From: a virus
Direction: 5' to 3' (one strand)
Length of the DNA: 59,217 nucleotides
IMG/VR virus record: IMGVR_UViG_3300021088_000013
Coordinates: 1 to 59,217 of that record
The position numbers and the translations under genes were made by a program. The first letter of the stretch is position 1. Each line of letters opens with the position of its first letter. Below the pieces are notes generated by a model. That model was not told where the DNA came from, searched no databases, and saw nothing but the letters and a program-made list of their open reading frames with translations. Positions 1 to 59,217 of the stretch are shown piece after piece.

Positions 1-209
1 GTCATCTACTGGATTTTCACTCAAAAAAAGTCCAATACTACGGATGGTCATCATTGCAGGTCATAGGCATGATCAGTATTGATCATGAAAGCACGTCTAA
101 TACGATCTTGATAGATCTTGATTGATATTATCGATATTAGCGCTTTTGCTATTAGACATCCACAATCCTAAGAAGATACCCAGGTGGGGTATAGATCTTG
201 ATGCGTTAA
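1..209. other. Non-coding left end, AT-rich and repeat-rich
   Basis: No convincing gene lies here. The stretch holds two TGATCA palindromes (70-75, 80-85), three copies of GATCTTGA and an 8-bp inverted repeat (GTCTAATA at 95-102 with TATTAGAC at 150-157). It lies downstream of the last leftward gene (the HNH gene) and, if the genome is circularly permuted or closed, would adjoin the small terminase region at the right edge. It could hold a transcription end, a packaging start or regulator sites; the sequence alone does not decide. Confidence 0.5.
104..201. repeat. Three direct copies of GATCTTGA
   Basis: Perfect 8-mers at 104-111, 114-121 and 194-201, each in the context ATAGATCTTGAT or close to it. 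The first two sit 10 bp apart, one helical turn. The same word also occurs in two other non-coding spots, 6462-6469 (inside the 11-mer array) and 17932-17939 (ahead of the early operon). Spacing and placement suggest binding sites of a phage regulator; this is inference. Confidence 0.5.
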
Positions 210-491
210 CTACCCTCCAGTGAAGAACCGGAGTGCCTTTGCTGCCTCGCGGAATGGGCGATGCGGAGCAGTGGTGTTGCAAACAGCATGCTCAGGACCG
301 CGGTAGTAGTTCCTGTCACGGTCATCATGCCCTAGATGCCACTCCTCGGTAGGATGGATAAGCCTGCGACAGTCCGGGCGCCAACAGCGCACCCTCCCCG
401 TGGCCACAATGGGAGCCCATTGAGACCTAAGTACCTGATGGACTCTCCCGTAGCCGCGCTCCGTGGTCTTGCCATAGCTCCTAGTCGTCAT
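210..491 (-). CDS. Small HNH endonuclease
   Basis: 93 residues. The region around residues 38-72 carries the HNH pattern: CWRPDC, then HLGHDD, then the AVCNTTA stretch, matching the beta-beta-alpha metal fold of phage HNH nucleases in which His-Asp pairs bind metal and cut DNA. Small HNH proteins commonly sit beside the terminase genes of siphoviruses and help packaging. Here the gene is the last of the leftward row and would adjoin the small terminase if the genome ends are joined. Its start overlaps the stop of the gene before it by four bases. The HNH call is firm; a packaging role is inferred from position. Confidence 0.75.
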   Translation of the reverse strand: MTTRSYGKTTERGYGRVHQVLRSQWAPIVATGRVRCWRPDCRRLIHPTEEWHLGHDDRDRNYYRGPEHAVCNTTAPHRPFREAAKALRFFTGG

Positions 492-754
492 CGGATACCG
501 TCCCTGGAATGCTCATCTACATCATGTGTGACAGTCATGGCCCATCCGAGATGGTCGGTACGTACGTCAATAGTTACGGGTAGGGAACGTATGAGTGCAC
601 CAGCTAGAGCTACGCTTACAGCCTGCATGTAAGGCGCCGGCTTGGTCTTGCGATCAGCTAGCTCGGCCAGGAATGAAGGTGGCTGCTGCTGCCATTGATT
701 AAGATCCTGGTCCAGGAGGGTCTCACCGTCGATGATGACTGTAGCCCTACTCAT
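488..754 (-). CDS. Hypothetical protein
   Basis: I do not recognise this 88-residue protein. I prefer the ATG at 754 (MSRATVII) over an upstream TTG at 763, because it overlaps the previous stop as ATGAGTAG, the usual coupling in this genome. The C-terminal half alternates hydrophobic and charged residues and ends HDVDEHSRDGIR. No membrane segment or known motif is visible. It lies between a coiled-coil hypothetical and the HNH gene in the terminal leftward operon. Confidence 0.6.
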   Translation of the reverse strand: MSRATVIIDGETLLDQDLNQWQQQPPSFLAELADRKTKPAPYMQAVSVALAGALIRSLPVTIDVRTDHLGWAMTVTHDVDEHSRDGIR

Positions 755-1073
755 GGCAATCAAAAGCTAGTTCTGCAGCCGCACCGGCTAGCTCATCATT
801 AGCTTTCTTCAAATCCGCGCGCAGCTGCTTGAGCTCTACGTTTGGGATGATCGTGAAATCCTGATCATTCTCAAGCATGTAGACGAGTGAATCGCCAATG
901 ATCTGAAGGGTTGCTTTGATGGATTCGACCATATGGGTGGGCTTGCCACGAAGATCAAGCCCGGGTAGGTGGAAGTTGGCGGCTGGCCTATCCGTTCCGT
1001 TTCCGGGATGTGTGAATCCTGCAGATAGAGCTGCTGCGATGGCGTTAGCGGCTTCCTGGTTTTTGACTGTCAT
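747..1073 (-). CDS. Hypothetical protein with C-terminal coiled coil
   Basis: 108 residues starting at the ATG at 1073 (MTVKNQEAAN), which forms an ATGA overlap with the stop of the 37-residue gene upstream; a TTG at 1130 would add 19 residues. The N-terminal half is alanine-rich, and the last 35 residues (LKQLRADLKKANDELAGAA) are predicted by eye to form an amphipathic helix or short coiled coil. Function unknown. Confidence 0.6.
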   Translation of the reverse strand: MTVKNQEAANAIAAALSAGFTHPGNGTDRPAANFHLPGLDLRGKPTHMVESIKATLQIIGDSLVYMLENDQDFTIIPNVELKQLRADLKKANDELAGAAAELAFDCHE

Positions 1074-1183
1074 ATAAGTGGACGCTTCGATAACTGCCAG
1101 TCGACGAGCTCGTCTATCCAGTCCGGACAAATTGGATCAGAAAGATCTGATGTGATTGGTCTTGGTCCTATCGCTTCATTCAT
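1070..1183 (-). CDS. Small acidic hypothetical protein
   Basis: 37 codons from ATG 1183 to TGA 1070, sequence MNEAIGPRPITSDL and onward, with a DWIDELVDWQ stretch. Its stop overlaps the next start (ATGA at 1070-1073), the strongest reason to consider it real. The ribosome binding site is weak (GGGCGG). It resembles no family I know. Confidence 0.45.
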   Translation of the reverse strand: MNEAIGPRPITSDLSDPICPDWIDELVDWQLSKRPLI

Positions 1184-1234
1184 CACAACCGCCCATTGTA
1201 GGTCAGGTGGCTACGTTGTGCCTGGTAGCTCTGC

Positions 1235-1498
1235 TCATTTGTGGTATCCAGCAGCTCGTATAGCTTTCGCTAATTCCATTCCTTCGAATCGCTGAGCTAA
1301 GTCTAGTAGCTCCTGTAGATCCATCTGCTGATCATGTTCGATTGACTCGACTTCCATGGATATATCCTCTAAGGAGGAAGCATCGTAGTTAATGTGCTCG
1401 TGTGGAACCATTCCCTGGTAGGCTGCAGCTTCTCGTAGGGCCGCGGCAGCTCTACGGAGACGCTCAGAGAAGCTTGTGTCAGGGGTAATGATGATCAT
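1235..1498 (-). CDS. Hypothetical protein, related to the gene at 15810-16136
   Basis: 87 residues, helical and acidic. It shares a layout with the product of 15810-16136: a pattern AAxxLRxxAAY, then YxASxLE, then a Leu-rich helix and a closing AKAIRAAGY or ARAIFNEGW. This suggests two diverged copies of one small phage protein family, separated by about 14 kb. The start overlaps the stop of the previous gene by four bases (ATGA). Function unknown. Confidence 0.6.
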   Translation of the reverse strand: MIIITPDTSFSERLRRAAAALREAAAYQGMVPHEHINYDASSLEDISMEVESIEHDQQMDLQELLDLAQRFEGMELAKAIRAAGYHK

Positions 1499-1683
1499 AA
1501 ACGCCCCCCGGATGCGAAGTGGCCGAGCTGCGCCTGGTCTAGCTGATGGCAGGCGTGAGCTGTAGCGTGCTGGTGCTGCTCGTTAACAAAGCCGATGAAC
1601 TCATCAACATCGGTGAATCCGAATACTTGCATGATGGTGACGTAGTCTCGTCTGGTTAGAGCAGTTCCACGCTTGTAGGCCAT
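1495..1683 (-). CDS. Hypothetical protein
   Basis: 62 residues. An AGGA ribosome site lies about eight bases before the ATG at 1683. The protein is predicted helical (FTDVDEFIGFVNEQHQH) and His-rich in the middle (HATAHACHQ), which could bind metal, but no family is recognised. It is the first leftward gene after the HTH gene, with a 55-bp gap. Confidence 0.6.
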   Translation of the reverse strand: MAYKRGTALTRRDYVTIMQVFGFTDVDEFIGFVNEQHQHATAHACHQLDQAQLGHFASGGRL

Positions 1684-1738
1684 TGAAACATTCCTATCTG
1701 GGGTTTATATACGCGCCCCAATTTTGAGCAGCGTTAGC

Positions 1739-2185
1739 TTACTGGCAGGATAGTGCATGCACGGGGTTTGCACCACTACGTCTGCGCGCGTACTCAACAA
1801 CATCCCCTACTCGGTATCGCCGAACACCGTCTGGGGAGATTATCGAGTTGATGTGACCTCGTCGTGCCCAATGCCTGAATGATTGCGGGTTGACGTGAAA
1901 CAGATCCGCTAGCTCGCTTGGGGTTAGCCAGTCATCGATGCATAACGGCTGATCAGACGGCATTACCCAGCCTTGCCCTAGTTGATTCCAGCGGTTGTCT
2001 AGATCGGCTAGGGCAGCGATTGGGTTATCAATCTGCCCGGCCAGGGACATCTCTAGAAGCTTGCGGTATGAGGTTGCGACGCGCCGCGCCCTGGCTACTC
2101 GATCGGTCTCGGGCCATGGCCACACGTCTGTCACATCTGACAGGTTACGGCGTTTTTGAAACGGTACTGGCTGCGGAACCGTCAA
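1739..2185 (-). CDS. MerR/excisionase-type HTH DNA-binding protein
   Basis: 148 residues. Residues 86-140 fit a winged helix-turn-helix of the MerR/excisionase (HTH_17) type: WLTPSELADLFHVNPQSFRHWARRGHI is followed by a wing (ISPDGVRRYRVGDVVEYARRR). The N-terminal 80 residues are helical with no recognised motif. Only a TTG start at 2185 covers the full length; the next in-frame Met is residue 66, inside the helical region. The gene is divergent from the six-gene rightward cassette starting at 2261, so it is the natural candidate to control it, or to act as excisionase or Cro-like factor. Fold confident, role inferred. Confidence 0.7.
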   Translation of the reverse strand: MTVPQPVPFQKRRNLSDVTDVWPWPETDRVARARRVATSYRKLLEMSLAGQIDNPIAALADLDNRWNQLGQGWVMPSDQPLCIDDWLTPSELADLFHVNPQSFRHWARRGHINSIISPDGVRRYRVGDVVEYARRRSGANPVHALSCQ

Positions 2186-2260
2186 AAGTTATCTAACTGT
2201 GACACACATCACAAACACACCCTGTTTCCGAGACCGGATCTAGGTGGTATGCTCCCAGGC
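2186..2260 (+). promoter_or_regulatory. Divergent intergenic region with leaderless-type promoter for the rightward cassette
   Basis: A TATGCT -10-like hexamer at 2248-2253 ends seven bases before the ATG at 2261, the spacing expected if transcription starts at the A of the start codon (a leaderless mRNA, common in mycobacteria). It is preceded by GGTGG, as at 28745-28748. No good -35 is visible. The region also holds TGTGACACACATCACA, a short imperfect palindrome that could be an operator for the divergent HTH protein. Confidence 0.4.
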
Positions 2261-2428
2261 ATGAAAAGCTTCGACAGGTTAGACGCAAACACCTGGTCGG
2301 ACGATAACCTTCCAGATGGTTATGAGTGGCGTGAATTTAACGCTGAGCTTGATCAATGGCATCTCTATGGACCAGATGGAACAGATCTCACAACTGAATA
2401 TCATCTACATCAAGGTTTCTACGAATAG
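2261..2428 (+). CDS. Small acidic hypothetical protein, first gene of rightward cassette
   Basis: 55 residues from ATG 2261 (MKSFDRLDANTW). Upstream in-frame extension is possible, but the -10-like hexamer just before this ATG supports a leaderless start here. The protein is aromatic and acidic, with repeated Asp and Trp/Tyr residues (WREFNAELDQWHLYGPDG), and looks like a compact beta domain. It resembles no family I can name. Small acidic proteins at the head of a minor-strand phage cassette are sometimes host-defence inhibitors, but nothing here proves that. Confidence 0.6.
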   Translation: MKSFDRLDANTWSDDNLPDGYEWREFNAELDQWHLYGPDGTDLTTEYHLHQGFYE

Positions 2429-2446
2429 CACATAGTAGAAGGCGAA

Positions 2447-2575
2447 ATGACAGACAATGGTCTTGATATAGCTATTCCGCTCGTTATAATTGCACTCACA
2501 GCTATCGGAACTGGAGTCTATAAGCTTCAATCATTTCTAGAACGTTGGGATCAACAACGACACTTCAAGGACTAG
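2447..2575 (+). CDS. Small single-span membrane protein
   Basis: 42 residues (MTDNGLDIAIPLVII and onward), with one clear membrane segment at residues 6-25 followed by a basic, aromatic tail (FLERWDQQRHFKD), so the C-terminus is probably cytoplasmic. A good ribosome site (AGAAGG) lies about seven bases before ATG 2447. It ends 14 bases before the next ATG. Function unknown; candidates include superinfection exclusion or membrane-signalling roles. Confidence 0.6.
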   Translation: MTDNGLDIAIPLVIIALTAIGTGVYKLQSFLERWDQQRHFKD

Positions 2576-2589
2576 GAAAGGCAACTCCC

Positions 2590-2760
2590 ATGCAACTCGG
2601 ATTAAACGGTCTAGGAGACATCACTAAAGTACTCCCGGAGGTCATGAACATGTCACGAGCAACCCAGAGGGAACTTTCTGAGATCCGAATCCTACTTAAG
2701 GAACTTGTTGACCTTCAGAGCCGCGCACTTCTGCTAGCATCAATGGAATCACACCAATGA
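2590..2760 (+). CDS. Small helical hypothetical protein
   Basis: 56 residues from ATG 2590 (MQLGLNGLGDI), preceded by AGGAAAGG at 2573-2580. A TTG at 2545 would extend it but has no ribosome site and overlaps the membrane gene. The C-terminal half is a strong amphipathic helix (LSEIRILLKELVDLQSRALLL), probably a coiled coil. The stop overlaps the next ATG (ATGA), so the two are translationally coupled. Confidence 0.6.
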   Translation: MQLGLNGLGDITKVLPEVMNMSRATQRELSEIRILLKELVDLQSRALLLASMESHQ

Positions 2761-2936
2761 TAATTTGCGATAGGTGCAACGCGCGCGCCAAAACAGAAGT
2801 TATCATGAAATCAGGACTTTACTTATCGTTTTGCTGGCATCATTGGAATAGACATAAAACAGCTATAACACCGATGATTGTCAGCGTACGTGATATTGAA
2901 CACGAACTTATAGAGTGCCAAAACGATTGCGAGTAG
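2757..2936 (+). CDS. DUF7455-like zinc-ribbon protein
   Basis: 59 residues beginning MIICDRCNARAKTEV. It has a CxxC at residues 4-7 and a second metal pair in CWHHW around residue 25, with LYLSF between, the layout of the small actinobacterial DUF7455 zinc-finger proteins (CDRC, about 18 residues, then CxHH). It starts as ATGA on the previous stop and runs 22 bases into the next gene. Likely zinc-binding; partner unknown. Confidence 0.6.
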   Translation: MIICDRCNARAKTEVIMKSGLYLSFCWHHWNRHKTAITPMIVSVRDIEHELIECQNDCE

Positions 2937-3283
2937 ATGTGACCTTATCTAACGCTGAATTCCGCTGCCTGCGTGAGTTCCTTGGACTTCCTGTGCAATG
3001 GGTTGCGCAAGAACTACGCGTCAATGAACATACTGTTCGTGATTGGGAGACTAATGATCGACCTATCCCAGGTTACGCATCTGATTACCTATCTGATTTA
3101 GGTAAGAATGCTAAACACGCAGTAGAGAAATTAATCATGAAGTGGGATAGTCAAATCGCACTTCAAGTCCCTAAAGGGTCTCGACAAAACTATGAAGAGC
3201 ACTTTCCGCCATCATACCACCGCGCGGTGGCATCACGAGTGCGTGAGAATATCGGATCTAGAATTAGATACCAAGAGGACTGA
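2915..3283 (+). CDS. HTH transcriptional regulator of the rightward cassette
   Basis: Up to 122 residues. The segment AEFRCLREFLGLPVQWVAQ, then LRVNEHTVRDWETNDRPIP, is an XRE/DUF1870-type helix-turn-helix as found in small phage and toxin-antitoxin regulators and in anti-CRISPR-associated (Aca) proteins. The C-terminal 70 residues are helical and basic. The GTG at 2915 has no ribosome site; a GTG at 2939 (VTLSNAEF) just after the previous stop is an equally likely start. It sits fifth of six genes, the position of a self-regulator that limits its own cassette. Confidence 0.65.
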   Translation: MPKRLRVDVTLSNAEFRCLREFLGLPVQWVAQELRVNEHTVRDWETNDRPIPGYASDYLSDLGKNAKHAVEKLIMKWDSQIALQVPKGSRQNYEEHFPPSYHRAVASRVRENIGSRIRYQED

Positions 3284-3543
3284 TGAGCGCAACAGAATAC
3301 CTAGTAGATAACAACATTGATCGATTAGATCAGTGCTGTGAAATATGGAGCTGCCGTAACCTAAATACATTCGCTTCATGGGTACTAACTATGTCATGCT
3401 GTGGAGGAAAAGTTCTTACCTGTGAATCATGCAAACTATTCTGGATTGACAAACAACATGATGCAGGACTGGTATGCTACAGATGTGGAACAAGGAATAA
3501 AACCGTTGCGATGGCATTTATGGATATACGAAGAATAAATTAG
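3283..3543 (+). CDS. Cysteine-rich zinc-ribbon protein
   Basis: 86 residues; eight cysteines including CC at residues 18-19, SCC, then CESCKLFW and CYRCG spaced like a four-Cys zinc ribbon in the C-terminal half. The start overlaps the previous stop (TGATG). The stop overlaps the converging leftward gene by four bases, so the two transcription units meet head-on here without a visible terminator. Likely a metal-binding adaptor; function unknown. Confidence 0.6.
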   Translation: MSATEYLVDNNIDRLDQCCEIWSCRNLNTFASWVLTMSCCGGKVLTCESCKLFWIDKQHDAGLVCYRCGTRNKTVAMAFMDIRRIN

Positions 3544-4463
3544 CATCCAGAAACCGAAGCATCAGAATCGCTAAGCATTCCCCGCAAGAGCTCAACTACT
3601 GCATACCCATCAATTCCAGCCAAATCATCTTCGGTCATGGTAAGTAGTCTCCGTACTTCATAAAGCTTAGAATCCGATTCAATCAAACGATATTGAGCTT
3701 CGGCCAACAACCACTTCAACATTTCAGTCTCCTCATGCTCGTGCTCAGCCATGATCATATGTGCCAACCAGTTGTATTCACGTTCAGTCCAACGGCCGCC
3801 ACATGTCATGCAATCGATGTCGGTGGAACCGTTATTGATTCCCAGGGTAGGAGCACCACAATCGAGAATGGGGCATGGCATCGATAACCTACGACGCTGG
3901 TGTGTTTGACCTAGTAATGTTTCAACATCATGATGTAGATCCGATAATTTAAGTGCCACATCAACTCCATCGAGTTCTACAGCTTCCCATCCTCCGGTTT
4001 TAAACCACACCGACACCGACTGTTGTGGCGCCGTGAGTAAGGCCCTGAGATTATCAGGCAGCACCCGTGCGGCTTGCGCGATGACCGGTTTATCACGAAC
4101 TGGCCAGCCTTTAGCTTTGTGTCGAATCTTAGGATCGATGCCGAGTGTTTCGGCTACCATCCATAGCGCTGCTTCACACCATTCGCCCAGGGAGCTGTGT
4201 AGCGCTAGGACGGTGCCGTTGAGCGGCATCGGCGGTTCAGGTGTTCCGCTGACATGCAAATTCGCACTTTGTGTTTTATCTCCTATGGCAGCGTTGAGCG
4301 CTTCGGAATCGGCCTGTAGCGCCATTACCGATCTTTGTACTGCTGCGTAGCAGCGCCTGCATAGTCCGCGTTGTTCGGCGATGATTGCGCTGATGCGTTG
4401 TCCGTTGATGGTTTGGGCGTCTCTACATCGTTTTTCGGCTGCGCAGTAGTGGTCAGTCATCAT
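3540..4463 (-). CDS. Zinc-binding protein of an actinophage early-gene family
   Basis: 307 residues. The N-terminus has a Cys motif (HYCAAEKRC, then GLCRRCYAA); a central alpha-helical part follows; residues 205-235 form a second zinc ribbon (PCPILDCG, later IDCMTCGGRW), and an acidic C-terminus ends it. This layout of an N-terminal Cys pair, a helical middle and a CPxC/CxxCG ribbon is common in uncharacterised actinobacterial prophage DNA-interacting proteins. The start codon (ATG 4463 or 4460) overlaps the previous gene. It is the last gene of the long early operon. A DNA- or RNA-binding role is inferred. Confidence 0.55.
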   Translation of the reverse strand: MMTDHYCAAEKRCRDAQTINGQRISAIIAEQRGLCRRCYAAVQRSVMALQADSEALNAAIGDKTQSANLHVSGTPEPPMPLNGTVLALHSSLGEWCEAALWMVAETLGIDPKIRHKAKGWPVRDKPVIAQAARVLPDNLRALLTAPQQSVSVWFKTGGWEAVELDGVDVALKLSDLHHDVETLLGQTHQRRRLSMPCPILDCGAPTLGINNGSTDIDCMTCGGRWTEREYNWLAHMIMAEHEHEETEMLKWLLAEAQYRLIESDSKLYEVRRLLTMTEDDLAGIDGYAVVELLRGMLSDSDASVSGC

Positions 4464-4659
4464 CTATCGTGAACTTACCTGGTGATATGAAATGATATTG
4501 CGGATAAATAACATCTTTATCATCGTCGTCGCCGTAAACCTCGTTGAGTATGCGGTGTAGTCGTTCAATGGCTGCTGGCATGTCAAAGTTAAGACTGGGA
4601 CGATCTCCAGTGTAGTAGGCCGTTCCGAACCGTCCGTCTATTCGCTTTGCTCTAGTCAT
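4453..4659 (-). CDS. Hypothetical protein
   Basis: 68 residues. Basic N-terminus (MTRAKRIDGRFG), then an acidic run (GDDDDKD). The start overlaps the DUF3310 gene stop as ATGA and the end overlaps the next gene by 11 bases. No motif recognised. Confidence 0.6.
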   Translation of the reverse strand: MTRAKRIDGRFGTAYYTGDRPSLNFDMPAAIERLHRILNEVYGDDDDKDVIYPQYHFISPGKFTIDDD

Positions 4660-4934
4660 ACCTTATGCTCCAGCCAATCGTTTAAATACCAAATAGCTTT
4701 GCGAATATCTTGCTCATCGTTTTCTTTACCGCCAAAGGCAACACGCCAAATATACTTCATCGCCGTAGCGAGCCGAAAATCCTTTATATGCCTAATAATC
4801 TCAATACACTCAATAACTCTGCAAGGTATAGATGCATTATTATATATATATGTAATAGGCTTATGATGTAATGAAACCAGTGGACCCCTAATATAATGCG
4901 GTGGATGGTTGACCATGTCTGGTTTATCGTCCAC
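4656..4934 (-). CDS. DUF3310 protein (SaV-like nucleotide-metabolism family)
   Basis: 92 residues with the DUF3310 signature: an opening VNHPPHY, then ECIEIIRHIKDFRLATAMKY, then IWR and a closing KAIWYLNDWLEH. Many phages carry this domain next to nucleotide-modifying or replication genes; its exact reaction is not established. Between HPPHY and ECIE there is a longer insert than usual (about 28 residues). The start is GTG at 4934; it overlaps the 39-residue Cys-rich gene. Family assignment is confident. Confidence 0.8.
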   Translation of the reverse strand: MDDKPDMVNHPPHYIRGPLVSLHHKPITYIYNNASIPCRVIECIEIIRHIKDFRLATAMKYIWRVAFGGKENDEQDIRKAIWYLNDWLEHKV

Positions 4935-5043
4935 GTTTCGCCTCTGCTGTTAATTTCACCGACATTCCAATACGTGCGTTATGTTCTCTTGTACGATAAT
5001 GCTTACCGCATTGGCAATCATTTTTACATGGGGCTGCCGGCAT
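4924..5043 (-). CDS. Small Cys/His metal-binding peptide
   Basis: 39 residues (MPAAPCKNDCQCGKHYRTRE) with C-x3-C-x-C-x2-H at residues 6-15 and a basic C-terminus. The same short Cys pattern is often seen fused to phage homing endonucleases, and here the gene directly follows an endonuclease VII-like gene, whose last codons it overlaps by 20 bases. It could be a detached DNA-binding module. The start ATG at 5043 has no strong ribosome site. Confidence 0.5.
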   Translation of the reverse strand: MPAAPCKNDCQCGKHYRTREHNARIGMSVKLTAEAKRGR

Positions 5044-5527
5044 TTAAAATCCTTTGAGCTGGTGGGTTAAGCTTGACTTCTATGGCACGCACTAATGCTT
5101 CGATAGAATAACGGCCTAGAATTATTTGGTTACACGTGACACACGCAAGGCAACGTATACAGTTTCGGCATCCTAATTCCGGTGAATGTTCACATCCAGT
5201 CTTATTATGTTCATGATCGACAGCAAGCATTTTTGATATTCCTTTAGCGTGCCAACATACTGCACATCTACGTCCCTGTGCTTCATAGATAGCCTCATAC
5301 TCCTCCTTGGTTATTCCGTAGATTTTCTCGACGCGTAGCTCATGTGACCTACTTCTCGTCTTCACCTTCCGGGCGCGCTCATGTGTGACACACCGGGGCG
5401 ATCGAGGGCCGCCATGGGGTGTTGGGCGATACTTAGTTACCCCATCAGCGATGCAATCCTTGCATACAGGCCCTGAACGCCTCCCTAACGAACTTTTATC
5501 ACTCCCTGGTGTGGTAACACTAGCCAT
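5024..5527 (-). CDS. Endonuclease VII-like (HNH/His-Me finger) nuclease
   Basis: 167 residues. The C-terminal half matches the recombination endonuclease VII family: RRCAVCWHAKG, then LAVDHEHNKTG, then CIRCLACVTCNQIILGR. The Cys pairs bind structural zinc and VDHEH supplies the catalytic His. Residues 20-45 contain a further Cys pair (VCKDCIADG). Such enzymes cut branched DNA during phage replication or act as homing nucleases. I take ATG 5527 (MASVTTPGSDK), preceded by an AGAGGA site, rather than a longer open frame to 5644 that overlaps the neighbouring gene. Two other HNH-type or related genes occur in the window, so homing is possible. Confidence 0.8.
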   Translation of the reverse strand: MASVTTPGSDKSSLGRRSGPVCKDCIADGVTKYRPTPHGGPRSPRCVTHERARKVKTRSRSHELRVEKIYGITKEEYEAIYEAQGRRCAVCWHAKGISKMLAVDHEHNKTGCEHSPELGCRNCIRCLACVTCNQIILGRYSIEALVRAIEVKLNPPAQRILNAGSPM

Positions 5528-5553
5528 GGCCTGAAATCCTCTCAGATCGCCAC

Positions 5554-5964
5554 TCAGAAGGGGGGCACCGTACCGCTGTAGTTCACGGGCACCACGGCGC
5601 TGCGGTAGTCGAGTACGTTCGGGTCCTTCCACGATGCAAAACAACGATGTGATGGATGTATCCAGGCATAGTCCGGAAGACCTCGAGCAATCATCTCGGT
5701 AGAGCGCAGCCTGACGGCACCGTCGCGGGAGTCGCCAGCCATGAACGTGTGCCCTCCGCTGAGTAGGGCGATCATCTCGCCTGTGAGGTTCAGATGTACC
5801 GGATCCATCCGTACGGGTTCCCCGTAGGAAATGGCGAGAAGAATCGGGCTAAGGCAAGTGCTACATGTTCCGGGTCGTGCCGCCGTGCAAATGAGGTGGT
5901 GTGGCTTCGGCCGCCGCTTGGTGCTCACTCGTACGGTTTTTCGCTTGAGATGGCTACCCAACAT
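5554..5964 (-). CDS. Mycobacteriophage-type zinc-finger hypothetical protein
   Basis: 136 residues. A CSTCLSPILLAISYGEPVR stretch in the first third and a closing PSHRC give a Cys4-like set seen in an uncharacterised actinophage family (CxxC, then VRxDPxxL, then HRC). The start overlaps the 47-residue ribbon gene by 40 bases. Function unknown. Confidence 0.55.
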   Translation of the reverse strand: MLGSHLKRKTVRVSTKRRPKPHHLICTAARPGTCSTCLSPILLAISYGEPVRMDPVHLNLTGEMIALLSGGHTFMAGDSRDGAVRLRSTEMIARGLPDYAWIHPSHRCFASWKDPNVLDYRSAVVPVNYSGTVPPF

Positions 5965-6068
5965 TTCCGATTATCGCTTCCGTCGATGTGGAAGTAGCGA
6001 TCCATCAACGATTCGACACGAATGGCGATCTGTCCACAGGACGGGCAGACGACGCTGTGAGTTGTCAT
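5925..6068 (-). CDS. Small zinc-ribbon protein
   Basis: 47 residues (MTTHSVVCPSCGQIAIRVES), with CPSCG at 8-12 and a lone Cys near residue 36 (NRKCWVAISS). The start is an ATGA overlap with the 51-residue gene upstream, and the end overlaps the next gene by 40 bases. Likely metal-binding; no family recognised. Confidence 0.55.
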   Translation of the reverse strand: MTTHSVVCPSCGQIAIRVESLMDRYFHIDGSDNRKCWVAISSEKPYE

Positions 6069-6220
6069 AAGTATCCAATCTGAATCAACTTTGATAGTTC
6101 TTCTATCAAATCCGGAATCTGCTCATCTGTGAACGCTCCCCTTACCCAGTGTCTCCGTCCGTCGGGCATCGGAATTATTTCCGGTTTCCTGTGTAACTTG
6201 CCCATCTCCTGAGTGGCCAT
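6065..6220 (-). CDS. Small hypothetical protein
   Basis: 51 residues (MATQEMGKLHRKPEIIPMPD and onward), with a helical acidic C-terminus (DEQIPDLIEELSKLI). A long purine-rich ribosome site (AGGAAGAAGG) lies eight bases before ATG 6220. It is the first gene after the 11-mer array, so its expression may respond to whatever binds there. Confidence 0.6.
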   Translation of the reverse strand: MATQEMGKLHRKPEIIPMPDGRRHWVRGAFTDEQIPDLIEELSKLIQIGYL

Positions 6221-6248
6221 CGGGTGTCCTTCTTCCTGAAATTTTACT

Positions 6249-6278
6249 CGCGTACGCGTGTACGTACACGTACATACA
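6249..6278. other. 30-bp alternating purine-pyrimidine tract
   Basis: Every base from 6249 to 6278 alternates pyrimidine and purine (CGCGTACGCG, then GTGTACGTACAC and further TACA steps). It contains two perfect palindromes, 6249-6258 and 6258-6269. Such tracts can adopt left-handed DNA or melt under negative supercoiling. It abuts the 11-mer array and may be its unwinding or structural element. Confidence 0.6.
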
Positions 6279-6282
6279 GTCG

Positions 6283-6530
6283 TTGAGACAGTGAGACACC
6301 TTGAGACAACTGACGGCTACAGTTGTCTCACGATCCAGTTGTCTCATCAGTTGTCTCACAGTTGTCTCACCTATTTCCCCTGGTTAAAACAGTTGTAACA
6401 GTTGTCTCACTGCGACTGAAGATTTTGACTTTTTCAGTTGTCTCAAGTTCGTCTCAAAACTGATCTTGAAGGTGATACAACCGTCAGTTGTCTCAGTTGT
6501 CTCATGGTCACGGGTAAGCTGAGACAACTG
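6283..6530. repeat. Iteron-like array of CAGTTGTCTCA; candidate replication origin
   Basis: Ten perfect 11-mers in 250 bp. In one orientation: 6320-6330, 6336-6346, 6348-6358, 6359-6369, 6399-6409, 6435-6445, 6485-6495 and 6494-6504. Inverted copies at 6302-6312 and 6520-6530 bracket the array. Degenerate copies lie at 6283-6299, 6390-6400 and 6446-6456. Starts are 9-50 bp apart, several at 11-16 bp, so copies can fall on the same face. The array lies immediately downstream of the Prim-Pol/RecA-type replication gene, where phage and plasmid origins often sit. A partition site or multi-site operator is the alternative. No gene is credible in this stretch. Confidence 0.8.
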
Positions 6531-6542
6531 AACGCTGGAACA

Positions 6543-8681
6543 TTAATCCGACTCACGATTTTCGCCGTATCGATCCGCAGCTGTGGGTAATCTCCAGTAG
6601 GCTTTGCATGGGTAGCCCTCCCTAAAAGACACCACATTGAGTTGTTTCATGGCCCGATAGAGCGTTGGACGAGAGATGTCTTCATCGTTTTTTGCCTTGG
6701 CGCAAATTTGCTTCGCCGGGGCCTTGCCTTGCTCTTCTAGGTAGTCCCTCAGCCATGCCATAGCGAATCCGGGACCACCTAGCTCAGTCTCACCTTCAGT
6801 GTTGGAGTCCAGCACATCGGCTGCTGATAGCTCACAACGTCCAAGGATGTTGAAGGCTGCGACTTGTGCTTCACCGCCTAGGTCAGTGGGGATGGTGGCT
6901 GTGGCGATTTCGTAACGCAGCGACAAGTCCTCCACTCCCGTGGAGTTTTTGACTTGGCTCATGACCCGATCGCCGGTGCGTTTGTCTTTAACGAAGGCGA
7001 AGATGGCCCGGGCGACTTCCCCGAAGGCTGATGATCCGTTGATGGCTGCAACTAGATCGTTTCCTGGGAATTTGGTGAAGTGGGCGACGCCGAGCACTAT
7101 GCCGTCAATGGCTTCCGCTATCTGGGACCAGGGCTCGACATGAACGCGTGTTTCGTTGTTTTGGTTGATGTTGGTGGTTCCGGGGATGGTGGACATGATG
7201 GGGTCGACTACGATGACCCGAACGGAGGCCGCCACGAACGCTTCGATGAGCCAGTCTCGATGCGCCGCCGACATGAGTTTGGTGGGGTTGTCGTCGAGGT
7301 CGCGCATGTCGGGGAAGCAGATTCGTGCCGTGTCGGCCCCAGCGGCGTCTAAGCCGGGCTTGATGACGTAGCTGTGGCTTTCCTCGCCTGGGCTGATGTA
7401 GGCGACGTTGACGGGTTGACCGTACCAGCAGCCGTCTATGTTTCCGTTTGAGTAGCCCGCGGCGAACCAGCGCGCCGCGTTGGATTTCCCTGCGGCCGGG
7501 CGGCCGGCGAGGATCGCTAGGGTTCCTTTTTGGATGCGCCCCCGGTGATCGTAGGACCATGCCCAGGTGGGAACGTTGGATTTGATCTGATTGGCGAGTG
7601 TGAGGTGCACCCGTTTGTGTCCGTTGACGATGGGTGGCGACACAGAGGTTATCGGTGGGCTATCGGAACGAGGTAGGAGCCCGTCTGGTACATCGGAAGG
7701 GTGAACCTGTAGCCGAATGGCAGGGGGTGTCCAAATGTCGCTGAAATCGGATCCTAGGCCCTTTTCCGTTTTGGCCCGCACATCTACGAGTGGGGTGCTG
7801 CGGGCTTGTGCTACAGCCCAGGCAAGCATTCCGCGGAACTCCGCGTAGGCACTGTTCTCGGATAAAGATCTCACACCAACCTTGGCGGTGAGCATGGATT
7901 CGATGAAGGCTTCTTGGAGTATTTCGATGGCGTCACGGGCGGGGAAATAGCCGGCGCGGGCCTCTTCGAGCGCCGCGGTGAGGATGGAGACCATGGTGTC
8001 GTGGCGGCTATCCCCGCGTTCGACATGTCCGCGGTATTTGCGTGTCCAGTTGGCGAGGATGCCGGGCCTGGAGCTGCCGCTGGCGTCTTGAATGAAGGCG
8101 CGTACGTCGCTATCGGTGGCGCAGGATTCGGCTTGTGCGGTGTCGGCAAGCATTTCGGATAGCGGTACCGGTAGTTCGGGTATTTCACCGATCAGAACCC
8201 AGCGGTATTCGCCGCTTTCGGGGTGTTGGGTGGGCTGTACGCAGATGACGCCGCCTGCGCCGCGAATGTCGAGGCCTAGGCCGGAGAGTTTTCCTTTTCC
8301 GTTTCCTATGCGTCTTCCGGCAGGTTGGGTGAAGAGGTAGTGTCCGCGACCTATTGAATCGGGTCGGGTGGATTGATAGGGCGGCTGGACGGAAAGGATG
8401 ATCTCGTTGAGCCATGCTGGTATGAGCTCAGGTTTGTCTACGTCGAGGACGATGAGTCCGGAGCGTCCAATGTCGATGGCGATACCGTCGCTGCTGCCGG
8501 CAAACCAGGCGGTGAGCACTTCGATGTCACGTGACGATTTGTCCTGCCATGTCTTACCTACCCGGCTTCCAGGGTTTTTGGTACCCGGCGCGACTGGGAG
8601 TAGATAGAGGCCGGCTTCAGCGTAGCTGAGTGCCGCAGTGAGGTTGTCTGCGTTATGGGGAAGGTTGGGGATCTCAGTCAT
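6543..8681 (-). CDS. Prim-Pol primase-helicase replication protein
   Basis: 712 residues. Residues 13-180 are a bifunctional primase-polymerase (Prim-Pol) domain: YAEAGLYLLPVAPGTKNP at the start, catalytic VLDVD at 78-82 and GRGHYLF with His114. A helical middle precedes a RecA-like ATPase: Walker A GRPAAGKSN at 393-401 and Walker B VIVVDP at 489-494. Residues 645-705 look like a winged helix (ISRPTLYRAMKQLNVVSF), a likely origin-binding domain. The layout matches plasmid and phage initiators that prime, unwind and recognise the origin. It is followed directly by the 11-mer array, its probable binding site. The inter-domain linker at 326-336 (VHPSDVPDGLL) is encoded by a 27-bp sequence repeated at 28853-28879. 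Confidence 0.85.
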   Translation of the reverse strand: MTEIPNLPHNADNLTAALSYAEAGLYLLPVAPGTKNPGSRVGKTWQDKSSRDIEVLTAWFAGSSDGIAIDIGRSGLIVLDVDKPELIPAWLNEIILSVQPPYQSTRPDSIGRGHYLFTQPAGRRIGNGKGKLSGLGLDIRGAGGVICVQPTQHPESGEYRWVLIGEIPELPVPLSEMLADTAQAESCATDSDVRAFIQDASGSSRPGILANWTRKYRGHVERGDSRHDTMVSILTAALEEARAGYFPARDAIEILQEAFIESMLTAKVGVRSLSENSAYAEFRGMLAWAVAQARSTPLVDVRAKTEKGLGSDFSDIWTPPAIRLQVHPSDVPDGLLPRSDSPPITSVSPPIVNGHKRVHLTLANQIKSNVPTWAWSYDHRGRIQKGTLAILAGRPAAGKSNAARWFAAGYSNGNIDGCWYGQPVNVAYISPGEESHSYVIKPGLDAAGADTARICFPDMRDLDDNPTKLMSAAHRDWLIEAFVAASVRVIVVDPIMSTIPGTTNINQNNETRVHVEPWSQIAEAIDGIVLGVAHFTKFPGNDLVAAINGSSAFGEVARAIFAFVKDKRTGDRVMSQVKNSTGVEDLSLRYEIATATIPTDLGGEAQVAAFNILGRCELSAADVLDSNTEGETELGGPGFAMAWLRDYLEEQGKAPAKQICAKAKNDEDISRPTLYRAMKQLNVVSFREGYPCKAYWRLPTAADRYGENRESD
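7681..7707 (-). repeat. 27-bp sequence repeated in opposite orientation at 28853-28879
   Basis: Identical over 27 bases to 28853-28879 (minus-strand copy reads GGTTCACCCTTCC and onward); with the flank GCTAC it continues to 33 bases with one mismatch. Here it encodes the linker of the replication protein. The two copies face opposite ways, so recombination between them would invert about 21 kb. Confidence 0.9.
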
Positions 8682-8687
8682 GCCGCT

Positions 8688-8957
8688 TCAGGCATCTTTG
8701 ATTCTGGAATTAGGGTGTGGATCTGTCATGCGCCATTCCCAAGTGTCTGGTGTTCCACCACACCATTCCCACTTACGGCCCATGTCGTCAATAAAGCATT
8801 GATCAGGGATAGTATCCATAGCCGCCAGCGCGGATTTAGCCCAGACACGGTAGGTTTGACATTCATCTTCTGTGAGAAGCTCGTAGTAGACGGATTCGAT
8901 ATTTGACCATATCGCCGCGGTGAGGGCTTCGGCCACTCGGTCGATTTTGTCGCTCAT
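8688..8957 (-). CDS. Hypothetical protein
   Basis: 89 residues from ATG 8957 (MSDKIDRVAEALTAAIW), an ATGA overlap with the HTH gene stop. A helical N-terminus is followed by a tryptophan-rich end (RKWEWCGGTPDTWEWRM). Function unknown; it lies between an HTH protein and the replication protein. Confidence 0.6.
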   Translation of the reverse strand: MSDKIDRVAEALTAAIWSNIESVYYELLTEDECQTYRVWAKSALAAMDTIPDQCFIDDMGRKWEWCGGTPDTWEWRMTDPHPNSRIKDA

Positions 8958-9325
8958 GAGAGGGTTTTGTCGGTGAGTAGTAGTCCAAGCTGGCGCTGAA
9001 GGTTCCGCACCGAGGTTAGGCTTCCGCCTCGGCATGCGCTGCGCCCGCGGTAGCGCTGATAGAGGTAGTCCGCGCTAAATCCTAGGGTGCGTGCGATCTC
9101 CTTAATGGGGCACTCGTCGGCGAGCATGTCTTCGATGAGTTGCCGATCATCATCGGTTATTCTGCGGACGGGGCGTTGTATGCCTAGAGCAGCGCGGTAG
9201 CGCTGCACGGATCGTCTTGTTACACCCATTGATGCAGCGATTTGTGTGATGGTTAAACCTTGTCGATCAAGTTTGAGTGCGGTTTGTCGACGTCGCTCTA
9301 TCTCTTCGCGGGAAATGTTGCACAT
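8954..9325 (-). CDS. HTH DNA-binding protein, two HTH segments
   Basis: 123 residues. Residues 10-50 are a homeodomain-like helix-turn-helix (ALKLDRQGLTITQIAASMG, then VTRRSVQRYRAALG). A second similar unit follows (DDRQLIEDMLADECPIKEIA, then LGFSADYLYQRYRG), as in phage HTH_23/HTH_38-type regulators and transposase-like binders. It is the first gene leftward of the structured gap at 9326-9523 and directly precedes the replication genes. It may regulate them or bind the origin. The fold is clear, the target unknown. Confidence 0.7.
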   Translation of the reverse strand: MCNISREEIERRRQTALKLDRQGLTITQIAASMGVTRRSVQRYRAALGIQRPVRRITDDDRQLIEDMLADECPIKEIARTLGFSADYLYQRYRGRSACRGGSLTSVRNLQRQLGLLLTDKTLS

Positions 9326-9359
9326 ATAACCCTCGGATCGTGTGCTTGAAGTTTTTTTG

Positions 9360-9427
9360 GGGAACCGGGCGGCGTCACAGCTCGCTGCCTAAGTGATGTT
9401 GTGCCGCCACTCCGGTGCCCGGTTCCC
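9360..9427. repeat. 11-bp inverted repeat (long hairpin)
   Basis: GGGAACCGGGC at 9360-9370 pairs perfectly with GCCCGGTTCCC at 9417-9427 around a 46-base loop, flanked by a T-run at 9352-9358. Read on the minus strand the stem is followed by A, not U, so it is not a classic terminator for leftward transcription. It may be an RNA element, or a binding site ahead of the HTH gene. Confidence 0.55.
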
Positions 9428-9448
9428 TTTGCTGCGTTATTTCGTTGT

Positions 9449-9474
9449 ACCGGGTATGCGCAGACCCACCCGGT
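9449..9474. repeat. 7-bp inverted repeat
   Basis: ACCGGGT at 9449-9455 pairs with ACCCGGT at 9468-9474 over a 12-base loop. It lies between two longer hairpins, so the 200-bp gap consists almost wholly of potential stems. Confidence 0.5.
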
Positions 9475-9478
9475 TAAA

Positions 9479-9520
9479 CGGGTGCCGAGAGTAGGAGTGT
9501 CACCGCGCCCCCGGCACCCG
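9479..9520 (-). terminator. Terminator-like hairpin after the 191-residue gene
   Basis: CGGGTGCCG at 9479-9487 pairs with CGGCACCCG at 9512-9520 around a 24-base loop. On the minus strand the stem begins four bases after the stop codon of the gene at 9524 and is followed by TTTAA, a short U run. The loop is long for a strong intrinsic terminator, so it may be partial or need help. Confidence 0.5.
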
Positions 9521-9523
9521 AGC

Positions 9524-10099
9524 TTATGTCGCTGCGACGTTTTTGATGGCTTGACGAGCCTCAGGTGATAGTGACGCCCACAGGTCGGCGCTCATACCAG
9601 GCGGCAGCTTTTCGTCATTCACGAGCTCTCCCTCGGTCTCACCGGCGTCACTGCAGGTTCCGAGGAACGCCCCAGATACCGACGGCGGATCGTAGGTAGA
9701 GCTAAACTGCCGTGCCGGAGACATGCGGGGGTTTTTCGGTGGCTCATCATGGGTGTAGACAACGGTCAAGTCACCGCCTTCATCGATGCCTTTCGTCCCG
9801 GCTTTGCGGACAGCGTCGCCGATCGCGGAGCGCAACGCTCCTTTGACGTACAACCTGCGACGGCCGTCATCGTTTTCAACGCTGGGGTCGCGTAGCTCCG
9901 TTTGGAGGGTGACGACGAGTTGCATCATCGGATTGCCGTCGTCCCAGGTTTTTAGGTCGCCTTTGATGTCGGTTTGCTGCGCGGTGAACGGTTCCTCGCA
10001 TATGGTGCCGGAGATAACATCGCCGTACTGTGAGTTTTTCGTCGGCCAGTACGGCAGTTTGGTGCCGCCGAAAAAGTCCTCCGAGTCGTTTTTGGGCAT
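9524..10099 (-). CDS. Possible phage ssDNA-binding (OB-fold-like) protein
   Basis: 191 residues beginning MPKNDSEDFFGGTKLPYWPT. This family occurs next to replication genes in many actinophages and has the order: short acidic head, a beta-rich core with KTWDDGNPMMQLVVTLQT and RRRLYVKGALRSAIGDAVRKAG, a GGDLTVVYT strand, then a disordered acidic linker and a short C-terminal helix (SPEARQAIKNV). The beta core plus flexible acidic tail resembles single-strand-binding proteins, a frequent tentative assignment. It precedes the HTH and replication genes. A terminator-like hairpin follows. Confidence 0.5.
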   Translation of the reverse strand: MPKNDSEDFFGGTKLPYWPTKNSQYGDVISGTICEEPFTAQQTDIKGDLKTWDDGNPMMQLVVTLQTELRDPSVENDDGRRRLYVKGALRSAIGDAVRKAGTKGIDEGGDLTVVYTHDEPPKNPRMSPARQFSSTYDPPSVSGAFLGTCSDAGETEGELVNDEKLPPGMSADLWASLSPEARQAIKNVAAT

Positions 10100-10164
10100 T
10101 TCTAGTTTCTCTTTCGTGGTGTGTAGGGGTTCTGCGCCGAATGTTTTAAGCCGTCAGCGCGCGG

Positions 10165-10257
10165 CTAGTCTGGAAGATCGGAGATCTTTTGTAGCCACAT
10201 TTGGTACTCAGTCTCGGTAGCGATGTTTCTTATGAGTTGACGTAGCGTGGTATTCAT
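10165..10257 (-). CDS. 30-residue peptide gene
   Basis: Encodes MNTTLRQLIRNIATETEYQM and a short tail ending SDLPD. It has one of the best ribosome sites in the window (GGAGGAATAATCATAATG), placed over the stop of the preceding gene. Amphipathic helix; function unknown. The strong site argues that the short frame is translated. Confidence 0.55.
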   Translation of the reverse strand: MNTTLRQLIRNIATETEYQMWLQKISDLPD

Positions 10258-10262
10258 TATGA

Positions 10263-10502
10263 TTATTCCTCCCCAGCGCGGTGCTCATAGTTAAGAGCAG
10301 CAACTATCGTAGAAGCGATAAATGGGTCACGGGCCATTGCGATGACCATTGAAGTGCCAGTAGATTGAACTTTCCAAATCGCTGAGCTTCCTGCTGTATG
10401 GTAGTAGGGGTGCATATGTTCAGGAACTTCATGGGTGATATGATGAATGTTCATAGTACTGATTGCGGATCCGTGTTTCGGTAGCAGGTCATCCGATTTC
10501 AT
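10263..10502 (-). CDS. Hypothetical protein
   Basis: 79 residues, His/Met-rich in the middle (MNIHHITHEVPEHMHPYYHT), which could bind metal, and helical at the C-terminus. The start is an ATGA overlap with the previous stop. No family recognised. Confidence 0.55.
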   Translation of the reverse strand: MKSDDLLPKHGSAISTMNIHHITHEVPEHMHPYYHTAGSSAIWKVQSTGTSMVIAMARDPFIASTIVAALNYEHRAGEE

Positions 10503-10747
10503 GACGCGTCCTTCAATGCTTTCCGTATCTGCATGATTAGTCTATGGCTTGTGGCTGTCGGTAGGTAGATGAGAGCTTTGTAGGCGTCAGCTGCAGCTGA
10601 TAGCCAGATGCCCTGCTCTTTAGTGATGGTAGATGGTGCGCAGTATGCCGCCCATATCGCGTCGAGTGGGTCTGTCGGGTTAGGCCAATTCAATGTCAGC
10701 CCCAAATTTTCTCCCTCGATCCTAAGGAATTCGTTACTCATCGCCAT
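10499..10747 (-). CDS. Hypothetical protein
   Basis: 82 residues, starting at ATG 10747 or 10741. A WPNPTDPLDAIWAAYCA stretch is followed by predicted helices. No recognisable motif. It overlaps the preceding 36-residue membrane gene by 14 bases. Confidence 0.55.
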   Translation of the reverse strand: MAMSNEFLRIEGENLGLTLNWPNPTDPLDAIWAAYCAPSTITKEQGIWLSAAADAYKALIYLPTATSHRLIMQIRKALKDAS

Positions 10748-10844
10748 TCCACAGCCAGCATTTTGACAGTGCCCATGCGATAGATGGCGGACCAGTGATA
10801 GCCAAAGCGATCAGTGCCCATCCTTGAAGCTCTTGAAATGTCAT
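10734..10844 (-). CDS. Small membrane peptide
   Basis: 36 residues (MTFQELQGWALIALAITGPP and onward) with one Trp-flanked hydrophobic segment. The start overlaps the previous stop as ATGA. Probably a single-span membrane peptide; role unknown. Confidence 0.5.
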   Translation of the reverse strand: MTFQELQGWALIALAITGPPSIAWALSKCWLWNGDE

Positions 10845-11146
10845 TTACTATCCTCTGCCATATTTGCTGCGGCTAGCAGAGCTGCGGCGAATAGCCGAGC
10901 GCCTCGTGGAGTGTGCGTATCGCTGGGGCATAAGTCTCTAATGAATAAACCCAAACGTTCAGCAATTCCCTTACCGTAGCAGATCTCTAGATCCGCATCA
11001 GAAATATCATCTGGTAGTTCGATGATGGCGATGCCGGGTAGGGCTAGCAGTACGTCGGCGAGGTCTTCGCCATCGAAGATTTGCTGCCAGCAGTTGTCTA
11101 CAAATTGGTCAATAACCTCTGCGAGACGTGTTCTGATGTCAGTCAT
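10841..11146 (-). CDS. Hypothetical protein, tandem paralogue A
   Basis: 101 residues. It shares its N-terminus (MTDIRTRLAEVIDQ versus MTDIRTQLIDALDE) and its C-terminus (LLAAANMAED versus LAAANMAEE) with the product of the adjacent 11147-11479, so the two arose by duplication of one small gene. Acidic and helical. Function unknown. Confidence 0.6.
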   Translation of the reverse strand: MTDIRTRLAEVIDQFVDNCWQQIFDGEDLADVLLALPGIAIIELPDDISDADLEICYGKGIAERLGLFIRDLCPSDTHTPRGARLFAAALLAAANMAEDSK

Positions 11147-11479
11147 TTACCATTCCTCTGCCATATTTGCTGCGGCCAAAGTCTTGCTTGTGAAGATGTA
11201 TTGTGCGATAGATTCGGCATCGCGATCTAGTTGATGCATCGCTTCTGCCACAGAGCCACTATAGTGTTCGTAGGATGTACCATGGCTACATGCATAACCT
11301 TGGATGCCGGCTGCGATAGCAATTAATAGCGCATCACGCTCCACGATGACAATATTGGGCAGAGACAACACAGTGTCGCATATTTCACCAACGACACGGT
11401 GACTGGACCATGCATCGGAGTCGCTGTTATTCCATATCTCATCTAATGCGTCTATGAGTTGCGTTCTGATGTCAGTCAT
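11147..11479 (-). CDS. Hypothetical protein, tandem paralogue B
   Basis: 110 residues, paralogous to the next gene downstream at both ends while the middle has diverged. The start is an ATGA overlap with the 59-residue gene before it. Function unknown. Confidence 0.6.
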   Translation of the reverse strand: MTDIRTQLIDALDEIWNNSDSDAWSSHRVVGEICDTVLSLPNIVIVERDALLIAIAAGIQGYACSHGTSYEHYSGSVAEAMHQLDRDAESIAQYIFTSKTLAAANMAEEW

Positions 11480-11655
11480 TCTGTTTTCTCAGCTAATTCT
11501 GCAGCGATAATGTGGCCAATAATGGTTTTAAGACGCTCGTATTCAGCACGCGTGGCCTTTAGTTCGGCGAGGAGTTTCTCGGACACACGGCGAGGCAGCG
11601 GAGCGTATGGCATGTGGGACAAAAGGCTTTCCGCGCGCTCGACGATGTCCATCAT
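11476..11655 (-). CDS. Small coiled-coil hypothetical protein
   Basis: 59 residues (MMDIVERAESLLSHMPYAPL and onward), with a C-terminal coiled coil (KLLAELKATRAEYERLKTII). Both ends overlap neighbours (TAATG at the start, ATGA at the end). It resembles the 49-residue product of 12963-13112, which has the same order: helix with a TDIIKRAE or DIVERAE opening, Pro-rich turn, coiled coil. Confidence 0.55.
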   Translation of the reverse strand: MMDIVERAESLLSHMPYAPLPRRVSEKLLAELKATRAEYERLKTIIGHIIAAELAEKTE

Positions 11656-11840
11656 TAGCTCATCCAGCCGTCTTGACGTGCCTGGATAACGGCTTTATGG
11701 CGGCGCCAGCGGCGTTGATCTTCGCGCGCGGCTTTTAATTCTGCGACGAGCGCAGGGACGAGTGTTCGAGCCTCAGCCATGAATTTAGCATCGGCTTCCA
11801 GTGCGGCTTCGGCCTGTTCGATGATGTCGTCGCTCATCAC
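11655..11840 (-). CDS. Small helical hypothetical protein
   Basis: 61 residues, almost wholly helical (IIEQAEAALEADAKFMAEA), with an Arg/Lys-rich C-terminal coiled coil (LKAAREDQRRWRRHKAVIQ). Similar in plan to the neighbouring small genes and probably from the same expanded family. Confidence 0.55.
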   Translation of the reverse strand: MMSDDIIEQAEAALEADAKFMAEARTLVPALVAELKAAREDQRRWRRHKAVIQARQDGWMS

Positions 11841-12193
11841 ACCACCTGTCCGATCGGCTCGCGTGGTACGACGTACTCCGGGCAGTACGCCAAGGCAGCT
11901 GATATTACCAGGTAGTTGGCTCGGGGGAGGGTGTTTGCGGCGCCTGCTGCAACTTCTCCCATGACGACGTTGATCAACGGGATACCACGGTCGAGTAGCG
12001 CGCAGATCCCGCGAGCGGCAGCCACGGCGGCGTCTTCGTCTGGGTAGTCGATGTGAGCAACGTCGAGAGTGTGGATAAACCGCTGGTCGGCTTCGTTACC
12101 TGGGCTGCCGCGGTGAGTTGCCGCGACAAACGCGATCGTCGCGGCGAGTGTTAGCGCGGTGAACATGGCGAGTAGCCACATTTTTGATTTCAT
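11837..12193 (-). CDS. DUF732-family exported protein (copy 1)
   Basis: 118 residues from ATG 12193 (MKSKMWLLAMFTALTLA): an N-terminal signal or anchor at residues 4-24, then the mycobacterial DUF732 domain, DQRFIHTLDVAHIDYPDE, CALLDRG and a closing AYCPEY with two conserved Cys. DUF732 proteins are secreted or surface proteins found almost only in mycobacteria and their phages, with no proven function. It sits in the early operon among cytoplasmic genes. Two further copies lie near the lysis genes. A longer frame to 12262 lacks a ribosome site. Confidence 0.8.
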   Translation of the reverse strand: MKSKMWLLAMFTALTLAATIAFVAATHRGSPGNEADQRFIHTLDVAHIDYPDEDAAVAAARGICALLDRGIPLINVVMGEVAAGAANTLPRANYLVISAALAYCPEYVVPREPIGQVV

Positions 12194-12195
12194 TA

Positions 12196-12399
12196 CTAAT
12201 CCTTCAGAATCGCGCCGACACGCGCGCGCCAGGGGCCATCTGCTTTCATTTCCTGTACGCATAGGATTTCCTGGGCGTACTTCATGCCGTCTAAGAATAG
12301 TTCAGGAACATCAGTTTTAGAATTTAGATCCTCAATTTTTGAATGTAACATTTCAACTCCAGGTGTTACAAGTAGATCGAATATATAATTATTCTTCAT
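12196..12399 (-). CDS. Hypothetical protein
   Basis: 67 residues, mixed helix; MKNNYIFDLLVTPGVEML then acidic. It overlaps the previous gene and ends two bases before the DUF732 start. No motif recognised. Confidence 0.55.
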   Translation of the reverse strand: MKNNYIFDLLVTPGVEMLHSKIEDLNSKTDVPELFLDGMKYAQEILCVQEMKADGPWRARVGAILKD

Positions 12400-12604
12400 C
12401 CCAGCTCTTCAATACTCCGATGATTGGATCTGCATCCGGCATGGAGCAGACTTTCTTATGCGCATCGAACCACAGGTCCGAAAGCTCCTTTGTTAAAGGG
12501 GGGTCTGTTTCATCAGTCCATGGACAGAATGTCCCACACTGCCAGCATCCTGCTGATACAAGTTGGTTAGCATCACTGTAATCGAATTCACTATAGTCTG
12601 TCAT
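12389..12604 (-). CDS. Small Cys-containing hypothetical protein
   Basis: 71 residues with CWQCGTFCPW in the middle and a later AHKKVC, giving four Cys and one His that could form a zinc site. Very acidic N-terminus (DYSEFDYSD). Function unknown. Confidence 0.55.
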   Translation of the reverse strand: MTDYSEFDYSDANQLVSAGCWQCGTFCPWTDETDPPLTKELSDLWFDAHKKVCSMPDADPIIGVLKSWDEE

Positions 12605-12610
12605 GGTATC

Positions 12611-12961
12611 TCACTCTAGAACTTCGGTGTATGGGACACCTTTTGTTGGAATAGCTGCATGCCATTTTTGTTCGTATTTATTCTGTCTATCCCAAGTTCG
12701 TGACCATGGATTCCATTGATATAGATCCCCATCTGGATTTCGCCACGCCACAGCTGATCGCTCATTTATTCCTAGGCTGTAAACAACGCGGAGCTTCTGG
12801 GCACGTATGTCAGCGAGTTCAGCTTCCAAATGCCAGGCCTCGCGGCGCGAATCCTCTAGCGCATCAGCAAGCTGGTTGATGAGGGTGCTGCATTCGCCCC
12901 ATAGGAATTTTGAAACTTCTCTGGCTGTAGATATGAGCCGATCATTGGCCGTGTCGGTCAT
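12611..12961 (-). CDS. Hypothetical protein with coiled coil
   Basis: 116 residues. The N-terminal half is helical (LADALEDSRREAWHLEAELA), the C-terminal half is Trp-rich and probably beta (WRNPDGDLYQWNPWSRTW). No family recognised. Confidence 0.55.
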   Translation of the reverse strand: MTDTANDRLISTAREVSKFLWGECSTLINQLADALEDSRREAWHLEAELADIRAQKLRVVYSLGINERSAVAWRNPDGDLYQWNPWSRTWDRQNKYEQKWHAAIPTKGVPYTEVLE

Positions 12962-12962
12962 G

Positions 12963-13112
12963 CTATTGTCCTCGTAGACGTTGAAGTTCTCCGTGCAGCT
13001 TTTTTAGTTCTTTGACGAGTTCGGCGATGATTCCAATGAGGTGTGGAGGGTTTAGTTTCGGGTCATACGACGTAAGCATTACCGTTTCAGCGCGTTTGAT
13101 GATGTCTGTCAT
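12963..13112 (-). CDS. Small coiled-coil hypothetical protein
   Basis: 49 residues (MTDIIKRAETVMLTSYDPKL and onward), ending in an amphipathic helix (LVKELKKLHGELQRLRGQ). An AAGGAAA ribosome site precedes ATG 13112. Similar in plan to 11476-11655. Confidence 0.55.
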   Translation of the reverse strand: MTDIIKRAETVMLTSYDPKLNPPHLIGIIAELVKELKKLHGELQRLRGQ

Positions 13113-13124
13113 GCTTTTATTTCC

Positions 13125-13301
13125 TTAGATAAGACGAACTGGATGATGTGGAAATTGTATGCATCCTGAGTTTGGAGGAGATATTGTCAATCTAATGCAT
13201 GATGGGGAATGACGAAACATAGGCGCTTCCTTGTAAACGGCATCGGATGAAATGCATAATGGTATTATAGCGATAACGACAATGATAGATACACGAATCA
13301 T
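13125..13301 (-). CDS. Possible small exported or membrane protein
   Basis: 58 residues with an N-terminal hydrophobic segment (MIRVSIIVVIAIIPLCISSD) that looks like a signal peptide or anchor. There is no clear ribosome site, but its stop merges with the ribosome site of the next gene (TAAGGAAA), the tight packing expected of a real gene here. The C-terminal half has unremarkable composition. Treat as tentative. Confidence 0.35.
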   Translation of the reverse strand: MIRVSIIVVIAIIPLCISSDAVYKEAPMFRHSPSCIRLTISPPNSGCIQFPHHPVRLI

Positions 13302-13310
13302 GGTGATGTA

Positions 13311-13625
13311 TCAACTGTATTTGTTAATAATATCTTTGACGATGAGTTGTAGATCTTCGATTGTATTTTCGTAATGGAATAGTTTGTGAGCGTCTTCGTA
13401 GGTTAGGCCAAGTAGCTGAACCGCTAATTGCTGAGGATGAACTATTTGGCCATGGTTATCAGAGAAGAGTCTTTCACCTAGGTACCTATACCCAGATAGT
13501 AGGCATGTCCAACCGGCAAAACATGCCGTTGTTCCACAGTCATCGACCCAAACTGTCTGATTGTGTGCTTTGGGATTGTCTATGATATGCCTCATAGTTT
13601 GTTCGAGAAGCTCGGTGTTTATCAT
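13311..13625 (-). CDS. HNQTVW-motif hypothetical protein (copy 1)
   Basis: 104 residues from ATG 13625 (MINTELLEQTMRHI), an ATGA overlap with the 35-residue gene. It shares with the product of 14873-15202 a helix (LLExTMxHIxDNP), the motif HNQTVW and a CxTxACxAGWxC core, followed by a Leu-rich region (YLGLxxDEA). The family is widespread in actinophages and uncharacterised. The conserved Cys and Trp suggest a small alpha/beta fold. Confidence 0.6.
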   Translation of the reverse strand: MINTELLEQTMRHIIDNPKAHNQTVWVDDCGTTACFAGWTCLLSGYRYLGERLFSDNHGQIVHPQQLAVQLLGLTYEDAHKLFHYENTIEDLQLIVKDIINKYS

Positions 13626-13729
13626 CGTGTTACCCTTCCGCAGTATTGGCACTGCAGGAATATCCTGCCGCTAGGATGCTGATGAACTGCAAAGCTATGT
13701 TTATGTAATAGCTGTTTAAGAATTCTCAT
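13622..13729 (-). CDS. 35-residue Cys-pair peptide
   Basis: MRILKQLLHKHSFAVHQHPS followed by GRIFLQCQYCGRVTR. A CxxC pair near the end plus several His could bind zinc. ATGA overlaps on both sides support translation. Confidence 0.5.
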   Translation of the reverse strand: MRILKQLLHKHSFAVHQHPSGRIFLQCQYCGRVTR

Positions 13730-13893
13730 TTGAATTCCACCATTGGTGCTAGTACTTTTGCTATGCGTTTAGCTATTTCATCTTCCGTTCGATAGATAGC
13801 GCAAACTCGATCATTCACATCCGTGCCTGTAATGTAGGTCAGATTAGGAATTTCTAGGATTATTTTGGCGATAATCTGTTCTGTCTCACTCAT
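13726..13893 (-). CDS. Small hypothetical protein
   Basis: 55 residues (MSETEQIIAKIILEIPNLTY and onward), alternating helix and strand, ending VLAPMVEFK. Ends in an ATGA overlap with the next gene. No family recognised. Confidence 0.5.
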   Translation of the reverse strand: MSETEQIIAKIILEIPNLTYITGTDVNDRVCAIYRTEDEIAKRIAKVLAPMVEFK

Positions 13894-13899
13894 TACTAA

Positions 13900-14001
13900 T
13901 CACTTCCAAACATGCTGTATGAAGATATGGAGAGCGAGCCCCGTCATAATGGCTGTCAAGGAAAGCTTTAACCAAAGGATGGCAGCATCAAGGTTACTCA
14001 C
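13900..14001 (-). CDS. Small single-span membrane protein
   Basis: 33 residues from GTG 14001, which overlaps the stop of the exonuclease gene as GTGA. Mostly one hydrophobic helix (AAILWLKLSLTAIMTGLAL), ending FIQHVWK. Function unknown. Confidence 0.5.
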   Translation of the reverse strand: MSNLDAAILWLKLSLTAIMTGLALHIFIQHVWK

Positions 14002-14876
14002 TTTGCCACCTCGATCGGTCCGGTCATTCCTGAATGGTTGGTTATCAGCGGTCGGTATGCTGCGCCGCCAGCGCAGGCGTAGGGGTTGACGCCATGGCGT
14101 TCCGGGTTGATAGCGAACCACGGGCACCAGGTGCACTGGTACGGCGTCAAAGGGATCAACGCGAGGCGTTCCGGATGTTGTTCGATCTGCAGTTCATCTA
14201 TGAGCACGATCATGTCGTCAAGTCTTTTGAGAATACTGTCGACTCGGGTGTCGTCGTACGGTCGTATCCACAGGAAAGAGCCACTAAGGCGCCCGGCACG
14301 CGGGATGAACCAAATCCCCACACGATCGACGGGGTAGCCCGCGTTCTGGTAACCGCGGCCATACAGGAAGGCTTGTGATTCGTAGATCGGTGAAGGTCCA
14401 TTCTTGCGATACTCCGTCATAGCTGTAGTGCCAGGGAATTTGTAGTCGATGACAGTGTTGGTCCAGGTGTCGTACAGGTCGCAGGTACCAGTGAGACCCT
14501 CTCGAACGGTGACTTTAGTTTCAGTAAGCCAGCGTGGGAGTGGAAATCCAGATATTAGTGACCAGTTCTCGCCAATCTCTTTAAGTAGTCGCTCGTTATC
14601 CAATTTCGCCGCTTCTTCCATGGCTTTGTGCGCCGCTACACCGATGTAGGATGGGAGAACGTCACCGCGGGGGTTGATGACGCTGCTAGTGTCGGCTAGC
14701 AGCCCGGAGATGACGTTCCTAGCGCAGGGGTGCCCAACCTGTGACGGCCCGAGAGCGATCTGATTGTGTCGTGGATGCGAATGATCATGTGCGATAACCA
14801 TCGCTTTCAGGTCAGTGAGCAATGCGTCTTCGTTCTTCGATTCGGAAGCTAGAAAGTCTGCTGATGAATTGGTCAT
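13998..14876 (-). CDS. Cas4/RecB-type Fe-S exonuclease
   Basis: 292 residues of the PD-(D/E)XK exonuclease fold: GVAAH with His83, GTCDLYD with Asp133 and VIDYKF with Asp144 and Lys146 form the nuclease centre. Four Cys, C51 (HPCARN) and C248, C251 and C268 near the end, are placed like the 4Fe-4S clamp of Cas4 and AddB. Phage Cas4-like enzymes resect DNA ends for recombination-dependent replication, and some disturb host CRISPR spacer acquisition. No CRISPR array or other cas gene is present here. The family call is strong, the choice between repair and anti-defence open. Confidence 0.8.
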   Translation of the reverse strand: MTNSSADFLASESKNEDALLTDLKAMVIAHDHSHPRHNQIALGPSQVGHPCARNVISGLLADTSSVINPRGDVLPSYIGVAAHKAMEEAAKLDNERLLKEIGENWSLISGFPLPRWLTETKVTVREGLTGTCDLYDTWTNTVIDYKFPGTTAMTEYRKNGPSPIYESQAFLYGRGYQNAGYPVDRVGIWFIPRAGRLSGSFLWIRPYDDTRVDSILKRLDDMIVLIDELQIEQHPERLALIPLTPYQCTWCPWFAINPERHGVNPYACAGGAAYRPLITNHSGMTGPIEVAK

Positions 14877-15202
14877 ATAGTGATGTCTTCGCCATTGAGC
14901 AGCATTTTTACATAGCGTTGTAGATCATCTATTGTGTTACCTGAGAAAAACAATACCATAGCTTCATCATCGGATAGTCCTAGGTATAATCTCGCCTTTT
15001 CAGGAATTTCACGTCTAACATTTAATGAATTTAGGTTGTTAAACCAATCAAAATCAGGTTTATGCAGTACACATGCCCAACCAGCTAGGCATGCAACAGT
15101 ATCGCAATCAAAAGTTGTAAGCCATACCGTTTGATTGTGATTATCTGGATTATCGACAATGTGCTGCATTGTTTTCTCAAGTAGAGCTTTATTCAATGGC
15201 AT
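14873..15202 (-). CDS. HNQTVW-motif hypothetical protein (copy 2)
   Basis: 109 residues, paralogue of 13311-13625: LLEKTMQHIVDNPDNHNQTVW, then CDTVACLAGWACVL and YLGLSDDEAM. The start overlaps the WhiB stop. Function unknown; the two copies are separated by the Cas4-like gene and several small genes. Confidence 0.6.
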   Translation of the reverse strand: MPLNKALLEKTMQHIVDNPDNHNQTVWLTTFDCDTVACLAGWACVLHKPDFDWFNNLNSLNVRREIPEKARLYLGLSDDEAMVLFFSGNTIDDLQRYVKMLLNGEDITI

Positions 15203-15441
15203 AAGGTTTTAACCCCTTTTCGGAATCTGCGTGTGTGTCCATAGAGCCGACCGCCGATGACTCCATGCATCACTTTGTCATGCGCGTTTCTGGCGTATTT
15301 CTTAGCGAAAGTCTCACAAGGAGTCAAGATAGGGCAGCTATTACACAGAGCGAGCGCTGAAATAACATCTTTTAAGGTGTTTCCATCCATGATTTCTGCA
15401 TGTCCGATGCATGCAGCATCGTCGTACCTAGGTAGCTTCAT
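15193..15441 (-). CDS. WhiB-family iron-sulfur transcription factor
   Basis: 82 residues with the four WhiB cysteines, C11 (AACIG), C33 and C36 (LCNSCPI) and C42 (PCETF), which hold a 4Fe-4S cluster, then the turn GVIGG at 60-64 (usually GVWGG) and a basic tail (HTRRFRKGVK). WhiB proteins occur in actinobacteria and their phages; phage versions such as TM4 WhiBTM4 act as dominant-negative inhibitors of host WhiB2 and block septation and superinfection. The Trp-to-Ile change in the turn is unusual and could alter sigma-factor contact. It lies next to a glutaredoxin gene. Confidence 0.85.
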   Translation of the reverse strand: MKLPRYDDAACIGHAEIMDGNTLKDVISALALCNSCPILTPCETFAKKYARNAHDKVMHGVIGGRLYGHTRRFRKGVKTLCH

Positions 15442-15686
15442 TATGTCGCCTCAGGCTTACCATGAGGAAGACCCCGTATCTTTTCAGGATGAAATCCAGT
15501 CCATACCCCGTTGCTTGTTACAACAACCGGCAACCGGGTATGGCCGGCCGCTATCAGATTTTCGTAAGACTTTTTATCGACACTAACATCGATTTCTCGA
15601 TACGAAACATTTTGCGCATCCATTAGCATTTTTGTCATACGGCAGGCTTGACAATCGGGAGATGTATAGATTAGGTTTTCCTTCAT
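15441..15686 (-). CDS. Glutaredoxin/NrdH-like redoxin
   Basis: 81 residues; thioredoxin-fold redoxin with active-site CQAC at residues 12-15 (SPDCQACRMTKMLMD), cis-Pro segment RLPVVV and a C-terminal GFHPEKI. NrdH-type redoxins supply electrons to ribonucleotide reductase or reduce protein disulfides. No ribonucleotide reductase gene is in the window, so host enzymes would be the partner. It could also act on the redox state of the adjacent WhiB; that is speculation. Confidence 0.8.
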   Translation of the reverse strand: MKENLIYTSPDCQACRMTKMLMDAQNVSYREIDVSVDKKSYENLIAAGHTRLPVVVTSNGVWTGFHPEKIRGLPHGKPEAT

Positions 15687-15829
15687 TTGCCATTAACCTC
15701 ATGATTAAGTTGTTCGAGTTCTGCACGCCAATAGTCGTCTGATGTCCACAATCCATCAGCAGCAATGCATATAGTGTTGGCTATCCCGTATAGCACTGCG
15801 GCTACCTGTTTACGCATTATGACCATCAT
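15683..15829 (-). CDS. Small hypothetical protein
   Basis: 48 residues from ATG 15829 (MMVIMRKQVAAVLYGIANTI). An AGGTTGG site about ten bases upstream favours this start; ATG 15817 is possible. A longer frame to 15907 overlaps the previous gene. The N-terminal half is hydrophobic, the C-terminal half acidic (DDYWRAELEQLNHEVNG). Function unknown. Confidence 0.5.
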   Translation of the reverse strand: MMVIMRKQVAAVLYGIANTICIAADGLWTSDDYWRAELEQLNHEVNGK

Positions 15830-16136
15830 TCTTGCGCCAACCTTCGTTAAAAATGGCTCTAGCAGTTTGTTTGGCTTTAGCATATTCCCATGCTCCGGAA
15901 CCGGCATAATGTTGAATTATGTCAGCAAGTTCCGTGATGTGGTATTCGTGTAGAAGCTCTTTACGCTCATATTCATCAGCGAAAATCTCTAATGCAGATG
16001 CGCTGTACTCAACCGAGTCAATGCTAACGCTATCATCTCCTTCGTGATAATAAGCCGCTACCTTTCGAAGTGTTTTTGCGGCAAGATGAATATCTTGAAT
16101 AAATGCTTTATCATGTTCATTGAGATCTGTCATCAT
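15810..16136 (-). CDS. Hypothetical protein, related to the gene at 1235-1498
   Basis: 108 residues from ATG 16136 (MMTDLNEHDKAFIQD), an ATGA overlap with the preceding gene. It shares its plan with the product of 1235-1498: AAKTLRKVAAYY, then YSASALEIFADE, a Leu-rich helix and ARAIFNEGWRK. Helical; function unknown. Confidence 0.6.
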   Translation of the reverse strand: MMTDLNEHDKAFIQDIHLAAKTLRKVAAYYHEGDDSVSIDSVEYSASALEIFADEYERKELLHEYHITELADIIQHYAGSGAWEYAKAKQTARAIFNEGWRKNDGHNA

Positions 16137-16270
16137 TTCCCGCCACATCCAAATGTTCGTATTGCCTCAGCACCGGTAAGGAATATTCTCACCGTTTGAC
16201 GATGTTCAGAATCACGAACGCTCCAGTACTTAGTGATAGGGTTTCGGTATATAAGCCAGTGTGTAGTCAC
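16133..16270 (-). CDS. Small hypothetical protein
   Basis: 45 residues from GTG 16270 (VTTHWLIYRNPITKYWSVRD), overlapping the previous stop as GTGA and the next start as ATGA. Beta-rich and aromatic. No family recognised. Confidence 0.5.
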   Translation of the reverse strand: MTTHWLIYRNPITKYWSVRDSEHRQTVRIFLTGAEAIRTFGCGGK

Positions 16271-16434
16271 GTCGTAGCAGCCCAAGCGTTCGGGTCATGC
16301 GACACCGCAACGGATAATTCTTTCTCCGCTGCACTCAGTTCAAACTCAGCCTCGAAAAGTTTGTTGCGCAATGAAACCACCCGCATTTGAGCAGCGTCAC
16401 GGCGAACGATAGCGATGTGTTGAATATCATTCAT
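16267..16434 (-). CDS. Small coiled-coil hypothetical protein
   Basis: 55 residues (MNDIQHIAIVRRDAAQMRVV and onward), with a central amphipathic helix (KLFEAEFELSAAEKELSVA). Its stop overlaps the next start. Function unknown. Confidence 0.5.
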   Translation of the reverse strand: MNDIQHIAIVRRDAAQMRVVSLRNKLFEAEFELSAAEKELSVAVSHDPNAWAATT

Positions 16435-16453
16435 CAGCCGATCCGTTCGAGTG

Positions 16454-16741
16454 TCATCTTGTGTTTATTCCTTCTGCCGTGTCGCGGTTTGGCAGGTCGA
16501 AGAGCGGTATATTAATGCGCCGCATTTCACTAGCTTGTCCAAGCGCTTCGAGAGCTGCAGTGTAAATCATATTGTGAAACTTCTGAGCATCTGCTTCATT
16601 TAACGCTGTGTATTTGCATTCGGCACTAATTCGCACATGCCATCCGTGCTCAGTGACTGACGCTTTGACTGACCAACCTTGGGCCCCGGCACTATAGAGG
16701 TGGCTATCGGCACCGTGCTGCCGATGATTTAGTCCAGACAT
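16454..16741 (-). CDS. Hypothetical protein
   Basis: 95 residues, beta-rich N-terminal half (GWSVKASVTEHGWHVRISAE) and a helical C-terminal half. The start overlaps the previous stop (TAATG). No family recognised. Confidence 0.55.
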   Translation of the reverse strand: MSGLNHRQHGADSHLYSAGAQGWSVKASVTEHGWHVRISAECKYTALNEADAQKFHNMIYTAALEALGQASEMRRINIPLFDLPNRDTAEGINTR

Positions 16742-16986
16742 TATGAGAATGTTCCGTCTAAGTCATCGATGTAGTCCCGGTGATCGATGGCTGAGATTTC
16801 GTCGACTGTCTGATCGAGCTGCGGCATCGCATCAGCGAAAGGGTGTACCCACCCTGCGAGGATAAGTTCGTTGTTCTCGCGCACCTCGACATACGGCGGA
16901 TCATCTGCGCGCCATTTGATGGTTATAGCTGGAGTTTCGTTAGCCTTACGCTGAGCTGCTTTATAGGCTGGATGGTGAACTGTCAT
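16741..16986 (-). CDS. Hypothetical protein
   Basis: 81 residues from ATG 16986 (MTVHHPAYKAAQRKANE), an ATGA overlap with the previous stop. An acidic tail (DHRDYIDDLDGTFS) follows a beta segment (PAITIKWRADDPPYVEVRE). A longer frame to 17046 is inside the previous gene. Function unknown. Confidence 0.55.
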   Translation of the reverse strand: MTVHHPAYKAAQRKANETPAITIKWRADDPPYVEVRENNELILAGWVHPFADAMPQLDQTVDEISAIDHRDYIDDLDGTFS

Positions 16987-17255
16987 CGTATCTCCATTGA
17001 TCTGTACTCTTTCGTTTCCATAGCATTTTCGTATATTTCTGGGCAATACTCCCGAAGATACTTTTGGGACAGCCGTCTAGACTTATATTTACGCCATGTG
17101 ACAACAACCTGTCCATCAACTTCGCCGACTTCGTTATCACCCATTACCTCTTCGACAACTGAACGCGAACGATTGAACATTTCTTCAAGCTCTTTGATGC
17201 GCGATTTGCATTCACGCATGATTTCGATGTGGTCGCTAATACTGTCGAGGTTCAT
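16983..17255 (-). CDS. Stand-alone YqaJ-exonuclease C-terminal-like domain
   Basis: 90 residues. The first half is a coiled coil (MRECKSRIKELEEMFNRS); the second half (EVDGQVVVTWRKYKSRRLSQ, then LREYCPEIYENA and SMEIR) resembles the C-terminal region of YqaJ-type phage recombination exonucleases (GxxVATWK, an Arg/Ser-rich turn, a His-Pro helix, then FxI). The nuclease core itself is absent, so this may be a detached accessory domain. A Cas4-like nuclease is encoded 2 kb downstream. Similarity judged by eye; moderate confidence. Confidence 0.45.
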   Translation of the reverse strand: MNLDSISDHIEIMRECKSRIKELEEMFNRSRSVVEEVMGDNEVGEVDGQVVVTWRKYKSRRLSQKYLREYCPEIYENAMETKEYRSMEIR

Positions 17256-17617
17256 GCATTCGCTAGTTCTTTAACTGGTAGTGGATATTCGATGTCGGCA
17301 GACTCGACTGCTTCTGACCAGGGACGTTTACAGTCTTGAACCATTTGAACTTCTAATAACCAGTCAACCTCTTTTGGAGTGAATCCGAAAAGCTTTTCAC
17401 CTATCTTGCTGATTGAATTTTTGTTAGCGGGTTCGTAGAAGAATGTTTCGTCTATTAGTCCTGCTTTCCAAAGTCCATGACCGACAAGGCAGGATGGAAC
17501 GTAATTTCCATTATGGGTATAGTCAACGAATTTGCACGCTCCGTTATGCACATGATAACGATTTTCTGCGACAGTTTCACGTATTGCCTGAATGACCTGT
17601 TCACCATTTTTGCTCAT
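17252..17617 (-). CDS. Hypothetical protein, distant relative of the HNQTVW family
   Basis: 121 residues. A Cys-containing core (HNGACKFVDYTHNG, then SCLVGHGLWKAGL) recalls the CxAGWxC region of the products of 13311-13625 and 14873-15202, and a FGFTPKEVDWL helix replaces their LGLxxDEA. Start ATG 17617, inside the end of the previous gene. Function unknown. Confidence 0.55.
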   Translation of the reverse strand: MSKNGEQVIQAIRETVAENRYHVHNGACKFVDYTHNGNYVPSCLVGHGLWKAGLIDETFFYEPANKNSISKIGEKLFGFTPKEVDWLLEVQMVQDCKRPWSEAVESADIEYPLPVKELANA

Positions 17618-17843
17618 TATTTTCCTTACTACTATGTTCGTTCATGACGTGTGAATGTGCAGTTGCCTGAGCGGCTTGATCGTCACGCTCAGGCAACGCG
17701 CCCTTGGGAGGGTTGATATTTATCCGAAGCTTCTCATGGCCTCGCTGGCTGTAAACGCAGCTCATTTTATGATTGTCGTTCACAATTTCTTTGCTCGGCA
17801 TGCGGCCGCAACAGGTGCAGATAGCCGTATCATCGAGTGTCAA
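17601..17843 (-). CDS. Zinc-binding protein, first gene of the early leftward operon
   Basis: 80 residues from a TTG start at 17843 with a GAGGGAG ribosome site. ICTCCGRMPSKE, then a later MSCVYSQRGHEKL, give a Cys3-4/His zinc knuckle in the first 40 residues; the rest is hydrophilic and probably disordered. As first gene after the 18026 control region it is likely the earliest leftward product. No family recognised. Confidence 0.6.
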   Translation of the reverse strand: MTLDDTAICTCCGRMPSKEIVNDNHKMSCVYSQRGHEKLRININPPKGALPERDDQAAQATAHSHVMNEHSSKENNEQKW

Positions 17844-17978
17844 TGTCTCCCTCTTTTCCGTGGAGTGGCGGGGACCACATCAGTAGGCCACACCCGAGGT
17901 CGGAAGCGCAAGGGTTCTGTGAAAACTGGTTGATCTTGAAGGTGTTTTGGCAGGTCAAGAGGAAGAAACGGCCAACTA
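17844..17978 (-). promoter_or_regulatory. Untranslated control region upstream of the early leftward operon
   Basis: No gene is visible. It contains GATCTTGA at 17932-17939 followed by AGGTG, the same 14 bases (TGATCTTGAAGGTG) found inside the 11-mer array at 6461-6474, and several TCAAG or CTTGA half sites. A TTGACC at about 17953-17958 on the minus strand is a possible -35, but no good -10 lies at the right distance. The leftward early promoter is most likely in this stretch. Confidence 0.4.
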
Positions 17979-18018
17979 GTCAAGAATCCTTGACATCATC
18001 CCTTAGTTAAGATACTGT
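17979..18018 (+). promoter_or_regulatory. Promoter with overlapping operator palindrome for the 18026 HTH gene
   Basis: TTGACA at 17990-17995, 17 bp, then TACTGT at 18013-18018, seven bases before ATG 18026: the spacing of a leaderless transcript. The inverted repeat GTCAAG-AATC-CTTGAC (17979-17994) covers the -35 box, as expected for a repressor operator. Confidence 0.65.
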
Positions 18019-18025
18019 TGACGGC

Positions 18026-18409
18026 ATGGCGCTTCCTGAATTTGAACACCTACCTCCTTACTGGATACTGAACATTGAGATGGAGGCGCAATATCTCCAT
18101 AGTGCTCACGAACGAGTTCAGAGAGAGGTACAGGCTGCTCGCAATCACGGCGCATCCTGGCGGGAGATCGGCGAAGCACTCGGCGTCAGCCGGCAAGCCG
18201 CACAGCAGCGATTTGGAAAAGTGATTGAGAGACCAAGCCATATGCGCAATGTGTTCGAATGTAACGGACTACAGTTCCGTCTGAATACCCACGAGCGCCA
18301 CTGGCTACTTTCCTACTGGGATCAAAACCGCTGGTTATCACTGTCACAGTGGCGCTCCCGCAAAGAGGCGATTAACGCTGCTGAGTGCTTCACCCCTATA
18401 GACCGCTAA
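18026..18409 (+). CDS. HTH DNA-binding protein, candidate immunity regulator
   Basis: 127 residues. Residues 30-62 form a helix-turn-helix (ARNHGASWREIGEALGVS, then RQAAQQRFGKV) of a type common in actinobacterial regulators; the C-terminal 60 residues are basic and Trp-rich (HWLLSYWDQNRWLSLSQW). It is transcribed rightward, divergent from the early operon, from a near-consensus promoter overlapped by a palindrome, and converges on the PPE gene (four-base overlap of the stops). That is the classic position of a phage repressor between early and late halves. Repressor identity is inferred. Confidence 0.65.
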   Translation: MALPEFEHLPPYWILNIEMEAQYLHSAHERVQREVQAARNHGASWREIGEALGVSRQAAQQRFGKVIERPSHMRNVFECNGLQFRLNTHERHWLLSYWDQNRWLSLSQWRSRKEAINAAECFTPIDR

Positions 18410-19482
18410 CCCGATGATAAGTTGGGGTGCGAAGTAAATCTCACCGTTTTTAATAGCTCACTATCTTCTACGCTTTGTCCCCTAGGCTTTTTGCTACCAG
18501 GCTGTTGGCGAGCTGTGATAGCCATAGGAATCGGAGCTGGCATAAAACCTCGACCACTAGTGGATAATGGGCGCGCAAGGGAGCGTTCTGGAGCTAATGT
18601 CGGCTGCGCCGCAGATGCCCATGATGGTGGCACGGACATACCTAGACCGCCGAGTGGGCGAGCGGTTCCTGTCGCGGCGCGTACTATGGGTGCTCCGCCA
18701 GATGGCATCGCAGGGATGATTGGTGCGGCTACACGTAGGCCGGTATGTATCTCGTTTGCGATCGAGCTCACACCGGAGCTTATACCGAACAAAGGCAGTA
18801 ATCCGAGCAGTCCGATGGGGATTTCGGCAATCATTCCAGATGAAATGAATGATTGGAAAGTGGTGCCCAGAAATCCGCTTCCAAACAGGTTGTTTAAGAT
18901 GTCGCCGATACTAACCGGAGCCGCTGCTGCTGCTGGTCCAACTGCCGCGGCTATGGGATTGCCGGCTGAAGTAGCTGGTGCCAGTTTAGGCAATCCGCCG
19001 GTAGCGGCCGACGACATTCCTTGATAGGTGCCCATAGCAGCGACATCTTGTGCCCACATAACCATGTACTGAGCCTCAGTAGCTGCGATCGCTGCAGTAT
19101 TCTGCCCGAGGAAATTCGTGGCCACTAGAGCCGTGAGCTGCATGCGATTGGCGGTGACCATAGGCAATGGCACCATGGCCGCTCGAGCAGCTTCATAGGC
19201 CCCGGCTGCCATCTGAGCCTGAGCGCCTGTGAGTTCAGCGTGCATGGCCGCCTGGGTTAACCAGGCACTATGACTGCTAGATGCCGCAGCCATAGCGATA
19301 GCAGAGGGTCCTAGCCATGTACCCAATAACGTCACTGTGACGGAATTCCATACAGTGGCAGCAGCTTCAAGTTCAGCGCCTAAAGATTCCCACGACAAGG
19401 CAGCAGCTATAAGGGGAGCCGAACCTGGCCCCATCATGATCCGAGCTGAGTTAATCTCCGGGGGGAGCGCCGCGTAGTCCAC
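18406..19482 (-). CDS. PPE-SVP family protein
   Basis: 358 residues from GTG 19482 with GGAG seven bases upstream; an ATG at 19515 would add 11 residues not found in PPE proteins. The PPE domain is complete: VDYAALPPEINSAR with Pro-Pro-Glu at 7-9, Trp56-x-Gly58 in the helix turn, and a QLTALVATNFLGQNT, then EAQYMVMWAQDVAAM, stretch. The C-terminal part has the SVP signature GLGMSVPPSW at 279-288, placing it in the PPE-SVP subfamily. Mycobacterial PPE proteins pair with a PE partner and leave through a type VII (ESX) system; no PE or esx gene is visible here. It is last in a cassette of membrane proteins and overlaps the DUF7427 gene by 32 bases. Identity very strong, role unknown. Confidence 0.93.
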   Translation of the reverse strand: MDYAALPPEINSARIMMGPGSAPLIAAALSWESLGAELEAAATVWNSVTVTLLGTWLGPSAIAMAAASSSHSAWLTQAAMHAELTGAQAQMAAGAYEAARAAMVPLPMVTANRMQLTALVATNFLGQNTAAIAATEAQYMVMWAQDVAAMGTYQGMSSAATGGLPKLAPATSAGNPIAAAVGPAAAAAPVSIGDILNNLFGSGFLGTTFQSFISSGMIAEIPIGLLGLLPLFGISSGVSSIANEIHTGLRVAAPIIPAMPSGGAPIVRAATGTARPLGGLGMSVPPSWASAAQPTLAPERSLARPLSTSGRGFMPAPIPMAITARQQPGSKKPRGQSVEDSELLKTVRFTSHPNLSSG

Positions 19483-19741
19483 ATATTCTCCAGAATGCAA
19501 TGTGGAAAGGGTCAATCTTTTCCGGTAGAAGATTCAATAGATGCGCCCCAGTAGCCCCTACTACCAGCCAGCATCCGATACGACCTAGGGGGCGATCTAG
19601 CCAGCGATCGAACGAATGGCTCATCATCGGATATGATCCGCGCGTAAGCATTGCTTCTGCCACTGCGATGTATACAACAAGACCAGCCCAAGCACAGGTA
19701 TCCCTAGGGACTGTCGTTAAACGATCTCCTAAAATCGTCAT
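19451..19741 (-). CDS. DUF7427-like membrane protein
   Basis: 96 residues with two hydrophobic segments (WAGLVVYIAVAEAML near 20-34 and GCWLVVGATGAHLLNLLP near 60-77) separated by a basic loop (FDRWLDRPLGRIG). The LLNLLPEKIDPFH ending is typical of the DUF7427 mycobacteriophage membrane family. Start ATG 19741 overlaps the previous stop. Role unknown; it neighbours the PPE gene and other membrane genes. Confidence 0.6.
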   Translation of the reverse strand: MTILGDRLTTVPRDTCAWAGLVVYIAVAEAMLTRGSYPMMSHSFDRWLDRPLGRIGCWLVVGATGAHLLNLLPEKIDPFHIAFWRICGLRGAPPGD

Positions 19742-20199
19742 CGCAAATGTCTCCTCGCTTCTGCGATCGCTGAACGTGTTGCTAAATACTCTTGTGCCGA
19801 AACTTTCACCATGACAGTCTCAGACTCTTTCGTTGGCCGCATCCGGGCTGCGATCGCATCAACCACATCGATCAGCGTTTCCGTAGCACTACGAAGTGCT
19901 CTCAATGATCGTCGCTGCTCTTCGTAGTCTTCGCGGAGTTCCCGATATCGTTTGGCCGCGGAGTCCAGTGCTGTGCGCTGTGCGATGACCTGAGCCCTTT
20001 GTAACAGGTCAGACTCGTGAGCTGCTGTTTCCTGTTTGAATTTCTCGCTTTCCTGTGTAGCTCTTTCGGTTTCTGCCTGCTGGCGCGCTATCTCCGCTTT
20101 ACGGCCAGTGCGAGTGAGAATGAATTGCAGAACACCCCAGCCGCCCGTTCCTGAAACCAAAGCGACGATTACTGTGACAGCAACGTTCACATCTGACAT
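19738..20199 (-). CDS. Membrane-anchored coiled-coil protein
   Basis: 153 residues from ATG 20199 (MSDVNVAVTVIVALVSG); a longer frame to 20409 is within the upstream gene. One N-terminal membrane segment (5-27) is followed by a long charged coiled coil (AEIARQQAETERATQESEKF and further) and a final helical domain. Similar anchored coiled-coil proteins occur in mycobacteriophage lysis-adjacent cassettes. It may act as spanin or holin-associated scaffold; inference. Confidence 0.55.
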   Translation of the reverse strand: MSDVNVAVTVIVALVSGTGGWGVLQFILTRTGRKAEIARQQAETERATQESEKFKQETAAHESDLLQRAQVIAQRTALDSAAKRYRELREDYEEQRRSLRALRSATETLIDVVDAIAARMRPTKESETVMVKVSAQEYLATRSAIAEARRHLR

Positions 20200-20699
20200 C
20201 CACTCTCCCGGGAAGCATATCGATTCCCCCGGTCGATTTGCATGATGCGTCGCATGCTGCGAGCGGTGAACATAGCACCCCCGGCGACACCCATCATTAG
20301 GAACGCAAAAACGTAAATCTCCTTGGCCCACCATCCAGTCATAACCATGGATGACACATAGACCAATACGTTTCCCCACACACCCGAATCTCCACACAGC
20401 TGTAGCCATGCAGCCCCATATGCCGGATTCGGGCGTCCAGGTTCAATCTTTGCTGACAGTGTGGTTAATCGTCGACCAATCAATGTTAGCATCGGACAAA
20501 TAAGATTGATCAAAACCCAGGCATCGTAATAGTTTGGGCCCAATTCAGCACTAACATATTGAACATGGAAATCAGGGAAGAAGATTAGCAACACAGATGT
20601 TACTGTGAATATTACATAGTACATAGACTGAAAGGTTGATATTGACTCAGCATCAAGTCTGCGTAGCCATACTAAAAGCATTCTAACAAATGAACGCAT
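20187..20699 (-). CDS. Multi-span membrane protein A
   Basis: 170 residues from ATG 20699 (MRSFVRMLLVWLRRLD), a TGATG overlap with the previous stop. About four hydrophobic segments: YYVIFTVTSVLLIFF, WVLINLICPMLTLIG, WGNVLVYVSSMVMTGWW and YVFAFLMMGVAGGAMF. N-terminus and loops are basic. The paired gene upstream also has four spans, so the two may form one complex. No family recognised. Confidence 0.6.
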   Translation of the reverse strand: MRSFVRMLLVWLRRLDAESISTFQSMYYVIFTVTSVLLIFFPDFHVQYVSAELGPNYYDAWVLINLICPMLTLIGRRLTTLSAKIEPGRPNPAYGAAWLQLCGDSGVWGNVLVYVSSMVMTGWWAKEIYVFAFLMMGVAGGAMFTARSMRRIMQIDRGNRYASRESGCQM

Positions 20700-21148
20700 C
20701 AGCGTCTTGTAATGGCTGACCGAATTAACATATCGGCTGATATGTACATCATGAACGGTGCCTCCATCAGTCCAGTATGGGCGCTGAGTCCCTGAGCTCC
20801 GATGAGAAATGCTGCCACCCAAAATGACACTGCGCCGAGAAGTAATACTATCGAGATAAATTTCTTCGAGCGAAGCCATATCGCTACGGTAAGACATGTG
20901 CCCAGTATGAGGCATGTGACTCCTATCCCAAAGCCGCCATGCGGTATGTACTTAAAATACGACCATGTCGGCCCAAACCAGTCGGATGGTGCACCTAGGA
21001 ATATAGCACCCAATATGTAGTAGAATATTACTCCACCCCGATGGGTCCACCACTGCATCCATCGAAGTTCGGAGTACCCCAGTAGAGAATCCTCCGGTCT
21101 GTACTTTCGATGCCTTACGTATCGACACAGTTTAGGGAAAATTCTCAT
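20699..21148 (-). CDS. Multi-span membrane protein B
   Basis: 149 residues with a basic N-terminus (YVRHRKYRPEDS) and about four membrane segments (VIFYYILGAIFL, FGIGVTCLILGTCLTVAIWL, ISIVLLLGAVSFWVAAFLIG and a weaker last one). The start is an ATGA overlap. Possibly acts with the next gene; function unknown. Confidence 0.6.
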   Translation of the reverse strand: MRIFPKLCRYVRHRKYRPEDSLLGYSELRWMQWWTHRGGVIFYYILGAIFLGAPSDWFGPTWSYFKYIPHGGFGIGVTCLILGTCLTVAIWLRSKKFISIVLLLGAVSFWVAAFLIGAQGLSAHTGLMEAPFMMYISADMLIRSAITRR

Positions 21149-21528
21149 CCATTTTCTTTACGCTCGAAAATCTCTACCTCCAGCATCCTGGCCTGTTCTT
21201 GCATGGCTGATAGAACGGTATAGGTCTGCTGAAGAACAGGTGTCTCTACATCCTGCTTAAGTTTTATCGTGTCCTGTATGGCTCGCATAGCATGCTGCAC
21301 AGCCTCAAGCTCATACTCCATCGAGGTAGTGAGTAAGCGATGCTGCGCAAGCTTGAGCGCCTCGGCGGCGACTTCACGCCTATGGGCATCGTCCTGCGCC
21401 CTACCCCTGCGCTCGTCTACAGATCGCGCCCTGCGTTGGAAGAACATCAGGGCAAGCGGACTCAGTGCAGCAATCACTAATGCACTGATCGCTAATATTA
21501 TCGATATATTCATATGACTCACATTCAT
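21145..21528 (-). CDS. Membrane-anchored coiled-coil protein
   Basis: 127 residues from ATG 21528 (MNVSHMNISIILAISAL); an alternative ATG lies at 21513. One N-terminal membrane segment is followed by a basic patch (FFQRRARSVDERRGRAQD) and a long helical region. Same plan as 19738-20199, one at each end of this four-gene membrane cassette. Role unknown. Confidence 0.55.
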   Translation of the reverse strand: MNVSHMNISIILAISALVIAALSPLALMFFQRRARSVDERRGRAQDDAHRREVAAEALKLAQHRLLTTSMEYELEAVQHAMRAIQDTIKLKQDVETPVLQQTYTVLSAMQEQARMLEVEIFERKENG

Positions 21529-21553
21529 GGTGTATGCTAGCTCACTTTCCAAT

Positions 21554-21567
21554 TAACGAGCTCGTTA
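21554..21567. promoter_or_regulatory. 14-bp perfect palindrome, candidate operator
   Basis: TAACGAGCTCGTTA lies between two divergent genes, the membrane cassette (leftward from 21528) and the gene at 21661 (rightward). It ends about 25 bp before the -35 of the rightward promoter and 26 bp from the leftward start. A regulator dimer bound here could control both. Confidence 0.5.
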
Positions 21568-21591
21568 TTAACCACGCTTCTGGTAACTTGT

Positions 21592-21620
21592 TTGACATCG
21601 ACCTATTGATTTGATAGATT
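21592..21620 (+). promoter_or_regulatory. Sigma-70-type promoter for the 21661 gene
   Basis: TTGACA at 21592-21597, exactly 17 bp, TAGATT at 21615-21620. It is followed by a 40-base leader and an AGGAG ribosome site at 21648-21652, nine bases before the ATG. Near-consensus, so probably active with the host housekeeping sigma factor, including in a lysogen. Confidence 0.75.
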
Positions 21621-21660
21621 AGTTCCTTCACCCATTCACCAACCCTTAGGAGTCTATCCA

Positions 21661-22014
21661 ATGACTGCTGTAGATGAAGCCTTTACCCAAGAATCCCCCA
21701 AGCAGCGCGGATGGCCTAAAGGCAAGCCGCGGGGGCATCGCAGTTTTTCTGCTGCTCCATCATTCCGCCAAGAACTACTGAACAAAGATCTAGCTGAATA
21801 TGTCGGTGATCTTACCGGCGTAGAGGTATCTGACGAGCAGGTACGCGCTGTGCGCTTCGCGCTACCAAAATGGGCAGCCCGTGATGAGACTAAAGCACTG
21901 CGCAACAATGCAGTCATCGAAGAGGGGAAAGCTCGACTCGCAGACAAACGCTCCAAACTTGAGCATGAGCTAGCCAAACTGAACTCCACCCTAGGTGAAC
22001 TGGACGCTCACTGA
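21661..22014 (+). CDS. AT-hook-like protein expressed against the late genes
   Basis: 117 residues. Near the N-terminus, GWPKGKPRGHRSF resembles an AT-hook/GRP-type minor-groove motif; the rest is acidic helix ending in a coiled coil (LADKRSKLEHELAKLNS). It has its own strong promoter and ribosome site and is the only rightward gene between lysis and membrane cassettes; its 3' end overlaps the holin gene by seven bases, so its transcript runs antisense to late mRNA. A lysogenic or moron-type gene is likely. Similarity to a known family is not certain. Confidence 0.6.
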   Translation: MTAVDEAFTQESPKQRGWPKGKPRGHRSFSAAPSFRQELLNKDLAEYVGDLTGVEVSDEQVRAVRFALPKWAARDETKALRNNAVIEEGKARLADKRSKLEHELAKLNSTLGELDAH

Positions 22015-22256
22015 TTGAGCTTTGAAGGCAGGAAGCTCGCTGGCATCGTATTCGGCGCTGCTTGGCTGGATAGACTAGCTAACACAGACATCGCAGCGCC
22101 GAATACGGCAGACGTAGCCACAGCTTCCCAGGGAAGAGAGTGAAGTGTTTGCACACCCTCACTTCCAAGAATTCCGACTGCGGCACCTGCCGCAGCGTGC
22201 ACCGCTTGTGTGAAAGTGCGCAGCCAGAAATCCCGGGTGAACAGTGGATCGGTCAC
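22008..22256 (-). CDS. Holin, r1t-like
   Basis: 82 residues with two membrane segments (FTQAVHAAAGAAVGILG and AVATSAVFGAAMSVLASL) separated by a short turn with LPWE, and the opening FWLRTF typical of r1t-type holins of actinophages. Holins form the membrane holes that let endolysin reach peptidoglycan. The adjacent 22258 gene is a second small membrane protein, as in many mycobacteriophages that carry holin pairs. Confidence 0.75.
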   Translation of the reverse strand: MTDPLFTRDFWLRTFTQAVHAAAGAAVGILGSEGVQTLHSLPWEAVATSAVFGAAMSVLASLSSQAAPNTMPASFLPSKLNQ

Positions 22257-22257
22257 G

Positions 22258-22452
22258 CTAAGCCTTGACAGGAGCTGGCTTATTCGGCGTCAACCAGGTA
22301 GCTATTGGGGTAAGGACTGCTAGGACCACACCGACAACGGCTTCCCACTGTGCCGGAACAAAAGGCAAATTGTGAGTAAAGGTAAGCACGGTGAGAACCA
22401 TACCCAGCGCTGCGGCCAGGGCTTTCTTCGCGCTAGACAGTTGAGACAACAT
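22258..22452 (-). CDS. Second holin-like membrane protein (DUF7439-like)
   Basis: 64 residues, two hydrophobic segments (ALAAALGMVLTVLTF and WEAVVGVVLAVLTPIATWL) and a Lys/Pro tail, the plan of DUF7439 mycobacteriophage proteins downstream of lysB. Probably cooperates with the r1t-like holin. Confidence 0.65.
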   Translation of the reverse strand: MLSQLSSAKKALAAALGMVLTVLTFTHNLPFVPAQWEAVVGVVLAVLTPIATWLTPNKPAPVKA

Positions 22453-22467
22453 ATGGTTTCCTATCTT

Positions 22468-23319
22468 CTAGATTTGTCCGAGGATCCAATTAATCATCGG
22501 GGGTACAAACGGCCCATACTGCCAGTGAGGCGCAGCAGGTCCAGCCGAGGCGAACTTCATACCGTTAAATATCGCATGAACTAAGGCCAATGTGTTGGAC
22601 AGCGGGTACTCAAATTCTTGCACTATACCTTTGGCTACGGCCAACATCCCAGTTAAAAGAGAACCGGACTCGATAAATCCATAGATGCGTGTCTCAATCT
22701 GGCCCACAAGAGGCTCAGATTTCCATGGTGTATCGCCTACAGGTGCCGCTGCGTACAGATCCCCATCTAGAGCGCATGATAGCAAAAAGTCCGGAGTTTG
22801 GTCGGGGGTGAGGCATGTCGGGCCCGCGATGCCACCAGTTGTTTCACTGTCGAGTTTGGTAGGAGCAGGGAAACCCGCCACCTCGTTTCCGTGAGCTATC
22901 CCCGGGCAACGGCGAGGATCGCCAAAGTTGATAATACCTTTAACATCAGCTAAGCGATCGTGATGGACACCGGATGGGGAGAGGATATCTTTCACCCAAA
23001 CCTCGTCAGTTACTAGAGCGCCTTGACTATAACCAGACAGAAACAACGGTGTGCCTTTAGGCCTCATGCCGATCTGGCGGTTGACCTCGGATCGACCAGC
23101 TTCCACGGAAGGATTCATGGGGAATACCGCAGCTGGATACCCTATTGGTTGCCACTCAACTGGTGGCAGAGGTGGAGGCAGTAGTCCATCGATTTTGTTG
23201 GATAGCACTTCCCATGGATTAATCGCGAAAGCACGGCCAATATCACCAGAGAACCCGGGGCCGAATGGATCGGCTACACTAGTCCCTTCTACGGTAATTA
23301 GTAAAGGCCGGATCGCCAT
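22468..23319 (-). CDS. LysB mycolylarabinogalactan esterase
   Basis: 283 residues, alpha/beta hydrolase. Nucleophile motif GYSQG with Ser98, a conserved GIINFGDPRR segment, and His in APHWQYGP near the C-terminus as the likely catalytic His. LysB cuts the ester bond linking the mycolic-acid outer layer to arabinogalactan, finishing lysis of mycobacteria; its presence is the best single sign of a mycobacterial host. Length and layout match LysB of D29-type phages, with the PPPLPP segment near residue 50 as an extra proline patch. Confidence 0.9.
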   Translation of the reverse strand: MAIRPLLITVEGTSVADPFGPGFSGDIGRAFAINPWEVLSNKIDGLLPPPLPPVEWQPIGYPAAVFPMNPSVEAGRSEVNRQIGMRPKGTPLFLSGYSQGALVTDEVWVKDILSPSGVHHDRLADVKGIINFGDPRRCPGIAHGNEVAGFPAPTKLDSETTGGIAGPTCLTPDQTPDFLLSCALDGDLYAAAPVGDTPWKSEPLVGQIETRIYGFIESGSLLTGMLAVAKGIVQEFEYPLSNTLALVHAIFNGMKFASAGPAAPHWQYGPFVPPMINWILGQI

Positions 23320-23672
23320 TACGCCGCTGGTTTCTTGTAATTCACCGACAGTGGTTCATCATCATTGATGTGCGGGCTCGACATGAGGAGCGCCTTAGTC
23401 AGGGTGGCAATCATGTCGAAAACGTCATAGGAGTTACCGTCGGGCATAGTGTGTTTACGGGTAAAGAGTTTCGCCAAGCTGGCAGAGTGATCCAAAGCGG
23501 ATGCCGACTCATTGGACCCCTCAGCGAATGCGTAATCCTTACCGAGGCCAAATAGGTGCGCTTCGTAGAACATGGCAACCTTACGCCACGGCAGTTGATT
23601 ACCAGCTCCATCCAAACCGTCTATCTGATCTGACACGGACTGCGGGGTGGCGTTAACGTTTGGACTTGTCAT
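23319..23672 (-). CDS. Hypothetical protein between lysA and lysB
   Basis: 117 residues, hydrophilic helix and loop. A small gene of this size with SVSDQIDGLDGAGNQLPWRK and GLGKDYAF is often found between lysins in mycobacteriophages. Starts at ATG 23672; ends one base into the lysB start. Function unknown, lysis accessory by position. Confidence 0.55.
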   Translation of the reverse strand: MTSPNVNATPQSVSDQIDGLDGAGNQLPWRKVAMFYEAHLFGLGKDYAFAEGSNESASALDHSASLAKLFTRKHTMPDGNSYDVFDMIATLTKALLMSSPHINDDEPLSVNYKKPAA

Positions 23673-23684
23673 TAGGTTGCTCCT

Positions 23685-23846
23685 TTAGATGGTTATTCCT
23701 GCTGTATATAAATGGTCACAGACATGACCACGATTCTTACAGCGTTTAGCTAATCGACTTAGTGCGACAGCTGGCGGGAATTCCCCGATGGGACGAACAA
23801 TCTCTCTATCCCCACATATCAAACAACGTTGCATAGGTAATGTCAT
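23685..23846 (-). CDS. Small zinc-ribbon protein
   Basis: 53 residues from ATG 23846 (MTLPMQRCLICGDREIV), ATGA overlap with the lysA stop. CLICG at 8-12 and CKNRGHVCDH toward the end give a four-Cys (or Cys/His) zinc site. Function unknown. Confidence 0.55.
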   Translation of the reverse strand: MTLPMQRCLICGDREIVRPIGEFPPAVALSRLAKRCKNRGHVCDHLYTAGITI

Positions 23847-25309
23847 GATTTTGGCTCCGTGTAACCGGGAATCTTCAACGCAGCGCCGATATCCGCCAAA
23901 GCGTCGACGATCGAATGATTGTTTATTTGCGGCCAACCTGCGCCGTTGATACCGCGCACCTGATCCCAAATTTGACTAACCTGTGTTGCTTCATCAGCTG
24001 GCTTGACCGGAACCGGCGGTGCGGGTACTGGTGGTATCGGAGTCGGAGGCACAGGTGTCGGCGGAGCTGGAACACCGATACCCATAGCTGCGGCGAACTG
24101 GGACGGCGATAAACCGTCGGCGGAGTTCATGTCGCAGTTACCGAACGGAGTCACCCCTTCCGGTAGCCCTCCACCGTAGCCGTTACCGTCTGTGTACTGA
24201 TGAGCGATCTGGCCAGGAAGGTTTGGGTTAGATCCGTAGCCTGCAGCGATGATTCGCAGCCCGGGTGGCCGTGTAGGCCACATGGTGTTGAAGTCGTTAG
24301 TGTTGGCGTATCCGATTACACGCGCTTGATTGCTGAGCCATTGACCTAGTGTGAAGTAATCACTATTCAGCTGCGCAGACACGTCGACGTTGGGGTTACC
24401 ACCCGATTCAACGTCCATCATTGAGGTCATCATAGGATGTGGACCACCAGCTGCGGAGACTAGCTTCATGTGGTTATTGACAGCATCGGTGCCGGGTCGC
24501 CAGTAGTAGTAAACAGTAAAGCCTTTAATGCGTCCCTGGTTAGCTGCTCTAGTGCACCAGGCATAGTTGGCTGAAAAGTTAGTGTCTACATGATCCCCGT
24601 CATTGGACCGAATACTGATCCATTCGTACGGCCACGACTGGCCCGCATCCTGGTAGCTAGCTGTTGTGTAGGAATCATTGACAGGCGGCTGGAATTCCGA
24701 GACGTCAGCGAATAGAGTGTCCGGCGCCTCGGTGAGACGTGTTACCACCACACCGGATGATGGGCCAGTAACTAAGGGAGTACCGTCTTCGATGATTGGC
24801 CCGGGTAGATACCACCAATTGTTGGCCCCATACTGTCCATTAACACCGTCCACAGTATGAACGTCTAAAACAGTATCAGTGAAGTTAACTCCGTCATCAA
24901 GAACGGTTCCACTATCTCCGTTTGTTTCAATTTTGAGATTGTCCAACTGACACCATGTGTGACTATTTGCACCTCCACCAGGACCGTGATGGAAAGCAAT
25001 TTTCACTGTGGCATCTGCAGGGAATTGACCCGGATCACTGACCATGATAGTTCCGAATGGCCCGTTTCCCGGATCCGCACCGCCGCCCATGCTCTGGGGG
25101 CGCCAGGACTCTGTGGACAGTCCATGTCGCGACCAGGCCATTGCGGTCCCGTTTATGGCGGCGTCGAGAATGTCTACCACACAGCCAGAACAGTCGGTCC
25201 CGGTTGCCTTATTGAATGGATCCCAATTACCTCCGTAGACATAGGGATCGTTCCAACGATCATAAGCGATTACCTTGGCGAACTCTATATGATTCCTTGG
25301 GACGCTCAC
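23843..25309 (-). CDS. LysA endolysin: peptidase + GH25 muramidase
   Basis: 488 residues. The N-terminal domain (1-190) is a mycobacteriophage LysA peptidase of NlpC/P60-like type: GTDCSGCVVDILDAA supplies the Cys and SHTWCQLDN the His. Residues 215-405 are a GH25 muramidase: LFADVSEFQPPVND at the start and MMDVESGGNP supply the acidic pair, ending HQYTDGNG. A proline-rich linker (PVPPTPIPPVPAPPVP) leads to a C-terminal domain of about 60 residues likely to bind cell wall. The enzyme cleaves both peptide and glycan of peptidoglycan. It lies upstream of lysB and the holins. Confidence 0.88.
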   Translation of the reverse strand: MSVPRNHIEFAKVIAYDRWNDPYVYGGNWDPFNKATGTDCSGCVVDILDAAINGTAMAWSRHGLSTESWRPQSMGGGADPGNGPFGTIMVSDPGQFPADATVKIAFHHGPGGGANSHTWCQLDNLKIETNGDSGTVLDDGVNFTDTVLDVHTVDGVNGQYGANNWWYLPGPIIEDGTPLVTGPSSGVVVTRLTEAPDTLFADVSEFQPPVNDSYTTASYQDAGQSWPYEWISIRSNDGDHVDTNFSANYAWCTRAANQGRIKGFTVYYYWRPGTDAVNNHMKLVSAAGGPHPMMTSMMDVESGGNPNVDVSAQLNSDYFTLGQWLSNQARVIGYANTNDFNTMWPTRPPGLRIIAAGYGSNPNLPGQIAHQYTDGNGYGGGLPEGVTPFGNCDMNSADGLSPSQFAAAMGIGVPAPPTPVPPTPIPPVPAPPVPVKPADEATQVSQIWDQVRGINGAGWPQINNHSIVDALADIGAALKIPGYTEPKS

Positions 25310-25659
25310 TTATGCTCTCCGAACGGAAACGGCAAAAGCCCCTTGATTGCTTGTGCAACGGCTTGAGCCAAAGAGACGGTATCTATGGTGAAATGATCCA
25401 TAGTACTAGTTATAGTACCGCCAATATCGCCGACCACTTTGTCGACATTTCCAGCGGCATTAGTGATAACTTGCTCAACCCCACTGACAACCTGTGATGT
25501 CAATGTGGTGATGATAGTTGCGCTCTGCTGCTCAATGGCCTGAGTAACAGCATGTTCAAGATCGCCAAGATGAGCTGCCAGCTCGGCAGTTACCAACTCG
25601 GCGATTACGTCAACCGCCTTCTGAACACGATCATCTATCCATTGAGTGATACTGATCAT
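25306..25659 (-). CDS. Hypothetical protein, amphipathic helical
   Basis: 117 residues, Val/Ala/Thr-rich helix with repeated amphipathic segments (IAELVTAELAAHLGDLEHAV, then VSGVEQVITNAAGNVDKVVG). No Cys. Situated between lysA and a membrane gene; possible virion or lysis accessory. Function unknown. Confidence 0.55.
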   Translation of the reverse strand: MISITQWIDDRVQKAVDVIAELVTAELAAHLGDLEHAVTQAIEQQSATIITTLTSQVVSGVEQVITNAAGNVDKVVGDIGGTITSTMDHFTIDTVSLAQAVAQAIKGLLPFPFGEHK

Positions 25660-25823
25660 CGCACTAATCCGTTTGGCCAGTCCATCTTATGCTGTATCCA
25701 CCACACCAGCAGTACAGGAGAAGCCACGATAGCAGCTATACCACATAACGTCCAAATAATCGGAAGCGTTATCGCAGCCACAACTGTACCGACAGCGTTG
25801 CCTAACTCAATAGAAATTGGCAC
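25656..25823 (-). CDS. Small membrane protein
   Basis: 55 residues from GTG 25823, with hydrophobic segments VGTVVAAITLPIIWTL and IAAIVASPVLLVWWI and a basic end. A TTG at 25874 would extend it 17 residues into the previous gene; neither start has a good ribosome site. Two-span topology is holin-like, but the r1t-type pair near lysB is the better holin candidate. Confidence 0.5.
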   Translation of the reverse strand: MPISIELGNAVGTVVAAITLPIIWTLCGIAAIVASPVLLVWWIQHKMDWPNGLVR

Positions 25824-25833
25824 TGTAACACCG

Positions 25834-26181
25834 TTAAGCAGAAGGTGCCGGAGCAGGCGGCTCGAGTGCGTCAAGAGCAGCCACGGCGGCAGTAAGTTCA
25901 GTCTCGTCAGCAGCCGGTAGTGGTGTTGCCTGGTTGGCTAATAGTTGGGCAATGTAGCCTTTAAGAACACCGACTGCTGCGGTGATCTCAGAGGTGAAAT
26001 TGTCCAGATCAGCCTGGGCGATCTGAACCATTCCGGTGGGAGTTGACATTTCAGTTTCCTTTACTTGTTGGGGAACTAATTTTTGAAGATCGACCAAGGC
26101 GGAACGAAGAGCCTTGGTATCAGCCTGAGGGAGAGGCGTAAGAGCTTGTGTAAACGCCTTCCAAAAGTCTGACCAGCTCAT
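25834..26181 (-). CDS. Hypothetical Ala/Pro-rich protein
   Basis: 115 residues, helical, with repeated Leu/Ala heptads (ALRSALVDLQKLVPQQV, then AAVGVLKGYIAQLLANQ) and a final APAPSA. Overlaps the PLD gene stop by four bases. No motif. Confidence 0.55.
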   Translation of the reverse strand: MSWSDFWKAFTQALTPLPQADTKALRSALVDLQKLVPQQVKETEMSTPTGMVQIAQADLDNFTSEITAAVGVLKGYIAQLLANQATPLPAADETELTAAVAALDALEPPAPAPSA

Positions 26182-26732
26182 GATTGGCCTAGCATGTGTG
26201 AGTGAATGTGAGCGATCCGAATTCTAGCTTCGTTCGCCTCGATCGGATTATAACGTATGGTCAGCTCATTGTCCTGTAGGTGCTCAGCTGCATCTGACCA
26301 ATTGGTGCTTCCGCTGACGAGCCATACGCCATCAACGACCATGAGCTTCATGTGCATGATGCGACCATGCTCACTCGATCCGATTGCAACGCTCGTGTTA
26401 GGGTACTTTTCCTGCTTCAGTATGGCAGCTTCATGCACACCACCAGCCTGCGATTTGTCTAGCGTAAGCTGAACAAAGCATGACGAATCAGTGAGTTTCG
26501 ATTTGATGGCATCGGCAAGCTCTTGATCGTCATACCCAAACATCGCCACTATCAGTTCCTTGTTGGCCGACTTGGCGATATAGATCAGCGCGCCGTGCAA
26601 ATCATCTACCGGTGAGTAGAAGGTTCGGCTATCGGGCGCGTAACCGGCAGCGAAGCCGCCAGTCTTGAACTGATCAAGCACGCTCAGGTCATCGAGAGGG
26701 TGCTTCGCGCCACCTGATTTCAGCATTATCAT
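26178..26732 (-). CDS. PLD-family (HKD) nuclease-like protein
   Basis: 184 residues from ATG 26732 (MIMLKSGGAKHPLDD), ATGA overlap. One HKD motif near the C-terminus: HMKLMVVDGVWLVSGSTNW, i.e. HxK, x4, D, then GSxN, as in single-motif Nuc-type nucleases and phospholipase D family members that act as dimers. The N-terminal part fits the fold (ALIYIAKSANKELIVAMFGY). No signal peptide. Nuc-type enzymes cleave DNA; other members hydrolyse phospholipid. Location in the lysis region is odd for a nuclease; possible roles are host DNA breakdown, membrane lipid attack, or exclusion of other DNA. Confidence 0.75.
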   Translation of the reverse strand: MIMLKSGGAKHPLDDLSVLDQFKTGGFAAGYAPDSRTFYSPVDDLHGALIYIAKSANKELIVAMFGYDDQELADAIKSKLTDSSCFVQLTLDKSQAGGVHEAAILKQEKYPNTSVAIGSSEHGRIMHMKLMVVDGVWLVSGSTNWSDAAEHLQDNELTIRYNPIEANEARIRIAHIHSHMLGQS

Positions 26733-26932
26733 TCCGATATCTCTTCCGGTATTCTGACGCCGCAATCGTAGCAAGTTCGCAGATTGAATCCATTGCTGAC
26801 ACCGGTATCTGACAGCATGTATATGTGTAGCTCATAACCGCTGGGTTTCAAGCATTTCTGGCACCACAGTCCGGTTGTTAATTTTCCAGGCACCAGATGT
26901 ATCAGAAAGCTAGACTTATTCATTGTTCCCAT
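26729..26932 (-). CDS. Small zinc-ribbon protein
   Basis: 67 residues (or 64 from ATG 26923), with CQKCLKPSG and CYDCGVRIP forming a classical CxxC-CxxC zinc ribbon about 27 residues apart. Overlaps the 32-residue membrane gene. Function unknown. Confidence 0.55.
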   Translation of the reverse strand: MGTMNKSSFLIHLVPGKLTTGLWCQKCLKPSGYELHIYMLSDTGVSNGFNLRTCYDCGVRIPEEISE

Positions 26933-27014
26933 TCGCGATACGGATACTCGCTATCGCTGCGATCAGCATAAGCGGAGCAATCGACCAGATGACAGCGAAC
27001 ATGATTGAGTTCAT
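26916..27014 (-). CDS. 32-residue membrane peptide
   Basis: MNSIMFAVIWSIAPLMLIAA followed by IASIRIANGNNE: one long hydrophobic segment. ATGA overlap with the preceding 50-residue gene. Function unknown. Confidence 0.5.
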   Translation of the reverse strand: MNSIMFAVIWSIAPLMLIAAIASIRIANGNNE

Positions 27015-27163
27015 TTGAATCCATCATCCGTCAAGTAACCTATATGATACCAAATAGGCTTGCGCAGCAATCTGCCGTATATGAATCTTTTCCACCATGG
27101 ATCAGTAGAAAACAGTAAGTTTAATTTCCCATTTCGGTCGTACGGTGACATATTCATTCTCAT
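27011..27163 (-). CDS. Small basic hypothetical protein
   Basis: 50 residues (MRMNMSPYDRNGKLNLLFST and onward), Trp/Tyr/Arg-rich (PWWKRFIYGRLLRKPIWYH). Stop overlaps the next start. No family recognised. Confidence 0.5.
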   Translation of the reverse strand: MRMNMSPYDRNGKLNLLFSTDPWWKRFIYGRLLRKPIWYHIGYLTDDGFK

Positions 27164-27224
27164 CCCCAAGCTCTAAGCGGTATCAGTGGAAACAGCACAC
27201 GACCATCAGTCATCTCAATCTATT

Positions 27225-27422
27225 TTAAGCCAGGTCGGTACGCTTGAGATTCCTGACGGCCTGATCAAATTTTTCCATCACCATTTCAAGATCGGTGCTC
27301 GACCAGATGGACTCACCGTTAGGCTCAAAGATAGCTTGGTTGTAATCCCGGCGACGCCGATCTTTAGTCGGACCATCCGTCGTGAGGAGCCGGACAAACT
27401 CGGCTCGTAGTGTGTCGTTCAT
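27225..27422 (-). CDS. Small hypothetical protein
   Basis: 65 residues, charged helical (TDGPTKDRRRRDYNQAIFEP, then TDLEMVMEKFDQAVRNL). Two bases separate its ATG from the DUF732 gene stop. Function unknown. Confidence 0.55.
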   Translation of the reverse strand: MNDTLRAEFVRLLTTDGPTKDRRRRDYNQAIFEPNGESIWSSTDLEMVMEKFDQAVRNLKRTDLA

Positions 27423-27423
27423 G

Positions 27424-27765
27424 TTATCCCCAGGCCCTAGGAGGGACTAGCGGCGGGAATGGTGTGGATGGTATCGGGATGCGGTTCGGGCAATACACCC
27501 TGGACGCCATGGTCTGGAGAGCGTAGAAAACTCCCGGGTTAAACGTTCCGACACCTTCCCCGATGAGAGCCATCCCGGCCTGCTTGCGACCGGGTTCATC
27601 GCCTACGCAGTAAGCCGCCGCATACGCCAGCAGGTCGCCATCCTGTCCGCCGATACCGTTACCGTGAACCATGCCGAGGTACTGTTGATCCTGGCCCGGA
27701 TCGGCAGCAGCGGTCGGCGCCAGAAGAACTGCAGCAGTGACTAAACCAACTAATACAATCTTCAC
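27424..27765 (-). CDS. DUF732-family secreted protein (copy 2)
   Basis: 113 residues with a textbook signal peptide: MKIVLVGLVTAAVLLAPTAAA, then DPGQDQQYL, cleavage expected after the AAA. The mature part has the DUF732 spacing of two Cys (AAYCVGDEPGRKQAG, then SRVYCP). A proline-rich tail closes it (STPFPPLVPPRAWG). Exported, acting outside the membrane. Adjacent to a membrane-anchored DUF732 protein. Confidence 0.8.
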   Translation of the reverse strand: MKIVLVGLVTAAVLLAPTAAADPGQDQQYLGMVHGNGIGGQDGDLLAYAAAYCVGDEPGRKQAGMALIGEGVGTFNPGVFYALQTMASRVYCPNRIPIPSTPFPPLVPPRAWG

Positions 27766-28538
27766 GACTGCCCTTTCGAGTATTTCTGGCAGTACGCCGT
27801 CTCGGCAGCTTTAACTTGCACAGATGCGCCGTTCCATCCCATCTCAGGGTGTGAGGTGGCTTCGATCTCGATCACCTTCGACTCTGGCATGCCTGATGCT
27901 AGGGCACCGCAGACAGTGTGTCCATAGTCAATGGCATCATCTGTGCTGTATATCGAGATGCTGCCCTGCTTCAAAAGCGCAAGGTAAACACTGTTCGCAT
28001 GAGCAGTACCGTCTTCTGCCGCTATCTTCATCCCCTGGCTGACCACTAAATCCTGCTTCGGCATAGCATTCGGCTGAACACCGGGACTATTGACAATCTC
28101 CGGGACTGGCGGGGAGTCTGGTGCCGGCTGTTGCCAGGATTCGTGCGGCCCGCGGTAAGCGGAAGTTAGTGCGATCACGGCGCCTACTGTCGAGGCTGCA
28201 ATCAACAGCGCTAGTGATGCGGTAGTTAGCCAGCTGCGTCGCTGTTCGGGTTCGGGATGCTCCTCCGGCGCCTGCTCGGTAGACCAAGCGAGCTCGGGGT
28301 CGTAGTTGGCGGCAAAGTAGCGGGAATGTGTCTGTTTAATGGTGTCCAAGGAGTTGGCGGTTAGTACAGCAACCTCAATATCAGGGTCTTTATCTTGTTC
28401 AAGGATGAACCGTTGCTCCATTGCCTCATGCACGTTGATGTACTCCGTCAATGTATAAAGCTTCCCCGTGGGGCGGTGATACTCGAGCAGAAAGTGCTTC
28501 ATAGTTCGGCTCATGTCATCCGTGTCGATGTCAGTCAT
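27762..28538 (-). CDS. Membrane-anchored DUF732 protein (copy 3)
   Basis: 258 residues. The N-terminal 95 residues are soluble and acidic (MKHFLLEYHRPTGKLYTLTE), then one membrane segment at about 103-125 (WLTTASLALLIAASTVGAVIA), a proline-rich linker, and a C-terminal DUF732 domain with the Cys pair HTVCGALASGM and TAYCQKY. The topology puts the N-terminal part in the cytoplasm and DUF732 outside, a possible signalling or surface-modifying plan. Overlaps the copy 2 gene by four bases. Confidence 0.75.
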   Translation of the reverse strand: MTDIDTDDMSRTMKHFLLEYHRPTGKLYTLTEYINVHEAMEQRFILEQDKDPDIEVAVLTANSLDTIKQTHSRYFAANYDPELAWSTEQAPEEHPEPEQRRSWLTTASLALLIAASTVGAVIALTSAYRGPHESWQQPAPDSPPVPEIVNSPGVQPNAMPKQDLVVSQGMKIAAEDGTAHANSVYLALLKQGSISIYSTDDAIDYGHTVCGALASGMPESKVIEIEATSHPEMGWNGASVQVKAAETAYCQKYSKGQS

Positions 28539-28702
28539 GATGCGCCGCTCCGATAGCCCTGGACGTACGCTTCGTCTAGCTGTTTACGTGCAGCAAGTAG
28601 CTCAGCCATGAGGCGCCCCATTACCTCAGCTCCGTTCCAGAAACTTCCGTAGGTCTCGTACTCCCACAACTCACGTTCGCCGAGAGCTATGACGTCATCC
28701 AT
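28535..28702 (-). CDS. Small hypothetical protein, first gene leftward of the central promoter
   Basis: 55 residues (MDDVIALGERELWEYETYGS and onward), helical, ending AYVQGYRSGAS. A near-perfect promoter ends seven bases before its ATG, so its mRNA is probably leaderless. The stop overlaps the next start (ATGA). It heads the lysis-region operon. Confidence 0.6.
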   Translation of the reverse strand: MDDVIALGERELWEYETYGSFWNGAEVMGRLMAELLAARKQLDEAYVQGYRSGAS

Positions 28703-28709
28703 GTCAATC

Positions 28710-28738
28710 ACTCTACGGCCCTGTCAACATCTTGTCAA
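28710..28738 (-). promoter_or_regulatory. Leftward leaderless promoter
   Basis: On the minus strand: TTGACA (28738-28733), exactly 17 bp, TAGAGT (28715-28710), then seven bases to ATG 28702. The -35 box coincides with one of two TGTCAACA direct repeats (28722-28729 and 28733-28740, one helical turn apart), a likely operator. The plus strand has TACAGT at 28749-28754 with GTGG before it, six bases before ATG 28761, a weaker extended -10 for the rightward cassette. Confidence 0.7.
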
Positions 28739-28748
28739 CACTATGTGG

Positions 28749-28754
28749 TACAGT
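28749..28754 (+). promoter_or_regulatory. Candidate extended -10 for the rightward central cassette
   Basis: TACAGT preceded by ATGTGG and placed six bases before ATG 28761. No -35 at the usual distance, so activity may need an activator or the operator repeats at 28722-28740. Confidence 0.4.
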
Positions 28755-28760
28755 GTCGGC

Positions 28761-28934
28761 ATGGACACGCCACGAGCTAACCAATGGCAGATGATCAAAA
28801 GGAACGACGACTGGTACCTGCTGATTCCGGATTTCTGGAAGCTACCGCTACCGGTTCACCCTTCCGATGTACCAGACGGCCTACTGGCTCGTGCGGACGC
28901 GTACCCAATAGGTAAGGGGGCACTCGATGGCTAG
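28761..28934 (+). CDS. Small hypothetical protein of the central cassette
   Basis: 57 residues (MDTPRANQWQMIKRNDDWYL and onward). The middle (VHPSDVPDGLLARAD) is encoded by the 27-bp sequence shared with the replication gene. Trp-rich N-terminal half suggests a compact beta domain. Overlaps the arm-domain gene by eight bases. Function unknown; it may be an accessory to the DNA-binding protein encoded after it. Confidence 0.55.
   Translation: MDTPRANQWQMIKRNDDWYLLIPDFWKLPLPVHPSDVPDGLLARADAYPIGKGALDG
28853..28879 (+). repeat. 27-bp sequence repeated in opposite orientation at 7681-7707
   Basis: Identical over 27 bases to the minus-strand copy in the replication gene. Both copies encode VHPSDVPDGL in the same reading frame although the surrounding proteins differ, pointing to a recent exchange or to a DNA site under selection. 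Confidence 0.9.
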
Positions 28935-29133
28935 CATACGTGAACGCCCCCGGGCTAACGGAAGAACCGCCTACGCGGTGCTCTACCGCGAGAACGGGCG
29001 GCAACACTCTAGAACCTTCTCTACCCGGGCGCTCGCCTCGGGGTTCCTACATCGCCTAGAGACCGAGCGCTCGCGGAGGAAATACCTTGAAGCACTCAAT
29101 GCACTAAAACTACACGAGGTCAGATCGGGTTAG
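28927..29133 (+). CDS. Integrase arm-binding domain only (truncated tyrosine integrase)
   Basis: 68 residues beginning MASIRERPRANGRTAYAVLY and containing NGRQHSRTFSTRALASGFLH. This is the N-terminal arm-type DNA-binding domain of phage tyrosine integrases (three-stranded sheet plus helix), which normally continues into core-binding and catalytic domains of about 300 residues. A stop follows after 68 residues and no downstream frame resembles the catalytic R-H-R-Y part. It may be a decayed integrase or a free-standing arm-site binder acting as regulator. It sits beside the lysis genes, where mycobacteriophages keep their integration or partition genes. Confidence 0.7.
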   Translation: MASIRERPRANGRTAYAVLYRENGRQHSRTFSTRALASGFLHRLETERSRRKYLEALNALKLHEVRSG

Positions 29134-29244
29134 TGACTAAATGCTCATCCGTAGGGTGATGCCACCCCCGCTGTGGGTCCCAGCGGGAAGCTATACCCCA
29201 CGTTTCCCACGGCTCAGGAACGACACTCGGTATAGAGTCCACAA
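29134..29244. other. Gap between convergent units, with hairpin
   Basis: No gene seen. CCCGCTG (29167-29173) pairs with CAGCGGG (29181-29187) over a seven-base loop; no U run follows on either strand. A smaller GGGTG/CACCC stem precedes it. It separates the rightward cassette from the leftward tail genes and may slow or end transcription. If an attP once existed, it would be expected near here; I cannot identify one. Confidence 0.4.
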
Positions 29245-30051
29245 TTATAACGCCTGTATCTTTTTGGCATCAGCCTGAAGATCCGCCCAACCCAAGCCCT
29301 CAAGATCTACCCCATTTTTAAGCTTCTCTTGAGTCACATAAACCAAAACCGTCATCGCCGCGGCCTGTAATCCAGAAACGGTAATCGGATGCTCCTCACC
29401 CCAAGTGACAACGTCCGCGGAGTACTGACCGTTGTCATTCTCGCGCGCCACGACAGATACGTAATGACCGCCTACGATATCTTGGACGTGATAATCTGCT
29501 CCATCCCATGGCTTACCTGCTTCGAAATCACGTTCCCAGGTTTTAGTGACTTGAATACCTAGGCCAATTCCGTCGAACAGCCACGCTGCGTACCAAAACT
29601 GATCCATATTCAGATGACCAGGTGTGCAGTCTAGCTCCAGCGCTGCGCCGATGTAGTGACGCTGTCCACTAGCATCAAGAATGCCATGCTGTATTCTCAT
29701 CTGCGCAGCATGCAACATGTCGCAACCATGATCGGTTTCAGGGCGCCCAGGCTGGTAACCGCCGATTTCCTCATAATTTTTCAGCGTGCAGGCGTTATTG
29801 AACATAGCCATTCCTGCATTGCTTTCTGCGGTCCATAGCATAGTCTCATGGGCTGCTCCTGCGACCACACAGCATCCCAGGGTGTCGTTCATCAGCATTC
29901 CCCATGGACTAGTAACCATGTTCATGTGCCCAAATGCACCGGCAGGGATGGGCGGGAGCGCCGTGACATCCATGTAGTCGCGCAGCTTCAATCCCCACTT
30001 GCGCCCAGGTGCCGGCAGTCGAAGACCGTATTGCCCCACTATTCGTGGCAT
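29245..30051 (-). CDS. Papain-like/C39-type cysteine peptidase-like protein
   Basis: 268 residues from ATG 30051 (MPRIVGQYGLRLPAPG), with an AAAGGG site upstream. MNDTLGCCVVAGAAHE holds a candidate nucleophile at Cys60/61 with the NxxxGxC-x4-AxxH pattern of C39/papain-fold proteins; VGGHYVSVVAREN supplies a His and the following VTWGEE an acid/Trp pair. It ends the tail operon, after the fibre-type genes, so it may process tail fibres or act on host surface proteins during adsorption. Peptidase activity is inferred from motif order. Confidence 0.55.
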   Translation of the reverse strand: MPRIVGQYGLRLPAPGRKWGLKLRDYMDVTALPPIPAGAFGHMNMVTSPWGMLMNDTLGCCVVAGAAHETMLWTAESNAGMAMFNNACTLKNYEEIGGYQPGRPETDHGCDMLHAAQMRIQHGILDASGQRHYIGAALELDCTPGHLNMDQFWYAAWLFDGIGLGIQVTKTWERDFEAGKPWDGADYHVQDIVGGHYVSVVARENDNGQYSADVVTWGEEHPITVSGLQAAAMTVLVYVTQEKLKNGVDLEGLGWADLQADAKKIQAL

Positions 30052-30065
30052 AGAAAACCCTTTCA

Positions 30066-31163
30066 TTAATAAGCGAGAATTTCCACAGTCGCTCCGCGAT
30101 ACTGAAGACCACTTGGACTAGTATTGGAAACCTGGGTAACTGACCCATCAGTGATGGTGATATTTTTAGTGTCAATGCAAGTTCCACCCCAAGTCCCAGA
30201 GATAGATGAGGCTTGCATTGTGTATCCGCTTGGAGCTGCATTCCAAGTAGCCCAGCTATTTCCAGGTCGTAGACCAAAGAAATGTAGCAGTATGGAAGTC
30301 CCGTCGGCGTGGGTTTCAGTGATAGAAGGCGCAACGGCTCCTGTTGAGGATGCCGTTCCACCTGAGTTTGCGTGCCCACCCAACGGGGTAGCAGCCGGGG
30401 ATCGCACTACCGCTGCGATCATAGAATCAACATTTGTCCAAGTTCCGGATGTGTGATTATTTGCCGTGGCAACAAAATAGTAAGTGGCTGATGAGCAAGA
30501 ACTTGTCCCCGTTGCGTTAGAGTCGATACTTACCCAAGATGGAACAGTCCCGGATGCCGATGGTGCCGTGGGAAGGGTATTGTTAGCTCCGGAAAAAACG
30601 AAAATAACAATGATATCACCAGTTGTATGACCAGGTATAGCCACTGTAGTGGTATTAGCAGCATTAGCACCTCCAAACACTAGCGGCGCAGGCTGGTATG
30701 AGTTTATAACAATCCAATAAGTTCCGTCATTGATTAGCCTCATAGCGCCACCTGGTACCAATGGAACGGATGTTCCCGTAGTGCGCTGCTGATAAATACT
30801 ATCGCTACCGGCTCGCTGCAATGTTACTGATAATGAACCTCGGTTATATAAGTCTAGTATGAATCCGGTGTTACCGCTTACGGACGGGAGTGTCCAGGTA
30901 GATGTTGTTGAACCAGTGTAGACGTAAGCTTGATTTGAGCTGGTTAATGTCAAAGATGATGCTGAACTGGTTAACACAGTTTTAGCACTCTGTGCTGGAA
31001 CAATGAGTCCAGATGAGTTTAGACCAGCATATCCACTAGCGGCACCTTTATTTGAGGTTAACTCGATTCCAGCCGCTGCTAAAGTTGCCTGGCCAGTTCC
31101 ACCATTAGCTACTGGAAGTGTTCCCTTTACCTGCTCAGTTAGATTGATATCAGTAAGAGCCAT
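30066..31163 (-). CDS. Tail fibre-type protein
   Basis: 365 residues, Ser/Thr/Gly-rich. The N-terminus has LPVANGGTGQATLAAAG, the short GGTG motif seen at the base of many phage tail fibres, and the rest consists of beta-sandwich-like repeats with a C-terminal domain similar to phage fibre tips (TTTVAIPGHTTGDIIVIFV). Probably part of host recognition at the tail tip. Position between another fibre protein and the peptidase-like gene fits. Confidence 0.65.
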   Translation of the reverse strand: MALTDINLTEQVKGTLPVANGGTGQATLAAAGIELTSNKGAASGYAGLNSSGLIVPAQSAKTVLTSSASSLTLTSSNQAYVYTGSTTSTWTLPSVSGNTGFILDLYNRGSLSVTLQRAGSDSIYQQRTTGTSVPLVPGGAMRLINDGTYWIVINSYQPAPLVFGGANAANTTTVAIPGHTTGDIIVIFVFSGANNTLPTAPSASGTVPSWVSIDSNATGTSSCSSATYYFVATANNHTSGTWTNVDSMIAAVVRSPAATPLGGHANSGGTASSTGAVAPSITETHADGTSILLHFFGLRPGNSWATWNAAPSGYTMQASSISGTWGGTCIDTKNITITDGSVTQVSNTSPSGLQYRGATVEILAY

Positions 31164-31175
31164 GTTAGGCGCTTA

Positions 31176-32225
31176 TCACTTCCAGTAGTAGGCTCGGAGC
31201 TTATCCCCTGTGGCTGGTGCAAATAACATAGTGATTGAACTTCCACTGATTGTATAATCATTTCCAGATCCAGGTTCCAAAAGGGTTCCGTTTAAATACA
31301 GCATAACTGGATTTGTGACATTAGAGTTTGGTGTGTTGGCTAAAGTAAAAGCAGTATTTGATCCGTTCACTGTTCCGGATGGAGTTTCCGTAGAAACCCA
31401 ATTGGAAGGTGCCATATAGTCAGTTCCAGCTGTAGCAGCGGATATCACAGTTCCATTGCCTTTTAAAACTCCAGTTATGGTTGTTGTTAAGGTAATGGAT
31501 GGTGTTGTTGAAGCATTGGCTACAGTTCCGGCGAATCCATTAGCGGAAACTACCGAAGCTGTAGTTACAGTACCTGAACTAGAGGAGTTAAATTTACCCC
31601 ACTGCATATTAGTGGTGCCATAGGTGAATGCTGTATCTGGACTGGCAGGATCCAGAACAATGTAACCCGCGCCCTTATTGGCGGTTCCTTCATCGCAGAA
31701 CACGAACTTACCCGATGGCTGAACGCCTGTAGATAGGGGAGTATTGGAGGTGGAGTCGCGAGTTACAGTCAGATTGGTAGTAGTTCCAATGATACTGTAC
31801 ACGCCATTAGCAGGTTGGTCGGTTCCGGCTCCTCCCGAATCCGCTGAACCAACACCCGTTGCCGAGGGCGCGTTCTTGATGAGAATACGATCACCGATAG
31901 TCCACGTAGTGACACCGTCAATGTTAGTTCCAGCTATTTGTGTAACAGACCCAGAGGCAATTGTGAAAGTCTCTGAGCCAGTTGTCATCGCTTGGACACT
32001 AATTAATGGAGAAAGGCCCTGTAACAGGTTTTGGGCTTGTGACAAAGTTATGTAGTCATTAGCTGAAGTGCCATTGGCACCCCCCGTTATCTTGTGGCCG
32101 CCCATATCCTGATTGCCGCTAAATGCGTTACTGCCTGCTGCGACAATTATAGAAGAGTCTACTTGAGTATGGGTTACTGATCCGGATTTTATTTGTTCTG
32201 ATCCGTTGATCTGCGTTTGAGTCAT
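31176..32225 (-). CDS. Tail fibre protein
   Basis: 349 residues. MTQTQINGSEQIKSGSVTH and AFSGNQDMGGHKITGGANGT are typical fibre head-anchor repeats; the C-terminal 100 residues (TPSGTVNGSNTAFTLANTPN, then LLEPGSGNDYTISG) form the collar-like GTxNGxNTxFTL domain shared with the next gene. This domain recurs in many tail proteins and is probably a trimerisation or carbohydrate-facing module. Confidence 0.7.
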   Translation of the reverse strand: MTQTQINGSEQIKSGSVTHTQVDSSIIVAAGSNAFSGNQDMGGHKITGGANGTSANDYITLSQAQNLLQGLSPLISVQAMTTGSETFTIASGSVTQIAGTNIDGVTTWTIGDRILIKNAPSATGVGSADSGGAGTDQPANGVYSIIGTTTNLTVTRDSTSNTPLSTGVQPSGKFVFCDEGTANKGAGYIVLDPASPDTAFTYGTTNMQWGKFNSSSSGTVTTASVVSANGFAGTVANASTTPSITLTTTITGVLKGNGTVISAATAGTDYMAPSNWVSTETPSGTVNGSNTAFTLANTPNSNVTNPVMLYLNGTLLEPGSGNDYTISGSSITMLFAPATGDKLRAYYWK

Positions 32226-32242
32226 TTCTTAGTTATCTTTCT

Positions 32243-32698
32243 CTAACCGATCCAATAGTCAATGGTAAGCTCATCACCTGGTATCGGAGCCGAGTCGAAA
32301 ACTATACCATCACTTCCAGATTCAGTGACATAAAACTCACGTAATCCGTTACGGTAAACAGCTATCGTATTAGGGCGATAATTATTGACTGTACTAAAAG
32401 TAGAGTTTATACCATCTATTGTCCCGCTTGGTATTTCGCCTATGATTTGCGCCCCAGTGCCAGGAATACCAGGATTACCTTGTGGTCCCTTAACTGGGAT
32501 ATAAATAGCCAGAGATGGTATTGGCGCTTGTACATTAATTGTAGGAGGTAACGGTTGCTTAACAATGGTATTGGGAATCGTTAAAACATTGACAATCTGA
32601 TCCGCTTCTGGAGCTTGCGCTATCATAGGTGGTGGCATAGGTGCTGCCACCACCACATTCGCTCCATCCGGAGGAGGCAAAGTTAACTGATCAGTCAT
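32243..32698 (-). CDS. Short tail fibre/adaptor protein
   Basis: 151 residues: a Pro-rich N-terminus (APMPPPMIAQAPEADQI), a short collagen-like run (GPQGNPGIPG) and the same C-terminal GTIDGINSTFSTVNNYRPN domain that ends the neighbouring fibre. It may connect or cap fibres. No enzyme motif. Confidence 0.6.
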   Translation of the reverse strand: MTDQLTLPPPDGANVVVAAPMPPPMIAQAPEADQIVNVLTIPNTIVKQPLPPTINVQAPIPSLAIYIPVKGPQGNPGIPGTGAQIIGEIPSGTIDGINSTFSTVNNYRPNTIAVYRNGLREFYVTESGSDGIVFDSAPIPGDELTIDYWIG

Positions 32699-33056
32699 TA
32701 CGTATCACAACACCTTTCATCCACACATAAGTGTCTGATGGTTCAGGAGACATTGATGGATATGTAGTTACTACGCGCACAAAAGCGCCCCCGGGAATGC
32801 TATCAGTATCAGATCTTGGGCCACGCAATATTACACTATCCCCGTTAAAAGTTGCACTCCAACTATACAATAGTGTCCAACCAGTAATTGGTGTTGTTAT
32901 ATCAGTTGTGGAAGGGTAAATGTTTACTACTATAGTCGTACCAATGGGGAAAACTGGAGATTGCGCCCCCGGTGCTGGGTCTATCTGTACCACCCAATCC
33001 TGTCCGCGTGTTAGGGACATCTGGATATAAATTGGGGTGTATCCCAATTGCAGCAT
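32691..33056 (-). CDS. LtfC-like beta-sandwich tail protein
   Basis: 121 residues. MSLTRGQDWVVQIDPAPG, FPIGTTIVVNIYPS and a final TYVWMKGVVIRND follow the pattern of LtfC/Gp6-type (DUF7264) mycobacteriophage tail proteins. Likely a structural part of the tail tip. Assigned by pattern, moderate. Confidence 0.5.
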   Translation of the reverse strand: MLQLGYTPIYIQMSLTRGQDWVVQIDPAPGAQSPVFPIGTTIVVNIYPSTTDITTPITGWTLLYSWSATFNGDSVILRGPRSDTDSIPGGAFVRVVTTYPSMSPEPSDTYVWMKGVVIRND

Positions 33057-33307
33057 TAGGTTACCGCTGCTTTCTGTCTAGCCTCTTGATTTTTGATGAT
33101 GCGCAACGCCTTAGCACGTTTCAAAAGCGCCTGCTGCGCACCCAAAACCTGCTGCAACTGCCACACGAGTTCAGCATGTAGCCACGCCATGGTAGCTATG
33201 TGATGCTGCTGAGTTGAAACAACCGTATCTAACTGCTGTAGTAGCTCAGCGTGCAGCCATGTCAGATAATCTACATCATGCTCAAGATCCCGAGAAATAC
33301 TCATCAT
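33056..33307 (-). CDS. Helical protein with internal WLHAEL duplication
   Basis: 83 residues; WLHAELLQQLDTVVSTQQ and WLHAELVWQLQQVLGAQQ are two copies of one 24-residue helical unit, followed by a basic tail. Probably an oligomerising coiled coil within the tail region. Function unknown. Confidence 0.55.
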   Translation of the reverse strand: MMSISRDLEHDVDYLTWLHAELLQQLDTVVSTQQHHIATMAWLHAELVWQLQQVLGAQQALLKRAKALRIIKNQEARQKAAVT

Positions 33308-33657
33308 GAAGCTACCCCAGTGAAATCTCCGGCGTTTACGTTATACTGCCCTAGACCGTTAAACGCCGGATCTGCTGTAGCAGCCATAGGGAACTCTCCT
33401 CGGAACGTTCCGTCTGTAGACCATAGCGTCACTGAGTACACCGGACCTGATGGTGCCCCCCCGGTAAAGCTAACCTGGGCTGCGAGGCTAAAATTACCAA
33501 GACCGGTCGGTGTAGTCCATGTAGGTGTTTTCGGAGCAGCCGTGGTGAGATTGGCGGTTCCATTTACACCGGCAGGACCAGAATGCAGCTTCATGATGTT
33601 AAAGAGTGCAACTATAGAGTTAGCACCTTCGATCATTGAAGAGTTATTTAGCCCCAT
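33304..33657 (-). CDS. Minor tail-region beta protein
   Basis: 117 residues with alternating Thr/Gly/Ala beta segments (KTPTWTTPTGLGNFSLAAQV, then GPVYSVTLWSTDGTFRGEF) and an acidic, aromatic end. Sits amid fibre genes. Structural role inferred from place and composition. Confidence 0.5.
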   Translation of the reverse strand: MGLNNSSMIEGANSIVALFNIMKLHSGPAGVNGTANLTTAAPKTPTWTTPTGLGNFSLAAQVSFTGGAPSGPVYSVTLWSTDGTFRGEFPMAATADPAFNGLGQYNVNAGDFTGVAS

Positions 33658-33662
33658 GACAA

Positions 33663-34253
33663 TCAGTTAAGACCAAATGCCAACAATTGGTGCAGCGTAA
33701 CCGAGTTAGACGCATTTGAAGTACCACAAGCGCACGTAAAGTTAAGGTAATTGGTAACCGAGGTATCGAGTGTTGCCACGGTACCAGGTGACGTGCCTCC
33801 ACCCCAAACCGCCCAACCCGAGCCGGTAAGTCCACCTATGGAAAGCATCCCCATTGCCTTAATGGTCGAATTAGCTCCAGCGGCGCCGATAGCCGAGAGC
33901 ACTAGATCTACTTCGAATTCCCATGGAACACCCGTAAGAGACGCCGCGAAAGTGTTGGCAGCAGTTCCGGCTAACAGCGGCGCTGCGCTGACATTGGCGG
34001 CTGTACCGCCGCGGAGGTTGAACTGAAGTGTCGGAGCGCTTCCCGCAGTAGATAGGACTCCTCGTGCAACGACACGAATACCTCGTCCCACCTGGGACTG
34101 GTTGGGCAACCAGAAGTCGGGCGGTAGGTGCGGCTGAACACCCATGGTAGCAGTGGTATTCAGCTGCGCTTCGGTAGTAAAGGAGGAAAGCGTTGCACCG
34201 CTAGCGGTCGATGCGTAAAGCATCTCCGTTACCGACCCTGTTTGAAAGCTCAT
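33663..34253 (-). CDS. Minor tail protein
   Basis: 196 residues, Ala/Gly/Thr-rich beta structure typical of phage surface proteins (STAGSAPTLQFNLRGGTAAN). Ends SVTLHQLLAFGLN. The domain resembles those used for capsid or fibre decoration. No enzymatic residues seen. Confidence 0.5.
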   Translation of the reverse strand: MSFQTGSVTEMLYASTASGATLSSFTTEAQLNTTATMGVQPHLPPDFWLPNQSQVGRGIRVVARGVLSTAGSAPTLQFNLRGGTAANVSAAPLLAGTAANTFAASLTGVPWEFEVDLVLSAIGAAGANSTIKAMGMLSIGGLTGSGWAVWGGGTSPGTVATLDTSVTNYLNFTCACGTSNASNSVTLHQLLAFGLN

Positions 34254-34305
34254 TGCTATGGTGCCTTTCTTGTGTACTTGAAGCTAGTTGACATACTAGC
34301 CTGAT

Positions 34306-35277
34306 TTATAAGACAGGTACGGCTATACCACCCCAGGCCGTAGCTCCAGAGTTTGATTCAGTAAATGATACACCAGCAGCACCAGGAGCGTACCCAATTG
34401 TAGTTGGGTAGTTATTAGCACCTGGGGATGGATTATATACACTGGTCTGGTTGTATGCACTGTTTGTTGTTCCGTTACTGTTACATCCAAACATTTGGAA
34501 TATTTGCTGTCCAGAAGCTGCGGATGCCGATAAAGCCATACTCGTTCCGGAACCACTCGCGGTAACTACTGAATCAAATCCAATAACACCGCTAAATGAA
34601 ATCGAATTAGTGGCTAACTGCGCGGTCTGTGTACTGGTTATGGCTATGGCCTGTAGTCCCGTAGGGGGGGACTGAAGACCGAACAAAGCAAGATAGAACC
34701 ATGCTGCAACTGTACTATATTGAAATGTGGTTCCAAGTTGAACCATTGGAGTTCCACTTACCCCACCAACCTTAGCCGTAAATACTGGCACAGTTGAATT
34801 CCCACAAACCGCATGTATCCCCAAAACTATGCCATTTCCGACAATAGTGTGATTCTCACTCCAGCTTGTAGTGGCTCCTGTTGTTCCAGCTCCAGCTGAG
34901 TCAAAAACAACAGGAATTGAAGATGATGAAAGAATTGGACTGCCGAGCTTAAACGGCCTCAAAATTGGATATGTTCGTCCAGTAGGATTAGGTATATATA
35001 TCTTAGTCCTAGCCCCTTTCCCTGGGTCACCATATTCATCTACCAGAGGACGTGTTAAAATTTTCCCACCAGTCATAGCCTGTCTTAAAGGCGTCAAAAT
35101 AGGGTAAGTAAGATTACCGCTATTTGGCAATATGATCGACCTTTTAGCACCATAGACTAGTGGTATTTGTCCAACAAAATGTCCAGTCCATCCATACGTC
35201 TCAGTGAACGTTCCGGCACGTCCGCTACGCACCCACCACCCAGGTTGCGGGGGGATGACAGATTCAGGCTGTGTCAT
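34306..35277 (-). CDS. Minor tail protein with N-terminal adaptor
   Basis: 323 residues. The N-terminus (PQPGWWVRSGRAGTFTETYG) resembles adaptor regions that join a fibre to the tail; the C-terminal half is a beta sandwich (SSSIPVVFDSAGAGTTGATT, later TGLQAIAITSTQTAQLATNS) seen in many mycobacteriophage tail tips. Two YPIL repeats (LTYPILTPLRQAMTGG, RTYPILRPFKLGSP) lie between. Probably receptor-facing. Confidence 0.6.
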   Translation of the reverse strand: MTQPESVIPPQPGWWVRSGRAGTFTETYGWTGHFVGQIPLVYGAKRSIILPNSGNLTYPILTPLRQAMTGGKILTRPLVDEYGDPGKGARTKIYIPNPTGRTYPILRPFKLGSPILSSSSIPVVFDSAGAGTTGATTSWSENHTIVGNGIVLGIHAVCGNSTVPVFTAKVGGVSGTPMVQLGTTFQYSTVAAWFYLALFGLQSPPTGLQAIAITSTQTAQLATNSISFSGVIGFDSVVTASGSGTSMALSASAASGQQIFQMFGCNSNGTTNSAYNQTSVYNPSPGANNYPTTIGYAPGAAGVSFTESNSGATAWGGIAVPVL

Positions 35278-35603
35278 GGCTGTAAATTGTTATCTGTAAC
35301 TACTTTAGTGATTTGCGCACTTAATGCCGAATTTTGTTGATCAACATAAGCCTTAGTCACCAATATCTGACTATCGACATAGGTTTTAGATGTACCAAGT
35401 ACTGCTGTAATCTGATTGTCTACATATGTTTTTATTGCCGCTTTAGCTACGTCTGTATAATTTTTAGCCCAGGACTGTACGGCTGTATGAATAGCATCAG
35501 CATAGTTCTGTGCCCAGTTTTGCGCTGCATCCTGAGCCGCATCTGCCATATCCTGCAGCAGCGCTCGCCGAACCCGAATACGATCACCCAATGGATCTGT
35601 CAT
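35274..35603 (-). CDS. Tail coiled-coil protein with YVD repeats
   Basis: 109 residues from ATG 35603 (MTDPLGDRIRVRRALLQD). Helical repeats: ADAAQDAAQNWAQNYADAI, IHTAVQSWAKNYTDVAKAA, then KTYVDNQITAV, KTYVDSQILV and KAYVDQQNSAL. This is a trimeric coiled-coil stalk pattern. It overlaps the large tail protein gene as ATGA. Likely a short fibre or bridge at the tail tip. Confidence 0.55.
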   Translation of the reverse strand: MTDPLGDRIRVRRALLQDMADAAQDAAQNWAQNYADAIHTAVQSWAKNYTDVAKAAIKTYVDNQITAVLGTSKTYVDSQILVTKAYVDQQNSALSAQITKVVTDNNLQP

Positions 35604-37975
35604 TGATCTTGAGCCAACCACTGATTTATTGATGCAGGAGTTCCCTGAATAAGGGCTGAGGAAGTGGCGTAGCCACCCCAACCCCAACATCTATTCGAAC
35701 TACCAAATGGGGACATATGTGCAGTGTCATCGAAATTAGCGAGAGTTAGATCATTGAGCTTCAAAATAAAATTCCACGGGTCGGTAGTCGCCTTATTTCC
35801 ACAGTAGAAGGTAAGTACAGCACCTTGTCCAGGAACGGTACAGGTCCCGGTCCATAACCAGTTATACCCTCCAGAGGTCGCATACCCTATAGCTGCTGAA
35901 CCATCTGAGCCTATTCTAGCCACGGAGTAGCTCGTCAAAGACGAATTAGAACGCCCAACCAGGTCAACGTACGTCGGTAAAGGAACACCTCCGGGGTCGA
36001 CAGCGCCCCGGAGTGTTGAGTTAAGAACTAACTGTATGACCTGATAGTCAGTTGTACTTACAGAATCGGTACCGGTCCAAATGAACTCGTATGTGACCGG
36101 GCCAGGTGCCGGTTGTGCTACCCAATATGCTTCAGACCCGTTGGCCGCATAGTAGTTACCAGGGTCGAATCCGGGCGGGAATATTGTAGTACCAGGAGGC
36201 GAATAAAACCCGGCAGCCCAATTCGAACTACCACCAGGGCCAAGCATGATCCCGACCCAGTTGAAGTCATCTCCAGCAACAGCTCCCGTATTACCCTCCG
36301 CGGCTAATGCGGCTACTTTGGCATTCACTGAGGCTAAGGAGTTCGCCGTATTCGCTAGAGCAACAGCGGCGGCATTCTGCGTAAAACCGGTTCCAGATGA
36401 CCCGTATAGTTGCGTTACAATATTATCAACTGTCTGACCAACTCCTGGTACACATTCAGAAGCGATAAGATCGGTTTTAAGCATTTCTCCGTCATCGAAG
36501 AATACGATCCCCGCAGTTACGGTGTCGTATACACGGAACCGCAGCCGAAGCTGATCTACACCAGCAGGTACTGTGAACTCTCCTGCAACCCCTAACCATA
36601 TATGCCCATCAGCACCGGTGTTGGAATTAGTCGTACCAGCTGTTGGTCCTGTAGTTGGCGGTGAAATTACCGTGGCAACATCATAACCACCAACATCTAA
36701 ATATGTTATACCTTCTGCAGTAATGCATTGCCTATACATTTGAACACCAACAGCTATGGGAATAGTTCCAGTGTAAGTTAATCCAGACCATCTAATCTCA
36801 GCAGCAATTTCTATGCTTTCGCCCACTAGGACAGGTATTTCACAGGAAACCATATCATCCTGAGTTCCGTTACATACACATTTAGCAGCTCCGAGGGCAG
36901 CTGATCCCGCAGTACCTACCCAAGACCAACTACCATCGGACATTACTGTAGAGGCTGTGGCAAAATCATCAGACACTAACAAATTTTGATTAAGTAGATT
37001 AACTGATTGTGCAGTAGTCAATGACACATGTCCGACATGCTGGGAATTATTCACTGATGTTGAGTGACCTAATCCAGATACAGCATCTACTCCGATATTT
37101 CCGGAAGATCCTATAACGGATTGAATGGTTCCTATATATGGGCTAGATGTAATTGCATCGGCTATTGTTTGAGCAGCATCTATAATATCGGTTGGGCTTA
37201 CACTTGTCCCGAACGGGCCCCCGAAGTTATTTGCAATAGCATCTGTTAACGCTCCAGTGAACTCCGCTGTGCCAACTCCTCCAAGATTACATATACCACA
37301 CAATGAGGTAATAGAGTACATGGTATTTGCAAAAGCCTGACCACCATTGATAGCATCTATCGCAACATTCCCAGAAACTCCATTAGTTGCTTGCCCAAGT
37401 CCTACAATCCCGCTAGCCATAGCGGAGTTGTTGTATGCATTGGATAACTGGGTAGCATTAGCCTGAACTTGTGTAGGCGTTAAATTGGCTGGAGAATTAG
37501 CTGTGCCACATCCGCAATTAAGAATATTATAAACGCTAGTAGCTAGTGCCTTAGTGCCATTGATTGCATCAAGTGCAGAATTACCTGTTGGTGCACCAGG
37601 GGCCATAGCCATGGTCCCCGCGGCTATGGGAGTGGCATTTACTGAATTGGAAACATCAGTAGCACCAGAAACAATAGATTGCGGTGTGGTATTAACACCG
37701 GCACCCCCAGCAAGCCCACACAACGTATCAGTAAACCCCTGCGTGCCGGGGACCAGCGCGCCGGCCGGCCCATTGACGGCTGGGTTACCATTAGCCATCA
37801 AACCGTTAGTCATCGAAGATCCGCTTAACAGTCCACCACACACACCACTCAGTTGGGTTGTGTCAGGAAAGTTGACCTGCTGGGCTGTGGTGTACACCGC
37901 GGACTGGCTGATAGCAGACGTAAACGCTGATACTGACTGCGCCCAATGTGGAGTGCCACCCTGTGGGACTGTCAT
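35600..37975 (-). CDS. Large minor tail protein
   Basis: 791 residues from ATG 37975 (MTVPQGGTPHWAQ), ATGA overlap with the gene before it. The N-terminal 350 residues hold a repeated helix unit (DAINGTKALATSVYNILN and relatives, five or six copies), the rest beta-rich with a carbohydrate-binding-like module (MVSCEIPVLVGESIEIAAEI) and a C-terminal sandwich ending ASINQWLAQDQ. Consistent with a baseplate or central-fibre protein. No clear enzyme motif. Confidence 0.6.
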   Translation of the reverse strand: MTVPQGGTPHWAQSVSAFTSAISQSAVYTTAQQVNFPDTTQLSGVCGGLLSGSSMTNGLMANGNPAVNGPAGALVPGTQGFTDTLCGLAGGAGVNTTPQSIVSGATDVSNSVNATPIAAGTMAMAPGAPTGNSALDAINGTKALATSVYNILNCGCGTANSPANLTPTQVQANATQLSNAYNNSAMASGIVGLGQATNGVSGNVAIDAINGGQAFANTMYSITSLCGICNLGGVGTAEFTGALTDAIANNFGGPFGTSVSPTDIIDAAQTIADAITSSPYIGTIQSVIGSSGNIGVDAVSGLGHSTSVNNSQHVGHVSLTTAQSVNLLNQNLLVSDDFATASTVMSDGSWSWVGTAGSAALGAAKCVCNGTQDDMVSCEIPVLVGESIEIAAEIRWSGLTYTGTIPIAVGVQMYRQCITAEGITYLDVGGYDVATVISPPTTGPTAGTTNSNTGADGHIWLGVAGEFTVPAGVDQLRLRFRVYDTVTAGIVFFDDGEMLKTDLIASECVPGVGQTVDNIVTQLYGSSGTGFTQNAAAVALANTANSLASVNAKVAALAAEGNTGAVAGDDFNWVGIMLGPGGSSNWAAGFYSPPGTTIFPPGFDPGNYYAANGSEAYWVAQPAPGPVTYEFIWTGTDSVSTTDYQVIQLVLNSTLRGAVDPGGVPLPTYVDLVGRSNSSLTSYSVARIGSDGSAAIGYATSGGYNWLWTGTCTVPGQGAVLTFYCGNKATTDPWNFILKLNDLTLANFDDTAHMSPFGSSNRCWGWGGYATSSALIQGTPASINQWLAQDQ

Positions 37976-38856
37976 GACGCCGGCTGCATCCCAGTCCCAG
38001 GTATCGGGCAAACCCGAACACAGAACTGACTACTCGCAGCGGACGTGGTGAACGTGTTCGTACCGCTCGATCGTTCAGCGTTGAAGTAGATCACCGCGCT
38101 AGCTCCTGCATACACCCGGTCATAAGAATCAGTAGAGCCAGCAGGTGGCCCCGAAGACATCACATTTTGGTAAGGACCAGCGCCGGCCAACCCGATACCC
38201 TGACCAACTACATTACCGGAAGACTGATTGTTCAGCCGCGCCACTAGGTCAACAGCTACGTTAGAACCCCCGCTGGCGGTTACTACGGCTTGCCCCTCGA
38301 TCTGCGGCCGCCAATCGAAATTCTGTGCTGGAATCGCTACAGCGCAAAGGTTATAGGTCGGGTTACCGGCAGGGGCGGAGTTGATGGTGGCCGGGATATA
38401 ACGGTCGCCGCATAGGGGGGCTTGGTAAACGAACCCCCCATCAGATGCGTTATACACCAATCCGAAGCCAGTTTGAGGGGTTCCGTACGCGGTAGGATCC
38501 AATGTACTGGTGCCATCGACCCCGGGTGGTCCTGCATGAATTGTCAACGACGCCTGATAATTAGGACCACCTGATCCGTTAGTACCCAGAAGTGTTAACG
38601 ACGCAGAATCATTCGAGGGGTCCGTGTAGTCCAAGACGTGCAGATTAATGGTGGAATCAAAAGACGGAGGCGGTCCGGGTGCCCCCCGGACCAGTGCGGG
38701 GAAGTTTCCGAAGCCTCCAGATGGCACACCCACAGCGATAAATAATCCGCTGCTCGGATCCCAATCTAATGGTATTCTGAGCAGCGCAGTATTTATCTCA
38801 AGGTATTGAATGCCGTTTATTGTTACTTGCTGCCAAGTGACTACTGGTGAGCTCAT
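37972..38856 (-). CDS. Minor tail protein
   Basis: 294 residues. SPVVTWQQVTINGIQYLEIN, then repeated collagen-like turns (GAPGPPPS, GPPGVDGTS), and a C-terminal beta domain (RPQIEGQAVVTASGGSNVAV) ending FCVRVCPIPG. Typical of mycobacteriophage minor tail proteins downstream of the Gp37-like protein. Structural role. Confidence 0.6.
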   Translation of the reverse strand: MSSPVVTWQQVTINGIQYLEINTALLRIPLDWDPSSGLFIAVGVPSGGFGNFPALVRGAPGPPPSFDSTINLHVLDYTDPSNDSASLTLLGTNGSGGPNYQASLTIHAGPPGVDGTSTLDPTAYGTPQTGFGLVYNASDGGFVYQAPLCGDRYIPATINSAPAGNPTYNLCAVAIPAQNFDWRPQIEGQAVVTASGGSNVAVDLVARLNNQSSGNVVGQGIGLAGAGPYQNVMSSGPPAGSTDSYDRVYAGASAVIYFNAERSSGTNTFTTSAASSQFCVRVCPIPGTGMQPAS

Positions 38857-38871
38857 ATAAGACCCATTTCC

Positions 38872-40617
38872 TTATCCACTCTGCGGTGCAAGGGTCAGCA
38901 CGTTTAATGCTTCCAAAGCTCCAGATATGTTACGTTGATGCTTTGCCAATGGCGATTCTATTGCTTTGCCATCACCTATTTGGAGCATAAGATCACGCGT
39001 ATCAGCATCTATCTTCCATGATACAGCGTCTAGGAAATCTGTGTAAAGCTGTGTACGACCAAGGTACGCAATTGATATAAGCTGCCCACGGAATATATCT
39101 TTCCCGAGAGTGTAGTTTACACCGTTACGTATAGTAGCCTGAACACATACCCAACCTCGTGCATCCCAAAACGCATTGATGAAGTCAAATATGGTTTCAA
39201 TATTATATGGTGCCGAAGCGGTAGCGTGAAATACCTCAATAGCCGGATGATATGGACCTACTGCGCTTCTGCGTGAAAATGACTCCCACAATTGAAACGC
39301 TAAGAAAGCGTTATTAAGAAATCCTGCTAAAAGATCGTTTGGCACTCCTGATATACCGATAAGAATCGATATAGCGTCTACAATCCATTCAAAGAAAATG
39401 TTTATCAAATCATTAAGCCACTGCGGGGAACGGCCACCAATAATATGCTGCCAACCCTTGGGTGTATGGGCAACAATTTTACAGGTGTCAACAGACCCGC
39501 GCTGCCCCGGCTCCGGGGCGATCAGGAGAACCCAGGGAGGAACCCAGTTAACACCAAGGGCCGGAGCAATATAGAACCCCTGAGGCAGCCCTTTGACCTC
39601 TTGAAATCCCTCAATCAACGGAGCTACTTCGTTACCAAGAATTGACCCAGCCACATCAACTACGGTCTTTATTATCGAGTCAAGAACAGTATGAGTTGGA
39701 CCAGTAATCTGAGATCGGTCTACAACAGTTATGACATATGTAGGCTGAATTAATGTAGTCCATACGTTAGCTGGCTGAGGATCTCCAGGAAGCCATAAAT
39801 CTACACGAACATCAATTCCCGTAGCACGAACCATATCCTTAATTACTGACCCGCATGTTTCCATTCGAACGGTACGCATTACGAGAAGACTTGCATCTGT
39901 TAACGGATTAGTTAGGGCCACTACTATTGGACAATTCAGCATATCGTAAAGATTACCACCAGAAATCAGTAGTGATCCGAACCATGCTGCTATATCTGGA
40001 TCCAATGACAAAGCATTATTTATAAACTCATTAAGACCAAGCTGTATACGCAGAGCTTGCTCTAAAATCAAAGCCTCAATAACAGAACATAATGGCCCAA
40101 GGCAAATAGCGTAACTGAGTGGGAACTGAGCCTGAATTGGCATAAACCAATCTGGCCATACAAGTAAATAATTCAGTATATCCCAAATGCCAAGTAGATT
40201 TGCAGTACCAATCCATTCACCCTGCTTGAATTCTAGTTCAAAGGTATCTACATAAAAGGCGAATCTCAATCCTTCAGTCTCTACTGTAACGCCAACCATT
40301 GTATTCTGACAGTTCAGTAATACGGGAATACTTGGATCGTCACCCATCACCTTAAGCGTACAGTTGGCAAGATTATTACGTGGATCAATACCGCTACATT
40401 CAATAAACTTTCCTACTATACCGATTTGCTTCCACATTTTGTCATAGATCGTTACACGCCATCCGTCTACCGTTCCACCAGTAACAACCTGCTGCTGCTT
40501 TTTTGTAAGCGCCTCGGCAGCCTCAACAGCGGTACCGGCATCCCCCTGCCAAAGCGCTTGATTTAACTGATTAAGGTCCCATCCATTAGGAATAGCACCA
40601 CCATCAGGAGAACTCAC
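38872..40617 (-). CDS. Minor tail protein, Gp37/Gp28-like
   Basis: 581 residues. The first 180 residues (WRVTIYDKMWKQIGIVGKFI, then LRFAFYVDTFELEFKQGEW) match the Gp37/Gp28-like (ReqiPepy6-type) tail family that sits after Dit and acts in the tail-tip hub. The middle is helix-rich and hydrophobic (PNDLLAGFLNNAFLAFQLWE). A C-terminal IDADTRDLMLQIGDGKAIES segment matches the family end. Its place two genes after the tape measure fits a hub protein. Confidence 0.75.
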   Translation of the reverse strand: MSSPDGGAIPNGWDLNQLNQALWQGDAGTAVEAAEALTKKQQQVVTGGTVDGWRVTIYDKMWKQIGIVGKFIECSGIDPRNNLANCTLKVMGDDPSIPVLLNCQNTMVGVTVETEGLRFAFYVDTFELEFKQGEWIGTANLLGIWDILNYLLVWPDWFMPIQAQFPLSYAICLGPLCSVIEALILEQALRIQLGLNEFINNALSLDPDIAAWFGSLLISGGNLYDMLNCPIVVALTNPLTDASLLVMRTVRMETCGSVIKDMVRATGIDVRVDLWLPGDPQPANVWTTLIQPTYVITVVDRSQITGPTHTVLDSIIKTVVDVAGSILGNEVAPLIEGFQEVKGLPQGFYIAPALGVNWVPPWVLLIAPEPGQRGSVDTCKIVAHTPKGWQHIIGGRSPQWLNDLINIFFEWIVDAISILIGISGVPNDLLAGFLNNAFLAFQLWESFSRRSAVGPYHPAIEVFHATASAPYNIETIFDFINAFWDARGWVCVQATIRNGVNYTLGKDIFRGQLISIAYLGRTQLYTDFLDAVSWKIDADTRDLMLQIGDGKAIESPLAKHQRNISGALEALNVLTLAPQSG

Positions 40618-42377
40618 TGCGGAAACCTACGATAAGGAATACCCCCGGCGAGGATAGCCGTAGTTGGACCACCACCCTCTACCGCTATCGCGATCTGCTG
40701 CGGCGCTGCTACGCTACCAGGCAGTTTAGCTGGGATAGGTTTTGAAAACCTACCAGATAACAGTGAATATGGATTACCCTGCGGAAAGGGGGTTCCAAAA
40801 ACACTCAGGTTAGGTGCCGGAGATCCTGCCGACAGGAATGCATTGTACTCAGCCAAGGCTGCTGAAAGCTGACTAATGAACTGACTTGGCGCCGGGGTTC
40901 CAGGTGGCGGCATAGAGGTCAAATCAACTACACCATACAGATTTGGGTCACTATTTATGAACACAACCTGGTTTTGCTGCAATGGTCCATAGGTTACCGC
41001 CTGCGTGGCGTTCGGTCCATCGCCGATACCGAATAGACCAGGTCCGACCAGTATAAAGAATGGCCACATATCTTGATCCCCAACATTGTACAAGGTGAGA
41101 TATCCGGATTCCTCAGCAGCGGAAGAGTCACCAGCTGTCCAGTTCATGATAGCTGGAACTGTGTTTATTCCATCAGATTCCATTCCGAAACCAGACCCAC
41201 GGTAGGCTGATCCCACATGTGAACCGTCACCGGCGGAGTTGATAACAGTCATTAGCGTGGTCCATGTGACGTTGTTTAGGCCAACTCCTGGGTTTGTGCC
41301 ACGGGAAACAAAGTACGAATGCAAGGCACCTGAGTACCCACCAGCTGCAACCGCTATTTGATCACCAGGCTCAAATGGAACTGTGACATTTGTTTGACGC
41401 ATTAGCGTCTCAACGCCACCTACAAAGTACGATAACCTAACGAAGCTGGCTGGCTGATTTTCACATATTGATGGATCTGGCGGTATATACCCAAGCCGGC
41501 AACGTATGCCATCAGTTCCAGGACTCCCACTGTTATTCATACGTAGCCAGATATCAATGTAAGTGTCATCAGCCGCTGGCCACGTATCACGCGCCCCAAG
41601 AGTGATTGTAACAATCTGCTCATCAGTTTGCGACACATAACCAGTTCTACGGGCTACGGCTATACGACCCTCATTCAAAGTGCTTGTAGCTGAATTTCCA
41701 TTAGCATACAAATATCCTGAACCTGCACCGTTATAAGCGATCGTCCAATTACTTCCGAGGTTTTGATTGACGAGAGTGTCGTAGTTGAAAGTATCACTTG
41801 CTGAAAGGTATGAGAAGGAAAAAACATCGGTAGTTGGAAAGCTGCGCCAAAATCCACAATCCACACTACCAACCATGGTTAACTTTTGGCGCGTGAAGTT
41901 ACCTCCTATAAATGGATCTATCGGATTCTTTTCCCATCGGGGTTGCGCCCACCAATATCCCATCTCCGGGGTAAACCAGGATAATGTTCCCGGCTGCTTA
42001 GCATCCCAAGAGTCAAGCCACGCACGCAGCACTTTACGTGTCTCAACCGGATTTCGCCCCCTGATCATAACCGTAATATCAATATCAATAGGATCATAAA
42101 GACTTGTAACATATGTAGCACCATCCTGGGTGGCACCCTTTTGACGAATATTCTTCCAAGGTGGAATAAGGCCCTTTATGTCCAATACACGTACGGATTC
42201 AGGTGTTGTTGGATCTGGAATACTTGGAGGCCCCATCAAGTCAAACAGTACTGCATCATCATAGGATCGGTAACGAACAATTGGACGATCCCCAGCCAGT
42301 AAATGACACGCCCCGGCCGGGGTTAGCGGGTTCGATGGGAATCGCTGCCGAATAGTCGGACCAGTGGGGTTAGTCAT
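40614..42377 (-). CDS. Distal tail (Dit-like) minor tail protein
   Basis: 587 residues, first gene after the tape measure. The N-terminal 200 residues (GLIPPWKNIRQKGATQDGAT, then DPIDIDITVMIRGRNPVETR and RAWLDSWD) match the siphovirus distal-tail fold typical of mycobacteriophages; the middle is a jelly-roll (DTFNYDTLVNQNLGSNWTIA) with the look of a carbohydrate-binding module inserted in Dit. Likely joins tail tube to fibres and may bind cell-wall glycan. Confidence 0.75.
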   Translation of the reverse strand: MTNPTGPTIRQRFPSNPLTPAGACHLLAGDRPIVRYRSYDDAVLFDLMGPPSIPDPTTPESVRVLDIKGLIPPWKNIRQKGATQDGATYVTSLYDPIDIDITVMIRGRNPVETRKVLRAWLDSWDAKQPGTLSWFTPEMGYWWAQPRWEKNPIDPFIGGNFTRQKLTMVGSVDCGFWRSFPTTDVFSFSYLSASDTFNYDTLVNQNLGSNWTIAYNGAGSGYLYANGNSATSTLNEGRIAVARRTGYVSQTDEQIVTITLGARDTWPAADDTYIDIWLRMNNSGSPGTDGIRCRLGYIPPDPSICENQPASFVRLSYFVGGVETLMRQTNVTVPFEPGDQIAVAAGGYSGALHSYFVSRGTNPGVGLNNVTWTTLMTVINSAGDGSHVGSAYRGSGFGMESDGINTVPAIMNWTAGDSSAAEESGYLTLYNVGDQDMWPFFILVGPGLFGIGDGPNATQAVTYGPLQQNQVVFINSDPNLYGVVDLTSMPPPGTPAPSQFISQLSAALAEYNAFLSAGSPAPNLSVFGTPFPQGNPYSLLSGRFSKPIPAKLPGSVAAPQQIAIAVEGGGPTTAILAGGIPYRRFPQ

Positions 42378-45300
42378 TAACGACTACCTGTTAAAGGAGA
42401 TGGGCTATTCATCGGAAAATGCCTAGCTAGGTCCTGACCTGCACGGTCCTCTGTCGAGGACACATGGTAATTCTCAATATGCACTAGCGGAGAACTGGGG
42501 GAACTTGGACCCCCGGGTCCTGGCGCCCCTCCTTGACCAACCTGCTGAGCACTCTGTGAGGCAGATGCTGCCTGCTCAGGAGTCAAACTACCCCCCTGGT
42601 GGGTTTGGCCTGCCATGTTTGGCAGCTGCGGCTGAGCACCAGTAATGCCGCCGACAATCTTATCCACCCAACCACTTTGCGCCAATTTCGATTGAGCAAA
42701 CTGTCCCGGACCGAAAGTCTGCAGCAGACCGCCGACACCTGCACCGATAGCCTTGCCACCCGCCCCGATGGCGGCGTTCATTTCCTGTATTCCGATACCA
42801 ATTAGAGCTGATGTAATTGATCCCGCCGGTGAACCTCCGGCTGATCCGCCTCCTCCTGGCGCTGAACCACCAGGAGCACCCCCGGCTGGCGGCAGTGAAG
42901 GTGGCATAGCTGGCGAAGCACCACCCGGCATACCACCCATAAGCTGATCTACTGCACCACCTTCAGCGGCTGCTGCAGCAGCCGCTATCGCCATAGATGC
43001 CGCCGTACTAGGGATCGACTCCGCCACCCCGATCAAACCACCACCAGTGATGGCAAAGCCTCCTCCATAGCCTGTTTGTGGGGCTATTGTGCCGATCATT
43101 GAAGGTCCCGGCTCATGACCACCTTGAACAACTTTTGGCATCTGAGACAACAGGCCAGGAGGCATTATCTCCGGTGCTCCAGATTTAGGGATAGGTGATT
43201 GGGGCCCGGATTTGTCAGATGACGCATCCGACAAATACTGCATGGTTGGACTTTGATGCAGGCTAGCACGCATCGCATACACACCATCATGACCGCCAAG
43301 CGCGTCGACATCACTCTTGGTGAGAACATGCTCACCCTCATGAGCGAGAATCGGTATAGGGCCCTGACCCTTAATGTCGCCACCAGCGGCGAATCCCGGC
43401 ATCTGCATCGGAAGGTAGGCGTGCATCGGGAACTGTGGACTGTTCGCACCGGCAGCGCCTGGGCCAAGCGTAAATGCATTGTTATTGCCACCCTGCTCAG
43501 CGTTTATTCCACCAGGTAGTGTCGCTGCAGTATGGCCGGCATTACCAGGTGCTGGATTCCAACCAACCTGGAAAGCCTGAACCCCTGGCGGGGGCGAGCC
43601 CGGCTGGAAACCGTGCGATTGCAGCCATGCACCCTCTGTCGGGGTAGCAAAATCTACAGAGGGGGGAAGACCAAGAGCGACATTAGCAAGCTTGCTAACC
43701 ATGCCGGAACAATCGTTACGGAGCGCCTGACTATACGGTGTTCCGACTAGTGATCTAGCAAATGCGTATAAGGCCCCTACCCTACCGCCTGCGGCGTGTA
43801 AATCAGCAGCGTTGGTAACGCTGCCTGGGTAGGAAATACTGGGAATAGTCTCACTTCCGGAACCGGCTGTCTGCCCTTCAGCTTGCTGCTGCATTAAGCC
43901 CTGGGCTGAAAGCTGCGGGCCGAACGCTCCGCCCAGGGCGGCTGCTCCTACCAGTCCTTTAGCCCCGAATGTTGGCCCTCCCTGAGTTTGCGAATACGCA
44001 TTAGCTGCTCCGGTGATTGGAGCCGCAGCAAGATTCGCAAGGAACTTAAACAGGTTTTCAGCAATACCTGGCAAGCCCTTACTAGCTCCGAAGTCTTGAT
44101 CTATCTTCGCGCCGAGCTGCTCAAATCCCTCAGCGGACTCACGCATCTTACTTTGATGCGTTTCAGTTGATCGAGACTCCTCCTCCTGTAGACGTGCACG
44201 AGCTTCCTGTTCACGCCTAATATCCTCGTCAAGCTTGTTACGAGCTTTTTGTATTTCCTCAGCCGTAGCGGTATTAGTCTTCTCAAGCTGATTTAGTCGA
44301 GCCTGATCTTCAGCGACCTTATGCTCAGCCTCCATGACATTGCCACGAACAGCATAGTGCTGCTCCGATTCACCGAGTTGCAACGGGGCTCTGTAACCCG
44401 GACCGTAAGGCACCTCAGGAGCTTCCGGCAAGCGCGATCCCCTTGATCCTGTTGCACCTTTACCGCCCGGGCCAAGTGAATCCAGGAATGCCTGAGCATC
44501 ACCATTACCGCCACCCGGAGTTGGCACTCCAGCAGTTGCAGGAACTCCAGGAGTCCCTCCAGCAACGTACCCCTGTCCGGGCACCCAATTGTAAGTTGGC
44601 ATTCCAGGGCCCGGAGCCCAAGGTGGCGGAGCTCCCGCAGGAGCATTAGGCGCGACTGGCGTAGTAGGAGATGACCCAGGAGCGTTATAGTAGGGCGCCA
44701 TACCAGACGGCATTGGACCCTTACCTTCAAGCCACTGTTGGTACCCGGGTGGCACCTGTCCGCCGTGCGCATCGGCGTACTTCTGACTTGCTTGATGCTT
44801 CGCTGTGATTTCATCGCGCGGCGCATTCGGGGCGCCTGGGGTAGTCCCCATTGTGGCACCAGGAGCACTTCCCTTCGAATTCCACAAAGCTGCAGCCGTA
44901 GCCAGTGCTGTGAACGCGGCTACGGCTGGTGCTAGCCCTGCAGCGATGCCAGCACCAGCTGTAGCCGCTTCTGCCGGCATCGCTGTAAGCAGAGTTGTTA
45001 CAGTTCGTAAACCTGTGATAAGTGCCGTGATACCCTCAATAGTTTTCCATGCCGCGAAAGCACCGGCTACGGCGTAGATAAGCGCAGGATGCCGCCCCAG
45101 AAACGCCGCCACATCACCTAGTTCTTTAACAACAATTCCAATAACATTTATCGCATTTTGGAAGAAATTACGTAGGTCGTCCTTATGAGCGTCTACCCAA
45201 CCAACGAGAAGCTCCATCTGTTTACCTACAACGTCTACGGCACTCTGTCCTGGAGGGGCAAGAGCAGAAGAGATCTTATTACGAATCTCATCCCAATAAT

Positions 45301-46468
45301 TACCCAGAGTCTTTGTACGCTTAGCTACATCATCGATATCAGATCCCTGGGCTCGCCAGGCATTCCCGCCAGCCTTGAGAATATCCATATAGGAGTTTAA
45401 TATCGCCTGAGCTTGAGGCCAGTTACGCGTCCCAAACACCTTTTCCATTAGGGCCTGAGCATCGGCCTGATCACCAACATTAATGAAGGACTGTATAGCA
45501 CCAGATGCTCCCATTAGGAATTGCTGTAAAGTTTCTCCGCGTTTGGCGGCATCTTCTTCAGCATGTGCAAAACCGGTCATTGAACGAGTCGCCCCACCCG
45601 GGCCTAGTATTTCATCCATCTTACCAATCAAGCGCACCGATTGCTCAATGTTAAGACCGGCTTGCTGTAATGTTTCACCGAATTGTTGAGTAGTCGTCAA
45701 CAGCTGGTTCAATGGAACAGCAGTCGCCATAGAAGTATTCATAATCGATGCTAATGTTGCATCCGCATCCCTACCAGCTACGCCAAACTGAACGAAATCG
45801 CCGGTGAGAGTACGAATATCTAAACCGCCGAAACGGTCCCGCAGCTCTTCGACGTGCTTGGTTAACGTGGTTAATGCAGGATCTCCACCCACTAACTGCA
45901 GTCGGTTAGAGAGAACCCCAAGATCGGAACCTATCGACTTTACGCTGGTATCTACACCTGCCATAACCTGTCGCGCTTGCGCATTGAGCGCCTCTAATGC
46001 AGGCCCGGCAGCCCCGGTAGAAGTTACTATCGCCCTGTTAATTCCCTCGAACTGCTCACCAATACCAGCGAGTGCAGCGAACGTGCCTGCAGCGAGACCC
46101 GTAATAGCCCCTAACGCAACAGCCGCCCCCCGACCGATCGAAGAAAAGTATCGATCATGAGCTGCCGACAGGCTAGCAACTGACCGTTCGGTCTCCTGTT
46201 GAGCCAAAGTGACATTTCGCTGCGCTTGCGCCATGGCGATAGCATTATCTTTATGAAGCATCGTAGTTCTAACTAGCTTCATTTGAGCTATTTCTAAACG
46301 ATCAGCGGAAAGCGCTGCAGCCTTTTGTGCTTCGTCGATACCCTTCATCGCCGAAGTAGCACCACCTGCAGTATTCCCCACCTCTGACAACCGAGACGAT
46401 AGAGTACGCGCCGCAGCTGCAAGCGAGCGCTCATCTAAGCTTGTCAGAACGTCTATAGTTATTGCCAT
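42377..46468 (-). CDS. Tape measure protein with NlpC/P60-like domain
   Basis: 1363 residues, the longest gene. The N-terminal coiled coil (ARTLSSRLSEVGNTAGGATS onward) and middle hydrophobic segments (IYAVAGAFAAWKTIEGITAL; AAGLAPAVAAFTALATAAAL) fit a tape measure that sets tail length and enters the cell envelope. A Pro/Gly-rich stretch follows. Near 905-985 is an NlpC/P60-like hydrolase: VGTPYSQALRNDCSGMVSK with Cys920 and GNAGHTAATLPGG with His979, probably a peptidoglycan-opening motif used during injection. Its length would set a tail of about 200 nm by the usual rule. Preceded by the frameshifted chaperone pair. Confidence 0.92.
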   Translation of the reverse strand: MAITIDVLTSLDERSLAAAARTLSSRLSEVGNTAGGATSAMKGIDEAQKAAALSADRLEIAQMKLVRTTMLHKDNAIAMAQAQRNVTLAQQETERSVASLSAAHDRYFSSIGRGAAVALGAITGLAAGTFAALAGIGEQFEGINRAIVTSTGAAGPALEALNAQARQVMAGVDTSVKSIGSDLGVLSNRLQLVGGDPALTTLTKHVEELRDRFGGLDIRTLTGDFVQFGVAGRDADATLASIMNTSMATAVPLNQLLTTTQQFGETLQQAGLNIEQSVRLIGKMDEILGPGGATRSMTGFAHAEEDAAKRGETLQQFLMGASGAIQSFINVGDQADAQALMEKVFGTRNWPQAQAILNSYMDILKAGGNAWRAQGSDIDDVAKRTKTLGNYWDEIRNKISSALAPPGQSAVDVVGKQMELLVGWVDAHKDDLRNFFQNAINVIGIVVKELGDVAAFLGRHPALIYAVAGAFAAWKTIEGITALITGLRTVTTLLTAMPAEAATAGAGIAAGLAPAVAAFTALATAAALWNSKGSAPGATMGTTPGAPNAPRDEITAKHQASQKYADAHGGQVPPGYQQWLEGKGPMPSGMAPYYNAPGSSPTTPVAPNAPAGAPPPWAPGPGMPTYNWVPGQGYVAGGTPGVPATAGVPTPGGGNGDAQAFLDSLGPGGKGATGSRGSRLPEAPEVPYGPGYRAPLQLGESEQHYAVRGNVMEAEHKVAEDQARLNQLEKTNTATAEEIQKARNKLDEDIRREQEARARLQEEESRSTETHQSKMRESAEGFEQLGAKIDQDFGASKGLPGIAENLFKFLANLAAAPITGAANAYSQTQGGPTFGAKGLVGAAALGGAFGPQLSAQGLMQQQAEGQTAGSGSETIPSISYPGSVTNAADLHAAGGRVGALYAFARSLVGTPYSQALRNDCSGMVSKLANVALGLPPSVDFATPTEGAWLQSHGFQPGSPPPGVQAFQVGWNPAPGNAGHTAATLPGGINAEQGGNNNAFTLGPGAAGANSPQFPMHAYLPMQMPGFAAGGDIKGQGPIPILAHEGEHVLTKSDVDALGGHDGVYAMRASLHQSPTMQYLSDASSDKSGPQSPIPKSGAPEIMPPGLLSQMPKVVQGGHEPGPSMIGTIAPQTGYGGGFAITGGGLIGVAESIPSTAASMAIAAAAAAAEGGAVDQLMGGMPGGASPAMPPSLPPAGGAPGGSAPGGGGSAGGSPAGSITSALIGIGIQEMNAAIGAGGKAIGAGVGGLLQTFGPGQFAQSKLAQSGWVDKIVGGITGAQPQLPNMAGQTHQGGSLTPEQAASASQSAQQVGQGGAPGPGGPSSPSSPLVHIENYHVSSTEDRAGQDLARHFPMNSPSPLTGSR

Positions 46469-46857
46469 TAGGCTTTTCGGGATCCTATCTGGTCGATGGA
46501 CGCACCTGCTCGAGATCGAATTTCAGACTCCTGATTCAGTTTCTTGATCAGCCCGGGCGAAAAGAAGAACCGACTACCCCATTTATCACCTTCGAGATCA
46601 GGAGCCTGCACAGCTCTAACTACCGCGATCTCGTTGGCTATCTGCAGAATTGCTTTCCGATTATCGGAAGGCTCACCTTGACGTAGAGCCGTTTTAAACG
46701 CACCATCTTCATCCATATGCTCTAGAAACTCAAGTAGCTCAATGGACTTCATCTCACCGCTATGCCATTCACTTACCCGACGGTGGTGGAATCTGGACAA
46801 ATCAGACGATATCTGACTAGGGTACAAACACCAAATCGCCTGAGCCTCAATTACTTT
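46468..46857 (-). CDS. Tail assembly chaperone, frameshift extension (GpT-like)
   Basis: In-frame extension after the shift at about 46857: VIEAQAIWCLYPSQISSDL, then RFHHRRVSEWHSGEMKS and ELLEFLEHM, the pattern of the GpT part of tail assembly chaperones. No good start codon of its own: the open frame begins 33 bases upstream of the first chaperone stop, after a TAA. The GpG-T fusion guides tape-measure folding and tail-tube assembly. It ends one base before the tape measure start. Confidence 0.8.
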   Translation of the reverse strand, partial: KVIEAQAIWCLYPSQISSDLSRFHHRRVSEWHSGEMKSIELLEFLEHMDEDGAFKTALRQGEPSDNRKAILQIANEIAVVRAVQAPDLEGDKWGSRFFFSPGLIKKLNQESEIRSRAGASIDQIGSRKA

Positions 46858-47338
46858 TGGAATCTGATGCTTGTCTTTCTGTTATGCGCATCATTTGCTC
46901 ATGCCAGCAACGCCATACATCAACCGCACCCTTACCGCCTTCCAGTAGGCGTGCATAAGCCTTCTCACCCAGAGCTACCTGGACAACCCTAGTGCGATGT
47001 GGAGGTTTAACCAAAGCGCCATCTTTTCGGTACGGTGTCTTCAGCTCACCTCGCCGCACTTCTTGCGGGACAATAGTGCCTGATGGAAGTGTCTGCTCTT
47101 TGAAAATAATGTCAGGCTCGCGATCATAAGATTCCATCTCGAACATCAATTCCTCGTATGCTTCTTGCTGCTCATCGTCGAGCATCCCCAGGTTAGGGTG
47201 TGGCGGAAGCTCTAGAATCGACCCGTCGCTCAGCTCTAGTGGGATAGATGAGAACATGCTGTCGTATGCGTCAGCCTGTTCCCGGGCTCGAACACCCGAA
47301 CCTGGGACTCTAGGTAGCTGTGATTCATGATTAGCCAT
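46847..47338 (-). CDS. Tail assembly chaperone (GpG-like)
   Basis: 163 residues, acidic (LELPPHPNLGMLDDEQQEAY, then EELMFEMESYDREPDIIFKE), with a C-terminal helix RCWHEQMMRITERQ. It ends KSN-stop at 46847, after which a +1 shift would add about 130 residues. Position between major tail protein and tape measure is diagnostic. Confidence 0.8.
   Translation of the reverse strand: MANHESQLPRVPGSGVRAREQADAYDSMFSSIPLELSDGSILELPPHPNLGMLDDEQQEAYEELMFEMESYDREPDIIFKEQTLPSGTIVPQEVRRGELKTPYRKDGALVKPPHRTRVVQVALGEKAYARLLEGGKGAVDVWRCWHEQMMRITERQASDSKSN
46852..46861 (-). promoter_or_regulatory. Probable +1 frameshift site
   Basis: On the minus strand the last codons read TCC AAA AGT AAT TGA. A lysine tRNA on AAA can slide one base forward on the AAAA run, so that reading continues GTA ATT GAG in the GpT frame. 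The GpT frame is one base ahead of GpG (start positions differ by 1 modulo 3) and is open only from about 46885, so the shift must lie in this short window; -2 is the formal alternative. Confidence 0.65.
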
Positions 47339-47358
47339 GATGATTTATTCAGTTCCTC

Positions 47359-47484
47359 TCAGGAAGACAGGTCAGTAAATTGATTTGCCCATATAATCTG
47401 CTGATCGAATGGACATTCCCAGCACTCATTGAAAGTTCCAGTAAAATTCAATGACATAGCAGCTCCGCAGTTTGGGCAATGCAT
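47359..47484 (-). CDS. Small zinc-ribbon protein
   Basis: 41 residues (MHCPNCGAAMSLNFTGTFNE and onward) with CPNCG at 3-7 and CWEC at 21-24, a compact four-Cys ribbon. TAATG overlap with the major tail gene stop. Small ribbon genes appear between tail genes in several actinophages; role unknown. Confidence 0.55.
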   Translation of the reverse strand: MHCPNCGAAMSLNFTGTFNECWECPFDQQIIWANQFTDLSS

Positions 47485-48308
47485 TAGCTACCGTGCTCAT
47501 ACATAGACGCCCACGCGCCGCCGCCGACCCAGTTCGCATAGAACGAGTTCACCAACTGACCAGAATCCGGATCAGTCGGGTCGATGTCAGTGAAGAACGG
47601 ATCCGGCAACGCCGTAAACGTCAACGGACCCGCGTCAGGGTCAGTCTTTGACCGCTTCTCGTTGCCGATGTCCGTCAGCTTGACCATGGGGTAACCCTCA
47701 ACGGAATACACATATGAGTCGCCGCGCTGCCGGGCGAACACACACAGGATCTGCCGGTCAGGGCTGTCGTAGTCGATCGGCTTAGAGATCACATAGTTGG
47801 GCTCACCGACGTCCTCCACGATCGAATACGTTCCGGTGGGATCCATTAGCGGCAAGTTCATACGGAGACGCTGCAGTGCTGGCCGGTATTTCTCGATCGC
47901 GTTGAACTGAATAGTGATTCCCTCACCCGTCAGATCAGTGTCGAACGGGAAGTTCGACTGCAAAATCATCTGATCGTCGTGCTTGATGGCTGGCTTACGA
48001 TCAGGACCACCCTTTTCATCGAAAGCACCGGCACGCCACCACCCCTCATTTGGCTCAGTGTTGATAAACCACTCACCGTCAATCAACACATCAGCAAACA
48101 AGTCAGTTCGCAGCTGACCATCCAGTGCAAAGGGGCTCCAGTTGCGTACGGGGCTAGGCGAACCGGCTACCCAGGGGGATATATTTGTATTCGCGCCGTT
48201 ATAGTCACGGAATAAGACCGCAGCTAACGGTCCTCTATCATAGAACCTATTATCAACTTGGCCGTAGCCTGCATTCTGGAAAGTGTTACCAGTGGATGGG
48301 ATAGCCAT
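47484..48308 (-). CDS. Major tail protein
   Basis: 274 residues, directly upstream of the chaperone pair. Beta-rich, acidic; LVNSFYANWVGGGAWASMYE at the end and LTFTALPDPFFTDIDPTDPD before it match actinophage tail-tube subunits. Forms the stacked hexamer tube. It may be glycosylated by the enzyme encoded just upstream (48570-49430). Confidence 0.8.
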   Translation of the reverse strand: MAIPSTGNTFQNAGYGQVDNRFYDRGPLAAVLFRDYNGANTNISPWVAGSPSPVRNWSPFALDGQLRTDLFADVLIDGEWFINTEPNEGWWRAGAFDEKGGPDRKPAIKHDDQMILQSNFPFDTDLTGEGITIQFNAIEKYRPALQRLRMNLPLMDPTGTYSIVEDVGEPNYVISKPIDYDSPDRQILCVFARQRGDSYVYSVEGYPMVKLTDIGNEKRSKTDPDAGPLTFTALPDPFFTDIDPTDPDSGQLVNSFYANWVGGGAWASMYEHGS

Positions 48309-48310
48309 TA

Positions 48311-48601
48311 TTATTCGCCTTTCTTGGAAGCTTCTACATTACTACCAGTAGGCTCCGGTTCTGTTTCGCGGAGCTTGATTTCATGATCTAATAGAGCAAG
48401 TGGGTCAACGTATGACGCCAGTGCGCCGTACTTTTCCTCGATGGATTGTTTAGGTACTTTCGGCGCTTTGGTGACCTTGATGCGACGCACCAAATATGCC
48501 GCCACATGGTCATCTAGCTCGACCACATCGCCGACACGGTGGTAGTGCGGTTCACCATTAGCCACGTATTTACACGGCTTGGTCACCAAATAAAACGTCA
48601 T
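48311..48601 (-). CDS. Hypothetical head-tail region protein
   Basis: 96 residues: FYLVTKPCKYVANGEPHYHR, then VVELDDHVAAYLVRRIKVTK and a charged tail. The short beta domain with VGDVVELDD resembles proteins found near tail-tube genes in mycobacteriophages. Overlaps the glycosyltransferase by 32 bases. Function unknown. Confidence 0.55.
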   Translation of the reverse strand: MTFYLVTKPCKYVANGEPHYHRVGDVVELDDHVAAYLVRRIKVTKAPKVPKQSIEEKYGALASYVDPLALLDHEIKLRETEPEPTGSNVEASKKGE

Positions 48602-49430
48602 CTTCCTCCTTCAGATACTCGATACCGATCTTTCCGTACTGGTCTCGCCACTGCTCTACCTGGGCAACAGTGAGGTTCTGCGGTCCGAAACTTAAATGCG
48701 CGCACGTGAATCCAGTGTAGATGGATCGAGGGAACATATTCACTGCGCCTTCATCTCCCACCCGGTCCCGAATGGTAAATGTTCGTCCCGCTATCTCACG
48801 CGGAGAAGGTGTCGACAAACGATCGGAAATGAGCTTTCCCATCTCATAGGTGTAACCTATGCAGTTGATTGATAACCAATCTTCCGTGGGGATAAGCTCG
48901 GGAGCTTCTGTTAGCATGTCACGCCAATGCTCAAAGAAACATCCATGAGCGAGTTCAGCTGTCCACCGGTGTAGATGCCAGTCAAGTAGCCGATCTCCAG
49001 TAGCTTCGAATTCGCGCCATATCGGCTGCGTTCGAGCGCATGCCCCGTTATTGATCACCTGTGCAGAAATAACGGTGTTAGGGTTTTCCTGTATTGTGTT
49101 AACAAACTCTGAGAATTTATCGGTCTGTAAAAATATCACATCATCATCTATTTTAACAAATAGCGCATTTTGATAATGAGCATGAGTGTAATGCTGATAC
49201 ACCATATTGTATCCATTACGATGCGGCCGAGTTCGAAAGAATTGATTATGTACAGTAATCCGATCACCGGCAATCGTCTTTATGTAGAAGTAGTCGACAT
49301 GCTGACGCGCTAAATTCCAAGCATGAAATTGAACTTCTGGATTCTCAGCTAAAATCCTACGAATCAACGGAAGTTGTAAATCAATGTTAGCTTGACGTCC
49401 CCAAAATGTATACAGAATAACAGGTTTCAT
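48570..49430 (-). CDS. GT-A glycosyltransferase in the virion operon
   Basis: 286 residues. MKPVILYTFWGRQANIDLQL, then LFVKIDDDVIFLQTDKFSEF with the metal-binding DDD at 95-97, and later EDWLSINCIGY, fit a GT-A fold glycosyltransferase using nucleotide sugars. Its gene lies between tail-terminator and major-tail genes, so virion proteins are the natural acceptors. Glycosylation of capsid and tail-tube proteins by phage-encoded enzymes has been shown in mycobacteriophages, where it hides virions from antibodies. A TylF-like methyltransferase (58115-58669) could further modify the sugar. No membrane anchor. Confidence 0.75.
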   Translation of the reverse strand: MKPVILYTFWGRQANIDLQLPLIRRILAENPEVQFHAWNLARQHVDYFYIKTIAGDRITVHNQFFRTRPHRNGYNMVYQHYTHAHYQNALFVKIDDDVIFLQTDKFSEFVNTIQENPNTVISAQVINNGACARTQPIWREFEATGDRLLDWHLHRWTAELAHGCFFEHWRDMLTEAPELIPTEDWLSINCIGYTYEMGKLISDRLSTPSPREIAGRTFTIRDRVGDEGAVNMFPRSIYTGFTCAHLSFGPQNLTVAQVEQWRDQYGKIGIEYLKEEDDVLFGDQAV

Positions 49431-49867
49431 GCTACATCATTCCATAGATATGGGAGACCCATTTTATACCTTCCGACTTTACGTAGAATTGTCACATCTT
49501 CATAGTCACGCCACACCGGATATTGAAACGGCTTTAAGTATTCTACACACACCAGACTACCGTCTGGCATTGTCACTGGACCTAAAGTCCACGCCAACTC
49601 GAGCATCCGATCATGTGTCATTTGCGCCTCTTCAGCAGCGGCTGCATAACCAAGACTAACGTCGCACAGTGTGTGCACTGACACAAGCGGCTCATCTTCC
49701 CTGATCCAAAAATTTTCATCGCCGCCGATCCTAGTAACCAGCGTGAACGGCAACGGATCACCGGTGCGAAATGCAACTCCACTACGCCTCACCGGAGCCA
49801 ACCAAGCCGCTACTAGCATCTCCGCATCTGGGGCATGCATATGGAATAACGAAGGCGGAGTTGGCAT
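49427..49867 (-). CDS. Tail terminator-like protein
   Basis: 146 residues: LVAAWLAPVRRSGVAFRTGD, PFTLVTRIGGDENFWIREDE, a helix (AAAAEEAQMTHDRMLELAWT) and a closing strand set. This alpha/beta plan, directly after the tail-completion protein, matches tail terminators (lambda U-like) of actinophages. Overlaps the glycosyltransferase by four bases. Confidence 0.65.
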   Translation of the reverse strand: MPTPPSLFHMHAPDAEMLVAAWLAPVRRSGVAFRTGDPLPFTLVTRIGGDENFWIREDEPLVSVHTLCDVSLGYAAAAEEAQMTHDRMLELAWTLGPVTMPDGSLVCVEYLKPFQYPVWRDYEDVTILRKVGRYKMGLPYLWNDVA

Positions 49868-49869
49868 TT

Positions 49870-50259
49870 TTAGTCGATCTTTATGCCAGTTTCGTGTGCG
49901 TCATGTTCAACCTCTACAGTACCGCCATAGTGGTCTGCCGTCTGAGAAAACACGCCAAACTCAGGCATCTTACTTGTACCAAATTCAAGAAGGTTGGCTA
50001 TCGGTGATCTTGTGATGACCCGTGCGGCAGGCATCGGTACCTCAAACCCCTCCGATTTCTTTGGCCCCGTTTCCTCTGCATGGATAGAATCACGGTAGGA
50101 TCCTGGTGTCGCACGAGGATCGTCCCCGTGATACACCGGGGCTATCGAACGGGCATACCCTGCAGCTTCACGAGCAACCCTTATAACCTCTTCATGGATT
50201 TCATCAACTGGCATAAGGGATCTTATCTCGGCAGCTATCTGCATCTCTGTGTGTGCCAC
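49870..50259 (-). CDS. Tail completion protein (HK97 gp10-like)
   Basis: 129 residues from GTG 50259, with AGGAG six bases upstream; an ATG at 50289 lies inside the previous gene. Residues 30-100 show a helix (IRVAREAAGYARSIAPVYHG) then SYRDSIHAEETG and a LLEFGTSKMPEF segment, typical of HK97-gp10/neck proteins that fit the tail to the head. Confidence 0.65.
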   Translation of the reverse strand: MAHTEMQIAAEIRSLMPVDEIHEEVIRVAREAAGYARSIAPVYHGDDPRATPGSYRDSIHAEETGPKKSEGFEVPMPAARVITRSPIANLLEFGTSKMPEFGVFSQTADHYGGTVEVEHDAHETGIKID

Positions 50260-50267
50260 TGCATCTC

Positions 50268-50663
50268 CTAAATCGACGACGCTTGCCACTCACTGATGAC
50301 AGTAACCTTGTACTGACGCCCTATAGCGTCAGTAGTCGGATGAGATCCTGAAATCACCTGATAGGTCTGCCCATCCACCATCAGCGCGTCGTTTGGTTGG
50401 ATAGACATGACTGCATCGTGATTTGTTCTATTAACCGGAAATGTCGATTTCCACCAGTTAGTGGAAACGCCAACACCAATCTCTGTCGTTTTCTCGGATC
50501 TAGCCTCCCCGGCGCCGCGGGCAGCCGCCGGAACGATAGGGCGATGCCTACATCCTGTGATAACACCGATAGGTAGTGGAGTGATAACAGCTGCCCCTAA
50601 ATCATCAACACCGGTCTGCTCGCGCCTAAGAATGGTAATGGTTTGACCACCAAATCCAGTCAC
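50268..50663 (-). CDS. Head-tail connector (head closure) protein
   Basis: 131 residues; QTITILRREQTGVDDLGAAV opening and a closing YKVTVISEWQ strand fit the beta-barrel head-closure (stopper) family. A Pro/Ala-rich loop (VPAAARGAGEARSEKTTEIG) lies in the middle. Start GTG 50663 overlaps the previous stop as GTGA. Confidence 0.6.
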   Translation of the reverse strand: MTGFGGQTITILRREQTGVDDLGAAVITPLPIGVITGCRHRPIVPAAARGAGEARSEKTTEIGVGVSTNWWKSTFPVNRTNHDAVMSIQPNDALMVDGQTYQVISGSHPTTDAIGRQYKVTVISEWQASSI

Positions 50664-50827
50664 CGCTTGCCGCCAACGACCAAATGATGCGTTGTGTATT
50701 CACGACATCCATGGCACAAGGCGTGCCCGCGGTGATTAACCCACTTGGCCGGCACCTTATGGCCTTTCTTGGTGTAGCAAATAACACATACATGAGTAAA
50801 TGGCCCAGGGGGTAGTGGTGTTATCAT
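50660..50827 (-). CDS. Small zinc-ribbon protein
   Basis: 55 residues (MITPLPPGPFTHVCVICYTK and onward) with CVICY at 14-18 and CHGCREY near residue 38; two CxxC knuckles 24 residues apart plus several His. GTGA overlap with the head-closure gene. Role unknown; small ribbons are unusually frequent in this genome (at least ten). Confidence 0.55.
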   Translation of the reverse strand: MITPLPPGPFTHVCVICYTKKGHKVPAKWVNHRGHALCHGCREYTTHHLVVGGKR

Positions 50828-50828
50828 T

Positions 50829-51482
50829 TCAGGCTCCTAGGCTACGAATGAGCCGATACTTATCCAAAATAGTCGACACGGATGGAAGCAGTGGTGTCGG
50901 ATTCCACTTATAAACAGCATCATCAGTCGTCTTAGAAAGCAAACCAGATCCGGGATGACCCATGATTGCCATTTCTGACATTTGATCCACCAGGGTGAGA
51001 ATTGCTTGACGCCAATCAGCCGCTTCATCCGGCGTATAGCCGTGATCCATAGTAATCACAATTCCGGAAGGTCGATGTGTCCAATGACCACAGTGACGAA
51101 TTAGAATCTCACAGTTACGATTCCAGTTGTCCTGAGCCGAAATAACAATCTTACTCAAATCAAGAGTAACACCATTTTCAACAATAGAATCAAGTGTCAC
51201 AACCTTCTGAGTGGGCAGCGTCAACCTGTGCGAAGTCATGCCGCCATAACCGAACCCCCAACCACCATATCCACCATATCCGTAGCCCCAGTTATATCCA
51301 CCATGGTGTGGACCATTCATAGTCAAAACATCACCTGTGTACACAGGAGAAACATGCCAGCCAACCTCTCGGCGCGTGGCCGAGAGGGTTGCCGACAACA
51401 TTCTTGCCGTCTCCGGATCACTAGCCGCCAAACGCCCACTGGTATAAGAATCGACGTCCGCAGCGGTGAGCTCACCAGTCAC
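50829..51482 (-). CDS. Head-tail adaptor with a Gly/Tyr/Trp-rich insert
   Basis: 217 residues. ELTAADVDSYTSGRLAASDP at the start and TPDEAADWRQAILTLVDQMS near the end match the helical head-tail adaptor (gp6/gp15-like) family. Between them, residues 57-81 form a run of Gly, Tyr, Trp and Phe (HHGGYNWGYGYGGYGG then more) quite unlike the rest; the beta part that follows (LTLPTQKVVTLDSIVENG) is normal. Located after the capsid gene in the usual order. Confidence 0.6.
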   Translation of the reverse strand: MTGELTAADVDSYTSGRLAASDPETARMLSATLSATRREVGWHVSPVYTGDVLTMNGPHHGGYNWGYGYGGYGGWGFGYGGMTSHRLTLPTQKVVTLDSIVENGVTLDLSKIVISAQDNWNRNCEILIRHCGHWTHRPSGIVITMDHGYTPDEAADWRQAILTLVDQMSEMAIMGHPGSGLLSKTTDDAVYKWNPTPLLPSVSTILDKYRLIRSLGA

Positions 51483-51491
51483 AAAATAATC

Positions 51492-51851
51492 CTAAACGTG
51501 GACGCATTGCCAGGTGATCGATGACGCACCAGGATTATCTACAACAGTGCCACCCACAGCAGTAGGCCACGTTGGTTCCGTAGACGCCGCAGAAGTTCCA
51601 CCATCCAATGCCACAAAAACAGCACCGTAGGCCGTTCCTGTCTTTTGCGACACGTAGGCACCAGCAGCATATACCGTAGCAGTAGCCCATGCTGCGGGCT
51701 CCGAAAAACTAAGTGCGCGCCCCAAGTAATCCTTGCTGCCAGTTAAGATATGACGACCAAGAAAATCATGAGTATCGCTAGTACCAGGATGCGCATTCTG
51801 CAACCACCTACCAAGATGATCCTTGCGCTTAGTCGTCGTAACAGTAGCCAT
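51492..51851 (-). CDS. Head-region protein with LGR repeats and a beta module
   Basis: 119 residues. The N-terminal 48 residues repeat the unit D-aromatic-LGR three times (KDHLGRWLQN, HDFLGRHILT, KDYLGRALSF), a peptide common in actinophage head proteins. The rest (WATATVYAAGAYVSQKTGTA, then ITWQCVHV) resembles small carbohydrate-binding or decoration domains. Probably a capsid decoration or connector accessory. Confidence 0.55.
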   Translation of the reverse strand: MATVTTTKRKDHLGRWLQNAHPGTSDTHDFLGRHILTGSKDYLGRALSFSEPAAWATATVYAAGAYVSQKTGTAYGAVFVALDGGTSAASTEPTWPTAVGGTVVDNPGASSITWQCVHV

Positions 51852-52234
51852 TAGTGACCAGTATCCTTCCGTGGGCGTCCCGGTCCCCGCTTAGGGGGAA
51901 TAGGAGACGGTTTAGGTTCAATAACTTCGCCAGGGTGCGCATCGTTAGGTCTAACTCCGACCTGACCTGCACCCTGATCTACGCCGTCAACTTCCACTTT
52001 TACGTGTCCATCAAACGGATTAGGAATTACCGGTTCTGGGGTGAACTCCTCTGGCTGCAAGATGGGGCCATCCCCCACTGCATGGGGTTCCGAGGATTCC
52101 GCTTTGGCACTGGCTTCGGCCCGGGCTATCTCCTCCCGGGCCTCTGCCAACTCACGCTCGGCAGCCTCGGCCTCATATCTAGCTAGTTGAGCCCAATGAA
52201 TGGACCCAACAGCTTGGCCTCGGCTGATTATCAT
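51851..52234 (-). CDS. Capsid-adjacent protein with C-terminal AT-hook
   Basis: 127 residues. Coiled coil (EAEAAERELAEAREEIARAE) then an acidic proline-rich middle (EPKPSPIPPKR) and the AT-hook core KRGPGRPRKDT near the end, a minor-groove DNA-binding motif. Start overlaps the capsid stop. A structural protein touching packaged DNA or a head-assembly factor is possible. Confidence 0.55.
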   Translation of the reverse strand: MIISRGQAVGSIHWAQLARYEAEAAERELAEAREEIARAEASAKAESSEPHAVGDGPILQPEEFTPEPVIPNPFDGHVKVEVDGVDQGAGQVGVRPNDAHPGEVIEPKPSPIPPKRGPGRPRKDTGH

Positions 52235-53472
52235 GTGTGCGGGAACAATGGAATAATGCCAGCAGAGTTAATCACCAGCGGGCAGAAGTAGCCAGCATAC
52301 GCTACCTGCACACCCATCACTGATGGCTCAACAACCTGCAAACAACCAACACGCTGTTCATACGCCTCGATCGCAGCCGTGCTGAATACAGCGGCCTGCT
52401 CTGAGCCTAGCCCAGCTGACATAACTGTCGGCAACCCGGCGATAGTGCCCATAACTCCCTGACGGAAATTACCGGCATCGAATCCGGTACCCCATTGCTG
52501 GAACACGCCATAAGGCGCGAACAGCGGAGCGAAGGTTTGCAGCACCGACGGGGACACGGCCAAAACAACCTTACCTTGACCGCGTGTGGCCAAGTACACC
52601 TGACCAGCAGCTTCCCATAATGCTGCGGCAAGCTCCTGCTGGGTAGGGGTATCCGGATATGTTACCGGAGTTGTTCCGACGCCCATTAGCGCAGTCCCGG
52701 TAGCCGCCTCAGTTTCGATAGCGTACTGAGCTGCCAGATCATTGATAATCACATCCCAAATCTGTGGTTGTGAGAAATCAACGGCCTGCTTCGAAACGTT
52801 GACATAACCGCCATAGGTGACTGCGGTGCCGGTTACCCGACCCAGCACCAACTTCTGGCTTACCATCTCCGTCTTCTCGTCACCAGCACCCCCAGCGACG
52901 CCCTGAGCAGCCGCAGCAGTGTGCTGAGTAACTAGCGGACGATGCCACGTTTGGTACGGCATCGGACGAGCACCGAGTTGCACAACCAGAGGACGTGCAG
53001 CATCGATGAAGTCGATTACTGGACCGACGATCGGGTCGGGGATAACACCTGACTCGTCAGGGGTAGTTATATGCGCAGCTGCACGCATATACATTTCAAG
53101 ACGGTCTCCAGACTCACGGTTACCCATGGCTGACTTGTACATGTCCATGGCATAGGCCCCGGCCGACCGGTACTCAACAGCGCCAACCTGTCGACCCTTC
53201 ATCGAGTCGATAGCCTGACCCACCTGGCGGGCACGTGCGCTGGACTCGAAAGATACCCGAGAAATGTCCTCGATTGTTTCGAGCTGGCCCTTGATAGTTT
53301 CCATTCTGCCGCGTGTTTCACCTATCAGGACTTTCTCATCATCTGATAGATCACGCTCTGACGACTGCGCCCGGGAGACGATTTCGTTGGCGAAGTTTTG
53401 CTTCTCCTGTAGCTCAGTTTCGAGCCGGCGAATCATCTCGTCATTGGCGGCGGCGTTACTGCCCTGCCTCAT
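52231..53472 (-). CDS. Major capsid protein (HK97 fold)
   Basis: 413 residues. The N-terminal 95 residues are a coiled-coil scaffold (ETELQEKQNFANEIVSRAQS, then IKGQLETIEDISRVS), usually removed by the protease encoded upstream. The HK97 body follows: MRAAAHITTPDESGVIPDP, then SAGAYAMDM, P-loop and A-domain segments (AIETEAATGTALMGVGT; VEPSVMGVQVAYAGYFCPL). Strong ribosome site (GGAG). Preceded by a repeat-rich gap. Forms the shell; possible glycosylation target. Confidence 0.9.
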   Translation of the reverse strand: MRQGSNAAANDEMIRRLETELQEKQNFANEIVSRAQSSERDLSDDEKVLIGETRGRMETIKGQLETIEDISRVSFESSARARQVGQAIDSMKGRQVGAVEYRSAGAYAMDMYKSAMGNRESGDRLEMYMRAAAHITTPDESGVIPDPIVGPVIDFIDAARPLVVQLGARPMPYQTWHRPLVTQHTAAAAQGVAGGAGDEKTEMVSQKLVLGRVTGTAVTYGGYVNVSKQAVDFSQPQIWDVIINDLAAQYAIETEAATGTALMGVGTTPVTYPDTPTQQELAAALWEAAGQVYLATRGQGKVVLAVSPSVLQTFAPLFAPYGVFQQWGTGFDAGNFRQGVMGTIAGLPTVMSAGLGSEQAAVFSTAAIEAYEQRVGCLQVVEPSVMGVQVAYAGYFCPLVINSAGIIPLFPHT

Positions 53473-53511
53473 GATTGCTCCTTTTGTTAAGATGGCATGA
53501 CGAACTGGATT

Positions 53512-53568
53512 AGCCCTCTCGGCCAGCGAATCAGCCCTCTCGGCTAGCGGAGCCCTCTCGGCCAGCGA
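53512..53568. repeat. Three near-identical direct repeats before the capsid gene
   Basis: AGCCCTCTCGGCCAGCG at 53512-53528 recurs at 53533-53549 (one substitution, TAGCG) and 53551-53567. Each unit can fold as a tiny stem AGCC/GGCY. They lie between the protease stop and the capsid start, so the capsid mRNA leader carries three copies. Could be RNA processing, protein-binding or mRNA stability elements. Confidence 0.75.
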
Positions 53569-53570
53569 AC

Positions 53571-53591
53571 ATCTACCAACTAATGGTAGAT
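53571..53591 (-). repeat. 8-bp perfect inverted repeat (hairpin)
   Basis: ATCTACCA and TGGTAGAT around a five-base loop (ACTAA). It lies just after the protease gene and ahead of the triple repeats; without a U run it is more likely an mRNA processing or pause element than an intrinsic terminator. Confidence 0.6.
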
Positions 53592-53599
53592 GATTAAGT

Positions 53600-54235
53600 C
53601 TATTCGAACCTCTTAGCAGCCCAACCGAATATTGGGTCAGCTAAGTATTCATCAATAGCAGGAGTGATGATAGGAGGTAGGGTCGCTGCATCAACAGCTC
53701 GACCAGAGTCACGAACCCCTAAAATTTTTGCTCCAGCATAAGCTGGCTGAGGAACAAAAGCCAAATGGTCTAGGAATGCCCGGTTAATCCTGCGCGTCAT
53801 CGACCGGCGGTCCAGCCTGTGGTCTGCTGGCCGCGCCATGAACCCCACGCTGGGGGAGAGCGCATCATCCAAGGCTAACTGTAGTGTTTCGTCGCCGGCC
53901 GGAGTATTAGAAATTCTGACATCCAACCCTAGGCCGTCGGGGTGCCCCGGAAATGCTACTGCTACTTTACCAACCAAATGACCACCATCATGGCCTACGT
54001 TCGGGGTATGAAGCACTGCAGTGACCGGTATGCGCCGCTGCCGATTTTCGATGCCGTCGAAACTTCCGCGGGTGAAAATTTCGTTCCACACTTCATTTCG
54101 ATACTCAACCCTAGTCGACTGTTCCCATGGAACAGCGATGATAGAGATGATTCTCTCCTCGAAATCGACATTATTTACAGCCGCAGCTGCGCGTTCCTCC
54201 ACTACGGAATAGCTGTCATCATCAATATTTGTCAT
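53600..54235 (-). CDS. Prohead protease (HK97 family)
   Basis: 211 residues. ISIIAVPWEQSTRVEYRNEV, then VTAVLHTPNVGHDGGHLVGK with the catalytic His, and DDALSPSVGFMARP with the Ser, match HK97-type (S78) prohead proteases that trim capsid N-termini. Placed between portal-side genes and capsid as usual. Confidence 0.85.
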   Translation of the reverse strand: MTNIDDDSYSVVEERAAAAVNNVDFEERIISIIAVPWEQSTRVEYRNEVWNEIFTRGSFDGIENRQRRIPVTAVLHTPNVGHDGGHLVGKVAVAFPGHPDGLGLDVRISNTPAGDETLQLALDDALSPSVGFMARPADHRLDRRSMTRRINRAFLDHLAFVPQPAYAGAKILGVRDSGRAVDAATLPPIITPAIDEYLADPIFGWAAKRFE

Positions 54236-54242
54236 TTCCGCC

Positions 54243-54764
54243 TCACCACGGACTAAACGGGTTTATCACTGGCTGGAAAGAACGATGCTCCATAGATGCG
54301 CCTGCCATACTCTTTAGTGAATCGGGTGGCTCATCTCCGATCTGCGAATACAAACGCAATAGTGCCCTAGCAGCAGTTGCTCGCTTATCTGGAGAGATTC
54401 CCTGGACCTGGTTAAGCCGCGCAGCTGCAGCATGCACACCATTCTTATTAACCGCACCACCCGGCTCACGAACCGGCAAACTGTATCGACTCTTATCTGC
54501 CGGATCACCGGTACCACGATCAATAAGGCACGCTCGGCGCCACTGTTCCGGACTATAGTCCGATGGAGCATAGTTTCCCCATGGTGAATCCGATGCGCGC
54601 TCACCGGTCTCCAATTCCTGACTAGCATACAAAGCAGCCAGGGCAGCATCTGCATCTGGGCGAGACGAATGACATGACACCATTACATTGTTAGCTTGAT
54701 TCACCACCGCGTAGGGTCTAATGACAGGGCAGCGCGGATCCGCCCTAACCGTCCATGGCATCAA
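54243..54764 (-). CDS. DUF6582-like head maturation protein
   Basis: 173 residues. DKSRYSLPVREPGGAVNKNG and VHAAAARLNQVQGISPDKRA with the closing ALLRLYSQIGDEPPDSL match the DUF6582 domain often fused to or beside phage prohead proteases. The N-terminus may bind DNA or portal (PWTVRADPRCPVIRP). Role in head assembly inferred from place. Confidence 0.55.
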   Translation of the reverse strand: MMPWTVRADPRCPVIRPYAVVNQANNVMVSCHSSRPDADAALAALYASQELETGERASDSPWGNYAPSDYSPEQWRRACLIDRGTGDPADKSRYSLPVREPGGAVNKNGVHAAAARLNQVQGISPDKRATAARALLRLYSQIGDEPPDSLKSMAGASMEHRSFQPVINPFSPW

Positions 54765-56089
54765 TTCATTCCCTTCGAAAAACCGTTTCGCGCCGGTTGG
54801 CCGTTAGATACGGGCTGAGGTTTAGGCTGTGCATTAGTAACGTCATCCACGCCAGTCAGCTGACTGGCTGCTGTTGGCTCGTCGGAGTATCTCTCCATTG
54901 CCCTGATCTCCGGAGCGGTGATAGCGCCGATCTCATACAAAATTTTGTACGCCTGAGCACGCTCATATAAACCAGGGCGTATATATTCATCAGCGTTTAC
55001 CTCGACAATCTGACCACGCGGCAACGCCCAGTTCGACAAGGCCCCCATAACTGCAGCAGTCATGGGCCTCAAGCCAGCACGGAAGTGGTGATCAAACAGC
55101 GACGTCGCATTCGCATATGTCATCGACGACCCAGCAGCCGCCGACAAGCCCAGAAGGAACGGAGGTACCTTCAACGTCACCGCAATACGTGCCTCAGTGA
55201 ACTGGGAAATCTCAATCAACGTCATATCACGAGCAGACATCGACTGAGTCTGATTCAACTTCATCCCACCAGCTACCAACGCTGGCTCACCCGCGTGGCG
55301 CACTCGGGATTCTACCCATAGCCCTAGTAGATTATCGGCTTCGTCTTGGGTCATATTTCGATCCACGCCGAACCAATAATGCGGTATCCCGCCAGTCTGG
55401 GCTATCCGATCGCCGTACTTCTGCAGCAACCCAGCTGTAACCATCCTGGCACCCGCAGCCTCGAGCGGAGAGTGCCCATGTGCATCAGCAGTGTTGCTGA
55501 TGTTCCGAATGTGTAGTATTTCTTCAGTAACATTAATACCACCTAGATGGTATTCACGAGTGCCCTCTATTAGCTCTACGTTCATCAGCCACGGGGGCAC
55601 CACACGAAACGTCAACGGATTCCCGTCAGCTGCCGTAGACATCGGTAGAACAAATGCCTCGCCCATCTGGTAATCCCAGAACAGTTGCTTAGCGAACTCT
55701 TCCCAGGACGTATAAATCGTGGGATCTGGATTGACCAACCAGCCTGGAGGTGGTAAAATATTGCCATTTTTCAGCCGATATGCGGGTAAACTCGACAAAA
55801 TCGACGCATTCAGGTCGATTGCGGCCCATGCGGTATCGACAAGAGCCGACAACCCCATCTGCGACGATGACCAGTACATCGGCGTCGACCAAGCCCCGGG
55901 CCACCCAGACCACGGTGAAGGCTGAGGAAACGGCAATGACCGTGAATACGTTGGCCCGAAATCAATCTCCGCACCACACGGATCACCGGGACTAACCCCT
56001 GTGCCACCACCTACATCCGCAGGCGCATTAGTGTTCGGCGTCTCACCGTCATAATTTGGCTGGCCGGTAAGCCACCCCCAAAAACTCAT
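54761..56089 (-). CDS. Portal protein
   Basis: 442 residues, HK97-type portal: GLSALVDTAWAAIDLNASIL near the N-terminus, PWLMNVELIEGTREYHLGGI, the clip/stem region (QKYGDRIAQTGGIPHYWFGV) and the C-terminal FLLGLSAAAGSSMTYANATS. Forms the dodecameric DNA channel. The Pro-rich first 60 residues are typical of mycobacteriophage portals. Confidence 0.85.
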   Translation of the reverse strand: MSFWGWLTGQPNYDGETPNTNAPADVGGGTGVSPGDPCGAEIDFGPTYSRSLPFPQPSPWSGWPGAWSTPMYWSSSQMGLSALVDTAWAAIDLNASILSSLPAYRLKNGNILPPPGWLVNPDPTIYTSWEEFAKQLFWDYQMGEAFVLPMSTAADGNPLTFRVVPPWLMNVELIEGTREYHLGGINVTEEILHIRNISNTADAHGHSPLEAAGARMVTAGLLQKYGDRIAQTGGIPHYWFGVDRNMTQDEADNLLGLWVESRVRHAGEPALVAGGMKLNQTQSMSARDMTLIEISQFTEARIAVTLKVPPFLLGLSAAAGSSMTYANATSLFDHHFRAGLRPMTAAVMGALSNWALPRGQIVEVNADEYIRPGLYERAQAYKILYEIGAITAPEIRAMERYSDEPTAASQLTGVDDVTNAQPKPQPVSNGQPARNGFSKGMN

Positions 56090-56224
56090 TTACCAGCGGA
56101 CCTCTGGAATTTCCGGCTTGTCCTCGAGACCAAAAGGCTCAGGAGCCGGAGGCAGGTCGGGCTGCGTCACATAGTTATCACGCGTAGCCTCCGGAAGACC
56201 AAAACCGGGGTCAGGACTGCTCAT
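56090..56224 (-). CDS. Small FGLEDKP-motif protein (copy 2)
   Basis: 44 residues (MSSPDPGFGLPEATRDNYVT and onward), ending PAPEPFGLEDKPEIPEVRW. The last 18 residues match those of 56382-56549, so the pair are paralogues. Pro-rich; ATGA overlap with the gene before. Possibly an unstructured head-assembly or DNA-packaging factor; function unknown. Confidence 0.5.
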   Translation of the reverse strand: MSSPDPGFGLPEATRDNYVTQPDLPPAPEPFGLEDKPEIPEVRW

Positions 56225-56382
56225 AATATTCCCTTTCTATTTAACTCATCGAGGAAATTATCCCCTAGCTTTTTGGCTTGAGATGCCGATATATTAAGAC
56301 AGTTTCTATTAATTGGCATAAGATCTTTATCTGGTGAACCTTCTATTAGGCCATCATTTGCATAAGTACCTTTATTTATCAT
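56221..56382 (-). CDS. Small hypothetical protein
   Basis: 53 residues (MINKGTYANDGLIEGSPDKD and onward), hydrophilic, ending NFLDELNRKGIL. Overlaps both neighbours by one to four bases. Composition is more Lys/Asn-rich than the flanking genes. Function unknown. Confidence 0.5.
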   Translation of the reverse strand: MINKGTYANDGLIEGSPDKDLMPINRNCLNISASQAKKLGDNFLDELNRKGIL

Positions 56383-56549
56383 CACGACCAGCGAGGAGCT
56401 GGAATATCAGGTTTATCTTCCAGGCCAAACGGCGCAGGGCCGCTCGGTATAGACGGTTGAGAACTAGCATTCGAATAGTTAGGCATCTCATCGCCATGCC
56501 AGCCATCCCCCAGTGATGGTTGATTGGTCACATCGGCCACAACAATCAC
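56382..56549 (-). CDS. Small FGLEDKP-motif protein (copy 1)
   Basis: 55 residues from GTG 56549 (VIVVADVTNQPSLGDGWHGD), GTGA overlap with terminase. The C-terminal 18 residues (GPAPFGLEDKPDIPAPRWS) repeat in 56090-56224. A tail motif kept in two linked copies suggests a peptide that docks on a neighbouring protein such as portal or terminase. Confidence 0.55.
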   Translation of the reverse strand: MIVVADVTNQPSLGDGWHGDEMPNYSNASSQPSIPSGPAPFGLEDKPDIPAPRWS

Positions 56550-58105
56550 ACTCCCATCTTATCTTTGCTCTTGTAGTAGAAGATTGCCGGCATCGGAGCT
56601 GTCTCAACTAAACCAAAACGATACGCTGCAGCTGCTGCCGCAACCAATTCCGGGCCAGTGTCATCAGTCCACGTATAAGACTTACCGCACCTACGAACAT
56701 GCGCTGATCGCACAGCTGCGTCCAATTCATTCTGTCCAACATGGACAATCGTTCCAGCTGCCACAGCGCTCTGGAAAGCCCCACAAGACGCAGCCATATC
56801 AGGCTCCGTCAGTTTGAAGAATTCAATCTCCTGGCGCGTCAAATCTGGCAACAAACTACGCGCCTCGCCAGTGCAAACGGACACATCAGCAACATCCTTG
56901 GAAGCTATCAACTCGGCAACCTTAGCAGCCACCCAACTAATACCACGACCAGAATAGGTCATCACCAATGCTCGGCCGCCAACATCGCCGGCAACAGCGA
57001 TAGATGCAACCTCACGAACAGTGGACACCGCAACCGACAGCGTCACCTGCCTAGGTGGCTCAACATCAACATTTTCAAGCGCCAACCACTTGATCGGATC
57101 AAACACCGGAGGTTCTTTCAGTCTTACAGGCTGATTCAGCCAAAACCGACGAAACTCATTCTCCGACGCTTGCGGATCATCCCAATAATCAGCGATACCC
57201 TCAAGATTCATCCACCCCGCAGCATCACCGTACGCTTCGCGGAGAGCTTCTATCCTTTGTGCCCTGTCGGTTAAATCCCAATCCTCAGACGCAGCGCGGT
57301 GATCAAACAAAAACGCTGATGAACTATTGCCCTCCCGCTGGAGCGCCTCAGCATACGCATGACTACCCTCGGCGACGGACTGCTCACCTTTGGCATACAT
57401 GGTCGACGTTTCCAACATCCAACCGCCGGCCTCTTTACGCTTCAGCAAATTCCTCACCATGGTTTGGTGCATACGCCCAAGCTTGAAAACCCCGGATATC
57501 GGCGGAGTCATCAGGTGCGATTCATCTACCACGATGAACGTCGACTTAGCGCCGTCCTTAGCCTCATTCGAAGCCGACACCGGCTCAATCCTGCCACGCT
57601 TATCCGGCAGAAACGTGCGCGTCAAACCCGCGTCTATGGGGCCGAAACGATCAGATAGACGTGTCGAACAGGTATCCGGGTGGAGCATGTACCTGACACC
57701 GCCGTAGGTGTTCCCGGCCTGATTCTCTTCAGTGGCAACGTTGAGGATCTCGACGTATTTCAACATCTTCCCAACAGGCTCACCCTGGGTGTAGTGATAG
57801 CCCCAATCTGATACCTCACCCTGCTGCGCCCAGTGATCGAATCTGCACTCCCCGAACGCCTCGAAACAAACCAACATCGCTGCAAGTTCAGACTTCGATC
57901 TACCTTTAGCCCGAGATAAGAAAGCACGCCGAACCTGTCGATAACCATCCGGTGTTATCCTATAAGCCTTAATTACAAATTCCGAAAATTCATCATCCAA
58001 TAAAATGGACTCACCCTGAACATCACCTGGGCCATGAACAAGGAAGTTTTGAATCCAGTCTATTGCATACCATCCAATAGACTCACGAATCCCAGGAAGA
58101 GACAT
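56546..58105 (-). CDS. Terminase large subunit
   Basis: 519 residues. N-terminal ATPase with Walker A-like SRAKGRSKSELAA (64-76), in which Arg replaces the usual Gly-Lys order as in actinophage terminases, and Walker B TFIVVDESHLM (189-199). C-terminal nuclease segment: AVSTVREVASIAVAGDVGGR and a later ACGAFQSAVAAGTIVHVGQN. It cuts and pumps DNA into the prohead. Long type typical of mycobacteriophages. Confidence 0.88.
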   Translation of the reverse strand: MSLPGIRESIGWYAIDWIQNFLVHGPGDVQGESILLDDEFSEFVIKAYRITPDGYRQVRRAFLSRAKGRSKSELAAMLVCFEAFGECRFDHWAQQGEVSDWGYHYTQGEPVGKMLKYVEILNVATEENQAGNTYGGVRYMLHPDTCSTRLSDRFGPIDAGLTRTFLPDKRGRIEPVSASNEAKDGAKSTFIVVDESHLMTPPISGVFKLGRMHQTMVRNLLKRKEAGGWMLETSTMYAKGEQSVAEGSHAYAEALQREGNSSSAFLFDHRAASEDWDLTDRAQRIEALREAYGDAAGWMNLEGIADYWDDPQASENEFRRFWLNQPVRLKEPPVFDPIKWLALENVDVEPPRQVTLSVAVSTVREVASIAVAGDVGGRALVMTYSGRGISWVAAKVAELIASKDVADVSVCTGEARSLLPDLTRQEIEFFKLTEPDMAASCGAFQSAVAAGTIVHVGQNELDAAVRSAHVRRCGKSYTWTDDTGPELVAAAAAAYRFGLVETAPMPAIFYYKSKDKMGV

Positions 58106-58114
58106 TAAAATACC

Positions 58115-58669
58115 TCACCTAAGTCGTATCGCCCATGACTTCTCAGCATGACCAAGAACATCCCATGATAACGGATTCTCGGCCACATATTCACGCCAAG
58201 CCCGCTGCTCATGATCCTTACATCCGGAATACCTATGCCATTCATCAAAAACGCATATAGTGCCAGATTTTAAATAAGGTCCAATATAAGTTAAAGCAGT
58301 CTTTGTACTTGAATACAAATCAGCATCGAAATGAACTAATCCAATATAACCTAAATATGAAAAATCAAATTCCGGAAGAGTATCCTCAAACAAACCTATT
58401 ACAATCCTACTGTTATCGATATCTTCAGGAGGGTCACACGCCATAGAGCCGGCAGGGTATCTAAATCTCCAATTCTCAGGCAATCCTTCAAAACTATCAA
58501 ACCCAACTACTGGCATATGTTTAGCAATGATTGACATGCTAGTCCCACTAGCGACACCAAACTCAACAGCACTCCCAAACGGAGACAAGCCTATGACATA
58601 GCGAAGCAAAGGATAGTTAATATTCCTAGCATTACAATTACGACCCAGGGAATAATCCACACTACGCAC
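58115..58669 (-). CDS. TylF-like SAM-dependent methyltransferase
   Basis: 184 residues from GTG 58669 (TTG 58675 and GTG 58660 are alternatives). Rossmann motif AVEFGVASGTSMSIIAKHM with motif I E-x-G-x-x-x-G, then VVGFDSFEGLPENW (motif II) and GYIGLVHFDADLYSSTKTAL (metal-binding Asp pair) match macrocin-O-methyltransferase/TylF enzymes that methylate sugar hydroxyls. It lies between the small and large terminase genes, an unusual place. With the glycosyltransferase in the same operon, it may methylate a virion glycan; a host cell-wall sugar is another target. Confidence 0.75.
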   Translation of the reverse strand: MRSVDYSLGRNCNARNINYPLLRYVIGLSPFGSAVEFGVASGTSMSIIAKHMPVVGFDSFEGLPENWRFRYPAGSMACDPPEDIDNSRIVIGLFEDTLPEFDFSYLGYIGLVHFDADLYSSTKTALTYIGPYLKSGTICVFDEWHRYSGCKDHEQRAWREYVAENPLSWDVLGHAEKSWAIRLR

Positions 58670-59102
58670 TACCAACCGACTTCAACAACCTAGCCCGCTG
58701 ACTATCACGCGCGCCGTCACTAGCATCCCTAACAGGAACTGGCGGCTTAGCCTCCGGGCTGCCTACCGAAACTCGTAACCTAGCCCGATCCTCGGGTGTT
58801 GCGCCGAACTTCGCTACGCGCTGCCTCAACTCAGAAGCGACCGTACGATCACCAGACCAGAACGCGGCGTGCAACACGGCAGTTTCAAGCATAAAACACC
58901 AGTCAGTATCTCCCATAATCGCAGCCTGTGGACTTGTGCGCCATACGTGCCACCAATCCAGTGTCGGCTGAGGCCACTCGTGGTTATCCGGCAAATCCGG
59001 CCCGTGAACCACCCCGTCATGCTCAAGCACCGTCAACTGAGGAGGCTTATTCCGGCGTGCCAGCGACGACGGATCCCTCGGAACGCGTCCCTTACCACTC
59101 AT
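58662..59102 (-). CDS. Terminase small subunit
   Basis: 146 residues from ATG 59102 (MSGKGRVPRDPSSLARRNK), with GGAGGTG six bases upstream; GTG 59108 is in frame but has no site. HEWPQPTLDWWHVWRTSPQA, then DWCFMLETAVLHAAFW and a basic coiled part match the P27/actinophage small terminase. It recognises packaging sites and feeds DNA to the large subunit. Confidence 0.8.
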   Translation of the reverse strand: MSGKGRVPRDPSSLARRNKPPQLTVLEHDGVVHGPDLPDNHEWPQPTLDWWHVWRTSPQAAIMGDTDWCFMLETAVLHAAFWSGDRTVASELRQRVAKFGATPEDRARLRVSVGSPEAKPPVPVRDASDGARDSQRARLLKSVGSA

Positions 59103-59212
59103 TAGCACACCTCCAATGTTTGCTGGACATAACCTTCTGGTTTGCCAATATCACAGGAAAGAGGGATGCCCCTCGATATTTCAACTCCAGTATTGTACAC
59201 ACTGCGAGCCAT
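59102..59212 (-). CDS. Short upstream gene, possibly continuing beyond the window
   Basis: 36 residues (MARSVYNTGVEISRGIPLSC and onward), ending in a TAATG overlap with the small terminase. The ATG at 59212 is five bases from the edge, so a longer N-terminus or the ribosome site may lie outside. C-terminal YVQQTLEVC. Function unknown. Confidence 0.4.
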   Translation of the reverse strand: MARSVYNTGVEISRGIPLSCDIGKPEGYVQQTLEVC

Positions 59213-59217
59213 TTGAG

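Follow-up and report, generated by a model that had tools for sequence, protein, structure and literature searches.

A candidate iteron-type replication origin beside a Prim-Pol/RecA-like helicase gene in a viral genome

Satellite phage P4 has two repeat regions, ori1 and crr, and its helicase is of the SF3 type. A single P4 protein, alpha, primes, unwinds and binds the origin repeats by a C-terminal winged helix, its primase being of the bacterial Toprim type (PMC4234260). ORF904 of the archaeal plasmid pRN1 begins with an AEP Prim-Pol and has a winged helix at its C-terminus. A cis element that is essential lies just 3' of its gene; the authors described a stem-loop at this place and explicitly denied iterons (PMC4234260). 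The same paper names RSF1010, with RepA, RepB and RepC and the iterons of oriV (PMC4234260).

Among mycobacteriophages, the extrachromosomal prophages Miko, Rachaly and Jeeves have RepA origins in which repeated motifs were not identified, and the parS of RedRock consists of eight 8-bp repeats (PMC7157519). The start-associated sequence (SAS) of cluster K, GGGATAGGAGCCC, is found at start codons, and the repeats reported for this cluster are not those described here (PMC3203893). An earlier reading made from the sequence alone knew of no array like this one from mycobacteriophages, which agrees with the searchable literature; most subscription journals lie outside it, and an earlier description is possible.

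Here, we describe an array of short repeats in a stretch of DNA from a mycobacterial virus, 59,217 nucleotides long (IMG/VR record IMGVR_UViG_3300021088_000013, positions 1 to 59,217), which we call the window. The array adjoins a gene at 6543-8681 on the minus strand and, because of that orientation, lies 3' of it, immediately downstream as the sequence-only reading had it. The 712-residue product was also correctly described there as Prim-Pol/RecA-type: Pfam finds Prim-Pol (PF09250, 4e-25) and an AAA_25 RecA-like ATPase (PF13481, 2e-14). The helicase part has the RecA/DnaB/RadA-like fold of AAA_25, so that the protein has neither a Toprim primase nor an SF3 helicase, and with only Prim-Pol and AAA_25 in the Pfam result, the Rep_3-type initiator fold (P1, RK2 type) was not found. 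AlphaFold2 models predict a C-terminal winged-helix domain (6588-6767, minus strand), which we propose as the origin-binding domain on the strength of the covariation described below. Its recognition helix, ISRPTLYRAM, spans residues 669-678 (6648-6677, minus strand), or about 671-680 in the models, with P672 at helix index 3 and Y675 at index 6. A fold search of the PDB with the winged helix gave insignificant, generic matches only. This domain content fits an initiator role. Elsewhere in the window, a PPE family protein (18406-19515, minus strand; PF00823, E 2e-56), of a family typical of mycobacterial secretion, is encoded in the phage genome and has no match in 50,697 phage records, and a protein with a PLD-like domain (26178-26774, minus strand; PF13091) is encoded among phage genes.

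Like P4 alpha, the window protein appears to be an all-in-one protein with a C-terminal winged helix, here a predicted one whose reading of repeats is suggested by covariation; it differs in combining an AEP Prim-Pol with RecA-like AAA_25, where P4 has a Toprim primase and SF3. With ORF904 it shares the AEP Prim-Pol, the C-terminal winged helix and the element 3' of the gene, but AAA_25 stands where ORF904 has an SF3 helicase. RSF1010 likewise has iterons, helicase and primase at one origin; there the proteins are three, whereas a single polypeptide seems to combine all of these functions in the window. The prophages Miko, Rachaly and Jeeves are a further mycobacterial case of an initiator encoded by a phage and linked to its cis site, but their RepA has 320-350 residues and an N-terminal HTH, and repeats were not identified at their origins. 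In the broad sense the locus resembles an iteron-controlled replicon, in that a short repeat occurs many times close to its initiator gene.

The array (6302-6530) holds ten exact copies of the 11-mer CAGTTGTCTCA, eight forward and two inverted at the ends, which bears out the earlier count; they start at 6302 (minus), at 6320, 6336, 6348, 6359, 6399, 6435, 6485 and 6494 (plus), and at 6520 (minus). The copies at 6485 and 6494 overlap as a doublet of period 9. Degenerate copies, also noticed earlier, are present with two mismatches each at 6292-6302 (minus, at the outer edge), at 6390-6400 (plus, forming a 9-bp doublet with the exact copy at 6399) and at 6473-6483 (minus). Exact copies are absent from the rest of the 59,217-bp record. 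Matches with at most two mismatches number 34 in the window against 15.4 +/- 4.1 in shuffled sequence, and none of 100 shuffles reaches 34. Within a 600-bp stretch at the initiator gene's 3' end the most frequent 10-mer occurs 12 times, compared with at most three in shuffles and at most four in other 600-bp windows.

Between the copies lies a core (6370-6392) that holds TTTTAACCAGG, read on the minus strand. The motif TTWACCAG occurs exactly in the arrays of the window, of the related contig L005 and of plasmid pCG2; it was rejected as a universal origin element, being absent from eight other arrays checked. An alternating purine-pyrimidine tract (6248-6279) adjoins the array, with a similar tract after the L005 array, and beyond it comes a small open reading frame of 51 residues (6065-6220, minus strand) that has a similar counterpart in contig L006. 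The proposed easily melted tract is weak in this array. The array is richer in AT than the whole (55.6% vs 49.1%), but its least stable 40 bp reach just the 95th percentile, and its least stable stretch (6410-6460, GAAGATTTTGACTTTTT...), at the 95th-97th percentile of the window, is a possible but modest melting site. As a single strand the array folds more stably than shuffles (z -4.8), as its inverted repeats must cause it to do. GC skew has no clear switch at the array.

Over its full length the initiator shares about 40% identity with a protein of mycobacteriophages in cluster K5 (Kratiovirus). Against the Boilgate homologue, identity in the C-terminal half is 43%. Nearer homologues occur in two uncultured viral contigs, L005 (69% identity) and L006 (66%), both with an array at the equivalent position: L005 has the same 11-mer plus CGGTTGTCTCA variants, and L006 has its own repeat, CTGTTGTCTCA. 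The 11-mer pair alone also led to contigs L008, L009 and L011-L013; contig L010 is without an initiator homologue. More relatives were drawn from viral contigs, plasmids and the genomes of Mycobacterium, Nocardia, Rhodococcus, Gordonia, Williamsia and others, and arrays were called by a blind search, in which the most repeated 10-mer at the gene 3' end must exceed all shuffles of the locus. By this rule 50 of 62 loci have an array where the homologous gene ends (3'), whereas 6.5% of control windows taken from elsewhere in these loci pass (69 of 1065); four of the 12 loci with no array at this place belong to K5.

Relatives with an array in this place occur in phages, prophages and plasmid pCG2, but the 10- or 11-mer itself differs by lineage: CAGTCGGTGCA in Boilgate, CAGTCGCGTCA in L025, CAGTCACGTCA in L045, CAGTCGGGTCA in L028, CAGTCGCGCCA in L043, CTGGTGTGCCA in L016, CAAGGGAGCA in L034, CAAACGGACA in L038 and CAAATCTTCA in L039, among others. 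Most of these motifs fit CA-N6/7-CA, and head-to-tail copies have a CA in common, which gives a period of 9 or 8 bp. In a layout common to many loci, a left-pointing doublet or triplet is followed by a core and then by a right-pointing doublet or triplet, the outer copies being inverted; the core measures 17-57 bp in ten loci and is often richer in AT than the locus. The inner order differs in the window's clade. In several prophage homologues (L030, L031, L035, L029) the initiator frame stays open through the array, where the iterons would encode a linker, and some of these frames end in a Cys-rich, zinc-ribbon-like tail. In two relatives from Microbacterium phages, at 27-30% identity, no array follows the gene. 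Six copies of CTGTCACACC, possibly an intragenic array, lie near the 3' end of a distantly related primase/helicase gene in Microbacterium phage Squash (L101, about 6800-7250). Plasmid pCG2 was rejected as proof of autonomous replication, since it also has a Rep_1-like gene.

An unbiased scan of every winged-helix column against every repeat base in 28 loci, with no pairs preselected, placed recognition-helix index 6 with repeat base 7 at the top (z 11.8), followed by index 3 with base 8 (z 9.1) and with base 9 (z 8.9); phylogeny is not fully removed from these scores or from the permutations below, relatedness inflating them in part, and the 11-mers were numbered by hand (29 loci). A rule for base 7, pairing K and R with G, E, D and Q with C, and Y with T, was set from 12 loci before the helices of the other 17 were compared, some of whose repeats had already been listed. 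It was right in 15 of the 17, both misses being Q with T, and Q with C only is thus too narrow. In these held-out loci K/R went with G7 in 13 of 13 cases and other residues with G in none of four (Fisher 4e-4). The pattern persists in a reduced set of 23 loci below 70% identity. In a partial Mantel test that controls for helicase-domain distance, iteron distance follows the distance at indices 3 and 6 (r 0.56, not equalled in 5000 permutations), and this is the best of 78 helix pairs. In the window, P672 goes with CT at bases 8-9 and Y675 with T at base 7. Between the close relatives L025 (4530-4730) and L045 (4640-4828) several copies have changed together, from G to A at base 6, and the change goes with E to D at helix index 6. 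The covariation points to the initiator's own winged helix as the repeat-binding element, and binding of the repeats by this domain is strongly inferred.

The K5 phages offered a further comparison. No array was found beside their Prim-Pol gene, which had stood as an argument against the origin reading, an array absent in close relatives. Their recognition helix, FSESSIKRAAQKL, has S at index 3 and K at index 6, and GGT was therefore predicted at bases 7-9, as in the L028 motif CAGTCGGGTCA. The densest cluster of this motif in the 63,874-bp genome of Thyatira, and the only dense one there, is at 62502-62708 (L015 47503-47709), with seven matches of at most two mismatches in 250 bp; 150 permuted motifs gave at most five, none being as dense. 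If one overlapping match is set aside, the copies read CAGTCAGGTCA, CAGTTAGGTCA or CAGTCGGGTCA, and each has GGT at bases 7-9. They are arranged like those of other arrays around a core, TATATAATTATTTCTAGTTGAACTAACTATATATATTGAA, that contains the genome-wide stability minima at lengths of 30, 40 and 60 bp. The site is close to the end of the genome, in a gap free of genes that precedes the last two, and about 14 kb from the Prim-Pol gene. Every one of the 32 K5 records that carry the Prim-Pol gene has this region; in 12 of these records the match extends over about 64% of the region, and its only annotation is one hypothetical gene, in InvictusManeo. The code-based search thus overturned the argument from K5, where the array stands at another place in the genome.

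Two arrays occur in Boilgate, one beside the gene and the other, a 92% identical copy, in a gene-free gap near the right end (L014 47444-47700, about 55443-55699 of the Boilgate record). The two differ at 22 columns, none of them within the iterons (P 1e-4), and the melting ease of the Boilgate array is at the 99.99th percentile. The pair resembles ori1 and crr of P4. In published stem-loop origins of the pRN type, the stem arms of pRN1 (L073 5074-5185) and pHEN7 (L075, 3' of gene 1917-4607) contain the doublets TGTCCAnnnTGTCCA and TGTCACnnnTGTCAC, spaced by 9 bp (P about 0.001 each), which equals the iteron spacing of the window; the arm periodicity of pRN2 is weak (P 0.04, and 0.30 over any shift), and a doublet is not evident in the pDL10 arm.

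Perhaps the array controls replication instead of starting it. The initiator could bind the repeats of an autoregulatory or copy-control site through which the array governs expression, handcuffing or incompatibility, as with P1 incA and P4 crr, the true origin being elsewhere. The arrays do lie outside the region upstream of the initiator, and the Boilgate array is present twice, as happens in replicons whose control locus is a separate one. Most loci, however, have one array, the single array of Thyatira holds its genome's least stable DNA, and no sigma-70-like promoter match occurs within the window array; we consider such a control site unlikely. Considering that clustered direct repeats can also form a partition site (a parS-like centromere), and that such sites are known in mycobacteriophages, RedRock among them (PMC7157519), the linked ParA/ParB of a centromere might be expected, but neither family occurs among the window proteins scanned, in which small ORFs were covered less than exhaustively. 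The repeat sequence, moreover, tracks the winged helix of the Prim-Pol protein, and a centromere is very improbable.

The same tracking bears on the idea of an operator array that serves another phage protein, either a repressor or an HTH protein such as the one encoded nearby at 8954-9325. Phage operators can be multi-copy, but cluster A stoperators and the cluster K SAS are 13-bp sites dispersed through the genome, whereas all exact copies here stand in one 250-bp block. Given also that the position of the array follows the Prim-Pol gene in phages, prophages and a plasmid, and its sequence that protein's winged helix, we attach very little weight to a separate repressor. Repeats can expand and homogenise, and the array might be a chance, low-complexity or selfish expansion without function. 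This was already disfavoured by a place that is conserved despite different sequences and by the covariation with the protein, and mutation spared the iterons in the Boilgate duplicate; the probability left to it is negligible.

The reading that we prefer, at a probability of about 0.82, is that the array represents the iterons of a phage replication origin, bound by its own Prim-Pol/RecA-like helicase via the C-terminal winged helix. The candidate origin of the sequence-only reading, with its initiator-bound iterons, is supported by the conserved array, the residue-base covariation and the K5 array found by the code, and replication of the viral DNA very probably begins at the array. We infer origin function from the nature of the initiator, the placement, and the melting minimum in K5 and Boilgate; with the modest signal in the window, the link to melting rests on these relatives. 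In this model, winged helices would bind the 11-mers, the head-to-tail doublets and inverted copies would bring several subunits together, a helicase ring would load on melted DNA within or beside the array, and the Prim-Pol would make the first primers, one chain thus serving as origin binder, helicase and primase.

The window may also belong to a large, undescribed family of replicons in actinobacterial phages, prophages and plasmids, with a one-protein binder, helicase and primase and a readable residue-to-base code. The archaeal pRN plasmids would then share its layout, in which doublets of 8-9 bp flank a core in inverted order and the whole lies 3' of the gene, and their "stem-loop" origins would be inverted iteron doublets. 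We put this broader proposal forward tentatively, as somewhat less probable than even odds. Candidate origins are now placed in 32 records of K5, a group propagated on M. smegmatis, as well as in Boilgate and dozens of prophages, and the code is specific and testable, linking two protein residues to three bases. If it is right, origins would become mappable, and plasmid backbones for harmless laboratory strains of actinobacteria could follow. With initiator and iterons diversifying together, each phage would initiate at no origin but its own, which would account for how related phages could keep their replication separate.
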